A stretch of DNA of 44,014 nucleotides, from positions 1 to 44,014 of the IMG/VR virus record IMGVR_UViG_3300030102_003253, one strand, 5' to 3'. The notes below the pieces were generated by a model that was not told the DNA's origin, made no database searches, and saw nothing but the letters and a program-made list of their open reading frames with translations. The position numbers and the translations under genes are program-made. This document shows, in pieces, positions 1 through 44,014 of this stretch (within the stretch, counting starts at the first letter, position 1; the number at the start of each line of letters is the position of its first letter). Origin of the DNA: a virus.

Positions 1-1180
1 CTGCTACACCCATTTCCTCTAGTTGTCCACGTCTGAGTGCATCAAGGTAGGCTGGGTCTGGTTGCTTCATTGGTAGTGGTTCTCTGCCAGTAAATACAAG
101 AATGTCGTTGTACTGTTCCATGTATTCTTTGTTGCCTTGACCTATCTTTGATGGAGGATTACCAGCCATTGCATCGAGGGCACCGTACTCTGCCATACCT
201 GATAGCGGTTTGATATCACTTGTTAGAACAACAACTTCATCCCCAGCTTGACCGTAAAGTTTTCTATCTGCGTCTTTGGTTAGTGCTATCGCAAACCCAG
301 CCTTACCAGTGGTTGTTGTAACTGGCTCCATAAGCTTTCCTTTCGCACCAGCAAGCGAACCGCCAATGACTTCAACAAAGTCACCCTCTCTTGCCTCGTT
401 GAGTTTTTGCTTTTGATGGCGTGCTACCTCTTCGGCTAGAATTTGGCGCAAGCGTCCTTTGGTAATTCTTAGTTTGTTTTCCATTTTGTAATCCTCTGGT
501 TTTTTTCCAAGTGGTAACGAGTACCCCTGAACAGAGCCTCCTGCCATTGTTGATATTTCTGTTACGTCTGCCATGTCTGCCAATTCAACAGCATCTGAAA
601 GTTCAGTCGCTGTTCCAAGTGCTGTGGCGAGACTGCCAAAACTCTCTGCTGCGAAGACACCAAGTTCGCCAGTTTTAATTGCTGACAGCAGTGCTTCTAA
701 AAACGCTGTTAGACTCTGGTGCTTTGCGAGGGCTTTGAAAAACCCTTTGCCAGAAGCAACTAGCATTCCTGCGATGACTGCGTGAAAAATAATCACTGCA
801 AGTCTTTTTCTTTTCTTGTCGTCTTTTATAAAAAATAAACTTTTCTCAAGACCCTGAATATAAAGGTCATGAAGTTTTTTGCCCATACCGATAATGGCAT
901 TTGTATCAACTGGTTCTTCGCCTTTTCTTTTGGCTAATAAGTTTTGCAGAGACCTTACGGCTTTGCCGACTAGTTTGATCATAACAGGGGCTGCAAGTGC
1001 GCCACCCATCAAGGCTACTGCTACTGCTTCGTTTTGTTGTTGGGGAACGAGTTTATCTTTATTGGACCTAATATCTTTTTCAAGTTGGTCGAATACATCT
1101 TCTAATGCTGCGGCTGCAATCTGGTCTTCTTCAACTGCTTCTTTCAAAAGCGTTTCAATAATAAGTTTTCTTGCTCGCAT
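1..1180 (-). CDS. Unknown capsid-region-like protein, C-terminus cut by window edge
   Basis: This open frame starts at the ATG at 1180 and runs off the left edge after about 393 codons, so only the N-terminal part is visible. Its ATG shares one base with the stop of the 150-aa gene upstream (TAATG). The visible protein starts with a charged helix (MRARKLIIETLLKEAVEEDQ), then has two hydrophobic stretches near residues 55-70 and 127-145. An Ala-rich segment follows. Around residue 235 comes a basic/acidic helix, ITKGRLRQILAEEVARHQ, resembling the LRxIIxEE helices that recur in marine phage proteins. After it, EGDFVEVIGGSLAGAKGKL looks like a small KOW/SH3-type beta segment. I do not recognise a family. 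Structural or internal-head protein is an inference only. Confidence 0.75.
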   Translation of the reverse strand, partial: MRARKLIIETLLKEAVEEDQIAAAALEDVFDQLEKDIRSNKDKLVPQQQNEAVAVALMGGALAAPVMIKLVGKAVRSLQNLLAKRKGEEPVDTNAIIGMGKKLHDLYIQGLEKSLFFIKDDKKRKRLAVIIFHAVIAGMLVASGKGFFKALAKHQSLTAFLEALLSAIKTGELGVFAAESFGSLATALGTATELSDAVELADMADVTEISTMAGGSVQGYSLPLGKKPEDYKMENKLRITKGRLRQILAEEVARHQKQKLNEAREGDFVEVIGGSLAGAKGKLMEPVTTTTGKAGFAIALTKDADRKLYGQAGDEVVVLTSDIKPLSGMAEYGALDAMAGNPPSKIGQGNKEYMEQYNDILVFTGREPLPMKQPDPAYLDALRRGQLEEMGVA

Positions 1181-1632
1181 TAAATACTCACCTCATACTT
1201 CTTTTGCTGACCGCCTCCAAAGGCGTCGGTGCGAAAGTCATCTTTACGCATCATGGTAATTAGTACCATCTTGTCTGGACCTTTACGCATATCAAGTGAA
1301 CCAATCACATTCAATGCTGGTTGGTTTCCTTGTTTTGCTCTGACGTGGAAGGCTTCTTTATTGGCTAATTCGCCGTTAGCAAAGTCATCAAGAATCTGTG
1401 GCAATGCACGGTCAAGTGCTTTCTTGACAGTCTCTCTGCTAATCTTTCCTGCTCTTGCGCCCCCGCGACCGCGCTGACCAACGTGTCTACGGGAGCGCTC
1501 TTCGGCATGTTTAGAGGCAACAACACTAAGGTTGTCAATGTCGATAATGTAACTGTCGCCAGTAAACTCATCATATTTCACTTCTTCATTCAGAAAGTTT
1601 TTGAAGCGGGAAAGTATTTCTCTGTATTGCAT
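1180..1632 (-). CDS. Hypothetical protein, 150 aa
   Basis: A 150-aa protein of unknown function. It opens with a helix containing ILSRFKNFLNEE, similar in style to short N-terminal helices on other proteins here. The middle is rich in Arg and Gly (residues about 46-65, including RSRRHVGQRGRGGARAGK), which suggests nucleic-acid contact or flexibility. The C-terminal half looks like a compact alpha/beta domain (NVIGSLDMRKGPDKMVLITMM). No Shine-Dalgarno sequence precedes the ATG at 1632. Instead an ACTATTTA-type motif lies only three bases upstream. Its stop overlaps the next gene's ATG by one base. Confidence 0.75.
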   Translation of the reverse strand: MQYREILSRFKNFLNEEVKYDEFTGDSYIIDIDNLSVVASKHAEERSRRHVGQRGRGGARAGKISRETVKKALDRALPQILDDFANGELANKEAFHVRAKQGNQPALNVIGSLDMRKGPDKMVLITMMRKDDFRTDAFGGGQQKKYEVSI

Positions 1633-1635
1633 AAA

Positions 1636-1644
1636 CTAAATAGT
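1636..1644 (-). promoter_or_regulatory. ACTATTTA-type motif
   Basis: Coding-strand ACTATTTAG, three bases before the ATG of the 150-aa gene. One of eight such sites found before genes. Function inferred from recurrence only. Confidence 0.4.
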
Positions 1645-1645
1645 G

Positions 1646-1930
1646 CTAAAAGTGAGCAATGTCTTTACCATTGTAACCTTTTACAATCAGGTCTTCTGGA
1701 AAATCATCTACAAACTTTCGGGCTTCGTCTCGGTCATCAAACATCTTGTTGAAAACTAAAAGTTCATACTTCTTGTCCCAACCATGAGCAACCACTTCCC
1801 AACCCTTTAAGAGCCGTTTAACTTTTCTCATTGAACTCGGAGTGAGGTTGTCTGCTTGCACGCGGAATTCTAACTGCTCTCCGTCAAACGGAACCTGCCA
1901 GAACGTCATCTTCGTTTTCTTCTTTCTCAT
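1646..1930 (-). CDS. Hypothetical protein, 94 aa
   Basis: A small protein of unknown function that overlaps the end of the preceding gene by 47 bases. A second ATG at 1909 would give an 87-aa product (MTFWQVPFDGEQ...) with less overlap; neither start has a strong Shine-Dalgarno sequence, though the second has purine-rich sequence before it. The protein is mixed charged and aromatic, with WEVVAHGWDKKYELLVF and an acidic C-terminal half. No membrane segment or known motif is visible. Confidence 0.6.
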   Translation of the reverse strand: MRKKKTKMTFWQVPFDGEQLEFRVQADNLTPSSMRKVKRLLKGWEVVAHGWDKKYELLVFNKMFDDRDEARKFVDDFPEDLIVKGYNGKDIAHF

Positions 1931-2165
1931 CTGTAAACTCCACCATTAGGCTGTCGCCTTGGAAAAAGATTGATAACTCATTATTAACATATTTGTTGAC
2001 CAAAGTCAAGATCTTTATTTGTTCCCTCTGAGAAAGGGATTTATTGTCTCTTAGAACATTCATAACCCTTTTGATCATAAATGCCTTTTCAGCCTCATAC
2101 ACATTGCCGACCTTTTCCACAGCGCCGGTTTCGTGGAGAAATTTAATTAAACTTTTGTTTTCCAT
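1884..2165 (-). CDS. Hypothetical protein, 93 aa
   Basis: An unrecognised 93-aa protein, mainly helical by composition, with an acidic tail (DEKEENEDD). The segment AFMIKRVMNVLRDNKSLSQR is an amphipathic helix. It starts two bases after the stop of the metallopeptidase-like gene and overlaps the next gene, so it is probably co-translated. No catalytic or binding motif is visible. Confidence 0.65.
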   Translation of the reverse strand: MENKSLIKFLHETGAVEKVGNVYEAEKAFMIKRVMNVLRDNKSLSQREQIKILTLVNKYVNNELSIFFQGDSLMVEFTDEKEENEDDVLAGSV

Positions 2166-2167
2166 TT

Positions 2168-2800
2168 TTATACTACTTTGAGAGCTTTTTTGATTTCAAG
2201 TTCGTAATCTTTTAAATCATCTCTTTTGATTCTTTCGGTTTCTTTTCTGAATTGTTTCAACAGAAATTGTTTTGCTGGAAACATCCAATAATAAGATGGT
2301 GTAGTAAATTGTTTTATTAGCCAATCTTCACTTGTTGGGGCTTGTGCCAACCACCAGCGCACTGCAATTGTTACAACATATGCTCTGAATTCAAACCAAG
2401 CACGGAACGGTGCTGGTATAGGTAATAAACACAATGCGAACAAAAAGAACCACGGATTCCAAAAACCTAGCAAAGCCAGCGGTGTTAGCACCTGTGGAAA
2501 CAAGTAGAGTAGTTTAAACCAAATGCCATACTTCTTTCCGTCTTTCATGTGAACCCATTCGTGTGCTAAAACCGAACAGGCACTCAAGGGTTTGTTTTCG
2601 TTCCAAGGAAGTTGAGGAACATAAACTTTATTTCCGATAACTGTAATGTAGCTGGACATAAATGTTTTGTTGAAAAACAATAGTTTAGAGAGCCACTTCA
2701 TAAGAGTAGAGCTTTTCTTGTCTAATAATTCGTAATCAGGAAACTCTTCTTTGATGTGACTCTCTAAACTCTTTCGCTTGAGAGTAAATATTTCTTTCAT
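2168..2800 (-). CDS. Membrane-associated HExxH metallopeptidase-like protein
   Basis: A 210-aa protein with a zinc-peptidase signature, AHEWVHMKD, with H80, E81 and H84 forming HEWVH. Directly after it, residues about 93-130 are very hydrophobic and Pro/Phe/Trp rich, consistent with one or two membrane segments. The C-terminal half is basic and aromatic. In HExxH families the two His bind zinc and the Glu activates water; the third ligand is not certain here, though E117-E120-type residues after the membrane segment are candidates. Substrate unknown. It sits between an acidic repeat protein and small unknown genes. It could act on host envelope proteins or be a virion-associated peptidase; both are guesses. 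Confidence 0.6.
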   Translation of the reverse strand: MKEIFTLKRKSLESHIKEEFPDYELLDKKSSTLMKWLSKLLFFNKTFMSSYITVIGNKVYVPQLPWNENKPLSACSVLAHEWVHMKDGKKYGIWFKLLYLFPQVLTPLALLGFWNPWFFLFALCLLPIPAPFRAWFEFRAYVVTIAVRWWLAQAPTSEDWLIKQFTTPSYYWMFPAKQFLLKQFRKETERIKRDDLKDYELEIKKALKVV

Positions 2801-2803
2801 TTT

Positions 2804-3565
2804 TTATTTAGCTAGGTTAGCAGCAAGCTTACGCTTGAGGCTTTCTTTAACCAAACGCTTTGTAACTCTTTCGGTTACTTCATTGACGATTTCTTCCATC
2901 ATGGCTTCCATCATGTCGTCGTCTGCCTTGTCTTCCATTTCCTCGGCGGCTTCCATATCGTCAGCAGCGTCGTCCATATCTTTGGCAGCGTCTTCCATGT
3001 CTTCAGCATCGCTTTCAACTTCAACGGCTACGCCGGTCTCGTCTTCGATTGCAGCAGCAATTGCGTCAACCAAGGCTTCAACCTTGTCTTCCATTGAATC
3101 GTCAGCACCTTCGTGCTCGCCTTCTTCCATTTTCTCGTGAGCCATTTCTTCCATTTTATCTTCGTGGGCTGCTTCTTCCATGCCACGCTTTTCTTTATCA
3201 TCGTGCATACCTTCGGAGCAGTGTGCTTCTTCCATTTCTTCATGGGCACCCTCTTCCATCTTGTCACCACGCTTTTCTTCATGAGCGGCTTCTTCCATCC
3301 CACGCTTTTCTTCGTGAGCGGCTTCTTCCATCTTCTTGTCGTCGCCGCGCTTTTCTTCCATGGTGCCTCTGGCTCCACCGCCTTTGCCGCCGCGCTCTTC
3401 CATTCTCTTGCCGCGCTTTTCTTGAAGTTCCACAGTCTCCTCTAAGACTTCTTCGGTCTCAGCGACTTCTGTAACGCCTTCTTCCAATACCTCTTTTGTC
3501 TCACCAGCATCTGCAATGTAGTTGCCCCAAGACTCTAAGAGGACTTTCATATTGTTCTTTTTCAT
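2804..3565 (-). CDS. Acidic Met/His-rich repeat protein
   Basis: A 253-aa low-complexity protein. Residues about 1-15 form a helix with MKVLLESWGNYIADAGE. Residues about 45-150 are built from degenerate repeats of EEKRG, MEEAAHE and MEEGAHEE units, rich in Glu, Met, His and Lys. Residues about 160-220 are strongly acidic (AEDMEDAAKDMDDAADDMEA). The C-terminus turns into a basic amphipathic helix (EIVNEVTERVTKRLVKES). The layout recalls acidic prohead-core or scaffold-like proteins, but no homologue is recognised. AGGAG lies nine bases before the ATG at 3565, and an ACTATTTAT motif lies about 30 bases upstream, as for several virion genes here. An internal ATG (3550) is possible. Confidence 0.7.
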   Translation of the reverse strand: MKKNNMKVLLESWGNYIADAGETKEVLEEGVTEVAETEEVLEETVELQEKRGKRMEERGGKGGGARGTMEEKRGDDKKMEEAAHEEKRGMEEAAHEEKRGDKMEEGAHEEMEEAHCSEGMHDDKEKRGMEEAAHEDKMEEMAHEKMEEGEHEGADDSMEDKVEALVDAIAAAIEDETGVAVEVESDAEDMEDAAKDMDDAADDMEAAEEMEDKADDDMMEAMMEEIVNEVTERVTKRLVKESLKRKLAANLAK

Positions 3566-3595
3566 AATATTACTCTCCTTTTGAAAAGAATCAAA

Positions 3596-3604
3596 ATAAA
3601 TAGT
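3596..3604 (-). promoter_or_regulatory. ACTATTTAT motif
   Basis: Coding-strand ACTATTTAT about 30 bases before the ATG of the acidic repeat protein. Part of the recurring set; function inferred. Confidence 0.45.
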
Positions 3605-3607
3605 TTG

Positions 3608-3775
3608 TTAATCATCTAAATCCTCTTCAACAAGGGAAAACTCAACGTCATTTGCCTTTTGAAGTTTTTGAAATAGATTTAGCCAGTTAACTAACTCTTC
3701 ATAATTCTCTACCGAAACCTCAATCTGCTTTGACTCTTTATCAGTTTCAATTTTGTATTGCACATTGTATTTCAT
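3608..3775 (-). CDS. Small hypothetical protein, 55 aa
   Basis: I choose the ATG at 3775 because a GGGGG Shine-Dalgarno-like run lies about eight bases upstream and it avoids overlap with the sigma-like gene, whereas the longer frame from 3823 would overlap it. The product begins MKYNVQYKIETDKESKQIEV and ends in an acidic tail, VEEDLDD. Composition suggests a small beta-rich then helical domain. Function unknown. Confidence 0.6.
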   Translation of the reverse strand: MKYNVQYKIETDKESKQIEVSVENYEELVNWLNLFQKLQKANDVEFSLVEEDLDD

Positions 3776-3797
3776 AGTAAAACCCCCAATAACATAA

Positions 3798-4022
3798 TTA
3801 TGCAGAACGGAGTTTTTTCTCAAGCTTTTTCAAAGCCTTGTCCTCTATCTGCTTGACTCTAACATAAGATACACCAAGTCTTTTGGCGCACTCCCTCAGA
3901 GTCATTCGCCCATTCTTTTCTACCGCTACAAGCACGCAGTTGTTATCCTCTGAGTAATCTATCCACTGGCGACATTCTTTATTTTGACAGATCTCACCTA
4001 TTTTGTCAAGACATTTTTTCAT
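3798..4022 (-). CDS. Sigma-70 region 4-like small DNA-binding protein
   Basis: A 74-aa protein whose C-terminal half (residues about 40-71: MTLRECAKRLGVSYVRVKQI followed by EDKALKKLEKKL) matches the helix-turn-helix of sigma-70 region 4, including the typical RVKQIEDKALKKL recognition-helix tail. The N-terminal part has three Cys and ends in a WIDYSEDNNCVL linker. It lacks regions 2 and 3, so it cannot be a complete sigma factor. It may act as a transcription regulator, or cooperate with host polymerase as some phage factors do. Its ATG overlaps the stop of the upstream ribbon-helix-helix-like gene by four bases (ATGA). Confidence 0.7.
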   Translation of the reverse strand: MKKCLDKIGEICQNKECRQWIDYSEDNNCVLVAVEKNGRMTLRECAKRLGVSYVRVKQIEDKALKKLEKKLRSA

Positions 4023-4336
4023 AAATCTGGGTTAGCCTCCTCGATCTTGTCAAAGATGTTTTCGATCTCATCCTCGTCAAAATCATAAAAATCTTTTATT
4101 GTCTCGTTCTCTAAATTTTTTAATCTTTGTTTTGTGTCGGGCTTCGATGTACCCTTCATTTTTTCTACTACTTTAATAATGTTTCTGTTTTTCTCGACGT
4201 ATGCTTTTACAATGCCATTAATAAACTTAGCCTGAGAAAGACCATCCTCCGCGCAGCAAGCGCGGAACTGTTGATGTATTTCTTTCTCCACAACAAACAC
4301 TAAACGGCTTTGTCTTTCTTTGTCTATTTTTGGCAT
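4019..4336 (-). CDS. Ribbon-helix-helix-like small protein
   Basis: A 105-aa protein. The N-terminal 50 residues (SRLVFVVEKEIHQQFRACCA then EDGLSQAKFINGIVKAYVEK) fit a ribbon-helix-helix pattern: one beta strand followed by two helices with a conserved-looking turn. The C-terminal half is a charged helix ending in an acidic stretch (YDFDEDEIENIFDKIEE). RHH proteins dimerise and bind operators. Position just before the sigma region-4-like gene supports a regulatory pair. Its ATG abuts the stop of the purine enzyme. No target site can be named. Confidence 0.55.
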   Translation of the reverse strand: MPKIDKERQSRLVFVVEKEIHQQFRACCAEDGLSQAKFINGIVKAYVEKNRNIIKVVEKMKGTSKPDTKQRLKNLENETIKDFYDFDEDEIENIFDKIEEANPDL

Positions 4337-5349
4337 TACTTTCTCCTAGTGATGTGAGCAGAAGACTCCACAATCGATGCGTGTGTCTGTCTAATCCACT
4401 TGGCTTTTCCTTGGAGTTCCTTGATACTTCTTGCTCCAGAGTAAGACAATCCAGAGCGAATACCGCGCTCTAGATCGGCAAGAACGTCAGGTAGTGCGCC
4501 TCTGTACGGAATAGAAGAAGAAATGCCCTCTAATGACGAAACTCTGCCGCGCCAATCCTTCTGGGCTTCGGCTGACGCCATGCCGCGATAAACTTTCCTG
4601 TGTTCACCGTTGGTATCCTTGAAACATTCACCGGGGGCTAAATCTGTTCCCGCAAGGAGTGATCCCAACATAACAGCATCAGCCCCAGCAGCAAAAGCCT
4701 TAACAATATCACCCGAGTTTTTAATGCCGCCATCAGCAATGATTTTTGCGCCTCGGTCTGATTTGGCGCATTGGAGTATCGTTTCAAGCCCCGGAACACC
4801 GTGTCCCGTTTGTATTCTTGTAGTACAAATACTGCCACCTCCAATATTACATCTAATACTATCAGCGCCCCAATCAGCCAAATCATTGAAACCCTCCAAG
4901 GTTGCTACGTTTCCTGCCATAATATGGATGTCTTCGCCAAAGCGTTTTCTCAATTCCACCAAAGCGTTTTTAACAAGAACGTGATGACCGTGGGCAACAT
5001 CAATACAAATGATTTTTGCTCCGCGCATAATAAGTGCGGCGGCGCGGTTCAGCATGTCGTCGCCCACTCCAACGGCTCCGCCTGCAATTAAGTCACAGGG
5101 GATTGAGTCAAACATAGATGCCTGCTCAATTATAGAATTGTATCTGTGAATAATGGCTGTGCCGCCAGCCATTCCCATACCCCAAGCCATGTTGCCTTCG
5201 CTGACTGTATCCATTGGCGAAGCAATAATCGGTATGCGAAGCCTGACTCCTTTGCCAAGATCAGTTTCTAAACTTACTTCTTTTCTGGATTGGATATCAC
5301 TGTATTGTGGTTCTAACAAAACGTCATCATACGTTAGTCCCTGTCTCAT
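4336..5349 (-). CDS. IMP dehydrogenase/GMP reductase family protein without CBS domains
   Basis: A complete (beta/alpha)8 enzyme of about 337 aa. The N-terminus GLTYDDVLLEPQYSDIQSR and the SPMDTVSE motif are family hallmarks. The catalytic loop GGGSICTTR holds the nucleophilic Cys (about residue 175), and IIADGGIKNSGDIVKAFAAG binds phosphate. The CBS pair usual in IMPDH is absent, giving GMP-reductase-like length. The flap region (VYRGMASAEAQKDW) lacks an obvious Arg-Tyr pair typical of IMPDH, while the end ESSAH resembles IMPDH. I cannot decide between making XMP from IMP and reducing GMP to IMP. AGGAG lies five bases before the second of two tandem ATGs, so I start at 5349. The gene overlaps the thioredoxin-like gene by 23 bases. 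Confidence 0.88.
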   Translation of the reverse strand: MRQGLTYDDVLLEPQYSDIQSRKEVSLETDLGKGVRLRIPIIASPMDTVSEGNMAWGMGMAGGTAIIHRYNSIIEQASMFDSIPCDLIAGGAVGVGDDMLNRAAALIMRGAKIICIDVAHGHHVLVKNALVELRKRFGEDIHIMAGNVATLEGFNDLADWGADSIRCNIGGGSICTTRIQTGHGVPGLETILQCAKSDRGAKIIADGGIKNSGDIVKAFAAGADAVMLGSLLAGTDLAPGECFKDTNGEHRKVYRGMASAEAQKDWRGRVSSLEGISSSIPYRGALPDVLADLERGIRSGLSYSGARSIKELQGKAKWIRQTHASIVESSAHITRRK

Positions 5350-5698
5350 CATCGCTCCTGAAAAATTGATTTATAAAATTTTCTAAATAACTTAGTGTGT
5401 ACCACATAATCGGATCTGGTTCGTCAGGCTCTGGCACCACTACAAATTGCTTTGCGTGAAATAAAATAACACTCGGTACGCCCTCGACATAATCCTCAAA
5501 TACGTCCGCTGCGGCTTTTTCGTCGTTAACATCTAAGGTATAGAAATCCAGATAATCTGAATATTTACTATCTAAAACATTTAAAACTGTGTTTAACATC
5601 ACGCAATAATCGCAGAATTCACTTTTGAAAAACACCATAAATGGCTTTTCACTTTCCATGATTTCCAACACTTGGTGTGAAGTTGTTGATTCAATCAT
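5327..5698 (-). CDS. Thioredoxin-like protein
   Basis: A 123-aa thioredoxin-fold protein. FFKSEFCDYC places a CxxC redox pair (C29, C32) after the first strand, and VEGVPSVILF supplies the cis-Pro loop. FYTLDVND matches the beta strand before the conserved Asp. The active site is CDYC rather than CGPC, so redox potential and partner may differ from host thioredoxin. A likely role is reducing the ribonucleotide reductase also encoded here. Its start overlaps the end of the preceding CxxC zinc-type gene by eight bases. Confidence 0.8.
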   Translation of the reverse strand: MIESTTSHQVLEIMESEKPFMVFFKSEFCDYCVMLNTVLNVLDSKYSDYLDFYTLDVNDEKAAADVFEDYVEGVPSVILFHAKQFVVVPEPDEPDPIMWYTLSYLENFINQFFRSDDETGTNV

Positions 5699-5930
5699 CC
5701 TTTTTTTCCTGACAGGTGGGGCAAACTAAAACCACCATCTGCTTATCCTCGTTTACTGCAACACGCCAAGTCATGTAATGTTCCCTGTTCTTTTTATTAA
5801 ACGGAACATTACAGACTGTGCAGGCATCTGGCAAAAGCCTAAACAAATTTACTTGCCTTTTAACTTCCTTGGCTAATTTCTTTTTAGCCTTTTTTTCTTT
5901 CTTTCTTTTTATTTGTCTTTTTAAACTCAT
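5691..5930 (-). CDS. Small basic zinc-finger-like protein, 79 aa
   Basis: I choose the ATG at 5930, which overlaps the polymerase stop as ATGA; the longer frame from 5978 would lie inside the polymerase gene. The N-terminal 30 residues are extremely Lys/Arg rich (SLKRQIKRKKEKKAKKKLAK). The C-terminal half has two CxxC knuckles, CTVC and CPTC, about 33 residues apart, suggesting a zinc ribbon. Translational coupling to DnaE suggests a replication or nucleic-acid role, but none is demonstrated. Confidence 0.7.
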   Translation of the reverse strand: MSLKRQIKRKKEKKAKKKLAKEVKRQVNLFRLLPDACTVCNVPFNKKNREHYMTWRVAVNEDKQMVVLVCPTCQEKKDD

Positions 5931-8900
5931 CCGATTAGTTTCCACCCATAACGCATAGAGCGTGTTGAAAAGCCCCATTGTTCTGAATAACTGAGCTTTG
6001 CCATATAAGGACGATTTGTGTAGATAATGTCCAAGCGTGGATCAACTCCCCAAACCTTGATAACAGATGTTTTAGAAGTGTTGTCGATCGCTCGCACAAT
6101 GTAAAAGTCTTTGCCCTTTCTGGTCTTCTTCTTAAGAACTTCACGAGGAATAAACCAAGCAGCGCCCAAGTCTGGATCAAACTCGCCTAATGGCGGGATG
6201 CAGTATTCATTCAATTGAGACTCTACGCGCTGGGACATAACCAAGTGGAATGGAAAAATACCAGCCAAGTCAACAAGGTAAGCAATCTTTTCTTCCTTAG
6301 TGAAGTCTCCTTCAGGTTCATACAACTCGATGTTCTCCAAGAACTTCTTTTTGTTCTTTGGACGTTCAACTGCAACAGCAGACCAGAAGTGTTTGAGACC
6401 TGAGAAGCGGTCATCCATTAGAGAGTTCAAAGCCTGTGTACGGCAAAGGACATCGATGCCCTTCTTGTTCAACTTGGAATAAACAATATCTTCGTTGAAC
6501 AAAAACTCTTCAATTGTATTGAAAGGTCTGTGAGCCATAATCTGCTCAACAGCTTTATCACCGAGACCTTTGATAGAAGTCAAAGGTTGAATCAAAGACT
6601 TGCCATCCTCTGCAATCTCCCAGACTTCGCCAGAACGATTGATGTCTGGATACTCTACTCCAAGTCCAATGCTACGCACAATGTTGATAGCCCGCTCTTT
6701 TCGTCCTTCTGGCTCTTTATCGAGGAATGCCGCAGCCCATTCGACAGGGAAGTAATTAAGAAGATAGGCGCACTGATAGCTAAGAATGCTGTAGCTAACA
6801 GCGTGGGACTTATTAAAACCATACCCTGAGAAATACTCAAATGTTTGCCAAAGCTTTTGTGCAGCTTGTTCTTTAATTCCTTTTTCGACGCAGCCGTCAA
6901 TAAACTTTTTACGAATCTTTTGTTTCTTTTCATAAGTCTTTCCTGTTGTTCCTTTCTTCGTCAAGAGTTTGCGAAGCATATTACCTTCGTCAAGCGTAAG
7001 ATCTTTACCCAACTTGTGAGCCAACAAAGCAATCTGCTCTTGGAAAATCAAGTAACCATAAGTCTCTTTGGTAACTTCTTTGACCAAGGGGTGCAGATAC
7101 TTGATGTCCTGTGGATTCTTCTTAGCCTTTACATAACTATTATGCACATTGGCTGAGAGAGGACCGGGACGATAAATCGAAGTAATCGCAGAGATGTCAA
7201 TGATAGAGCGTGGCTTTGCACGCTGACAGAAGCCTTGTGCGCCCTTCTCAGTAAACTGGAACACACCAGCCCAGCGACCCTTATGAAAGATATTCTCGTA
7301 GACTGCTTGGTCGTCCAAGTTCATCTTCTCGGGATGAAGGTTGTCGTCATACCATTCTTTGATCTGCTCAAACGTTGGATCTTCAATCCCGTGATGGCGA
7401 ACCAAAATATGACGGATTGCGCCCTCAAGCATTCGCAACGAAGCCAAGCCAAGAATATCAAACTTAATAAACCCAAGCGGCTCAAGGTGACGAACGTTCA
7501 TCCCTTCAGACCAAGGCGTCTGAATAACACCACCACTGTTGATTAGTGGCATGTGCCTATCCAGATTGTCGGCAATCACGACACCACCTGCGTGGCGTGA
7601 GATAGAGCGCAACTGTCCTGTCAACGTCTTGACGTGAGTCTCAACGTGTGGATACTTCCTGAGAAACTTCTTGAGCGAATCAGAGAACTCCATCAATTCT
7701 TCAAACGTTGGGTTGTAAACACCCGCAGTAATACCGTGACGTGCCTTAGCAAGAGGTGTAGCCTCCAAAACCATAACGCTTGTAACACGGTTGACCTCTG
7801 AAAAGTCAATACCATAGAACTTGGCGATATCCTTGATAAGAGAACGCAACTGCAAAGTATTGTAGTTGGAGATAGGAACAACCGTATCCTTGCCCCACTT
7901 CTCCATCAACTCCTCTTTCAAAGCCATTGGGTCTGCAACATCGTAATCAATGTCAGGATAATCCGTTGCGTCTTTGCGTAGGAATCGACTAAACAGAAGA
8001 CCATACTTTATTGGATCAATCCCTGTGATGCCAAGTACATACGCAACAAGAGAGCCAGCAGCACTGCCGCGCCCAGCGCCAACCAGTTGAGTTTTGGTAG
8101 CCTCATCACTCACCGCCTTCATTGTCAAAAAGTATTTACAAAAACCTCGGTCATCAATAACTTTAATTTCTTCCTTCAGCCTCTCGACATAATCTTTCTT
8201 CTTCGACAAACCAAGATCGGTCAGCCCTGCGATACAAAGACGAGTCAACTCATCAGTCGCTGTGCTTCCCTCGGGAACAACGAAGTCTGGCAAACGGACT
8301 GTTGTGTCTGGATAGAACGACTCAATGCGCTCGTGGGCAATGTGGTATGTGTTCTCCAAAGACTTACGCACCAAATCATCGTCGTATTCAATGCCCAACT
8401 CTTCAGACGAAGACTTGTAAGCCTGCCACATCTGATCGCCATTCTTGGGATAGAGTTCATACATCAAGTCTTCACGCTTCTCAGGCAGTGTAGACTCTGC
8501 GTAATCCGGCTTGGCTTTACCCAGCCAACCAAGTTGCTTGTAGAGTTCACGATCCTTGAACATCTCTGGACGAGGATAGTGGGCATCAGCAGTAGAAACC
8601 AACTCGGTGTTAGTCTCAGCCGCAGCCTTGATGATGTGCTGATTTACTTGATGCTGCTCGGGAATACGATTCCACTGAAGTTCACAATAGAACTTATCTC
8701 CAAAGATATCCTTGAACTCGTTGATAGTCTTGACCATTGCATTGTGAACAGCCTCTGGGCTTTCTTCGCGATTGTTCCAAAAGCACTTGGACAAAGGACC
8801 ACCGAGACAAGCAGAGGAAACAATAATTCCCTCGCTATGCTCACGCAACATCTTGTAATCAACGCGAGGAAAACGATAAAAGTTCTCACCCTCGTATGAC

Positions 8901-9355
8901 TTTGACACGAGACTAAAAAGATTGTTTAGACCTGTTTGGTTCTGAGCAAGGAGAACAAGGTGCGCTCGTCGGTTAAGGATGTGCTTGGCAGAGCGTTTAG
9001 ATGCAGACTCATCCTCAATAACGGGACCGTTGGCTTCCTTCTTCTTTTTCTTTTTTTGGTTCGCCAGATGCTCTTCCTTCTCAACCTTCCACTTTTCCAA
9101 GTCATCGATGAAGTAAGCCTCGATGCCAAAGATGGGTTTGAACTTCTTGCCCTCCTCGTTCATCTTCTTGGCGTGCAAAACCTGATGCGGTAGACCTGAC
9201 ATGTTGCCGTGATCTGTTAGGGCAAGTGCGTCACACCCGTTCTCCCAAGCAAAATCAATATGCTCGGACGGATAGCCCATTCCATCAAAAATGCTGTAAA
9301 CACTGTGACTATGCAGCCCAACAAATGGAATGCTCGATACTGTACGCTGTGTCAA
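5927..9355 (-). CDS. dnaE: DNA polymerase III alpha subunit (C-family, DnaE type)
   Basis: A 1142-aa bacterial-type replicative DNA polymerase. The PHP domain (residues about 10-270) keeps all expected metal-ligand positions by eye: H15, H17, D24, H49, E79, H132, C183, D257 and H259. The palm has GAGRGSAAGSLVAYVLGITG and the two-Asp motif PDID (D468, D470), with the third acidic residue in FIKFDILGL (D633). HAGGVVIA, IYRPGPL and the GYGFNKSHAVSYSILSYQCA region are present. A helix-hairpin-helix (SIKGLGDKAVEQI) precedes the C-terminal part. The start is TTG at 9355, placed five bases after AGGAGG; no ATG fits better. A Lys-rich insert lies near residues 100-108. It probably replicates the phage genome. 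No separate DnaQ proofreading gene is in the window. Confidence 0.96.
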   Translation of the reverse strand: MTQRTVSSIPFVGLHSHSVYSIFDGMGYPSEHIDFAWENGCDALALTDHGNMSGLPHQVLHAKKMNEEGKKFKPIFGIEAYFIDDLEKWKVEKEEHLANQKKKKKKEANGPVIEDESASKRSAKHILNRRAHLVLLAQNQTGLNNLFSLVSKSYEGENFYRFPRVDYKMLREHSEGIIVSSACLGGPLSKCFWNNREESPEAVHNAMVKTINEFKDIFGDKFYCELQWNRIPEQHQVNQHIIKAAAETNTELVSTADAHYPRPEMFKDRELYKQLGWLGKAKPDYAESTLPEKREDLMYELYPKNGDQMWQAYKSSSEELGIEYDDDLVRKSLENTYHIAHERIESFYPDTTVRLPDFVVPEGSTATDELTRLCIAGLTDLGLSKKKDYVERLKEEIKVIDDRGFCKYFLTMKAVSDEATKTQLVGAGRGSAAGSLVAYVLGITGIDPIKYGLLFSRFLRKDATDYPDIDYDVADPMALKEELMEKWGKDTVVPISNYNTLQLRSLIKDIAKFYGIDFSEVNRVTSVMVLEATPLAKARHGITAGVYNPTFEELMEFSDSLKKFLRKYPHVETHVKTLTGQLRSISRHAGGVVIADNLDRHMPLINSGGVIQTPWSEGMNVRHLEPLGFIKFDILGLASLRMLEGAIRHILVRHHGIEDPTFEQIKEWYDDNLHPEKMNLDDQAVYENIFHKGRWAGVFQFTEKGAQGFCQRAKPRSIIDISAITSIYRPGPLSANVHNSYVKAKKNPQDIKYLHPLVKEVTKETYGYLIFQEQIALLAHKLGKDLTLDEGNMLRKLLTKKGTTGKTYEKKQKIRKKFIDGCVEKGIKEQAAQKLWQTFEYFSGYGFNKSHAVSYSILSYQCAYLLNYFPVEWAAAFLDKEPEGRKERAINIVRSIGLGVEYPDINRSGEVWEIAEDGKSLIQPLTSIKGLGDKAVEQIMAHRPFNTIEEFLFNEDIVYSKLNKKGIDVLCRTQALNSLMDDRFSGLKHFWSAVAVERPKNKKKFLENIELYEPEGDFTKEEKIAYLVDLAGIFPFHLVMSQRVESQLNEYCIPPLGEFDPDLGAAWFIPREVLKKKTRKGKDFYIVRAIDNTSKTSVIKVWGVDPRLDIIYTNRPYMAKLSYSEQWGFSTRSMRYGWKLIG

Positions 9356-9364
9356 ACCACCCTC

Positions 9365-9616
9365 CTAATCAGATTTCTTTTCTAGTTGTTTCTCAAGGTC
9401 GAAGATCTTTCCTTCAAGTTTGTCGATAAGTTTATCAGCAATCTCTACTTCTTCTTCCAACTTAGTAATAGTATCGCTCATTTCAACAGATTTGTCAAGT
9501 AAAAGATCAACTAATACTCGCTGTTCGTAACTTAATTCGTAATAATTTGGTGCGAATCCGGCGTCTTCTCTCACGCGCCAAGGGATCTCGCCGTATTGTT
9601 GTTCGTGGCTACTCAC
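9365..9616 (-). CDS. Small coiled-coil protein, 83 aa
   Basis: Starts with GTG at 9616, nine bases after AGGAG, overlapping the end of the preceding gene by eight bases. The N-terminal 35 residues are mixed (YGEIPWRVREDAGFAPNYYE). Residues about 38-80 form a long heptad-like charged helix (ITKLEEEVEIADKLIDKLEG) typical of coiled coils. It lies directly upstream of DnaE, whose Shine-Dalgarno sequence overlaps its stop. Function unknown. Confidence 0.7.
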   Translation of the reverse strand: MSSHEQQYGEIPWRVREDAGFAPNYYELSYEQRVLVDLLLDKSVEMSDTITKLEEEVEIADKLIDKLEGKIFDLEKQLEKKSD

Positions 9617-10526
9617 TTTCTTGTACTCCTATTCTTTGTAAAATTCTACTTTCTTTACCAGTTTTTATGTATCTGCTTTTGGGTCTTCGCAAATCGTCTA
9701 GATTTGAGATTGCCTGACGCAATCCGTGCCAAGTAAATACATTGTAATATCTTTTCATCTCCAAGTCAACATATTTATTTTTATTAATTGGCTCAAGAAG
9801 TTGTTCAATCGTAAAAAACCTTCCTGAACGTTGTTGTTCTAATGGTAACCGTTCAAACCATGAACTTGTATTTGGATCGTAATCTGCTATCGCTCTGTTG
9901 TTCAAAGTATTCTTTTTCATAAAATTACTTTTTAGTTTTCTCAGATCTTCTTGCTCAAAAGAAAACGGAAGGTATTCACCCTCCCAAGCGGACTTGCCTT
10001 CGTAACTGAAAAAGAATTTTTTGTTCCTTCCTGTGACCGCTCTGTGTTCTTTGAAGTCCCAGAAGGGAACTCCTGTCCACGGAAACGTAACAAAGAATCT
10101 TGTGGCTGCTGTCCACTTGCTGGCAAAACTAGCCAGACGGTTTGCTGTCTTTGCAGCAGAAATAATTGCCCACGCTGCTGAACCTCTTTGTCTTTTATCT
10201 TTCTCCGACATCCTGATGTAATAAATTGGAATCTGCACTCTAAACGACTCAGGAGTTTTTGTTACTTCTCTCCACCACCAGTTGGGATCTTCTACCCATT
10301 CTCCAAAAGTTTTCTTTAGAAGTTTTACATCCTGTTCTTTGCATAAAATAAAAATCTGTCGGCAACCAGCAAAAGCACATTGCAAAACTGCGTTGTCTAT
10401 TAGTGTAATGCCTTCACCTATTTGACTGAAGAAAGGAGCATACGGCAAGTTCCAGTCGTTCCTAAATCCATCCAACGGGATGATTCCGACCATTTTTTTA
10501 TGTGTGAACTGATTTGGGAATTCCAT
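9609..10526 (-). CDS. Putative nucleotidyltransferase-fold protein, 305 aa
   Basis: The N-terminal third resembles the nucleotide-binding core of GT-A nucleotidyltransferases: a beta strand and loop IIPLDGFRNDWNLPY in the place of the usual glycine-rich loop, then ITLIDNAVLQCAFAGCRQIF and a second strand FILCKEQDV. The usual GxGxR signature is degenerate, so activity is uncertain. The rest is aromatic and basic with no motif I recognise. GAGG lies seven bases before the ATG at 10526. The 5' end overlaps the upstream gene by 109 bases, unusual for this compact but mostly 1-50 base overlap genome. Could be a sugar-nucleotide enzyme or an inactive relative. Confidence 0.6.
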   Translation of the reverse strand: MEFPNQFTHKKMVGIIPLDGFRNDWNLPYAPFFSQIGEGITLIDNAVLQCAFAGCRQIFILCKEQDVKLLKKTFGEWVEDPNWWWREVTKTPESFRVQIPIYYIRMSEKDKRQRGSAAWAIISAAKTANRLASFASKWTAATRFFVTFPWTGVPFWDFKEHRAVTGRNKKFFFSYEGKSAWEGEYLPFSFEQEDLRKLKSNFMKKNTLNNRAIADYDPNTSSWFERLPLEQQRSGRFFTIEQLLEPINKNKYVDLEMKRYYNVFTWHGLRQAISNLDDLRRPKSRYIKTGKESRILQRIGVQESE

Positions 10527-11257
10527 AACTTATCCTCGTCATACTCTATAAACTTTATTCTTTCGTCCTCATGCAAATGATGTTCCATTGGAACAACAGT
10601 TCTTGTTACAGGTGTCAACTTCAATGGCAAGAATTTGTCTTTACCATTGCCGGGACCGCGCAAACCCAGCCCTTCTAACAGCGATTTAAGTTTGTATCTA
10701 AGGGTTACCTCTCCATACTTGAAATCGTTTAGTGCGCTCTCACGGAGTTCTGAGCAGCAAAAAATGCGCTTCTGAGTGCCCAAAAGGGTTTTGAAGAACA
10801 TTTCCTTGATAAACTCGTCTCCGTTGTAATGATACTCCAAGTTGTGTGGCGATGAAGAAAGTTTTACTTCGTGAACCACTCTGTGTAATCTATCTTTTGT
10901 TTCTGTTGCAGACAATCCTGATAGCATTGTTGGGTCGAGACAAAAAACATTTTTGAATTTATACTTCAATAAAGAGTTCTCATTCGTAATAATTTTTATT
11001 ACGTCTTCTTCTCTGCGTATCGATTGGTTAGGATAAACACCCAGAATCTTACCACGATACATCATTTGCAGAAAAAGAAAGTCCCAGATCTTTTCTTTGG
11101 GTTCTCCTGTGGAAAACTTATCAAAGAAGAATGGGCGTTGTGGTTCTGTAAACGTAATGTAATAGTCATTACTGAAAGCAAACAATAAAGAAGCCACATC
11201 CCCACCGATGACAATGTTCTCAGCATGAGTGAAGATGTGGTTCTTTAATTTCTTCAT
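10418..11257 (-). CDS. Hypothetical protein, 279 aa
   Basis: An unrecognised 279-aa protein. Its N-terminus (HAENIVIGGDVASLLFAFSN) looks like a Rossmann-like strand-loop-helix. Several Cys (FKNVFCLDP, KRIFCCSELRES) and a His-rich stretch PMEHHLHEDERIKFIEYDED are visible. The ATG overlaps the transglycosylase stop as ATGA. The last 36 codons overlap the start of the nucleotidyltransferase-like gene in another frame. No family assigned. Confidence 0.65.
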   Translation of the reverse strand: MKKLKNHIFTHAENIVIGGDVASLLFAFSNDYYITFTEPQRPFFFDKFSTGEPKEKIWDFLFLQMMYRGKILGVYPNQSIRREEDVIKIITNENSLLKYKFKNVFCLDPTMLSGLSATETKDRLHRVVHEVKLSSSPHNLEYHYNGDEFIKEMFFKTLLGTQKRIFCCSELRESALNDFKYGEVTLRYKLKSLLEGLGLRGPGNGKDKFLPLKLTPVTRTVVPMEHHLHEDERIKFIEYDEDKLWNSQISSHIKKWSESSRWMDLGTTGTCRMLLSSVK

Positions 11258-11715
11258 TTGATTTTTCTTTTAATCTTCTTTGTTATTTTTAAAACTTTCT
11301 TTGCGTATTGAATCCCACGAGTGTTTGGTTTCTTTCCTTTGCAGCGAAAGCCTGCGTTGTATCCACAAAGACCGACCAAGAGGTTTCCCTTGGCGTATTT
11401 GTAAACCCAGTAGTGCAGTTTCCTTGTGCCCTCTGGTAATCCAATCTTTGGATCTTTCAGTTGCTTGCAAGTGTATTTACTCCACTGTGGCATTACTTGT
11501 GCGATGCCGCACGCTCCTGCGTATGATACAACGTGCGGCTTCCAGTTAGACTCAACGTGTAGCATTGCGGCTAACATCACTGGGTCAAGTTTATTTTTCT
11601 TTGCTTCCTTTACAATACTATGGCTAAAGCGACAAGCACGATCCGCGCTAGAAACACCAAAGAATGCTGAGTTAGCCACGATAGCAGCGCATAGAATTTT
11701 TCCAGTAATGACCAT
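11254..11715 (-). CDS. Secreted lytic transglycosylase-like protein (SLT domain)
   Basis: A 153-aa protein with a hydrophobic N-terminal export signal (residues 3-24, ending VSSADRA). The catalytic domain follows: MLAAMLHVESNWKPHVVS carries the catalytic Glu (E55), GACGIAQVMP is the conserved SLT glycine motif, and GLCGYNAGF is the C-terminal NAG-type motif. The family cleaves the MurNAc-GlcNAc bond of peptidoglycan. With its own signal peptide it could act from the periplasm at lysis, or be a signal-anchor type enzyme. It lies next to ThyX, not near the endolysin. GGGGG lies before the ATG. Confidence 0.85.
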   Translation of the reverse strand: MVITGKILCAAIVANSAFFGVSSADRACRFSHSIVKEAKKNKLDPVMLAAMLHVESNWKPHVVSYAGACGIAQVMPQWSKYTCKQLKDPKIGLPEGTRKLHYWVYKYAKGNLLVGLCGYNAGFRCKGKKPNTRGIQYAKKVLKITKKIKRKIK

Positions 11716-12414
11716 TTAGTGCCCCCTGATTTCACGATAAGCTCCTACAGTTTCTGGGTATAGTTTCGTTGCAATCTCCAACATTCCAAGAGCCATGTCT
11801 TGGATTTCTTTTTGTGCGCCTTCGTGTGTGCGAAGGTCAATAAACTTCAGCAGGTTGTTTAGATTGCAACTCGCATAGTATTCCGTGTACATATTCTGTG
11901 GCAAGACACCACGGGCTTGTTCACGGCAGACACCTGCTTCAATAAGTTCGTTAAAGAACTTTAGGCTGGCTTCGTGGTGCATCCTAATACAATCAGAAGC
12001 TTCATACTGCCAGCTTTCAATAACTGGATCAACCAAGTCGTCAGCATTGCTTGCTTGACGATTAGACTTGTGTTGAGTCCTGAAAGCTTCTGGCTCGTAG
12101 AACTGAATATCAAAGTCTGTGTATCGTCTGCTGATCTCATTGTAAGACCAAGTACGATGCCTGTGGTGCTGAGAGCGAACAAACAGCGGTACCTTTACAC
12201 GGAAGGTTACAAAACAATGTTCCAGAGTTGAAGTATGTTTGTGCTTAATAAGATACTTGATAAGCTTTTTATCTTTGTTGTCGAGCTTTGTTTTGTGTTT
12301 CCCAAAAGAAACTCTAGCAGAGTTGACGACAGAAAGGTCTGACCCTACAGCGTCTACCAACTCAACAAAACCAATGCCATCTTTATACAGAGGAATCTTC
12401 ATCTTTAGTAACAT
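11716..12414 (-). CDS. thyX: FAD-dependent thymidylate synthase ThyX
   Basis: A 232-aa flavin-dependent thymidylate synthase. The diagnostic RHRxxSxNExSxRY motif is intact as RHRTWSYNEISRRY (residues 85-98), and QARGVLPQNMYTEYYASCN with the following LRTHEGAQKEIQ is the substrate-binding C-terminal region. The enzyme makes dTMP from dUMP using methylene-tetrahydrofolate, NADPH and FAD. GGAGG lies nine bases before the ATG at 12414; the gene overlaps the thioesterase by 32 bases. Works with the dCMP deaminase and NrdJ encoded in the window. Confidence 0.95.
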   Translation of the reverse strand: MLLKMKIPLYKDGIGFVELVDAVGSDLSVVNSARVSFGKHKTKLDNKDKKLIKYLIKHKHTSTLEHCFVTFRVKVPLFVRSQHHRHRTWSYNEISRRYTDFDIQFYEPEAFRTQHKSNRQASNADDLVDPVIESWQYEASDCIRMHHEASLKFFNELIEAGVCREQARGVLPQNMYTEYYASCNLNNLLKFIDLRTHEGAQKEIQDMALGMLEIATKLYPETVGAYREIRGH

Positions 12415-12820
12415 ATCTTTGTGCCTCCATTGGCTTGTATCCGTACTTCAGTCTAACTCTGTCTGAAATGGGAATTGGATCTCCATCACCATCAATACGA
12501 ACAAACTTCATAATGGTTGAGCAGGCAACCTTTTGTGTCCCATTGTAAACCGAGTGCCTACGGGCTTCTAGTTTTAAATCTAAGCTTGTGGTTCCAATTT
12601 TGCAAACCTCTCCATAGATTCTAATCAGTTGCCCCGGTCTGACCGGACAGTGAAAAATAACTTCGTCGATCTTTTTGGTAACCATTCTTGGAGTGTCCGC
12701 CACTTGACAAGCGAATGAAGCCGCAGACTCATCCAGCCAAGCCAACATGATTCCCCCAAAGAGGTTGCCATGGTAACCAACATCGTTTTGTTTAACTAAG
12801 CGCGTTGAGATTAATTCCAT
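12383..12820 (-). CDS. Acyl-CoA thioesterase-like hotdog protein (YciA/4HBT type)
   Basis: A 145-aa hotdog-fold protein. The motif NDVGYHGNLFGGIMLAWLDE is the acyl-CoA thioesterase signature with N19, GG22-23 and catalytic-type D30. The downstream strands (IDEVIFHCPVRPGQLIRIYG) match the VxFxxPVxxGD pattern of the family. The enzyme would hydrolyse acyl-CoA to free acid and CoA; the chain length cannot be read from sequence. It starts right after the stop of the GroES-like gene and runs into ThyX. A lipid-metabolism gene in a lytic phage suggests modulation of host membrane or fatty-acid pools. Confidence 0.85.
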   Translation of the reverse strand: MELISTRLVKQNDVGYHGNLFGGIMLAWLDESAASFACQVADTPRMVTKKIDEVIFHCPVRPGQLIRIYGEVCKIGTTSLDLKLEARRHSVYNGTQKVACSTIMKFVRIDGDGDPIPISDRVRLKYGYKPMEAQRYVTKDEDSSV

Positions 12821-13117
12821 TTAATGATCTTCCACATGATGAATTTCGTGCATAATGCCGTAAACATAGTTCTCCAAAACAAGGTCGTACTCTTGCCCAT
12901 TAACCTTGATACCATTAATCATACTTCGATCAACAACAATCGCGTCATACGGTGCCAGATCAAGTTTACAATCGTCTGAGTGAGCAAGCACTGTTACTAC
13001 CTCGTAAGGATCTTTTGGTTTCTCATAATCATCAGGAAGAACAAAAGAACTGTTTTTTTCCTTTGATTCTTCTTCTGCACGCTTTACGAGAATGTGACGA
13101 TTGAGGGGAATAAACAT
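12821..13117 (-). CDS. GroES-like co-chaperonin
   Basis: A 98-aa protein matching the GroES beta-barrel in order: an N-terminal RHILVKRAEEESKE strand, a short mobile-loop region ending in FVLPDD, a EVVTVLAHSDD strand, YDAIVVDRS, and the C-terminal IKVNGQEYDLVLENYVYGIM strand that packs the barrel. Length agrees with GroES (about 97 aa). A His-rich tail follows. It would cap host GroEL, as gp31 of T4 does for capsid folding. GGGGAG precedes the ATG. The large T4-like capsid here gives a plausible client, by analogy. Confidence 0.78.
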   Translation of the reverse strand: MFIPLNRHILVKRAEEESKEKNSSFVLPDDYEKPKDPYEVVTVLAHSDDCKLDLAPYDAIVVDRSMINGIKVNGQEYDLVLENYVYGIMHEIHHVEDH

Positions 13118-13118
13118 T

Positions 13119-13394
13119 TTACTCCCCCCCTAGATCGTGTGGATTACCGCCCGAGATGGTGTAGGAAAGATTCTCGTAAATCTCGGACAGATTATCAAAG
13201 TCAACGTTGTGTTGCAACATGCGGAATGCCTTCATCGCCAAAGAAATTTCATCCTTGTCAAGCCATTTGTTTTCAACATAGTTGCGGCGAAGTTCTTTTC
13301 GCTGCTCACGATAAGGCTCCATGCACTCTTCAATAGCAGCGATTGACTGAATGTACTCTGCAATGTGTTGCGCTTTGCTGGTTTGGTCACTCAT
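13119..13394 (-). CDS. Hypothetical helical protein, 91 aa
   Basis: I prefer the ATG at 13394 because GGAG lies six bases upstream; a start at 13406 would overlap the glutaredoxin stop. The protein is helical and charged (EECMEPYREQRKELRRNYVE), ending GGNPHDLGGE. It lies between glutaredoxin and the GroES-like gene. No family recognised. Confidence 0.65.
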   Translation of the reverse strand: MSDQTSKAQHIAEYIQSIAAIEECMEPYREQRKELRRNYVENKWLDKDEISLAMKAFRMLQHNVDFDNLSEIYENLSYTISGGNPHDLGGE

Positions 13395-13395
13395 T

Positions 13396-13635
13396 TTACT
13401 CTCCATTAATAATTTTGTTTAACTCTGTGTAGCCGCCAATAAACGTCTCTCGGTTATTAACAACTTCAAAAATAAGTGGCACGGTCATTTGTCCGGTCCA
13501 CGTTTTAATCTCTTCCATTATAGGCGAACTTGCTTCTAATGTCAAGTATTCATATTCAATTTTTTCATTATCCAAAAGTTCTTTTGCCATGTGACAATAA
13601 GGACAAGTCTCCGTCGCATAAATTTTATACTTCAT
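13396..13635 (-). CDS. Glutaredoxin
   Basis: A 79-aa glutaredoxin: MKYKIYATETCPYCHMAKEL carries the CPYC active site (C11, C14). The TVPLIF cis-Pro loop and the glutathione-binding GGYTEL follow at the expected spacing. I start at 13635, the ATG preceded by a purine-rich GGAAAAAG stretch; the longer frame to 13695 lies inside the upstream gene. It overlaps that gene by 11 bases. It likely supplies electrons for deoxynucleotide synthesis with the thioredoxin-like protein at 5327-5698. Confidence 0.9.
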   Translation of the reverse strand: MKYKIYATETCPYCHMAKELLDNEKIEYEYLTLEASSPIMEEIKTWTGQMTVPLIFEVVNNRETFIGGYTELNKIINGE

Positions 13636-14077
13636 TTTTCTTTTTCCTATTCTTCCTTCCATCGGGGCGTACTCCACCCTGTTGGATACTGCCAAAGTTG
13701 ATGAACTTTTTGTTTTTGTGTTGGTTGGTATACATAATTAATTCAAAAAATTCAACACCATTTTTATTTAGAACCTTGTGTTGGATTAACTCCAGTTTGC
13801 CCCACAAAGGTGGGCGTTGCTTTGGGCGTCGTCCACGACCTTTGTATTCGGGAAGTGGTGGTGGTTCGTTCAAAATACTAATAATGTGATTGATGTATTC
13901 TTCATCGCCCATCGTGTTGCGAAGAGGTGTGTCGATCTTCACCTTCATAACAACTGGAAACTTAGTTTCAAACTCACCGCGTCTATGCCAGCGGCAATTA
14001 AGATAAGCCCCATCAAATTCTTTATCGATACCCCAATAAGATTCTGGGATAACTGGGACGATTTCAACTTTACTCAT
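13625..14077 (-). CDS. Hypothetical protein, 150 aa, promoter-proximal
   Basis: First gene after a strong promoter. AGGAGG lies six bases before the ATG at 14077; an in-frame TTG two codons upstream is less likely. The protein has an N-terminal VEIVPVIPESYWGI, a central Pro/Arg stretch (PPPLPEYKGRGRRPKQRPP) and a very basic C-terminus (GRKNRKKK). It may bind nucleic acid. No family recognised. Confidence 0.72.
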   Translation of the reverse strand: MSKVEIVPVIPESYWGIDKEFDGAYLNCRWHRRGEFETKFPVVMKVKIDTPLRNTMGDEEYINHIISILNEPPPLPEYKGRGRRPKQRPPLWGKLELIQHKVLNKNGVEFFELIMYTNQHKNKKFINFGSIQQGGVRPDGRKNRKKKNEV

Positions 14078-14098
14078 TCTCAACCTCCTGTGAACTAT

Positions 14099-14126
14099 AG
14101 TATAGCACAGTGAGATAATAAGTCAA
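14099..14126 (-). promoter_or_regulatory. Sigma-70 promoter with extended -10
   Basis: Coding strand TTGACT (14121-14126), a 16-base spacer, then TATACT (14099-14104) preceded by TGC, an extended -10. It lies about 20 bases before the ATG at 14077 and heads the run of metabolic genes to the left. Confidence 0.8.
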
Positions 14127-14147
14127 GGATTTTTATTGTAAAATGCT

Positions 14148-14381
14148 TTATGGACTTGGAGGTACTGTTGGGATTGTATATCCTAAACCGATTACCCACT
14201 CGTCAACATCAAAGTCTTCCCACTGTGTTTGTACCAGTTCAATTGAATTAGGGGGTGTGGTGTGTTCCCAAACGCCGCGAACTCTGTAATTTGTAAACCC
14301 TTTTTTTATTAATTTACCATTCTGCCCTGCGACTGAATCAGTTTGAATATAATAAGTTATTGGTAACGAAGATACAGACAT
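14148..14381 (-). CDS. Small hypothetical protein, 77 aa
   Basis: A 77-aa protein with beta-rich composition (SLPITYYIQTDSV, YRVRGVWEHTTPP) and a Pro-rich end (YTIPTVPPSP). It follows the LamG-like gene by ten bases and is last in the group before the 14099 promoter. Small virion or appendage accessory protein is plausible from position only. Confidence 0.6.
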   Translation of the reverse strand: MSVSSLPITYYIQTDSVAGQNGKLIKKGFTNYRVRGVWEHTTPPNSIELVQTQWEDFDVDEWVIGLGYTIPTVPPSP

Positions 14382-14391
14382 ATTATTATTC

Positions 14392-15279
14392 CTACTTGTT
14401 AGGTGGGGTTGTTCCTAAATTGTGCTTTCTTGCAACTGCCCTTGAAAGTGTTTCCATTTCAGCATCTGTTAAGACTCTTGTAATGGCAATAAGTGTTCCA
14501 ATTGACCCATTATAGAAAATCTCGTTTGTTCCACGAGCAGCCATAAAAAGGATCTCATCATCTCCCCATGTAGTGTTAATATCGGTTGTGCTACCACCTG
14601 TATAAATCTGTGAAGTTGTCATTGCAACACCATTTACAAATGGTTTTGTAGAAGTTCCAGCGCCGCCTCCAGCGGCATTGCGATCAAAAACAACACCGTG
14701 GACTATTGGCAAGTCAACATTAACAATTGTTCCGTTACTGCCAGCAACGCCGCCAACCTGTGTATTACTTGCGTTGCCGCCTTGTGATTGCCCATTGTAA
14801 ACTGAGAAATCTGATGAGTTACGCTGAATTCCTACCGCAAATCCGTCTTCATCGTACCACAGACCAGCAAGTTCTAAAATTGTATCAAAGTCGGTACCGC
14901 CGTTTGCTTTTGCAAAGTAAATCAGCGATAATGCGCTTTTGTCGTTTAATTGTGCAACAACGTTTTGAGATCTAAGTGAATCATCTGTACCATTAAAAGA
15001 TACGACTGGTTTATTATTGACAAAATTAAAAGATGGTCTTCGGGTGTCATTGTCAGGAATAAATTGAGTGTCAAATACTCCGAGCGAATCGGTCCAACTA
15101 CTAATCACCTCGCCAAAACCAACATTAATTGAATCTGGTTCTAGACAAAACAATAAGTCACTACCAGCAATTGATTTTACAAGGTTTAGAAAGTTAGATG
15201 CGCGGTCTTCAGCACGAATCTTCCCGCTTGATCGAGATGAAATACTTCCTTGACGCCCACCAAACCCCGAACGTCTCAT
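14392..15279 (-). CDS. LamG/concanavalin-like domain protein, possible appendage or receptor-binding protein
   Basis: A 295-aa protein. After a basic Gly/Arg N-terminus, residues about 40-290 have the feel of a laminin-G/ConA-like jelly roll: SWTDSLG, RRPSFNFVNNKPVVSFNGTD, LIYFAKAN, VHGVVFDR, FVNGVAMT, and the closing strand GSIGTLIAITRVLTDAEMET, a typical LamG ending (also NGxIxxxxIYxRxLTxxE). Such domains bind carbohydrate in phage fibres and capsid decorations. Its ATG is one base after the stop of the 134-aa gene. Exact location on the virion is unknown. Confidence 0.65.
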   Translation of the reverse strand: MRRSGFGGRQGSISSRSSGKIRAEDRASNFLNLVKSIAGSDLLFCLEPDSINVGFGEVISSWTDSLGVFDTQFIPDNDTRRPSFNFVNNKPVVSFNGTDDSLRSQNVVAQLNDKSALSLIYFAKANGGTDFDTILELAGLWYDEDGFAVGIQRNSSDFSVYNGQSQGGNASNTQVGGVAGSNGTIVNVDLPIVHGVVFDRNAAGGGAGTSTKPFVNGVAMTTSQIYTGGSTTDINTTWGDDEILFMAARGTNEIFYNGSIGTLIAITRVLTDAEMETLSRAVARKHNLGTTPPNK

Positions 15280-15684
15280 TCATCCAATTCCTACTGAACC
15301 TGAATAGTTGATACCGGAAGTGCCAGACAACTCGCTGTCAATTCCAGTGAGTCCAGCAATAATAGAACCTGTGCAGGGTGCGCCTTGTCCAGCAAGATAA
15401 ATATATCGAACTCTAAAATCACCCGTGTAACTCTCGCCGTTATCAAGAAGAATTTTGTAACCCTCATCGCCAATCACACCGGCTTGCGAAAAGCCAACTA
15501 CGAGCGGTACATTTGCGCCAGAGTGAACATTTTGCACCGTAAGAAAACTAGTCACTGCCGGAAACTTAATTTCGGTTACTGCACTATTTGATACAACGAT
15601 GCTTGATGACAAAAAGGGTTTTGCACTCATTTGGTATTGACCAACTGAGCTAACTCCCGGTCTATATTTATCTGGTCCAGCCAT
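15280..15684 (-). CDS. Putative virion protein, 134 aa
   Basis: A beta-rich, Ser/Gly/Val-rich 134-aa protein with few charges (SSSIVVSNSAVTEIKFPAVT, LVVGFSQAGV), ending in a Gly/Ser tail. Such composition is common for small capsid-decoration or fibre proteins. GAGGAG lies upstream of the ATG, and an ACTATTTAA motif lies about 33 bases before it. Adjacent to the LamG-like gene, with which it may be co-expressed. No family assigned. Confidence 0.6.
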   Translation of the reverse strand: MAGPDKYRPGVSSVGQYQMSAKPFLSSSIVVSNSAVTEIKFPAVTSFLTVQNVHSGANVPLVVGFSQAGVIGDEGYKILLDNGESYTGDFRVRYIYLAGQGAPCTGSIIAGLTGIDSELSGTSGINYSGSVGIG

Positions 15685-15718
15685 TTATTTACTCCTCGAC
15701 TTTAATGAAAGTTCTTTA

Positions 15719-15727
15719 TTAAATAGT
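15719..15727 (-). promoter_or_regulatory. ACTATTTAA motif
   Basis: Coding-strand ACTATTTAA about 33 bases before the ATG of the 134-aa gene. Member of the recurring intergenic set; function inferred. Confidence 0.4.
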
Positions 15728-15748
15728 AGCGAGGACCGCAAAATGAAC

Positions 15749-16672
15749 TTAAAACCAATTCTTTCCAAATACACAATCTTTTGATTCTTTCCAATAAATA
15801 AATCTTTCACACTTGGAAAGAGGATAAACTTTTAAAAGTTCCTCTCCGAACTTAGATTCACCTTTTGTTAAGGCTCGTTCGTATTGAAAGTGCCACCATT
15901 CTGAGCCGCCGTATGAACCTCCTCTAAAAAAGGAACGTCTGGCTCTAATAGAATGAAAGCCGTGTTTTAATGCTAAGGCTGTGAAGTCAACAAACTTACC
16001 TGTAACTTTTTTAGTGTTAAGTTTTGTCTTTCTACCTGAACGAGTTACATAAGTTCCTTCCAACTCCATTTCCTCGCCGTTATCACAGCGCATCCACACT
16101 CTCCAGCGTCTATCTCCAATATCTTCAATGACATAAGGATCTTCCTCTGGCTTGTACATGCCTGTTGGTAAAGCCATATCAAAAGCTAATCCAGTGTAGT
16201 GAAAGGATTTCTTTGAACGAGCAGCACCTGATTTAGAAGCCAAACCTCTTCTACCGCCTGCTGATGTCAAATACCCACCTAACTCTTTTACTTCTTTGTA
16301 AAGTTCATTGTATGCTTCGGCAGCATCGGAGCGTAACGTTGTGCGGGTGTAGCCTGCTCTGCCGGGGAACTTATCGGCTGGACACTTGACCCAAGATAAT
16401 TTCTCTGTTGGCGGGACAAGAATCTCGCTCTGTTCATCCTCTCCTACGAGGTCATGACCTTTTTCTTTTAGAAGTTTATTTAAAACCGATATAGTCATCT
16501 GACCGGCTTTGCCGTCTGCTTTTACGCCGCTATCTTTTTGGAAGGCTTTGACCGCCTTCTCTGTCGCTGGACCAAATGCTCCATCGCAGTTGCCCAACTC
16601 ATAACCTAACGCTTCAAGACCTTCTTGAAGTTCGACCACTTGGTGACCAGAAGAACCATTTTTTAATAACAT
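15749..16672 (-). CDS. Endolysin: peptidoglycan-binding domain plus M15-type peptidase
   Basis: A 307-aa modular lysin. Residues about 1-70 are a PG_binding_1 domain (GHQVVELQEGLEALGY, DGAFGPATEKAVKAFQKDSG). Residues about 95-307 form an M15 D-Ala-D-Ala peptidase-like domain: SFHYTGLAFDMA supplies zinc ligands H158 and D165, and SEWWHFQYE supplies catalytic E258 and ligand H261. The family cuts peptide cross-links in peptidoglycan. An insertion with basic beta segments lies between the two halves of the active site. No signal peptide; export would need a holin, which I cannot identify. An ACTATTTAT motif precedes it, fitting late expression. Confidence 0.9.
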   Translation of the reverse strand: MLLKNGSSGHQVVELQEGLEALGYELGNCDGAFGPATEKAVKAFQKDSGVKADGKAGQMTISVLNKLLKEKGHDLVGEDEQSEILVPPTEKLSWVKCPADKFPGRAGYTRTTLRSDAAEAYNELYKEVKELGGYLTSAGGRRGLASKSGAARSKKSFHYTGLAFDMALPTGMYKPEEDPYVIEDIGDRRWRVWMRCDNGEEMELEGTYVTRSGRKTKLNTKKVTGKFVDFTALALKHGFHSIRARRSFFRGGSYGGSEWWHFQYERALTKGESKFGEELLKVYPLSKCERFIYWKESKDCVFGKNWF

Positions 16673-16695
16673 TTATTTTACTCCAATAAGTTTCA

Positions 16696-16704
16696 ATAAA
16701 TAGT
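16696..16704 (-). promoter_or_regulatory. ACTATTTAT motif
   Basis: Coding-strand ACTATTTAT about 23 bases before the endolysin ATG. Member of the recurring set; function inferred. Confidence 0.45.
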
Positions 16705-16705
16705 T

Positions 16706-18562
16706 TTATGTGATCTCACAAGCACCGCCAGCGCAAGCCAATTCTCCCTGAAGATTAGTGTTGTCTTGCAACTCGATCACTTCTTTCACATCTACCTTTT
16801 GCAGCGTCTCTAGCATTGCTTCAAACGTTTCTTTTGAACAATCCTCAAATGGAGCCTGCTTATAAGTACCGCCGTCGTAGGGCAGCACAGAGAGACCATT
16901 ATATTTGTCTCGGTTCTCCCACATCCACTCGCCAACATCTGCCCACTCAGCCTCTTTAATGCTAACCGTGGCAGAAACGTTATGAGAGTTTTGACCGTTA
17001 CGATGACCGCTGCGAACCCACTCTGTGGCAATCGTAGCCACCCTTTTTAACATCTGTAAAGCAGACTCGTGTCTAGTGATTGCACCTTCTGGTGCTTTCT
17101 GTGGGACACTAATAACTGCTGTGTCGTGTGGGCGAAAGTATTCATCCTCAATTAGTTCAGGGTGATGCAACATAAGGTGTGTATAGATTGCTTCGTTCTT
17201 TCCTACACGAATGCGACGAATGTAATAATCATTGTGCCAAGCGTGAATGCCTGATGATGTTCCAAGCGTCAAAGAAGTTGTGCCTGCTGGTTTTACTGTA
17301 GTGCAGCGTGCGGCTTTCTTGATGTCAAGAATGTTTGCAACTCTTTCATTTTCTTCCTTCACCACTTTTGCGGCTGCTTTCATATCCAATTCCAACACAG
17401 CGCCTGAAGCAATGCCTGTCATTGAAACACCGATAAGGGCATCCTTCTCTGTTGTTCGACGCCACACATCACGAAGATAATGGAAGTCTGTGTATCCGGC
17501 TTGGAGCGTGCCAATAAAGGCAGCACCGCGCACACGCTTCTCGTATTCTTCCTGTGACTTGACATCACTAACGTTTACCTCTGTCAAGTTGCAGAACTGA
17601 TACGGACGCAGAGCAATCTCACAGCAAGGATTGGTTCCCCAATCTTTGTCGTTAGAAAAGTAGAATCCCGGTTCACCGGCACCTGAAGCTTTTACGCGCT
17701 CCCAGAGATCGCTGAATACTTCTTGTGTAATCCTGTGTCTGAGTACGACCACAGAGTTGTTTGCTCGCCCTCTTTGCGGATTCGCTTCCCACCAGTTGCC
17801 AGTTTTTGCAGCCAACATGTCAATGTCGTCAGCAGAAAATAAACTAATGAGCGCAGCGCGACGTATACCACCAGCAAGAACAGCATCAGCAATGTGGCAA
17901 ACGATGTCGTGTACCTCAATAGGTTGGAGCTTATCTCCATTATTTTTTTCATTTAAAATTCCCTTCACCTTGACCAAACATTCCCGCAACGGTTGTGGTC
18001 CCGGTGCCTTTCCTCCAGATGTAATTAGTCTGGTTCCCTTGGCACGGATGTCGCTGAAGTCAAATCTTATTGTTGAACCCCCGTGAAAATAACTTCTCAT
18101 AAGAGCTTTTACTGCATCTGCCCAACCTTCAATGCTGTCGCCAATAAGAAACCGGCGAGTGCGTTTAGGGTTTGGTCTGGTGATTTCTGGTAGTTTTTCA
18201 ACGTGGTGGCGTTGGACGGAATACCCAACTCCTGTGCCACCTAGAAGCAAAAACATAACTTCACTGAACACTCGCCAATCATCGATCGGAGCGAACGCAC
18301 AATTGTAAATTCTTGCTGGGTTGATCTCAATTGGCTTACCGCCAAATTGCATTGAGCGCATCGACGGCAAGATCTTTTTATCTTTTACCATTTTGTACAC
18401 ATTGTTGATCTCATCCTTTAAGTTTGGATAAGTCTTGATGTGCATATTTTTATTTCTGTTTACCAACTCATTCCAAGTTTCTCTGCGTTCTTTCTTTGGA
18501 AGGTACTTCGCATACTTCATATGCACAGTAATGTCTGATAAAATTTGTTTCTCTAAATCCAT
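16706..18562 (-). CDS. nrdJ: Adenosylcobalamin-dependent (class II) ribonucleotide reductase
   Basis: A 618-aa class II reductase. It has the N-terminal LPSMRSMQFGGKPIE region, the first active-site Cys in YNCAFAPIDD, GGTGVGYSVQRHHV, the radical-site segment NPCCEIALRPYQFCNLTEVN, the substrate loop VKPAGTTSLTLGTSSGIH, and a C-terminal redox pair CAGGAC just before the stop. It reduces ribonucleotides to deoxyribonucleotides using a cobalamin radical and needs no NrdB partner. None is seen. Length suits the monomeric triphosphate-type enzymes. It directly follows the helicase stop. Activity depends on host B12, which the phage cannot make here. Confidence 0.93.
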   Translation of the reverse strand: MDLEKQILSDITVHMKYAKYLPKKERRETWNELVNRNKNMHIKTYPNLKDEINNVYKMVKDKKILPSMRSMQFGGKPIEINPARIYNCAFAPIDDWRVFSEVMFLLLGGTGVGYSVQRHHVEKLPEITRPNPKRTRRFLIGDSIEGWADAVKALMRSYFHGGSTIRFDFSDIRAKGTRLITSGGKAPGPQPLRECLVKVKGILNEKNNGDKLQPIEVHDIVCHIADAVLAGGIRRAALISLFSADDIDMLAAKTGNWWEANPQRGRANNSVVVLRHRITQEVFSDLWERVKASGAGEPGFYFSNDKDWGTNPCCEIALRPYQFCNLTEVNVSDVKSQEEYEKRVRGAAFIGTLQAGYTDFHYLRDVWRRTTEKDALIGVSMTGIASGAVLELDMKAAAKVVKEENERVANILDIKKAARCTTVKPAGTTSLTLGTSSGIHAWHNDYYIRRIRVGKNEAIYTHLMLHHPELIEDEYFRPHDTAVISVPQKAPEGAITRHESALQMLKRVATIATEWVRSGHRNGQNSHNVSATVSIKEAEWADVGEWMWENRDKYNGLSVLPYDGGTYKQAPFEDCSKETFEAMLETLQKVDVKEVIELQDNTNLQGELACAGGACEIT

Positions 18563-19939
18563 TTATTTTGCTCCGTCTCTGAATTTTTTATATTTTTCTC
18601 TTAGTGTTTCTTGTTGCTTCTTGGCGGCATTCTGATTGATCTCATCAGCCGTTTCACCAGTTGCCTGAAGGACATCGATTTTAATATTGGCAGTATCCAT
18701 GAAAATAGGGTAAACGATCCCATCAGGACCATTTCTATTTTTAGCAACAAAGATCCTGCCACTGTTATTATTCTTATCTGTAATGGTGCGCGAAAGAGTA
18801 AAGATGAAATCCGCAACAAAGCATTTATTAAAAGCCTCGCTAATTGACTCCATAGTAACAACTTCAGCGTTCAAGCCGCTGCGGTTGGTCTGGGAAGCTG
18901 TCCAAACGGGACACTCAAACTCTTGCGCCATTCCCCGAAGGTCTTCATAAATAGTCTCCAATTCTATTCGTTTCTCTTTGTAAGCAGAAATCGGATTCAA
19001 AAGATCTCCGTAATCAACACAAATTAAATCTGGTTCAAATCCAGTGAAGCGTAACTTCTCTAAATGCTGTTTTAATTTATTTACGTTCGCTGATTTTGTT
19101 GGATATTCTTTTACAATAAGGCGACCCTCAAGATCTTTAACCTCATCGTAGATCATATCTTTACACTGAATTAGATCCTGAAGTCTAACTCCTGTGATGC
19201 AACTATCAAATCGACCAGCAACAACAGTATCCTGTAACTCTAGTGTATAATAAACAACGTTCTTGCCTGCCTTGACCGCTTGTGCGCCAAGGTGAACGAG
19301 TGCCATAGATTTACCTGCTCCAGTTGGAGCAATAACAACACCTAACTCTCCGCGACCTAAACCACCTTTTGTAATGTCATCAATGGTCTTCCACCCTGTG
19401 GACATAGGGTTGCGTGACCTCATCATAAATCGTTCTTCAAAATCAAGAAGATAATCATAACCATGATTATTGTCTAGACCTAACTTCATTGCGCCGTCGA
19501 TTACTTCTTTGATTTCATCAAACGATGAAGTCTTGAGAAGACCAACGGACTTCATAATTGCTTCTTTTAATTTTTGTTTCTTGCAAAAGTCAAGCGCCGT
19601 TGCTTTTACATACTCTGAGTCTTCAACTATGTCAGTTGAAACAATACGAGCAAAGTAATCCCTCACTTGCTTCTTAACAACTTCTGTCTCGTCATCAAGT
19701 TCGGTCTTGATAACTGAAGCCATAATGTCAGCGGAGGGGTGCTTTTCGTAAGTTTCTCTGTAAGATGCAAGACGTGAGTAAAACTTTCTTAGATACTTTA
19801 GTTCTAAGAAATAAATGTCAAAGATGTCTACCATCTGATCAAAAAATGATCGATCGTAAAACATACAATGAACCAACTTCTCTTGGAAGTTTTTACCGAA
19901 CTTGGAGAAGTTCTCCAGTTCAAACTCTTGTGCTTTCAT
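18563..19939 (-). CDS. Replicative DNA helicase (DnaB/gp41-like)
   Basis: A 458-aa RecA-fold helicase. Residues 182-200 (GWKTIDDITKGGLGRGELGV) lead into Walker A APTGAGKS (204-211). LICVDYGDL is Walker B, and PVWTASQTNRSG provides the sensor segment with Q/N; ISEAFNKCFVADFIFTLSR closes the core. The N-terminal 170 residues are helical, like the DnaB linker and primase-interaction region. The protein would unwind the fork as a hexamer for DnaE. GGGGGTG precedes the ATG. It has its own promoter, which overlaps the end of the exonuclease gene. No primase is in the window. Confidence 0.9.
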   Translation of the reverse strand: MKAQEFELENFSKFGKNFQEKLVHCMFYDRSFFDQMVDIFDIYFLELKYLRKFYSRLASYRETYEKHPSADIMASVIKTELDDETEVVKKQVRDYFARIVSTDIVEDSEYVKATALDFCKKQKLKEAIMKSVGLLKTSSFDEIKEVIDGAMKLGLDNNHGYDYLLDFEERFMMRSRNPMSTGWKTIDDITKGGLGRGELGVVIAPTGAGKSMALVHLGAQAVKAGKNVVYYTLELQDTVVAGRFDSCITGVRLQDLIQCKDMIYDEVKDLEGRLIVKEYPTKSANVNKLKQHLEKLRFTGFEPDLICVDYGDLLNPISAYKEKRIELETIYEDLRGMAQEFECPVWTASQTNRSGLNAEVVTMESISEAFNKCFVADFIFTLSRTITDKNNNSGRIFVAKNRNGPDGIVYPIFMDTANIKIDVLQATGETADEINQNAAKKQQETLREKYKKFRDGAK

Positions 19940-19959
19940 ATCACCCCCTTATTTCTTTT

Positions 19960-19988
19960 ATTGTACTATACTTTTATCTTGATTGCAA
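19960..19988 (-). promoter_or_regulatory. Sigma-70-type promoter before helicase
   Basis: Coding strand TTGCAA (19983-19988), 17-base spacer, TACAAT (19960-19965), then 20 bases to the helicase ATG. The -35 lies inside the last codons of the exonuclease gene. It would drive helicase and nrdJ. Confidence 0.7.
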
Positions 19989-20927
19989 GGAGATGTTTCT
20001 CATTGTAGCCCACAGTTGTCCAAAATTATAATTACCAAAACCATCTTTCAACATCATGGTATTTACTTTCGTGAGGTTAAAATCTGTACAACACTCTTTC
20101 AAAGTCCAATCAATTTTTGCTTTAGTTCTTGTAGAAATAGCAGGGGTATATAGTTGCATCAACTTGTAGTTCTCGACCACAGTCTGCTTGTGTTCCACAA
20201 TATTTTGATAAATCTTTGCTTTCTTGTCTGGACCATCACATAATTGGATAAGTTCGTTGATAAACACGTCTCTATCCTCTGCCATTTCTGGAAAACGATT
20301 AGCAATAGTCTTTAGTCCAGCACGAGGCACACCAACTAAGTTGTCCGACTTGTCACCAGTAATAGCACGAGCCAAAGCAAAGTTGCGAGGATGGATCTTG
20401 AAATCTTCCACGATACTGTTTTTTGTAACAAACTTATCTTGGATTGGACGATAAACAATTGTTTTATCATCACAGAGTTGAAAGAAGTCTTTGTCCGAAG
20501 ACACGATAACTTTTTCTACTGATGGGAAACGAGAAACAATGTAGCCAACCAAATCATCGGCTTCCACGTTCTCTGAAATCAATTGAGCGACCGGAAGTTC
20601 ATTTAGATATTCAAATACCCTTCCCATCTGCCAAGCACGATTGTTGTGCAGTTGTTGGTCGTTCATAAATGTGTTTGGTCGATTGAACCTAATTGGTTTA
20701 CGACCTTCTTTGTAATTTTTGTTTTGTGTTCTTCGCTTGAGCGAGCCACCTTCTCCATCCCAGACAACTACAACGAAGTCTGGTTTGATGATGCGACATT
20801 GTTTCTGAAGGGATTTGAGAAAGCCCTTGCAGCCACCAATAGGTTCACCATTGTTTGATAGTGATGGATCGACAACATAGTTGCGTAAAAAAGAATTGTT
20901 GCCGTCTACAATCATCATTCTATTCAT
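19974..20927 (-). CDS. 5'-3' exonuclease / RNase H (FEN family)
   Basis: A 317-aa FEN-type nuclease. Metal ligands are in MIVDGNNSFLR, VVVWDGEGG, EADDLVGYI, and SSDKDFFQL; the helix-hairpin-helix segment ITGDKSDNLVGVPRAG binds DNA. This corresponds to the N-terminal domain of bacterial Pol I or T4 Rnh, removing Okazaki RNA primers. It is separate from the polymerase-like gene at 24357-25541. Shine-Dalgarno GGAG lies nine bases upstream. Confidence 0.9.
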   Translation of the reverse strand: MNRMMIVDGNNSFLRNYVVDPSLSNNGEPIGGCKGFLKSLQKQCRIIKPDFVVVVWDGEGGSLKRRTQNKNYKEGRKPIRFNRPNTFMNDQQLHNNRAWQMGRVFEYLNELPVAQLISENVEADDLVGYIVSRFPSVEKVIVSSDKDFFQLCDDKTIVYRPIQDKFVTKNSIVEDFKIHPRNFALARAITGDKSDNLVGVPRAGLKTIANRFPEMAEDRDVFINELIQLCDGPDKKAKIYQNIVEHKQTVVENYKLMQLYTPAISTRTKAKIDWTLKECCTDFNLTKVNTMMLKDGFGNYNFGQLWATMRNISLQSR

Positions 20928-21141
20928 TTGGATCTACTCCTACATAATCGCCAAGTGTTTTTAGAAACCAGTTTTCAAAATAATCTTCATTCCATTGAGG
21001 CAAGCCGTGCATATACATAAACCATTCTTTGAACTGTTCGTTTACGTCTACTTTTACATTCACGGAACCATCTTCATTCTTGCTAATCGTCTGCACCCCT
21101 ATGCCAAAACGACTCATCAAGTCCGATTGAGGCTGTATCAT
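20920..21141 (-). CDS. Small hypothetical protein, 73 aa
   Basis: A 73-aa acidic/aromatic protein (EQFKEWFMYMHGLPQWNEDY) of unknown function. AGGAG lies nine bases before the ATG at 21141, so I keep that start although it overlaps the deaminase gene by 59 bases; the second ATG at 21117 would shorten the overlap. It also overlaps the exonuclease gene by eight bases. Confidence 0.6.
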   Translation of the reverse strand: MIQPQSDLMSRFGIGVQTISKNEDGSVNVKVDVNEQFKEWFMYMHGLPQWNEDYFENWFLKTLGDYVGVDPNE

Positions 21142-21529
21142 AAGAATCTTCTCCTGTTGTGTAACATACTTTTTTTACGCCTACAAACTCCATTACTTCG
21201 TGACACATACAACAAGGTTTTGACATTCTAAATTCATTGTAATTGTTTATCCTTGCAACGTAAATCGTTGAACCTTGAGTCACTTTGGCTGAAACTCCAA
21301 GTATTGCGGAAATCTCAGCGTGTTGTGTGGCGTGACCATACTTTTGGAAATCTCTAAATCTTTGTCCAAAGGCGCAATAAGAACCTTTATTGCATCCAAC
21401 GGAAATAACCTTCCCGCCTTTTACCAGCACAGCCCCATGGCGAAGTTTCCCGTAGGTGCTTTCCTTCGCCATGCGCCGCGCAAGTTCAAAATACCTTTGA
21501 GTCTTTTTACTCGATTGGCTAATCTTCAT
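21083..21529 (-). CDS. Deoxycytidylate deaminase-like protein
   Basis: A 148-aa zinc deaminase. HAEISAIL gives the H70-A-E72 zinc/proton-shuttle motif, and KPCCMCHEVM gives the PCxxC ligands (C106, C109). The early RHGAVLVKGGKVISVG strand is typical of the CDA fold. By family and context it deaminates dCMP to dUMP for ThyX; other cytidine-type substrates cannot be excluded. The ATG at 21529 overlaps the recA stop by 11 bases; the longer frame to 21640 lies within recA and is unlikely. Confidence 0.85.
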   Translation of the reverse strand: MKISQSSKKTQRYFELARRMAKESTYGKLRHGAVLVKGGKVISVGCNKGSYCAFGQRFRDFQKYGHATQHAEISAILGVSAKVTQGSTIYVARINNYNEFRMSKPCCMCHEVMEFVGVKKVCYTTGEDSYDTASIGLDESFWHRGADD

Positions 21530-22643
21530 CTTCTTTGCTTTCGTAATACGCCGAAGCATCGCCAGTTTGTTCATCAAACTTTTGAATAAGTTCTCGATCC
21601 ATAATTTTAATAATCTGATCGTAGAACTTTTTATCCTCAAGCATTTCTAGCCAAGCACCGCCTTGGAACTTCTTTTGCGTACCATCATCAAAGGTCAGTG
21701 TCCACCAAGGACCACCGGACTTCAACTGATCAGAAACCTTTACAGCATCGAACCAACTCTCTTTATCCAAGATACGAGGTTGTGCTTCGCCCCAGATAAT
21801 CTGAAACTGACACATTCGACCTTCTGTTCCGAAGCGAGATTTTTCTAGTTTTACCTTGACCTCAGAGCCAATCCTAAAGCCTGCATCATTGGTAATGAAT
21901 GCATTCTTCGCTTTGCGCTTTGTGAGCCAAATACGGAGCGAATAGGCATATGCTAGAGCCTTACCCCCCGGTGTGAAATAAGGTGTCGTCAAAGCCTCTG
22001 CAACATTCATAGTAATGTTTGTCTTCAACTGGTTGAGAACCAACATCACGGAGCCACTATTTGCAATTGGAACTGTCAACTTAGACAGACCCTTTGACAA
22101 AATGCGGGGTTTGACAGCCATTGAACTAAGAGGATTGAAGTCACCTTCAACGTCAGAGTTGCTTGGGGTCAATGCCAAAGAATCCCAGATAAACAACATT
22201 TTATTTTCGTTGTTTGCTAGAAGATCTTCGATTGTCTCCAACACAAACTCTACTGAAGAAGCCTGAACATAAAGAAGAGTGTCTAGATTACACCCTGCAT
22301 TCTTAAGAAACTCTGGATCAATGGCAGACTCTGAGTCAAAATAAATAACATCAAAGCCCATTTTTTGGGCATTAGCAGCACACTGTGCAGCCATGTAAGA
22401 CTTACCAGTGGCTTGTAGCCCTGCGATTTCAACAATTTTTCCTGCTGGAAGACCGGCAAGTTGCCCTCGACAAATAATTGAGTCAAGAACTCGTGAGCCA
22501 GTAGGAATCCACTCTTTTACAATTGTGGGGTTGTCTTCGTTTAGATCATAAGCAACAGCCATTCCTGCTCGCTTATTGATAAGTTTTTGCATATCTTTCA
22601 AAGAAAGTTTGCCAGCCTTATCGACTTTTGATTTTCTCGGCAT
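21519..22643 (-). CDS. RecA/UvsX-type recombinase
   Basis: A 374-aa recombinase. Walker A is GLQATGKS (75-82), changed from GPESSGKT of host RecA as in phage UvsX. VIYFDSESAIDPEFLKNAG, LFIWDSLAL and SVMLVLNQLKTN correspond to the ATP-binding Glu, Walker B and L2/Q regions. TPGGKALAYAYSLRIWL is the conserved strand-turn. It would pair strands in recombination-dependent replication, with the gp32-like protein upstream. AAAGGAG lies before the ATG, immediately after a terminator hairpin. Confidence 0.92.
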   Translation of the reverse strand: MPRKSKVDKAGKLSLKDMQKLINKRAGMAVAYDLNEDNPTIVKEWIPTGSRVLDSIICRGQLAGLPAGKIVEIAGLQATGKSYMAAQCAANAQKMGFDVIYFDSESAIDPEFLKNAGCNLDTLLYVQASSVEFVLETIEDLLANNENKMLFIWDSLALTPSNSDVEGDFNPLSSMAVKPRILSKGLSKLTVPIANSGSVMLVLNQLKTNITMNVAEALTTPYFTPGGKALAYAYSLRIWLTKRKAKNAFITNDAGFRIGSEVKVKLEKSRFGTEGRMCQFQIIWGEAQPRILDKESWFDAVKVSDQLKSGGPWWTLTFDDGTQKKFQGGAWLEMLEDKKFYDQIIKIMDRELIQKFDEQTGDASAYYESKEDED

Positions 22644-22660
22644 TATGTCTCCTTTATAAA

Positions 22661-22686
22661 AGGAGAGGGGCTTGCGCCCCTCCCCC
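22661..22686 (-). terminator. Rho-independent-type hairpin between ssDNA-binding protein and recombinase
   Basis: Coding strand AGGGGC, loop GCAA, GCCCCT (22666-22681), extended with GGAG/CTCC-type pairs, then TTTTAT. It would stop or attenuate transcription after the abundant ssDNA-binding gene. Confidence 0.75.
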
Positions 22687-22703
22687 CGTTGTGCTACCTA
22701 TCG

Positions 22704-23453
22704 TTAACCGATTGCAGCGAATGCCTCATCAACAGATGAGGTCTTTGGTGTGGTGGGCTTTGCTCCATAGTGAACTCGGTCACCACCACCATCAGGCATT
22801 AGGTATCGATCAAGAACGCCTTGAACCTCGTCCGAAGACTTGCGTTCAAAGATCTTGTGAACGTCGATGTCATTGCCCATCCACTCAGTTGCCTGAGTAT
22901 CATCGTCGGACAAACCTGTCGGACGTGGGCGAGCCTGAAGATTATCATAAACAACCCTGTCACCTTTGCCAAAGTTCTTATTGATGTAAGTAACCTTGAG
23001 ATCAAACCCCTTCTTAGGATCGGTGACATCACCGTAATCCTCATCAAGAATAGTCTCAATGATAGCCCGATATGCGGTCTTTGGGAAAGACCAGAGAACC
23101 GGACCACGCTCTTCCTTACCGCGAATAATCGCTGCGGCGTAGTAACGCTGGGTCACAAACAACTTCTTTGCTTGATCCTGACTGTCAGGTGTTCCTTCAC
23201 GATAAAGTGAAGTCGCAAACTCACAAACAGGACAATGATCTCCAAAGTTGCGCTTTGGACACATCACACCACCCCTATCAATGTTGTAGTGAAAGTGGAG
23301 TTCCTTAATAGGATCGCCATCTTCCGCAGGAAGGATACGAATGTTGTGTGTACCAACTTCAGGTTTCCAGAACAAATCATTGTTCTTTCCACCAGACTTT
23401 TTGCCATCAAGGGCTTCCAGTTTTGCTTTATACTTGCTAAAATCAATTGCCAT
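22704..23453 (-). CDS. Single-stranded DNA-binding protein (gp32-like)
   Basis: A 249-aa gp32-type protein. The basic N-terminus (DFSKYKAKLEALDGKKSG) corresponds to the LAST cooperativity region, then NIRILPAEDGDPIKELHFHY begins the OB core. A zinc knuckle follows: H-x-H with CPKRNFGDHCPVCEF giving three Cys. The acidic-to-Pro/Ser C-terminus (TTPKTSSVDEAFAAIG) suits the protein-interaction tail. It coats ssDNA for DnaE, helicase and RecA. It has the strongest promoter in the window and a terminator just behind it, so it is probably highly expressed alone. Confidence 0.88.
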   Translation of the reverse strand: MAIDFSKYKAKLEALDGKKSGGKNNDLFWKPEVGTHNIRILPAEDGDPIKELHFHYNIDRGGVMCPKRNFGDHCPVCEFATSLYREGTPDSQDQAKKLFVTQRYYAAAIIRGKEERGPVLWSFPKTAYRAIIETILDEDYGDVTDPKKGFDLKVTYINKNFGKGDRVVYDNLQARPRPTGLSDDDTQATEWMGNDIDVHKIFERKSSDEVQGVLDRYLMPDGGGDRVHYGAKPTTPKTSSVDEAFAAIG

Positions 23454-23496
23454 AATAAAATTACTCCTTGCTATATTATTGCTATATGGTTGTTAT

Positions 23497-23525
23497 AGTA
23501 TACTATTGTTTTCCCTGCTTGTCAA
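23497..23525 (-). promoter_or_regulatory. Consensus sigma-70 promoter before ssDNA-binding gene
   Basis: Coding strand TTGACA (23520-23525), 17-base spacer, TATACT (23497-23502), then a leader of about 40 bases and AAGGAG before the ATG. The -35 lies inside the end of the preceding gene. Confidence 0.85.
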
Positions 23526-24360
23526 CAGTTTCTTGCAATAGTCTGTTTTGAACTGCGGTCGTTGAATTCCTGACATAAACTATCTCGTTTTCAAACGGCA
23601 CGCTGAACACTCTAACGGAAGTTCTTACGTCTTCCTCTTTGAATTCTTTAAAATTGTTTACTATCTCGTTATGAAGTTCTGTGTCTTCGTTGATCCTCTT
23701 TTCAGGAATCCCGTAAAGCACCTCCCTTTCTCTTGTAAATAATAGATTACCAAGTTTTGTGACGTTTGTCAAGGAAAAATCACAATACGAAATAGAAGAA
23801 ATTACTGCGTTCTTAATTTTTTGTTCGCTGATTTCAAACACGGGGTCTTCTGACGATAGCCACTGAAAGGTCTGCCAATGTTGGGCACACGTCTCTGCCA
23901 TCTGTTTTTTGTAGTTACCTAGAAGAACCGCCGTGGAAATCTTTTTTACCTCCGCTAAATCAAAAATTGTAAACTCTTTGAACACATGAGCGCGGGTCTT
24001 CTCTTGAAGAGCGCCGTGAACTAAGTTGTGCAACTGTTTGCCTGTCTCGCTCAGAGCCTCAAGGTCGGGTTGCAGATAAACAATGTCTACATTCTTTTTT
24101 ACCAGAAGTTGTAACACTTGTAAAGAGATAAGTGACACAGGCTCAGAACCTGATACCACAAACGTTACATCGTCTGCCACAGTGGACAAATACTTTTTCA
24201 AACCCTTGATCGAATCCTCGTATCTTTCGATGTCTTTAAACACTGGAATCTTAAACTCGGCTCCTGTGTGTGCAAAAGTATAAATCGAAAACTCTGGGTA
24301 TTTTTGAAGGTAGTTTGCGAAGTTCAACGCTACATCACCTACTGCTACTATGCTTTTCAT
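23503..24360 (-). CDS. Unknown protein with possible tubulin/FtsZ-like Rossmann layout
   Basis: A 285-aa protein. It starts with a strand-turn-helix (SIVAVGDVALNFANYLQKYP) like nucleotide-binding GTPase or Rossmann proteins. A second core part reads DDVTFVVSGSEPVSLISLQV then LLVKKNVDIVYLQPDLEALS and GKQLHNLVHGALQEKTRAHV; strand, Gly/Ser loop, helix, strand and long helix in this order resemble the FtsZ/tubulin GTP domain, but the GGGTGTG signature is degenerate. I see no certain nucleotide-binding residue. Its ATG overlaps the polymerase-like gene's stop (ATGA), so the two are co-translated. Could instead be an unrelated Rossmann protein. Confidence 0.6.
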   Translation of the reverse strand: MKSIVAVGDVALNFANYLQKYPEFSIYTFAHTGAEFKIPVFKDIERYEDSIKGLKKYLSTVADDVTFVVSGSEPVSLISLQVLQLLVKKNVDIVYLQPDLEALSETGKQLHNLVHGALQEKTRAHVFKEFTIFDLAEVKKISTAVLLGNYKKQMAETCAQHWQTFQWLSSEDPVFEISEQKIKNAVISSISYCDFSLTNVTKLGNLLFTREREVLYGIPEKRINEDTELHNEIVNNFKEFKEEDVRTSVRVFSVPFENEIVYVRNSTTAVQNRLLQETVDKQGKQ

Positions 24361-25541
24361 TTAATTTCCCTCATGTCGCCGTAATTCTTACCAAGGTTCA
24401 TGTGAAGGTCGAACTTGTAATCATCGAAGTGTGAAAGGACAGAAACAATGTCATCGATTCTATCTTTTTCTCTTACATCGAAGTCAAGAACCACACTATC
24501 GTGAATAAAGAAAGCAATGTTAGACTTTAAGCCCCATTCCTTTAGTTTATCAGATAGTTTAGCGATGTTGATCAGGAATATATCATTGAACGTGCTTTGC
24601 ACAAGATAGTTTAGTGCTTTCTCCTCCCCCACTTCTATCTTTCTACCCAACGGATTGTTGATTCTACCGTTGAAATAGTATTTTTCAAGGATTTCCTGTC
24701 TACTAAATAGTTTTTCAAGAGCGTCATTCGTTTTTCTTGGGTCGTATAACCAAGAGAAGAATGCTACTTTGCTCTCATCTCTTGTTAGTTTACCATCAAA
24801 TGCGTTTTTGTTAATCCATTCGTGGAGGTCTCCAGAGGGGATTGGACGACCTGTTAGATAAAACAAGGTGGCGACTTCCGCAGAGACTACATCGAACTCA
24901 AGAAAAGCAGTTCTATAAGGCTCTATAACGCCGCGCATTTTTTTAGGCAGAGTAAGTATAGGAAAACTATTTGGAAGCGTTGTAAGGCGACCTGTGCGCG
25001 TTCCAAACTGGTTATAGATAATGCTTGGTTTGGCTTGTAACTTGCGGTACAAGTCACGACCTTTTTGAGTGGCGATCTGAAGTCGCACGTTGGTTCCATT
25101 TAATTTTAATTTTTGAGTGCTAATATTCTTGATTAGCCTTTCTGTTTTAATAATTGAAGCGTAGTTGTCTGGCTCTGGAAAGTTGTCCAAGACGTGCTGT
25201 GTGATTTTATTTTTTATTTCTGCGTGTTGTTTGAGAAACCTGTGTGGAACCAACTCGTAAAAGCAAAAGTTTTCAATGGTCAGACCAACGTGGTAAAAAG
25301 ACTTGAGCATAGCCTTCATACGGTTTGATGAGGCGTCCCATTCTGCTTTTAGGTCTTCTGGACAGATCTGATCTAGTTTTTTACCTGCGGTGTAAAGTTC
25401 TGCAAACTTAACGTGTTCTGGCAAATAAGTGTGATAGTTCCAAGTTCCCGTGCCTTCGCTTGGGATTTGGTCAAAATGAAGTGCGCCGTCGTAATAAGAC
25501 CCCACACAAGTTTCTTTATCGTCGAGTGTTTGAAAAATCAT
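24357..25541 (-). CDS. Small family-A-like DNA polymerase (palm/fingers only)
   Basis: A 394-aa protein with the three Pol I motifs: TRTGRLTTLPN before motif A; motif A EFDVVSAEVA (D217, S220, E222); DLHEW; motif B R254, K258, F262, Y266 in RDESKVAFFSWLYD, where the usual final Gly is Asp; NYLVQSTFND matching NxLVQGTAAD; motif C IHDSVV (D348), with Ser replacing the usual Glu. There is no 5'-3' or obvious 3'-5' exonuclease domain; the N-terminal 150 residues are unclear. It could be a short-patch or lesion polymerase beside the C-family DnaE. The ATG has no Shine-Dalgarno sequence and lies seven bases after a strong -10, suggesting a leaderless message. Confidence 0.8.
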   Translation of the reverse strand: MIFQTLDDKETCVGSYYDGALHFDQIPSEGTGTWNYHTYLPEHVKFAELYTAGKKLDQICPEDLKAEWDASSNRMKAMLKSFYHVGLTIENFCFYELVPHRFLKQHAEIKNKITQHVLDNFPEPDNYASIIKTERLIKNISTQKLKLNGTNVRLQIATQKGRDLYRKLQAKPSIIYNQFGTRTGRLTTLPNSFPILTLPKKMRGVIEPYRTAFLEFDVVSAEVATLFYLTGRPIPSGDLHEWINKNAFDGKLTRDESKVAFFSWLYDPRKTNDALEKLFSRQEILEKYYFNGRINNPLGRKIEVGEEKALNYLVQSTFNDIFLINIAKLSDKLKEWGLKSNIAFFIHDSVVLDFDVREKDRIDDIVSVLSHFDDYKFDLHMNLGKNYGDMREIK

Positions 25542-25547
25542 ACAATC

Positions 25548-25576
25548 AGTATACTAGAAAGGATCTAAACTGTCAA
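25548..25576 (-). promoter_or_regulatory. Consensus sigma-70 promoter, leaderless configuration
   Basis: Coding strand TTGACA (25571-25576), 17-base spacer, TATACT (25548-25553), then only GATTGT before the ATG. Expected start site coincides with the start codon. Confidence 0.8.
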
Positions 25577-26936
25577 GGATTTGTTCTTGGTACTCTTCGA
25601 TTTCTTCTTTATTGATGTTGGCAAGAAATTTTTCCAAGACTTCAGTTGCGCCCTTTTTGTCCTTAACCTTTGAAAAAAACTCTGATGGTGTTTTACACGG
25701 TATCCATGTGCCCGTTGCAGAACTTCGATGTGCGCTTTCACAACGCAAATAGTTTGCGACAACTAGAGCGTCTACTCTATTAAGGTTTGTAGGCGGCTTG
25801 TACAACTGTCTTTGCTTCATTAAAAGGTGCAGACATTTGTAGGCAACGTTTATATCGTCCATGTTCATCTGCAACTCTGTGATCACCTTGTTTCTCATGC
25901 TAGTTGTTAACGATTTTTTAGTTTCGTTTTCTCTTGCTGCAATTAAAAAGTTTATTACTGACAAGTTCGTCGATGGACCAAAATCGGCGAAGTTTCTATT
26001 AACATCTTTTTGTAACGGCTTTAGTGTCGAGGCACATTGAGAAACAGCCTTTTTGTTTGCCAAGGGCACAAACGCATTGTAGTTTGATACAAGAAGTTCT
26101 CTCATTTTTCCAGCCTCTGTTTTAAAAGCGGGTATAAAATAATTCGACAATAATTTTGTTGTACTGATCTGTTCCCAAGGCATCTTGCGGTCTTTCGATG
26201 GTGTTTGAACTTGGGGCGATTTAATATTGACAACAAATCGCCAAGGAGAGTGTCTATCAAGCACTAAGCCGTGGTGTATTAAGAAATCACCAAACACTCT
26301 AAACGATACGTCTTGATAATAATCAACTACAGTTTTTTCATCATCACCGTGTGATTCATCCTGTAAGTTGTATATTAGTAAGCAATTATGTGGATCAAAC
26401 AATCTTGTTCTAATTAAAGATTCGCGGGTGATAGGGGCATTTGTTCTTTTTATAAAATGCATGAATTTTGAAACATAACTGTCAAAGTCTATTACGCTTA
26501 CTTCCTCGCCAGTGTCAAACAACTCGCGTCGGAAGTCCTCAAACAATTCATTATAATAGTTTTGGAATGCTTCGTCAATACTTCTGAAATTTTTATTTGT
26601 AAACGCGGCGTTTTTGTAAACCGAGAATTGAGATACCTGATTATTAACAGATTGCCACTCGGTGGCAAATTGTTTTACCAGAGTCAAAACAAAATCAAAC
26701 CCAAACACTTTTAAATCTGGATCAAATTTAACTTTTTCTATATTCGGGTAAATGGCATTGTTATCCTCGTCAACTCTTGCAAACAAAGACTTTTGAGTTC
26801 TGAGGTCAACAGTTTGTGAGGTGTCTTCATTGTAATCAATAAAATCACGGTCTTGAAAATTTGTAATTGGTGTGGCAGAGTTTTTTGACTCTGGCACCAT
26901 ATATCCAACAAGACCATTTCCATCTGCTTCTTTCAT
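25554..26936 (-). CDS. Hypothetical tail-region protein, 460 aa
   Basis: A 460-aa protein with no recognised domain, last of the structural run. The N-terminus is polar (FQDRDFIDYNEDTSQT). The middle is helical and aromatic (EAFQNYYNELFEDFRRELFD), and the C-terminal half is helix-rich with LNRVDALVVANYLRCESAHR. Its ATG overlaps the stop of the 774-aa baseplate-like gene (ATGA), implying shared expression and probably a baseplate or tail role. The -35 of the next promoter lies in its final codons. Confidence 0.7.
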   Translation of the reverse strand: MKEADGNGLVGYMVPESKNSATPITNFQDRDFIDYNEDTSQTVDLRTQKSLFARVDEDNNAIYPNIEKVKFDPDLKVFGFDFVLTLVKQFATEWQSVNNQVSQFSVYKNAAFTNKNFRSIDEAFQNYYNELFEDFRRELFDTGEEVSVIDFDSYVSKFMHFIKRTNAPITRESLIRTRLFDPHNCLLIYNLQDESHGDDEKTVVDYYQDVSFRVFGDFLIHHGLVLDRHSPWRFVVNIKSPQVQTPSKDRKMPWEQISTTKLLSNYFIPAFKTEAGKMRELLVSNYNAFVPLANKKAVSQCASTLKPLQKDVNRNFADFGPSTNLSVINFLIAARENETKKSLTTSMRNKVITELQMNMDDINVAYKCLHLLMKQRQLYKPPTNLNRVDALVVANYLRCESAHRSSATGTWIPCKTPSEFFSKVKDKKGATEVLEKFLANINKEEIEEYQEQILDSLDPF

Positions 26937-29257
26937 TTCTTGGTCCTTATAACTTTTCTTGCGTTTCTATTTCTCGGATCGGTAGGATCTTTACCACCGA
27001 ATTCACCACTAGTAAGGGTCTGTCTGGTTGGGGGGTTGGCATTGCCGTATCTAGTCTTATTTATACTTGTAACGTCGATGTAGGCTGCGCCTGTTGTATT
27101 GCCTTTAAATATTTTTTTTGGTTTACCTTTAGATGTGGTACGCGCTGTATTCGCTGCTGACTTGGTAAAGGGTAGGCGAAAAGCCGATTGGTAGGTGGCG
27201 TTTATGGTTGTTGTGTAACCTGATACCTCCCAATTTTGTTCTACGAGAGTTATTTCATAAGAACCACCAATTCCTAATTGCCCACCATCCAAAGTGCTGG
27301 CAATAAACCCTGTGGGGTCTACAATGATTAATTGTCCCGGCTCAAAAAACGGATTGCCTAGCATCTCAATTGTGACATTTTGAGGGAATCTGACAATTCC
27401 AGACTCAGCGTATATTGGATTGCTAAACTGCGCTTCGGCGAGACCCTTTATGTTTGTTCTAGAAAAACTAATATTCTTAACCACTGCTTGCCTTCCACCC
27501 ATTTTAAACACTGGGTAGTTCGACGCCAACAAGCCACGATTGAGAGCAGATAGTTGTATACTGGTTCCCTCATTAAATGCGTAATAATTCATTTTTGCAT
27601 TAAAAGGCACTGGAGCAAACGATGCGTTCCCAAAACCAACAAATGTTTCAGTGATTAGATTTTGTAATAACGTCATTAAAAATTGTCGTATGCCAATTGT
27701 TGTTTTATTTTGTCCTGCAATAAATTTAAGAAACCACTTTTGAAAAACCTCAAGTGTAACTGGAATAGAACCTATATTCGCTTCATAAATCATTGAGGTG
27801 GTCGAAGCGTATGCTCTCGGGTTAATTGTTGGGTTTTTACCCTCAAGCCTTGAAAAGCGAATGTTGCCAATCGTAACGTGTGGATCGGCAAAGCCTGCAA
27901 AACCACCCAAATCATCAGCAACCTTTGTGTAGGCGTTTTCAATAAAATAATCTATAATCGCCCCTAGTGGTATAAATGTTATCAATCTAGGTAAAAATTG
28001 CACTCCACCAATTTCTTGTCGTGGCGGTGGAGGTGGCTGTTCTCCTGCGGGTGTCTTTTGGATCTCTGCTTCTTTATACAAGGTCATTGGTGCCTTGGCT
28101 TTTGGTGGGGCTGTAAACACTACCTTGTTATATTTAATTCCCAAATCTCCTAAAGAATATGCCAAAGCGGCATCTGGGTCTCTCATAGGATCAGCGGTTC
28201 GTCCTCGCTCTTTAAGCGCCTTTTGTTCTTTTTCAAGTTGTTTGGCTGATTTTCTATTTATAACTTTGTTAATTACCTCTGGGGATACTGTTGTTTGATA
28301 AACAAACTTTCGTTTTTTTAGGGTTGTTAAAATCTCTTGATACGCAACGCGGGCAAGTGCTTTTTTTGCTGTTTGTAATTCTTTTCGCAAGGCGATTCGT
28401 TGGGATTTACTTTTATTGTTTTTGAGTTTGGCTTCTATTTTTTTAAGTTTTCGTTCAAAAATGCTGCCCGTATCTGTACTAAAAAGAATGTTCATTTTTG
28501 GATCTTGAAAGAACGCATCAATTAAACCATTAAAATCTATTGACAAATTAACAGACCCATCGGGATTTAATGTCACGTTATGTTCCAAGTATACGCCAAG
28601 GAGCCTGACTCGACCTTTGGCATCTGCAAATTGTTTTAATTTACCATTACTTAAAAAACCGTTTTTGGTAAGAGAATTAATTGAATCGCCGGTCGGGGAT
28701 GAGACACCTATGGTTAATCTAGCGGTGTAATCTATTGGGTTTGCAATGTTAGCGTCAACACTTGCCTCTTTCGCAGAAGCGTTTTTCCCCGAAAATCTTC
28801 TAATAAAGTCTATCAGTGCGACACCGCCCCTTTCTTTCGTAAAAGCCTCATACGAACTAGCAAAAAAGTCAACCGTAAATTTAATTCTTTGTTGTCCAAT
28901 CATTTCCGCATCATTCTTGATATAGACTGATTTGATTGCGACAAAATTTAGTTTACCTTTGTTTTTTGCAACTTTGTCAACGTCGCGCTGTAAGGTTGTG
29001 ACGGGATAATTAACATAGCCTTTTCCTTGCACATACCTCTCCATTTTGAAATATGGTTGTAGCAATGTTATTTCTTTGCCCTCTAATTCCAAAAAAGCAT
29101 CAATGGGACCGCCTTGAAGTGTTAGATCTTGATCGAACCTAGCATAATTTGATGTTAACAACGTCTTAAAATTAACCCAATAATTTGGATTTGACATTAA
29201 CCATGCTTGGTCAGACCACTTTGTTACCAGCCTTCCTTTTGATTTTTGTGCAGTCAT
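26933..29257 (-). CDS. Large baseplate/tail hub-like protein, 774 aa
   Basis: A 774-aa structural protein in the tail cluster. The N-terminal part is beta-rich; residues about 275-345 contain a long charged helical linker (ERKLKKIEAKLKNNKSKSQR), followed by a Pro-rich segment (AGEQPPPPPRQEIGG). The C-terminal domain has FFEPGQLIIVDPTGF and SYEITLVEQNWEVSGYTTTI, a pattern like the hub/late-control D-type proteins where a trailing beta-strand pair carries G(Y/F)TTT. I infer a baseplate hub or wedge component. It follows the LysM-like protein by two bases. Confidence 0.65.
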   Translation of the reverse strand: MTAQKSKGRLVTKWSDQAWLMSNPNYWVNFKTLLTSNYARFDQDLTLQGGPIDAFLELEGKEITLLQPYFKMERYVQGKGYVNYPVTTLQRDVDKVAKNKGKLNFVAIKSVYIKNDAEMIGQQRIKFTVDFFASSYEAFTKERGGVALIDFIRRFSGKNASAKEASVDANIANPIDYTARLTIGVSSPTGDSINSLTKNGFLSNGKLKQFADAKGRVRLLGVYLEHNVTLNPDGSVNLSIDFNGLIDAFFQDPKMNILFSTDTGSIFERKLKKIEAKLKNNKSKSQRIALRKELQTAKKALARVAYQEILTTLKKRKFVYQTTVSPEVINKVINRKSAKQLEKEQKALKERGRTADPMRDPDAALAYSLGDLGIKYNKVVFTAPPKAKAPMTLYKEAEIQKTPAGEQPPPPPRQEIGGVQFLPRLITFIPLGAIIDYFIENAYTKVADDLGGFAGFADPHVTIGNIRFSRLEGKNPTINPRAYASTTSMIYEANIGSIPVTLEVFQKWFLKFIAGQNKTTIGIRQFLMTLLQNLITETFVGFGNASFAPVPFNAKMNYYAFNEGTSIQLSALNRGLLASNYPVFKMGGRQAVVKNISFSRTNIKGLAEAQFSNPIYAESGIVRFPQNVTIEMLGNPFFEPGQLIIVDPTGFIASTLDGGQLGIGGSYEITLVEQNWEVSGYTTTINATYQSAFRLPFTKSAANTARTTSKGKPKKIFKGNTTGAAYIDVTSINKTRYGNANPPTRQTLTSGEFGGKDPTDPRNRNARKVIRTKK

Positions 29258-29259
29258 TA

Positions 29260-29598
29260 CTAATAACCTATTAATTCCAATGCTTCTGGTAGGAGGGTAG
29301 GTACAAACAGCACGTCTCCCACTTTTAAATCAAACTCAGATGGTTTTTTATTTATGGTTGCTATCACCCACCACAATTGTGGGTCAGAATAAAACTCGTA
29401 GCCAAGTTTGGCATAGGTGTCACCAGTTGTCCAAGTATGAAACTTGTAATTCTTTATCTGGTTTATTTGTTCCTGAGATGGATAAACCAAGTTTTGTGTT
29501 GGCAACTGATTAATGAATTTCTTTTTGCCACGATATTTTTTAATATATTCTAGGTTTGTATTTTTAAAACTTTCTCTGTTTTCTAGTCTTGTACCCAT
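29260..29598 (-). CDS. LysM-like baseplate protein (gp53/tail X-like)
   Basis: A 112-aa protein. The C-terminal 65 residues fit a LysM-type fold: FHTWTTGDTYAKLGYEFYSD, then WWVIATINKKP and VGDVLFVPTLLPE. Such small LysM proteins (T4 gp53-like, P2 X-like) sit in baseplates of contractile tails. The N-terminal 45 residues are basic. It lies between two other baseplate-like genes. Confidence 0.75.
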   Translation of the reverse strand: MGTRLENRESFKNTNLEYIKKYRGKKKFINQLPTQNLVYPSQEQINQIKNYKFHTWTTGDTYAKLGYEFYSDPQLWWVIATINKKPSEFDLKVGDVLFVPTLLPEALELIGY

Positions 29599-29610
29599 AG
29601 CGTTTATTAC

Positions 29611-30336
29611 CTACTGATTTGGTCCAACGTTGGCTCGTGCGCCAGCGGCGACATTTGTGGCAGGAAGTCTTGCATCATTCAGCAAACCAGAGTCAGCGCC
29701 CCGTCCCAACTCACCGGCTTGGATGCCTTTTCTGTCCACCGCTTCGTTTCGTTTCTGTTTCACGGGGAAGTTATTTTCGTTTCCTAACGCAAAGCCGTTT
29801 CCTTTAAAGCCGGGGCGCTCTTTGTGGATTACATTTAATCCAAATGAAAAATCCCAAGAGCGGAAAAACACCTCTTTGTTGCCAAAATCATCATAACTAA
29901 AGCCAGCCTCTCCGATGTTTGGTGTTAGCGAAATGCCATCGAACCAACCAAACAAAAAGCCATTATTGGTGTCATCTCTTATAATGTTGCCAAATTTGAC
30001 ACCCATTAGCGGAGAACTTTTTGGTATTGTGTCATCATCAAATCTCGGATATAATGATTGGACTAATTTATTTAAGTCTTTTTGATAAAGATAAGATTCT
30101 TCTACTGAAGCAGCAACTATCTTGAACGAACAATTGATTTTTCTAGATGTGCCAATAAAATTACCAATAGGGTCTTGAATCCCGTAATATTGTTCAGAGT
30201 TCCAATTAGATGTAAAGTCGTCTGATAGGTCTGTTATAAACGCCGGAAACGTTACGATTTGACCGCCTTCGCCAAGTTGTGGAAGAAAAAATTCCACTTG
30301 CAGTTTTCTTCGTTTATTTTGAATTGGACTCGTCAT
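29611..30336 (-). CDS. Baseplate/tail structural protein, 241 aa
   Basis: A 241-aa protein. FPAFITDLSDDFTSNWNSEQ followed by IQDPI and GTSRKINCSFKIVA matches a pattern I know from marine myovirus baseplate proteins (strand ITDF-S-x-x-W-N-S-E, then GTxRxIxxSFxV). DLNKLVQSLYPRF and GVKFGNII follow. The last 60 residues are low-complexity and Ala/Asn rich. No Shine-Dalgarno sequence precedes the ATG; an ACTATTTAT-type motif does, three bases upstream. Confidence 0.68.
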   Translation of the reverse strand: MTSPIQNKRRKLQVEFFLPQLGEGGQIVTFPAFITDLSDDFTSNWNSEQYYGIQDPIGNFIGTSRKINCSFKIVAASVEESYLYQKDLNKLVQSLYPRFDDDTIPKSSPLMGVKFGNIIRDDTNNGFLFGWFDGISLTPNIGEAGFSYDDFGNKEVFFRSWDFSFGLNVIHKERPGFKGNGFALGNENNFPVKQKRNEAVDRKGIQAGELGRGADSGLLNDARLPATNVAAGARANVGPNQ

Positions 30337-30339
30337 ACT

Positions 30340-30348
30340 ATAAATAGA
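30340..30348 (-). promoter_or_regulatory. CTATTTAT motif
   Basis: Coding-strand TCTATTTAT, three bases before the ATG of the 241-aa gene. Member of the recurring set; the first base differs from ACTATTTAT. Confidence 0.4.
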
Positions 30349-30369
30349 TACGCATTTGTTTTTTATACG

Positions 30370-32412
30370 TTAATTAGCAGTTAGTGCGCCGTTGACCGTC
30401 CTGAGAATCTTTCTGTCAATCACTCTACCGTCTAGAGTTAAGTTGACCGTGATGTCTCCTCCACCACCTCCAGCGCCAACTCCAGTCGCAGTCGTTGTTG
30501 TTGCGTTGACTAGTGCTGTCATTTCGCGCACAGCGGGTAGGGATGCATCATTTAGTGCCTCAACCACTTCCGTAACATTAGATGCGAATCTGGCAAAACC
30601 AGCCATTCCGGTGAAAGAAACACCCTGTGCCTTTTCAAGCAACATGCCAATCCCTTCGGCAACTTTAAAAATTCCAAAGGCAATTGTTCCTACGACTGCG
30701 GCAATTGTGCCAAAAACTAAAGCCAAACTTAGCAGTACTGGTATTGCCAACGTGCCACCAGCGCCAATAGCAGCAAGTCCTGCGCCAGCCTCTATCCCAC
30801 CGGCAAGTATTCCTGCGCCAGCGGCAGGCGCTGTTAAACCAAGAGTGGTGAATGTTCCACCAAACATGGTAAACAAACTAATGGCTCCACCGATTGCTGC
30901 GGCTAGACCGATACCAAATTGTATCGCTGTTGTGCTTATGTTGTTTAAACTGGATGCAACGTCTTGTGATATTGTTTTAAAAGTTTTGCCCATCTCTAGT
31001 GTTGCTGCTTTTGTGGCGTTCATTGCGGCTTCTTGTGCGCCCATAACCTTTCTATTTTGTTGTTCTAATCCTGATAAAGCAGCAGTGTTGTCTCTTGTTG
31101 TATCGGTTGAATCGCCAGTAACCTCATTCTGCATACCCATTATTTCGGATATATTTAGCCCAACAGTTTGTTCTAACAGCCTGATTCGGCTTGCATCTAA
31201 ATTATTTAAACCACCTTGGGCACGAATAGCCTCCTGAATAGTCTTAATCCTGTCGGCTTGAGACATCCTTTGCAATTCGATTCCGCTTATTTGGGCACCT
31301 AAAACTATGTTTAATTGTTGTGCTGCTTGGGCGGCTTCGGAGAAGGTATCAAAACGTTCACCAATATCGAATAACTTGCCTAACGAAACGCCAGTTGCTT
31401 CAGATATTTGTTTTAATTTAGCAAACTCTTTTACTGCGGCTGGACCGATTGCTTTAATTCTACTGCCAAATTGCACGAACTCTTGGGCGGCTTTGCCTAC
31501 TGGCTCGCCAAGGTCGCGTGAAATCTGAACCAAGTCTCCGAGGCGGTCTTGTGCTTCAGCAGCGCTCAATCCTTCCTTGACCAACGCATCACTTAAAACT
31601 GTGCTTGCGCTGCCAACATCTAAACCATTTTTGGCAAGCAACGCTAAACGGTTTGCAAATTCCGGTCCTAGTTGTCTTGCGGCTCGGGATGAAGTGTCTG
31701 TCAGTGTAGCAAAGGCTGTGGCGGCATCGGCTGCCGTTCCACCAGCCCTAATAAGTTCTTGGCTAATTCCTGCTGTAAGTTGTTTTGCTCTATCGGCAGA
31801 AAGACCAAATGAAACAAGTTGTTGGTCAGCGGCGATTAATTCATTTTTTGTTTCAAGGGCGTTGTTAACAGTTAGACCAAGAATATTGCTGAAACTAAAG
31901 ACTTGTCCTGCGACACTGCCTGCGCCTCGACCAAATGCTTTAAAAGCATCGCCTAAGCCTTTTCCGTCTTTGACAGAATTTGATAAAACTTTTCCAAAAC
32001 TTTTAAATTGAGCAACAAATGGACTAGTGTTTGATTCCAAGATGCCCATTTGTTGAGCCAAGTTTTCAAAATTGCCTGCGGTGGTGGCTGTTAGATCATC
32101 GATATCGCCTTGGATCTTTTTCTGTTTTTCTAGGGCTTTGTTTTGTCTCTCAAGTTGTCCAGTAAGTCTCTGTTGCTCTACGACGGCTTCTTTAAGTTGG
32201 GTTACCTGTTCTTCGTAGGCTTTACCCGATTTTTTAGAATTTGCAAGTTGTTCGCTTAATTTTGCAACTAACTGATCAGCGAAAGAAGCCTCGATTCTTA
32301 GCTTCTCGTTCAACATGTCTTGTTCCGAGTTGAACTCTTTTAATACATCATTCCTGACTTTTAATAAGTCAAGTTCTTCTTTTAGGGTTGTTACTCGTTG
32401 GTTTTCAGCCAT
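30370..32412 (-). CDS. Tail tape measure protein
   Basis: A 680-aa tape measure. The N-terminal 110 residues are a charged coiled coil (LKEELDLLKVRNDVLKEFNS). The centre has Ala/Gly-rich helices (SFGLSADRAKQLTAGISQEL). Residues about 515-600 are very hydrophobic (FGIGLAAAIGGAISLFTMFG), typical of the membrane-active part. GGGGG near residue 655 marks a flexible end. At about 0.15 nm per residue the tail would be near 100 nm, by the usual rule. Position after the frameshifted assembly gene fits. Confidence 0.88.
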   Translation of the reverse strand: MAENQRVTTLKEELDLLKVRNDVLKEFNSEQDMLNEKLRIEASFADQLVAKLSEQLANSKKSGKAYEEQVTQLKEAVVEQQRLTGQLERQNKALEKQKKIQGDIDDLTATTAGNFENLAQQMGILESNTSPFVAQFKSFGKVLSNSVKDGKGLGDAFKAFGRGAGSVAGQVFSFSNILGLTVNNALETKNELIAADQQLVSFGLSADRAKQLTAGISQELIRAGGTAADAATAFATLTDTSSRAARQLGPEFANRLALLAKNGLDVGSASTVLSDALVKEGLSAAEAQDRLGDLVQISRDLGEPVGKAAQEFVQFGSRIKAIGPAAVKEFAKLKQISEATGVSLGKLFDIGERFDTFSEAAQAAQQLNIVLGAQISGIELQRMSQADRIKTIQEAIRAQGGLNNLDASRIRLLEQTVGLNISEIMGMQNEVTGDSTDTTRDNTAALSGLEQQNRKVMGAQEAAMNATKAATLEMGKTFKTISQDVASSLNNISTTAIQFGIGLAAAIGGAISLFTMFGGTFTTLGLTAPAAGAGILAGGIEAGAGLAAIGAGGTLAIPVLLSLALVFGTIAAVVGTIAFGIFKVAEGIGMLLEKAQGVSFTGMAGFARFASNVTEVVEALNDASLPAVREMTALVNATTTTATGVGAGGGGGDITVNLTLDGRVIDRKILRTVNGALTAN

Positions 32413-32419
32413 GGCTCAG

Positions 32420-32737
32420 TTACTTGATTGGGTATTTAATACCAGTGGCTCTTTCAAAACTTCTGATTGCTTGGTTTAGACCCACCTTACTTTTGTAAGT
32501 CTTAGGGTCGGTGAGACCATAAGTTTTAGCGGCGTCCATGTAAGCACGTTCGCCTTGGAGAGCGCCCATAAAAGCAGCAATTTGTGAAGGCAAGCCACGG
32601 AGTTTAATGTTTGAACTACTGGAAAGGGGAGCGAAGCCCATCTGTGCAATCATGAATTTCATCTGCGCTCCAAATGAAGCCATCCAAGATTCATCTATTC
32701 TTTTTTCGTTAAGGTTAATAACAACGGGTTCTTTCAT
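32420..32737 (-). CDS. Small tail-region protein, 105 aa
   Basis: A 105-aa protein between the frameshifted assembly gene and the tape measure. It begins EPVVINLNEKRIDESWMASF and continues with a Gln/Met-rich helix (GAQMKFMIAQMGFAPLSS), then AFMGALQGERAYMDAAKTYG. The place and size suggest a tail chaperone or minor virion part. AGGAG lies eight bases before the ATG and overlaps one arm of a possible hairpin (32741-32769). No family recognised. Confidence 0.7.
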   Translation of the reverse strand: MKEPVVINLNEKRIDESWMASFGAQMKFMIAQMGFAPLSSSSNIKLRGLPSQIAAFMGALQGERAYMDAAKTYGLTDPKTYKSKVGLNQAIRSFERATGIKYPIK

Positions 32738-32740
32738 AAT

Positions 32741-32769
32741 AACTACTCCTGCTCCTAGAGTAAGTAGTT
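32741..32769 (-). promoter_or_regulatory. Possible hairpin over ribosome binding site
   Basis: Coding-strand AACTACT (32763-32769) and AGTAGTT (32741-32747) can pair, enclosing a 15-base loop; the 3' arm overlaps the AGGAG of the 105-aa gene. Pairing could lower its translation. Confidence 0.35.
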
Positions 32770-32791
32770 GTGTTTTTTACTTTCCTACCCG

Positions 32792-32989
32792 TTAAAATCC
32801 TTGAGTTCGTTTACCAGAGGCTTTTTTCATGGCTTTGTTCTTTTCCTCAATTTCTTTTTGCAATCTCTCAAACATATATTGTCGAAGAGCAATGGGAAAA
32901 TTGTATGCCTCGGTAAAACTAATGCCAGCATAATAAACAAGGTAGAAAAGCATATCGTACACTTGTTTACCGTATTCATCACTTAGACC
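32792..32989 (-). CDS. Frameshift extension of the tail-assembly protein (65 aa)
   Basis: This open frame has no plausible start or Shine-Dalgarno sequence of its own, yet its translation (SDEYGKQVYDMLFYLVYYAG, then SFTEAYNFPIALRQYMFERL, then a basic tail ending TQGF) looks like a real folded helical protein rather than a shadow. It is reached from the end of the 33824-32979 gene by a +1 shift at a run of seven T, giving a 343-aa fusion. A late GTG or the ATG at its 13th codon could start a shorter independent product, but neither has a good ribosome site. A sequencing error adding one T is the other explanation. Confidence 0.65.
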   Translation of the reverse strand, partial: GLSDEYGKQVYDMLFYLVYYAGISFTEAYNFPIALRQYMFERLQKEIEEKNKAMKKASGKRTQGF

Positions 32990-33824
32990 AAAAAAAGTCT
33001 GCCGTGAGCGGCATCATGACCTCCTGTGTGTTTCCACACTGTAGACAGGCATGTTCAAAATTAATATCCACATCTGGACAAGCGGCTTCATAAACTTTTC
33101 TTAAGTGCCTACAATCTGATGCAGGTATTCTCGATAGACAAGCACGAATCTGTGTCCTATCCTCTACATTGTTAATACTAACAACCATAAGTTCCATCAT
33201 ATAAAGAAGTCTTTCTTGTTCTACTTTATATTTTTTTCTCTTCTTCATGGTTTCGTCAAGACTCTTCTCGGCGTGACCATCAAGGATCTTAAATTCTACT
33301 TCCAAGTTGGTTGCGGGTAGGGTTGTTGTGTAAGTCCCTCTCTCTGTTTTTGTAATCCCTTCTGTAAGGGTTTCTTTGGCACCAACTTCTCGCAGGTCAA
33401 GATGTTTTTCTTCTGGAGTTCCACAGGCTGTGCAGGTAACTTTTACTGGGTAGTATGGTCCTAAGCCAGAAATTCTTGTTGCAAACAAGATGGCGTTTTT
33501 GTCGCCCACTAAAAAATCTTCTAGTTTTAAACTCTTGTCTACTAAAACGCTTTTTAAAAGTTTGTCTATTGCAACGCCCTGACGCAAATAACTTTCGTTA
33601 ATAAGAATATCTTCTTCTTTTGCTGTCATTACTTTTATTTCTACTTTATCAACACCATGTAAAGAATGACCCTCTGGGTAAAATTCACCAGCGGAGGGCA
33701 ACTCTACAATTTCTGTGGGTGTTGGAAAGTCTAAAATGCTATTAGTGGGAGGGGGTGTTGCGCTTCTTGACTGTACGCTAGGTTCTAAGCTGGAACCCAA
33801 CTTTGCCTCATTTCTTGCACTCAT
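32979..33824 (-). CDS. Tail/baseplate assembly protein with zinc knuckles (gp26/chaperone-like)
   Basis: A 281-aa zero-frame product. After a disordered N-terminus come the domain LPSAGEFYPEGHSLHG and KVEIKVMTAKEEDILINESY, then CTACGTPEEKH (about residue 135) and CLQCGNTQE near the end, two CxxC knuckles that may bind one zinc. MMPLTADFFWSK ends the zero frame. The KEEDIL segment and zinc knuckles resemble the gp26/gp51-like baseplate or tail assembly proteins of T4-like marine phages. It lies directly after the tube gene and before the tape measure, the usual position of frameshifted tail chaperones. GAGG precedes the ATG. Confidence 0.72.
   Translation of the reverse strand: MSARNEAKLGSSLEPSVQSRSATPPPTNSILDFPTPTEIVELPSAGEFYPEGHSLHGVDKVEIKVMTAKEEDILINESYLRQGVAIDKLLKSVLVDKSLKLEDFLVGDKNAILFATRISGLGPYYPVKVTCTACGTPEEKHLDLREVGAKETLTEGITKTERGTYTTTLPATNLEVEFKILDGHAEKSLDETMKKRKKYKVEQERLLYMMELMVVSINNVEDRTQIRACLSRIPASDCRHLRKVYEAACPDVDINFEHACLQCGNTQEVMMPLTADFFWSK
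32987..32999 (-). other. Candidate +1 ribosomal frameshift site
   Basis: Coding strand GAC TTT TTT TGG T, with seven T at 32990-32996. A Phe tRNA on the second TTT can slip one base forward onto another TTT, and the next codon becomes GGT. The zero-frame stop comes three codons later. Confidence 0.6.
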
Positions 33825-33848
33825 TATACCTCTTATTTAGTTGTGTGA

Positions 33849-34349
33849 TTATCCTTCGTACTCAGCCCAATCGTATTGGATTGACACTGAGCATTCAATT
33901 AGACCCTCGTCTGAGTAACCGTGTTGACCAAAGTCTGCACTGGTTAGAAAGGCGTTGGTGAGGGTCCAAGTTGAAATGATGTTCCCGGCTGTATCAACCT
34001 GAGAAATGATGATGTTGCCCAAAGCAGAAGACAATGTGGCTTTGGATAATGTAGATTTATCATTTGCTGTTGCAGGTTGACGAACACCGGATGCCTTTAA
34101 TAAGTCAATCAATTTCTTTGCCACTGAACTATCGCCAACTACATCATAGATAGTAAATTCTACTGGTGTCCAAGTAACTTTACCGGGGTAGTAGAACTTG
34201 TATTGTGTATAGTCAGCCTCCATTGTACCAATTTCCAATGCAGGTAGCTTTGCTGATTTGATAAGAAAAGGCTCTGCGATGGTGGGCATAGTTACCGTGT
34301 ACTGGTAACTTTTCTTAGGCTCTAACTGTGCTGAATTCCAAAATGCCAT
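33849..34349 (-). CDS. Tail tube protein (gp19-like)
   Basis: A 166-aa tube protein. The pattern WNSAQLEPKKSYQYTVTMPT, FLIKSAKLPALEIGTMEADY, GKVTWTPVEFTIYD and the C-terminal IECSVSIQYDWAEYEG is typical of gp19-type tubes in myoviruses. Length equals T4 gp19 closely (163). Hexameric rings of it stack to form the tube inside the sheath, whose gene is directly upstream. AAAGGAG precedes the ATG. Confidence 0.9.
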   Translation of the reverse strand: MAFWNSAQLEPKKSYQYTVTMPTIAEPFLIKSAKLPALEIGTMEADYTQYKFYYPGKVTWTPVEFTIYDVVGDSSVAKKLIDLLKASGVRQPATANDKSTLSKATLSSALGNIIISQVDTAGNIISTWTLTNAFLTSADFGQHGYSDEGLIECSVSIQYDWAEYEG

Positions 34350-34365
34350 TTTTTATTGTCTCCTT

Positions 34366-37173
34366 TTACTCAAATGTGGCTGCTGAATTTGTGATTACAA
34401 AATCAAGTGCGATAAATTCGATTGACTTTGCTGGCTTCAAGAAGACCTTTGCGTAAAGGACATTTCTATCACGAAGCTCTGGTGTCGTTGTTGTCTCGTC
34501 TAGAACTAGTTTGTAGTCTTCTAGACCAAAGCCTGCCTTGATATCGCGCAAGATTGGCTCTGCTTTTGAGAGGAAGTTGTTCCAAGTGTCTGGGACATTC
34601 TGCTCAAAGAGAAGATCATTGGCTACTGCCGTGATTTGGCGCTTGGTGAAAATCAACAAGCGGCGTACATTAATTCTATCCAATGCTGAAGCGTCTGTCT
34701 GCAAGGTCTTTTGACCAAGAATGACAACCCCCTCGTTAGGGAATGTTCCGATTGGATTGATGTTTGCTTCGTAGAGGTCGTCGCGATCCTTTGAACGGAG
34801 TCTGTCGGCGACACCTAGAACTCTTAGACCACCTGCGCCCTTAGTCAAACCACCTCTTGTAAAGCCTGCTGGTGCGAACCAAGGCTCTGCATTTCTATCG
34901 GTGAAAGAGAATGCTCCAATTGCAACAACTGATGGTGGAAGCCATACTGTGCTGTCGGAGAAACTATCCTGAACTCTTACCCAAGGGTAGAAAGCGCATC
35001 CGAAACTTGTGTTAATTGCTCTGTTGTTTAGATTGTTAACAGTTGCGGTGACCGAACCAACGCGAGATGAGAATCCATCACTGGTTTCTGATGTTGGCTG
35101 GTAGCCGCCCTTAAGATCAATAACTGCGAGGCAATCACCACGGTCTTGAGCAAGGTCAAGCAACTTGTCTGTAACGGTAGTTGTTGTAACACCGGGAATA
35201 GAAAGAATGTTTGTTTGTACAACCTCGGGATCTTTGACTGAATCAATTGCCACTGTCATTGCATGGTAAGCGTAACTTGAACGCTCACTTTCACCGTCCA
35301 TGTTGCGATTTGCAAAGGGATCTTTCTCGGTGATATCCATGGCGTCGTAGCCACCAAACATTGGCATTGTGAAGCCCTTTGGTGCCAAAGCGCCGGTGAG
35401 AATTGAGTAAGCACCGCTAACTGCTGTGAGCGAGGTGCCGCCCTGTCTTGAACCACTGGAGTAGGTCATATTACCATCTGACTCAACCAAATCATCTAGT
35501 GTAAAGATGTGTGAGAACTCTGTGAGTGCGTTGAGACTGCTGAAGTTGTTTAATGAAGCTGGCTTTGTTCTTAGGAAGTCTGGGATTGAATCATCAAAGA
35601 TTGTTGAGCCAGTTCCTCTTGTAGCCGTCAACCCAAAGAACGCTGCCTGTGGACTGCTTACATCACCTACGGCGGTCGTTGAACGCAATGGGATGCTTGG
35701 GAATTTAAACACTACTGGACCAACTTCGTTTCCTAGAACCAAGTCGCCTGATGAGGCTAATGGGAAGAAAGTCACGTTTGGTTTGGCTGCGTTTGGCAAA
35801 GTGCCGGTGGCAGATAAGAAATCGTTTGCAGCGACCAAAGCCGAACCAGATGCCAAAGTGACATTCTTAAACTTTGATGGTCCAAAGAATCCGTATGGTA
35901 GCAATGAGGAATCAATTGTTCCATCATCAACTGCTTGAGCCATTGACATACGAACGTAACTTGAGTTATTTGGGTATTGACCGTATGTTTTGTAAACTCT
36001 TTCGTTTTCGTCCCACTCAACATTCTGGTCACCAATCTGAGCAGCAATGTAATTTGTGGATGCGGGGTTAAGGTTTAGATTATTAAATCTTTCCACCTCG
36101 CGGAGTTTTGCGTCGTTGTCATCCATTCTACGGATAATAACGTTAAACGTACCGAACTGACCGGGGCGTTTTGCTGGTCGAATGTTCTCGATCGAAATCT
36201 TGATAGCACCCTGATCGTATTCTCCGGTCTGTAGACCAACGAACTTGAATAGTTTGGTTGCACGGTCATTCTTACCAGCATCAAAGCCGTCTGAACTTGC
36301 CAACAAGTCCTGAGAAATTACATCTCCAGTTTCGGCATTAACAAATGTTCTTTGAAAGTCAGCGCCGTCAACAGTACCATTGTCGAGTGGCACAGCCATT
36401 GCAAATGCAATGTTACCAGCACCGCCAAGGTCTTCGGTAATCGCTCTATCGAACGTCTCACCTAAGAAGTATTCTTCTTGATTGGCTGTTGGCGTAATAG
36501 CCGTCGTGGTTCTTGTTGGGTTGGTGTTCAATACCGAACGAATGTACTTTCTAGAAGTTCTGTCGAAGTTTACTGCTGTCTCTAGTGTTCCACCACCACG
36601 CACAATACGAAGAGTAATTTCGTTGTTTGTTGTTTGCATCAACTGCCCTGAGCCTGTTACGGCAACAGCGTTGGGAACGGTACCACTAGTCTGAACATGC
36701 GTGTCAGCATCGCAGTAAATGATTGCACCCAAAGTGCCTGTGTGGTTACCAGCGGAAGCAGAATTAAATACGAATAGACCGTATGCTCCGCCGCCAGTGT
36801 TGCTGAAGTCGGCTAATTTCCAACCTGCTTCGCCACCAGATGACTTGTTAGGATGCTCTTTACCAATTAGGCGAACAAAATTAATAGTTGAACTATTTCT
36901 TAACCATGCTTGCGCTGCATAGGTGCCATATGTCGCACAACCAAAGGCGGGATTTCTAAATGCATCTACGTTCTCTGTACCGGCGATTGGTGGTCCGAAA
37001 ACATCCACAAACTCTTCAAACGAGTCTACCTGTACAGGGCGCAATGCCGGTCCTCTTAGAGAACGACCAATAATTGTTGGTCCTTCGGCGGCTGGCTCTG
37101 ACGGTAATTGTGAATTATCGATTTCATTGATGAAAACGCCGGGAGATACAAATTTAAACTTTTTTACTGACAT
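34366..37173 (-). CDS. Contractile tail sheath protein (gp18-like)
   Basis: A 935-aa sheath protein. N-terminal VSPGVFINEIDNSQLP is the sheath hallmark, followed by GPTIIGRSLRGPALRPVQVD and the F-E-E-FVDVFGPP segment. The C-terminal core contains PPSVVAIGAFSFTDRNAEPW, FAPAGFTRGG, NPIGTFPNEGVVILGQKTLQ, INVRRLLIFTKRQI and a final beta strand (AKSIEFIALDFVITN). It is much longer than T4 gp18 (about 660), with extra beta-rich, Thr/Ser-rich inserts in the middle (residues about 130-620) that likely face outward. A marked ACTATTTAT motif and GGAG precede it. Confidence 0.95.
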   Translation of the reverse strand: MSVKKFKFVSPGVFINEIDNSQLPSEPAAEGPTIIGRSLRGPALRPVQVDSFEEFVDVFGPPIAGTENVDAFRNPAFGCATYGTYAAQAWLRNSSTINFVRLIGKEHPNKSSGGEAGWKLADFSNTGGGAYGLFVFNSASAGNHTGTLGAIIYCDADTHVQTSGTVPNAVAVTGSGQLMQTTNNEITLRIVRGGGTLETAVNFDRTSRKYIRSVLNTNPTRTTTAITPTANQEEYFLGETFDRAITEDLGGAGNIAFAMAVPLDNGTVDGADFQRTFVNAETGDVISQDLLASSDGFDAGKNDRATKLFKFVGLQTGEYDQGAIKISIENIRPAKRPGQFGTFNVIIRRMDDNDAKLREVERFNNLNLNPASTNYIAAQIGDQNVEWDENERVYKTYGQYPNNSSYVRMSMAQAVDDGTIDSSLLPYGFFGPSKFKNVTLASGSALVAANDFLSATGTLPNAAKPNVTFFPLASSGDLVLGNEVGPVVFKFPSIPLRSTTAVGDVSSPQAAFFGLTATRGTGSTIFDDSIPDFLRTKPASLNNFSSLNALTEFSHIFTLDDLVESDGNMTYSSGSRQGGTSLTAVSGAYSILTGALAPKGFTMPMFGGYDAMDITEKDPFANRNMDGESERSSYAYHAMTVAIDSVKDPEVVQTNILSIPGVTTTTVTDKLLDLAQDRGDCLAVIDLKGGYQPTSETSDGFSSRVGSVTATVNNLNNRAINTSFGCAFYPWVRVQDSFSDSTVWLPPSVVAIGAFSFTDRNAEPWFAPAGFTRGGLTKGAGGLRVLGVADRLRSKDRDDLYEANINPIGTFPNEGVVILGQKTLQTDASALDRINVRRLLIFTKRQITAVANDLLFEQNVPDTWNNFLSKAEPILRDIKAGFGLEDYKLVLDETTTTPELRDRNVLYAKVFLKPAKSIEFIALDFVITNSAATFE

Positions 37174-37199
37174 ATTTTGTTCACTCCTAATTTGTCTCT

Positions 37200-37208
37200 A
37201 TAAATAGT
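37200..37208 (-). promoter_or_regulatory. ACTATTTAT motif
   Basis: Coding-strand ACTATTTAT about 26 bases before the sheath ATG. Member of the recurring set; function inferred. Confidence 0.5.
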
Positions 37209-37230
37209 GCTTATTTGCTTGAAAAGTAAA

Positions 37231-38040
37231 TCACTCCTCAACAAATGATTTAGCACCGCCTCTGATTTGGGGAGTGGCACCGACTATTGTCCTTTCTTTA
37301 TTAAATTTAATATTGACTGCATTTTGAGACGATTTAATAACCGCGTCATCAAGATTCTCGATTCTAGGGAATAACGCGCCCCTTACTTCTATTACGAACG
37401 ATGTCTCAAAAAATCTTTCGTCCGCATCAAGGTTTTCTGACACCTTGTCAAAAGAAAACTGGTCTGGTATAGTGGCATAATAAGTATGACCTTCATTTTC
37501 AAGTTTTACACCCCGGTAGTTGTTCGCTGTGATGAAGCCATTTAAAATTTGGTTCATGTCTGTGAGGTAACTTGTTTTAACTGTAATTCCGTATGACGCC
37601 ATGACTGATATCACATTGTTAGAAAACAATGTTTCGTATACAACTTTCTTGTTGTCAAATACCCTGTTGGATACCCCAAATTTTTTTCTTGCGGCTGCGT
37701 TTGCGAATTTTTGTGTTTCAACTGGTAATATTCTTCTGGCAATCGGGAAGTTGTTTGAACCGGGAGTGAACGGAAATCCCTCGTTGTCCCTTTCTATTGA
37801 TTCTCTGTATACGGTCAACAAAGGATAAATTAAAGTCTCACTGTCATCTCTTAATTCTTTTGTTTTCTTTATTTGATATGCCCTCTCGGCAGAAGACCAC
37901 AAAATAGGCACCTTTTCTTGTTCACCACTTCTTACGGTGTACAATCTTAAATCATTTTTAATAAAGTTAAAAAGGGCAGTATCCATAGTCTCTATGGAAG
38001 ATTCAACAAATACCTGTTCGCTTACTCTTTCATTAGCCAT
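37231..38040 (-). CDS. Neck/tail-terminator-like protein, 269 aa
   Basis: I choose the ATG at 38040, preceded by AGAGA purines; the frame up to 38076 lies inside the neighbour. The protein has EKVPILWSSAERAYQIKKTK and TLIYPLLTVYRESIERD, a pattern seen in marine myovirus neck proteins. Its size and its place just before the sheath match T4 gp15, the tail terminator, so I infer that role. It overlaps the preceding gene by eight bases. Confidence 0.68.
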   Translation of the reverse strand: MANERVSEQVFVESSIETMDTALFNFIKNDLRLYTVRSGEQEKVPILWSSAERAYQIKKTKELRDDSETLIYPLLTVYRESIERDNEGFPFTPGSNNFPIARRILPVETQKFANAAARKKFGVSNRVFDNKKVVYETLFSNNVISVMASYGITVKTSYLTDMNQILNGFITANNYRGVKLENEGHTYYATIPDQFSFDKVSENLDADERFFETSFVIEVRGALFPRIENLDDAVIKSSQNAVNIKFNKERTIVGATPQIRGGAKSFVEE

Positions 38041-38512
38041 TAAATAAATTCTCTCTTGCCTTAATGCATGTTGCATTTACTTCGTATTTCTGTCCGTCTT
38101 GACCAAACAATCGTTTTGAGCCACGAGTTTCTACAATTTCATAGTAGTCGCCGTCATAGTGAACAAAATCCCCAATTCTAACAATTAGATTTTGATCCTC
38201 GGTCAAACGTTTTCTGTGAAAATAAACATTAATTCTTTGTATTTTATCAACGCCCGCTTTAGTTTGTAGAATATCAGAGGCTTCTGTTTCCACTCTGGCG
38301 TATACCCTAACGGGTGGAAGAAAGTTCTTTTCTTTGCTCTCGCCATAAATTGGGTGAAAATTTGAACTATCAATGTCAATTGCATAATAAGCAACGACTT
38401 GCCCTACGACGTTTTCAATTAATTCTGTATTTACCTGACGTACTAGATCCCTTTCTTTCTTTCCTACGAATAGAGGGGGAGGTGGAGCGTCTGGACGTGT
38501 AAATTTAGCCAT
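38033..38512 (-). CDS. Neck/head-closure-like protein, 159 aa
   Basis: A 159-aa protein with a Pro-rich start (FTRPDAPPPPLFVGKKERDL), then AYYAIDIDSSNFHPIYGES and a beta-rich end (VRIGDFVHYDGDYYEIVETR). The VGDFVxYDGxYYEI strand pair is typical of head-closure or stopper proteins at the neck. Position between connector and terminator agrees with gp14-type function. Not proved by sequence alone. Confidence 0.65.
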   Translation of the reverse strand: MAKFTRPDAPPPPLFVGKKERDLVRQVNTELIENVVGQVVAYYAIDIDSSNFHPIYGESKEKNFLPPVRVYARVETEASDILQTKAGVDKIQRINVYFHRKRLTEDQNLIVRIGDFVHYDGDYYEIVETRGSKRLFGQDGQKYEVNATCIKARENLFNG

Positions 38513-38516
38513 TTAG

Positions 38517-39770
38517 TTATCCTACATAGATTGCGTTTGGAACATTCTGCAATAGCTTTGCACTGTTCTCAACAATCGCTGCATCTCCTTCTGAAAGGGC
38601 TTGGTAAGTTAGTTGGTCGAGAAGTTCTTTTAATTCTGTTTTTAGATTTTGTTGTTCTTCTCTTGCTTGGCTGATAAGGTCTGGACCGTTTAAAGTCACA
38701 GACTCGTTGGGGATTGGAATCGAACCAAACTTGGAACGAACCTGCCCCAAAATCTCTTTTGACAAAGCCAAACCGTAGCGGCGAATCCACTGTTTACCAA
38801 CAGAGTTGATGTTATCGTAGGGGATGTTTGCAAAGGGCAGTGTATTCATATTATTTACACCCTTCACTCCGCGCAGACGAGTTGAGTCTACAGTATTGGC
38901 GTCTTCATCGATGGTGAACGTAAACCAAATAATGTCATCAGCAAAAACAGTGTTGCCGGGGGGTGGATAAACTTTTAAGAAGTTGTTTTGTAGTTCATAA
39001 GAATAATGTGAAAAACGAACGGTCGCATGGTCTTCAAAAGCCATAGCCTGTAAGCGGTTCTGCCAAGTTGGAATAACTTCATATGTGCTATCGTCGGCAT
39101 ATTGCCCATAGGTTGAAAGATTGCCTACGACGTTAAGCCCACCGTAGTAACTAAAGAATCTCCACATTGCATTATTACTTTTGTAATAAACATTGCGAAT
39201 TAAAACTTTTTTATTGTTGACCTTGTTAAAAAAGTCTGATGTGGCAATTGAACTTGAGGTTTGCACCACATCTTGTAAATCATATTTTTGTTTATTTGGC
39301 TCTAGTTTAAAACTGGCTGAATATTCGGTTAGTGTTCCACCAACACCAGCCTCAGAGGAAATTCCCTCTGCCACACGACGAGCGTAAGCAAAACCAAAGT
39401 TTGGAAAGTCTCTCGATGCATCTGTTGCTCCACTTGAAATTTCTCCATCTTCGTCAAACGAAGCCGTGGTTGCACCAAGCATGTCAGAAAGAACATTTTT
39501 AGCCTGATGCGAGTTAACAATGTAAGAATATTCCAATACTGCCTCTTGATATGCTGCGTAAACATTGCCTGTTTTTATTTCGATATCGAGAACATCCCCA
39601 CCTAATTTTTTATAAACATAGGCAACTTGATCTGCTGCGCCACTAATAAATGGTGCGCTGTCGCTGTATACTGTAAATGGCAGTGCTGCGGCGACATCTC
39701 CTGTTGATCCAGTGGCTGTTAATATTGAAGTGCTTGTGGTAGAAGCGGGACTTAATTGTGGTACAGGCAT
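38517..39770 (-). CDS. Head-tail connector/adaptor-like protein, 417 aa
   Basis: A 417-aa protein. The N-terminus is Ser/Thr rich. Residues about 45-90 contain YVYKKLGGDVLDIEIKTGNV and YAAYQEAVLEYSYIVNSHQA, resembling adaptor proteins that begin with a helical bundle (LGxPVxxIEITxxQxxxAIxxALxxY). Later segments are VIPTWQNRLQAMAFEDHATV and a C-terminal helical GPDLISQAREEQQNLKTELK. First gene after the capsid terminator; an ACTATTTAG motif and GAGG lie before its ATG. Neck adaptor (gp13-like) is inferred from context. Confidence 0.68.
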   Translation of the reverse strand: MPVPQLSPASTTSTSILTATGSTGDVAAALPFTVYSDSAPFISGAADQVAYVYKKLGGDVLDIEIKTGNVYAAYQEAVLEYSYIVNSHQAKNVLSDMLGATTASFDEDGEISSGATDASRDFPNFGFAYARRVAEGISSEAGVGGTLTEYSASFKLEPNKQKYDLQDVVQTSSSIATSDFFNKVNNKKVLIRNVYYKSNNAMWRFFSYYGGLNVVGNLSTYGQYADDSTYEVIPTWQNRLQAMAFEDHATVRFSHYSYELQNNFLKVYPPPGNTVFADDIIWFTFTIDEDANTVDSTRLRGVKGVNNMNTLPFANIPYDNINSVGKQWIRRYGLALSKEILGQVRSKFGSIPIPNESVTLNGPDLISQAREEQQNLKTELKELLDQLTYQALSEGDAAIVENSAKLLQNVPNAIYVG

Positions 39771-39788
39771 TTTTCGATTTCCTCTTCT

Positions 39789-39797
39789 CTAAATAGT
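39789..39797 (-). promoter_or_regulatory. ACTATTTAG motif
   Basis: Coding-strand ACTATTTAG about 18 bases before the connector ATG, just behind the capsid terminator; well placed to restart transcription. Function inferred. Confidence 0.45.
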
Positions 39798-39803
39798 TTC
39801 CCC

Positions 39804-39840
39804 AAAGAGAAACCCCCCGCCTACCGAAGCAGACGAGGGG
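39804..39840 (-). terminator. Rho-independent terminator with UUCG tetraloop after the capsid gene
   Basis: Coding strand CCCCTCGTCTGC, loop TTCG, GTAGGCGGGGGG (39813-39840) can form 12 pairs including G-U; closing C-G on UUCG is the very stable cUUCGg. TTTCTCTTT follows. Confidence 0.85.
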
Positions 39841-39863
39841 CAACTTTTAATTAAAGGCTAAGA

Positions 39864-41591
39864 CTATACAATGTCTTGGCAGATAACCAGACCGTACATG
39901 CTACCACGTACCATCTGTTTAGCGTACCTAGTCATAACACCCTTGCGTGGCACAAAGTCTTCCGTACCAAAGATGGTAGGAGTGACCTGTAGTGGAACGT
40001 AGGGAGCGTAGACGTAGCCGCTCTCTAGGAAGCTGTTACCCTTGCGACCAACGAGAATTACGTTGCGTGGGAAGTAAGGATCGACGTAAACGTCAAACTT
40101 CTTGGAGATGCTACCAACATTTACAGCACCGGCTGTGCCATTGGCGTCAACGGTAACGTTAGCGCGGAAGCCAGCGGTGAACTCTAGAATGTTAGCAACT
40201 TCTGGTGAGCAAACGATGAAGTTTGCGCCACCGCGAACAGTGCGACGGTGAATCTCAGCGGACACATCGTTGATGGTCTCGATAAGAGTCTCGTACCACT
40301 CGCTAACCGTACCTGTGAAATCTGGCGTGCCGGAAGCACCGATTTCTGCACCTGTGGTACGATTTACAAACTTACCAGCGGAACGGCTCCAGTAACGCAC
40401 TGCGTTCTTGGAAGCACCGTTAACGAGGTCGTTCAAGATTTCCTGATCGATCTCTAGAGCGATTTGCTCTGAGAGAATGCTCGTCAACTCAACCTCTGCG
40501 TCGAGGTTGTGGTAAGCGTTAAGGTCTTGACCCAACTCTGGTGACCACTTAGCCTTGAGCTTTTTGGTCTGAGCAGTAACAGCAACGCTGTCAACCTTAA
40601 TGTCAATCTCTGGGATTGCAGTGTTAGCCTCTAGTGCCCACTCGGAAGCACCCTTAACACCACCAACTGCGCTGGCTGCATCAAAGTTGTCCTTGAGAGG
40701 AGCATCGAGTGCTGAAGCGGCAGTTAGAGCAGTAGACAACTGAGCAGGTGTACGACCAGTTTTACTAGCCGTGGGGATGGCGACCAAGAGAACTCGGTTT
40801 TGATTATCTGGATCAATACGAGTTAGACGACGAACGAGTGTTTCGTTGCTAAGACCGCCTGAGCTAATTGCAACCAAGTTGTCCATGTCAACGTCTTTAC
40901 TGGCGAGGGTAGCCACTGGGACGGAGCAAACAACAACGTTTGTACCTGAAGCGATGTCAGGGTCAAAGCGAAGGAGTTTGTCTAGACCAGCGCCGTCGAT
41001 ACCAGTGGCGTCATTTGAATCGATCGTTGATGTGCTGATGCCAGCGCCGTAGTTACCAGAAGCAACTGCGGAGATGGTGAGACCAGTTACGGAACCAGTT
41101 GGTGAGGCGTAGCCGTTGTTAAGGGAGTATGGTCCCTCTTCAGCGCCCTGCCCGACGGCGGGATCGCCACTGAGATTTAATGAACCAGTGATACCGGAAG
41201 CAAGCTTGTTGCCACCGTAGACTGACTCTCCACCAGTGTTGCCCAACTTAGTTGATTGGAACGCGAAGTCCAAGAAGAAGATGAGACCTGATGGCAAGCT
41301 CATTGGTTGAACTGAAACGAGTTCGTTGGCGATCAACTCACCGAAAACACGACGGACGATTGGGAATGCGACGGATGAAAATCCCTCGACATTGCCACCA
41401 GCCATGGTTGATGCTTCACGAAGAAGCTCTTTGGCTTGGTTCTCTAAGAGACGAGCCATGTTGTTTTTAGTAACATCATTATCGAGACCTTCCAAGAGAC
41501 CTGTGCTTTCCCACTTAGTAATGAGAGCAGCACCTTCTTGACCAAGATCGCGAGCAACGATGCCTTCTGTTAATTTTTCTAATGCAGACAT
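39864..41591 (-). CDS. Major capsid protein (gp23-like)
   Basis: A 575-aa T4-type capsid protein. The start at 41591 follows AGGAGGT by nine bases; the longer frame to 41642 is rejected. N-terminal ALITKWESTGLLEGLDND and ARLLENQAKELLREAS, then SVAFPIVRRVFGELIANELV and VQPMSLPSGLIFFLDFAFQS are gp23 hallmarks. The C-terminal KKFDVYVDPYFPRNVILVGR, YAPYVPLQVTPTIFG and TRYAKQMVRGSMYGLV close the HK97-type core. GLLE/G near residue 34 fits the T4 protease cleavage pattern (L/I-x-E/G), so the first 34 residues may be removed. Gly/Ser-rich inserts lie near residues 120-210. Confidence 0.95.
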   Translation of the reverse strand: MSALEKLTEGIVARDLGQEGAALITKWESTGLLEGLDNDVTKNNMARLLENQAKELLREASTMAGGNVEGFSSVAFPIVRRVFGELIANELVSVQPMSLPSGLIFFLDFAFQSTKLGNTGGESVYGGNKLASGITGSLNLSGDPAVGQGAEEGPYSLNNGYASPTGSVTGLTISAVASGNYGAGISTSTIDSNDATGIDGAGLDKLLRFDPDIASGTNVVVCSVPVATLASKDVDMDNLVAISSGGLSNETLVRRLTRIDPDNQNRVLLVAIPTASKTGRTPAQLSTALTAASALDAPLKDNFDAASAVGGVKGASEWALEANTAIPEIDIKVDSVAVTAQTKKLKAKWSPELGQDLNAYHNLDAEVELTSILSEQIALEIDQEILNDLVNGASKNAVRYWSRSAGKFVNRTTGAEIGASGTPDFTGTVSEWYETLIETINDVSAEIHRRTVRGGANFIVCSPEVANILEFTAGFRANVTVDANGTAGAVNVGSISKKFDVYVDPYFPRNVILVGRKGNSFLESGYVYAPYVPLQVTPTIFGTEDFVPRKGVMTRYAKQMVRGSMYGLVICQDIV

Positions 41592-41611
41592 AGTTGTTTT
41601 ACCTCCTTTGG

Positions 41612-42631
41612 TTATTTTTTTATTCCTGCGAGCTTTTTCCAATTTTCATACATTGGAGAAGCCTCTTTTTTCTCCTCTCTTTTCTGAGCGGAGAGAACGA
41701 GGGAACGTGTTCTGTTTACAGTTTCAACCAATGATTTTGGCGCTGTTTCTTTGGTGCTACCCACTGATTCTTTTAGTGTCTGATAAACCAGTTTTGTTTC
41801 CTCAATTGTTTTGGCGTTAGCCAAGGACTCGACAATTCTATCTTTTTGACGAGTATTAAGTTCTTTGCTTTCTAGAATTTTGTTTGTGTAAAACAATCTA
41901 GCGTTCAAGAGATTAATGTCATTCATTTTGTTTTTCATCTCTTGGATAATTTGTTTTGCTTTGGCGAGGGTTTCGTTGTTCTTTTGAACTGTCTCGTTAA
42001 GCATTGCGTTTTGTTCTTCCAATTCCTTGGTTTTTTCCTGCTCTTCGTCGAGAGCGGCAGCGATGGCAACGAGTTCGGCATTTTCAGCACGGTCGCCAGC
42101 AGTTGAACCGGGAACGCCATTGTTGGGGTGCATTGAGTAAATGTTAACGTCCACTTCCTCTAACAATGAGTTCAAATCGTCTTCAGTGAGGTTTTCAAGG
42201 GCTTCGTCTAAGTCTTCCTCAAGTGGCTCTTCCATCATTGGTTCGGCTTCTTTTTCCATTTCTGGCTCGACCATTTCTTCTTCCCTGTCGATCATATCTT
42301 CAGGAGTTGATGGGTCCATCTCTGCATCCATTGCGGCGCGGAGTTCATCAAAATCAATTTCTATTTCTTCATCGTCATCCATCTCGCCTGCCAAGATTGC
42401 TGTGGCGGCGTCTGGAACTTGGTCCATAAGTTTGTCATCTCCGGTAGGCTCGTCAGACATTTCCATATCCATTTCCATGGATTCTTCTTCGTCGTCTTGC
42501 TCAAGAAGATTTTCGACAGCCTCCTTTAGTTCCGTGGAATACTTCTCAATAATGAGTTGTTCCGCGTTTTTAAGAGCAGTTTCCTTTAATTCTTTCGCAT
42601 CAGCGATGGCTTTTTCAAATAATGATGACAT
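41612..42631 (-). CDS. Prohead core scaffolding protein (gp22-like)
   Basis: A 339-aa acidic scaffold, placed directly before the capsid gene as in T4. Residues about 45-150 are dominated by Glu, Asp and Met (EQDDEEESMEMDMEMSDEPT). Residues about 195-235 form a coiled coil (AALDEEQEKTKELEEQNAML). Residues about 240-330 form the conserved C-terminal helical part, ending MYENWKKLAGIKK. I choose the ATG at 42631, preceded by AGGAGAG; the longer frame lies in the upstream gap. The scaffold guides capsid assembly and is normally degraded by a prohead protease, which is not in this window. Confidence 0.85.
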   Translation of the reverse strand: MSSLFEKAIADAKELKETALKNAEQLIIEKYSTELKEAVENLLEQDDEEESMEMDMEMSDEPTGDDKLMDQVPDAATAILAGEMDDDEEIEIDFDELRAAMDAEMDPSTPEDMIDREEEMVEPEMEKEAEPMMEEPLEEDLDEALENLTEDDLNSLLEEVDVNIYSMHPNNGVPGSTAGDRAENAELVAIAAALDEEQEKTKELEEQNAMLNETVQKNNETLAKAKQIIQEMKNKMNDINLLNARLFYTNKILESKELNTRQKDRIVESLANAKTIEETKLVYQTLKESVGSTKETAPKSLVETVNRTRSLVLSAQKREEKKEASPMYENWKKLAGIKK

Positions 42632-42661
42632 TCTTATCTCTCCTAAGCAAAAATAGTCCCT

Positions 42662-42670
42662 ATAAATAGT
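42662..42670 (-). promoter_or_regulatory. ACTATTTAT motif
   Basis: Coding-strand ACTATTTAT about 30 bases before the scaffold ATG, between S21 and scaffold genes. Member of the recurring set; function inferred. Confidence 0.5.
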
Positions 42671-42695
42671 AGGCACCGTAGTAAAACGCTACACA

Positions 42696-42902
42696 CTACC
42701 CTTTTTGCTTTTTATCGTTCAGTTTTCGGGCTATTCTTTTTCTTCGGAGTTTTTTAAGTCTTCTGGTTACAGAGGGTTTTACATAAAATCTTCTATTTCT
42801 CAACTCCTCTATTAGACCAGATTTTTTTACTTTTCTTGAAAATCTATTAATTAATTTTTCTGTTGGTTCGCCACGACGTGCTTCAACTTTAACGTGTGCC
42901 AT
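42696..42902 (-). CDS. rpsU: Ribosomal protein bS21 homologue
   Basis: A 68-aa basic protein matching bS21 across its length: VKVEARRGEPTEKLINRFSR aligns with the host start ([20 protein letters not shown]), then GLIEELRNRRFYVKPSVTRR with ([20 protein letters not shown]), and a Lys/Arg-rich tail. Host S21 sits on the 30S platform near the anti-Shine-Dalgarno sequence and aids initiation. A phage copy could replace host S21 to favour phage messages. GAGG lies four bases before the ATG. Its place inside the head operon, between capsid-region genes, suggests late production. Confidence 0.88.
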   Translation of the reverse strand: MAHVKVEARRGEPTEKLINRFSRKVKKSGLIEELRNRRFYVKPSVTRRLKKLRRKRIARKLNDKKQKG

Positions 42903-42903
42903 G

Positions 42904-43341
42904 TTACCTCTTTTTAGTGTGGGCTAGGGTTTTCCAGTGTTTACCGCCGACTGCCATGATGCCACTAATATCTACACCTTTGTCACCGGCTGGAACATCT
43001 GATAGGGCGGTTGCTTGTGCTGTTGCGCCTTTTTGTTCTGCCATTGGTTCCATTCCCTCAAACACATGTTTGTATGCGTCGTTCCCAATAGAGGATGCAA
43101 GTTTTTCCCTTCCTTCCTGCAATCTCTTTTTTTGCAAATCAATGGCTTCTTGATTTACGTTTCTCTGTGGGGCTTCTTGAAGCGGGGCTTGCTCAGGCTC
43201 TTTTGCCTCAACAATCATGTTGCCCATTCCTTTTGCCACTTCAGATACAATGTTAGAAAGTACGCCGCTTTCAATAATGACTTCGTGCATACATTCTTTA
43301 ATAATTGGCTTGATAAGTTTTTTTAAATCTGCTTTCTTCAT
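42904..43341 (-). CDS. Capsid-region helical protein, 145 aa
   Basis: I choose the ATG at 43341, preceded by GAGG; the frame to 43356 runs into the upstream gene. The protein starts MKKADLKKLIKPIIKECMHE, a short basic/hydrophobic helix. A Gln/Pro/Glu-rich middle follows (EPEQAPLQEAPQRNVNQEA), then DLQKKRLQEGREKLASSIGN and an Ala/Gly end. It lies just before the S21 gene. Minor head or core protein by context; unrecognised by sequence. Confidence 0.68.
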   Translation of the reverse strand: MKKADLKKLIKPIIKECMHEVIIESGVLSNIVSEVAKGMGNMIVEAKEPEQAPLQEAPQRNVNQEAIDLQKKRLQEGREKLASSIGNDAYKHVFEGMEPMAEQKGATAQATALSDVPAGDKGVDISGIMAVGGKHWKTLAHTKKR

Positions 43342-43343
43342 AG

Positions 43344-43907
43344 TTACCTCAACCATTCACAATCAAACTTTGCTGCCATTCTTTCAATGGTTTTCACCTC
43401 GATTTCACCATAACCTCGTGGGTCTGTGTAGGCATCAGCCATTGCTCTCTCGTGTGATTTCTTTAATCGGGCGCACTTTCTTCTTTGGTCGCCTGCATCC
43501 ATTGAGCGGATTTCCATCTCTTCTTTGAGTGGATTGTCGTGTACATAACCTTTTTTAGCGAGTTCAATGTGGTCCTCGTAAGTTTTGGCTTTGATGCCTG
43601 CGCCAGTTTCTGGGTCATACATCATATGAGGCTCAAAATCCTCTTTGGTATCTTTAGCCTCGTTCATTGTAAGCAAGTAATCTCTTGCACCATTTAAGTA
43701 TGCTGAAGATAGTGTTACCTTTTTCATCCACCAAGAAGGAAGGTCTCCTTCGCCGGGTAGATTGGCAAGGGCGGCGAGCATTTGCTTGCTGTCTTCAATA
43801 GCCAATGCGAGTTGACGACGTGCGCTGGCAACATCGGTGTGTCCGTCTTCATTGAGGACTGTTTGTAGTTCTTCTTTGATAAGTTGTTTTAGTTGTTCTT
43901 TATTCAT
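43344..43907 (-). CDS. Hypothetical capsid-region protein, 187 aa
   Basis: A 187-aa protein that starts MNKEQLKQLIKEELQTVLNE, another LKQLIKEE-type leading helix. Then come a helical domain (ASARRQLALAIEDSKQMLAA), a Trp-rich turn (PSWWMKKVTLSSAYLNGARD) and a C-terminal helical part with RRKCARLKKSHERAMADAYT. The ATG overlaps the stop of the edge gene as ATGA. No family recognised. Confidence 0.68.
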   Translation of the reverse strand: MNKEQLKQLIKEELQTVLNEDGHTDVASARRQLALAIEDSKQMLAALANLPGEGDLPSWWMKKVTLSSAYLNGARDYLLTMNEAKDTKEDFEPHMMYDPETGAGIKAKTYEDHIELAKKGYVHDNPLKEEMEIRSMDAGDQRRKCARLKKSHERAMADAYTDPRGYGEIEVKTIERMAAKFDCEWLR

Positions 43908-44014
43908 AGGTCAAAGTCTCCACCCAAGTAAAGTAGTCTGTCTCTCATAAGTCTTTTAGCGAGGTTCTTTAGTTCGGGTTTCATTAGGGGGTAGCCTATT
44001 GTTTTTTCCCATTT
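43904..44014 (-). CDS. C-terminal end of an edge-truncated gene
   Basis: Open frame entering from the right edge and ending at the TGA at 43904-43906. The visible end is about 36 aa, including GYPLMKPELKNLAKRLMRDR then LLYLGGDFDL. The ATG of the next gene overlaps the stop as ATGA. Too short to identify; by synteny it belongs to the head region. Confidence 0.6.
   Translation of the reverse strand, partial: KWEKTIGYPLMKPELKNLAKRLMRDRLLYLGGDFDL

Follow-up and report, generated by a model that had tools for sequence, protein, structure and literature searches.

The tail assembly chaperone gene of the window (a complete IMG/VR record of 44,014 bases) carries what comparison with its relatives identifies as a conserved programmed +1 recoding signal of a T4-like tail assembly chaperone, and this signal is most likely ribosomal. 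The whole explanation put forward here, which we regard as quite probable, is a P-site +1 frameshift on UUU_U, aided by a hairpin and yielding a short and a long chaperone (TAC-N and TAC-NC); within it, we infer the ribosomal shifting itself, its efficiency, the role of the hairpin and the chaperone function from the sequences.

Judged by its gene content, the window comes from a T4-like contractile-tail phage; family matches outside the tail region include the major head protein, UvsX, a DnaB-like helicase and DNA polymerase. The order of genes on the minus strand is tail sheath (34366..37173; phrog_23, E=3.6e-66), tail tube (33849..34349; phrog_4542, E=6.8e-16), the chaperone gene, an open reading frame of 105 aa (32420..32737) and the tape measure protein (30370..32412; phrog_167, E=3.2e-7), i.e. 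the gene in question lies between the tail tube and tape measure genes, as was looked for in a chaperone. The 105-aa ORF has no family match in domain or phrog searches. A blastn search with 5 kb of the window against phage records returned no match, and the Rfam scan of positions 30000..38500 and the tRNA scan were both empty. Elsewhere, the C-terminal third of a 394-aa protein (24360..25541, minus strand) matches part of the DNA polymerase family phrog_17, and a 1142-aa DNA polymerase is encoded separately at 5927..9355.

The zero-frame product (281 aa, 32979..33824, minus strand, a small correction to the first-pass annotation) is predicted to be the short, T4 gp26-like chaperone, TAC-N. 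Its sequence matches PF12322, the T4 gp26 family (E=3.7e-11, 43.6 bits with a cut-off of 24.5; a match to this family is found in 21 of 22 relatives), and phrog_150, labeled 'baseplate hub' (E=1.3e-13), and the best named Foldseek match of its structure model is the baseplate hub subunit of phage SP-15 (TMt 0.81). The gene ends GAC TTT TTT TGG TCT AAG TGA TGA (protein end ADFFWSK), with the seven-T run at 32996..32990, the slip site TTT TTT TGG at 32988..32996, the last sense codon and the stop TGA at 32979..32984 and a second in-frame TGA directly after it, at 32978..32976. The zero frame had been said to end three codons past the T run; it does end shortly past it, with two sense codons between TGG and the stop. 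The predicted 65-codon extension in the +1 frame (TAC-C, GLSDEYGKQVYDML...TQGF) is present as claimed at 32989..32795, with its stop codon at 32794..32792, and begins at the GGT that overlaps TGG, while the -1 frame is closed within two codons of the T run (TTG GTC TAA). Further upstream in the same gene, TTTT is met in frame three more times, therefore UUU_U alone cannot suffice as a signal.

The extension, folded separately from the zero-frame part, is predicted to be helical (pLDDT 90) and aligns with the C-terminus of five gp51-type sequences (hhalign: 86%, E 5e-6). Direct matches of extensions to phrog_634 are weak (4 of 29, best E 0.0055), as are the structural matches to the model of P-HM1 gp51 (TMt 0.81, Foldseek E 0.49) and to a tail assembly chaperone of a Microbacterium phage (Foldseek E 1.3); the Foldseek search of the PDB returned no match. 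The extension thus appears, from sequence, to resemble the C-terminal part of gp51, and the two products would therefore be the pair TAC-N/TAC-NC. T4 gp51 itself matches both PF12322 and phrog_634, which agrees with gp26 and gp51 being the short and the long form, respectively, a relationship proposed by Vladimirov, Gautam and Davidson in 2022, according to PMC12846349 and PMC10885494.

Searches by protein similarity identified seven relatives, six of them long enough to read; at 39-77% identity, these still have the slip site and the two open frames. An IMG/VR DNA scan for TTTTTTTGG followed by the first extension codons found at least 120 contigs, and all 120 listed carry the chaperone gene with both frames. 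A protein-profile scan that did not require the T run yielded, among the matches listed, 80 viral and 9 MAG-derived loci; 596 of the 600 candidate stretches listed encode relatives, and the +1 extension is found in all 87 of the listed relatives that are readable to the stop, with T7GG in 81 of them. The pooled set comprises 191 distinct sequences, part of which were chosen by pattern, and statements meant to be unbiased rest on the profile scan and on complementary codon-pattern scans. The same layout is found in two cultured phages, Microcystis phage Mel-JY01 (T7GG) and Flavobacterium phage immuto (TTT CTT TGG). As to the deposited annotation, the long chaperone of Mel-JY01 appears as two ORFs, and the records of immuto, GXN1 and SP-15 lack the extension wholly or for the most part.

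The early zero-frame stop follows two or three codons past TGG in 187 of 191 relatives, and stop codons interrupt both alternative frames across the extension in at least 190 of 191. The -1 frame also stops after two codons in 100 of 114 diverse relatives, because the first Leu of the extension is nearly always encoded by CTA or CTG; since the zero and -1 frames both end at once, only the +1 frame leads on. Such an arrangement is, on this comparison, far beyond chance. The pooled dN/dS of 15 close pairs is about 0.03 for the core of the extension and 0.08-0.09 for the zero frame, with 51, 10 and 201 changes at the first, second and third codon positions, all of which points to strong purifying selection on the extension. 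With every pair included, the medians (0.59 and 0.75) were dominated by saturated pairs, and the pooled close-pair estimate is used instead. The alignment proposed in the first-pass annotation as a check thus came out in its favor, with both frames conserved, the T run nearly always kept and the extension under purifying selection. Of the two findings in relatives that it had named as contrary evidence, an intact uninterrupted gene was absent from the set read, and a separate start for the extension is not conserved.

Sequencing and assembly errors typically fall in homopolymers, and an error of one T, or decay of the gene, was considered as an alternative. However, the arrangement is found in about 190 distinct contigs and in isolates, the T run itself recurs in more than 160 distinct contigs, the extension also follows sites that lack seven T, and its dN/dS is 0.03. 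Error or decay, to which we attach next to no probability, is already refuted by the variants in which the run is broken; the third contrary finding named in the first-pass annotation, a true run of six T, fails on these grounds as well.

The codon pattern at the site, these variants included, is the sharpest evidence on the mechanism. Among the 191 relatives, the second Phe codon of the slip site is TTT in 187, CTT in 4 and TTC in none, while the first is TTT in 171 and TTC in 20; the share of TTC among Phe codons in the chaperone genes overall is about 22%, and TGG follows the Phe pair in 190 sequences. Pattern scans of IMG/VR found at least 120 family members with TTTTTTTGG and 22 with TTCTTTTGG, whereas all 12 matches to TTYTTCTGG in the collection lie outside the chaperone family. 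The +1 extension is kept behind the broken runs TTC TTT TGG and TTT CTT TGG, and CUU_U stands in place of UUU_U in four members, one of them the Flavobacterium isolate immuto. In the more distant +1 phages SP-15, GXN1, LIS04 and LR756508, Phe UUU stands before a pyrimidine (U or C). A P-site +1 slip needs exactly YUU before U, with a move from UUU to UUU or, as in prfB, from CUU to UUU, and a second codon that is TTT or CTT and never TTC fits it. The first-pass annotation had tRNA-Phe move off the second TTT onto the TTT that overlaps it, and the codon variation supports this very slip.

The same variants bear on two other ways of reaching the extension. If RNA polymerase dropped one U at the T run, with a hairpin in its exit channel, the shortened mRNA would encode the long form directly. 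The layout of the site, in which U7 begins no more than 3 nt past a hairpin and the two together score as terminator-like, is compatible with such transcriptional slippage, and there is a precedent in Roseiflexus IS630, where one base is lost at T5C5 behind a 5' stem-loop (PMC5009743). Slippage outside such a context, however, as a rule takes a run of roughly nine identical bases (PMC5009743), the extension persists where the run is broken (TTCTTTTGG, TTTCTTTGG) and dependence on a homopolymer is therefore not observed, and polymerase slippage does not predict that a break is tolerated at the first codon but not at the second (TTC); we consider it unlikely. A -2 ribosomal shift would reach the same frame with one extra Phe (DFFFGLSDEY). 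On T7 the P-site tRNA-Phe can indeed re-pair two bases back, and phage Mu uses a -2 shift (PMC5009743), but on TTC TTT TGG, behind which the extension is kept, the tRNA would come to lie on UCU with a mismatch in the middle position, and synthetic upstream hairpins stimulate forward and attenuate backward shifting (PMC6321510). The -2 shift is hence, in our estimation, very improbable.

It is equally improbable that the extension is a separate gene with its own or a coupled start, as might be suggested by the annotation of Mel-JY01 as two overlapping ORFs, by the separate gene for gp51 in T4, by the conserved SD-like GGAGGT nearby and by the presence, in 80 of 114 diverse relatives, of ATG, GTG or TTG in the +1 ORF upstream of the GL.DEY motif. 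Against this, the remaining 34, the window among them, have no start codon before the conserved GL.DEY (in the window, the +1 stretch that leads from the preceding stop to GLSDEY contains no ATG, GTG or TTG), the conservation of GL.DEY sets in at the very first codon past the slip, the positions of the starts are not conserved, and GGAGGT is not accompanied by a conserved +1-frame start at the right distance. The original observation that the extension has no usable start of its own thus holds for the window and, as regards a conserved start, for its relatives.

The region just upstream of the slip site is under synonymous constraint at codons -8 to -1, which is absent further upstream. Glu(-7) is encoded by GAG in 78 of 81 sequences (34% elsewhere), Pro(-5) by CCG in 78 of 112 (15% elsewhere), Ala(-2) by GCG in 39 of 64 (14% elsewhere) and Asp(-1) by GAC in 65 of 68 (29% elsewhere). 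CGG stands just before the slip site in 56 of the 78 members with Pro CCG, compared with 3 of 36 without it, and a short hairpin of 3-5 pairs can form in two registers, in which CCG pairs either with the CGG at the slip site or with a nearer CGG, as in the window. There, the stem-loop TGCCG-CTCA-CGGCA (33000..33013, minus strand), a candidate +1 stimulator, ends 3 nt before the T run. The hairpin is also kept in members with TTC at the first codon.

Folding tests, the comparative ones inflated by the relatedness of the sequences, gave for nucleotides -24 to -1 a mean energy of -5.46 kcal/mol vs -2.20 in synonymous shuffles and about -4.2 in column-preserving shuffles, none of 200 of which was as low (z -7.7 vs -0.7 to -2.7 in control windows); restricting the test to the 37 most diverse members reduces the contrast (z -3.7 vs at most -2.4 in controls). 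The hairpin emerges only in tests that hold the protein sequence fixed: RNAalifold found no consensus structure over -36 to +40, and single-sequence shuffles of the hairpin were not significant. Downstream of the site, the mean z over 80 diverse members is -0.5, with no clear 3' stimulator. In experiments of Huang and colleagues on 70S ribosomes, a hairpin placed upstream, next to the E site, stimulated +1 shifting and attenuated -1 shifting; their hairpins were synthetic, the stable one had 12 pairs, and +1 stimulation was seen only without release factor 2 (PMC6321510). As the hairpins of the chaperone family have only 3-5 pairs vs these 12, the analogy makes a role of the hairpin as +1 stimulator plausible only. 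The SD-like GGAGGT of the window (33019..33024, minus strand), 22 nt 5' of the T run, lies about 6 nt further upstream than the copy of the relatives at the Glu codon -7, and its spacing fits neither a prfB nor a dnaX stimulator, nor any start codon.

Taken as a P-site +1 shift, the signal would work as follows. Most ribosomes would stop at the early TGA and release TAC-N, the gp26-like short form. In some, the P-site tRNA-Phe would leave UUU and pair again, one base further 3', with the UUU that overlaps it while UGG occupies the A site, probably driven forward by the small hairpin behind the ribosome, against the E-site codon, and these ribosomes would read on in the +1 frame to produce TAC-NC, which combines the gp26-like part with the gp51-like C-terminal domain. 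Like gpG and gpGT of phage lambda, the two proteins would bridge the tape measure and the tail tube in assembly. Two further points count against the +1 model: the A site would be occupied by the sense codon UGG rather than a stop, which leaves the cause of ribosome slowing unexplained, and as a +1 site UUU_U is far weaker than the CUU_U of prfB, a gene in which UUU_U is found in a minority of species (PMC5009743).

Frameshifting as a means to make two chaperones is already known in phages, almost always by a backward step, and the few programmed +1 frameshifts of bacteria and phages are best known at stop codons, whereas the chaperone site has a sense codon. The signal occurs in hundreds of uncultured T4-like phages from seas and lakes and in the culturable relatives Mel-JY01, immuto and, more distantly, SP-15, which makes it testable, and with UUU_U, CUU_U and UUC UUU U nature already supplies a set of mutants of the site. 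Relatives that shift by -1 at the same Phe codons allow one to study how the direction of a recoding site can change, and if it is the hairpin that sets it. The annotation of the isolate records examined, in which the extension is missing or split off, can be corrected.

Among known systems, the closest are the T4-like phages themselves, for which Vladimirov, Gautam and Davidson reportedly described frameshifted tail assembly chaperones (gp26/gp51) in 2022 (Virology 566:9-15). The first-pass annotation rightly put chaperone frameshifts as usually -1, but its claim of novelty for T4-like tails goes somewhat too far, as frameshifted chaperones of such phages had been described by 2022; the versions of cyanophages, HTVC008M and KVP40 read here are -1, and our analysis would add to that report the +1 direction, the upstream hairpin and the breadth of the family. 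The window gene shares with these genes the PF12322 family, the place before the tape measure, the Phe-Phe slip codons and a homologous C-terminal extension. In P-SSM2, S-PM2, HTVC008M and KVP40, however, the extension is in the -1 frame relative to the gene, the site being U_UUU_UUC or U_UUU_UUU, and T4 has two genes, whereas the window gene has its extension in the +1 frame, a -1 frame that stops after two codons and a hairpin at the slip site, and so does not belong to the -1 type of the Kyanoviridae and KVP40. In P-SSM2 and S-PM2, GGAGGG precedes U_UUU_UUC by about 9 nt, the distance at which a dnaX-type -1 stimulator lies, and folding of the -1 site stretch of P-SSM2 gave no hairpin there. 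XacN1 and RAS14 also look -1, and in the tree of zero-frame proteins they are placed among the +1 phages, with Kyanoviridae and KVP40 across the midpoint. Thus, the direction of the shift appears to have changed at least once while the Phe-Phe codons stayed constant; the tree has long branches and an arbitrary root, and the number of changes is uncertain.

The likeness to lambda gpG/gpGT and other -1 chaperones lies in the short and long products of one gene before the tape measure, and the differences in direction, slip site and protein family. The tail gene of phage Mu (-2) reaches the same relative frame by a backward slip that the codon variants do not support here. The tail chaperone of the haloarchaeal myovirus HSTV-2, very likely +1 (PMC5009743), shares the direction, the type of gene and the contractile tail, and differs in belonging to an archaeal virus. 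E. coli prfB (CUU_UGA) has in common with the chaperone gene the P-site slip on YUU_U, with CUU_U itself in four relatives, and a duplex just upstream. In prfB, however, the stop UGA occupies the A site, the shift serves autoregulation and the duplex is an SD pairing 3 nt away, while the chaperone gene has the sense codon UGG, no autoregulation and an mRNA hairpin in a near position, its GGAGGT lying about 20 nt or more upstream instead of the roughly 3 nt before the shift codon seen in prfB. We see an even chance that a hairpin against the E-site codon replaces the SD duplex of prfB in a widespread natural +1 element with a sense-codon UUU_U slip, in a family that has switched between +1 and -1 on the same Phe-Phe codons.
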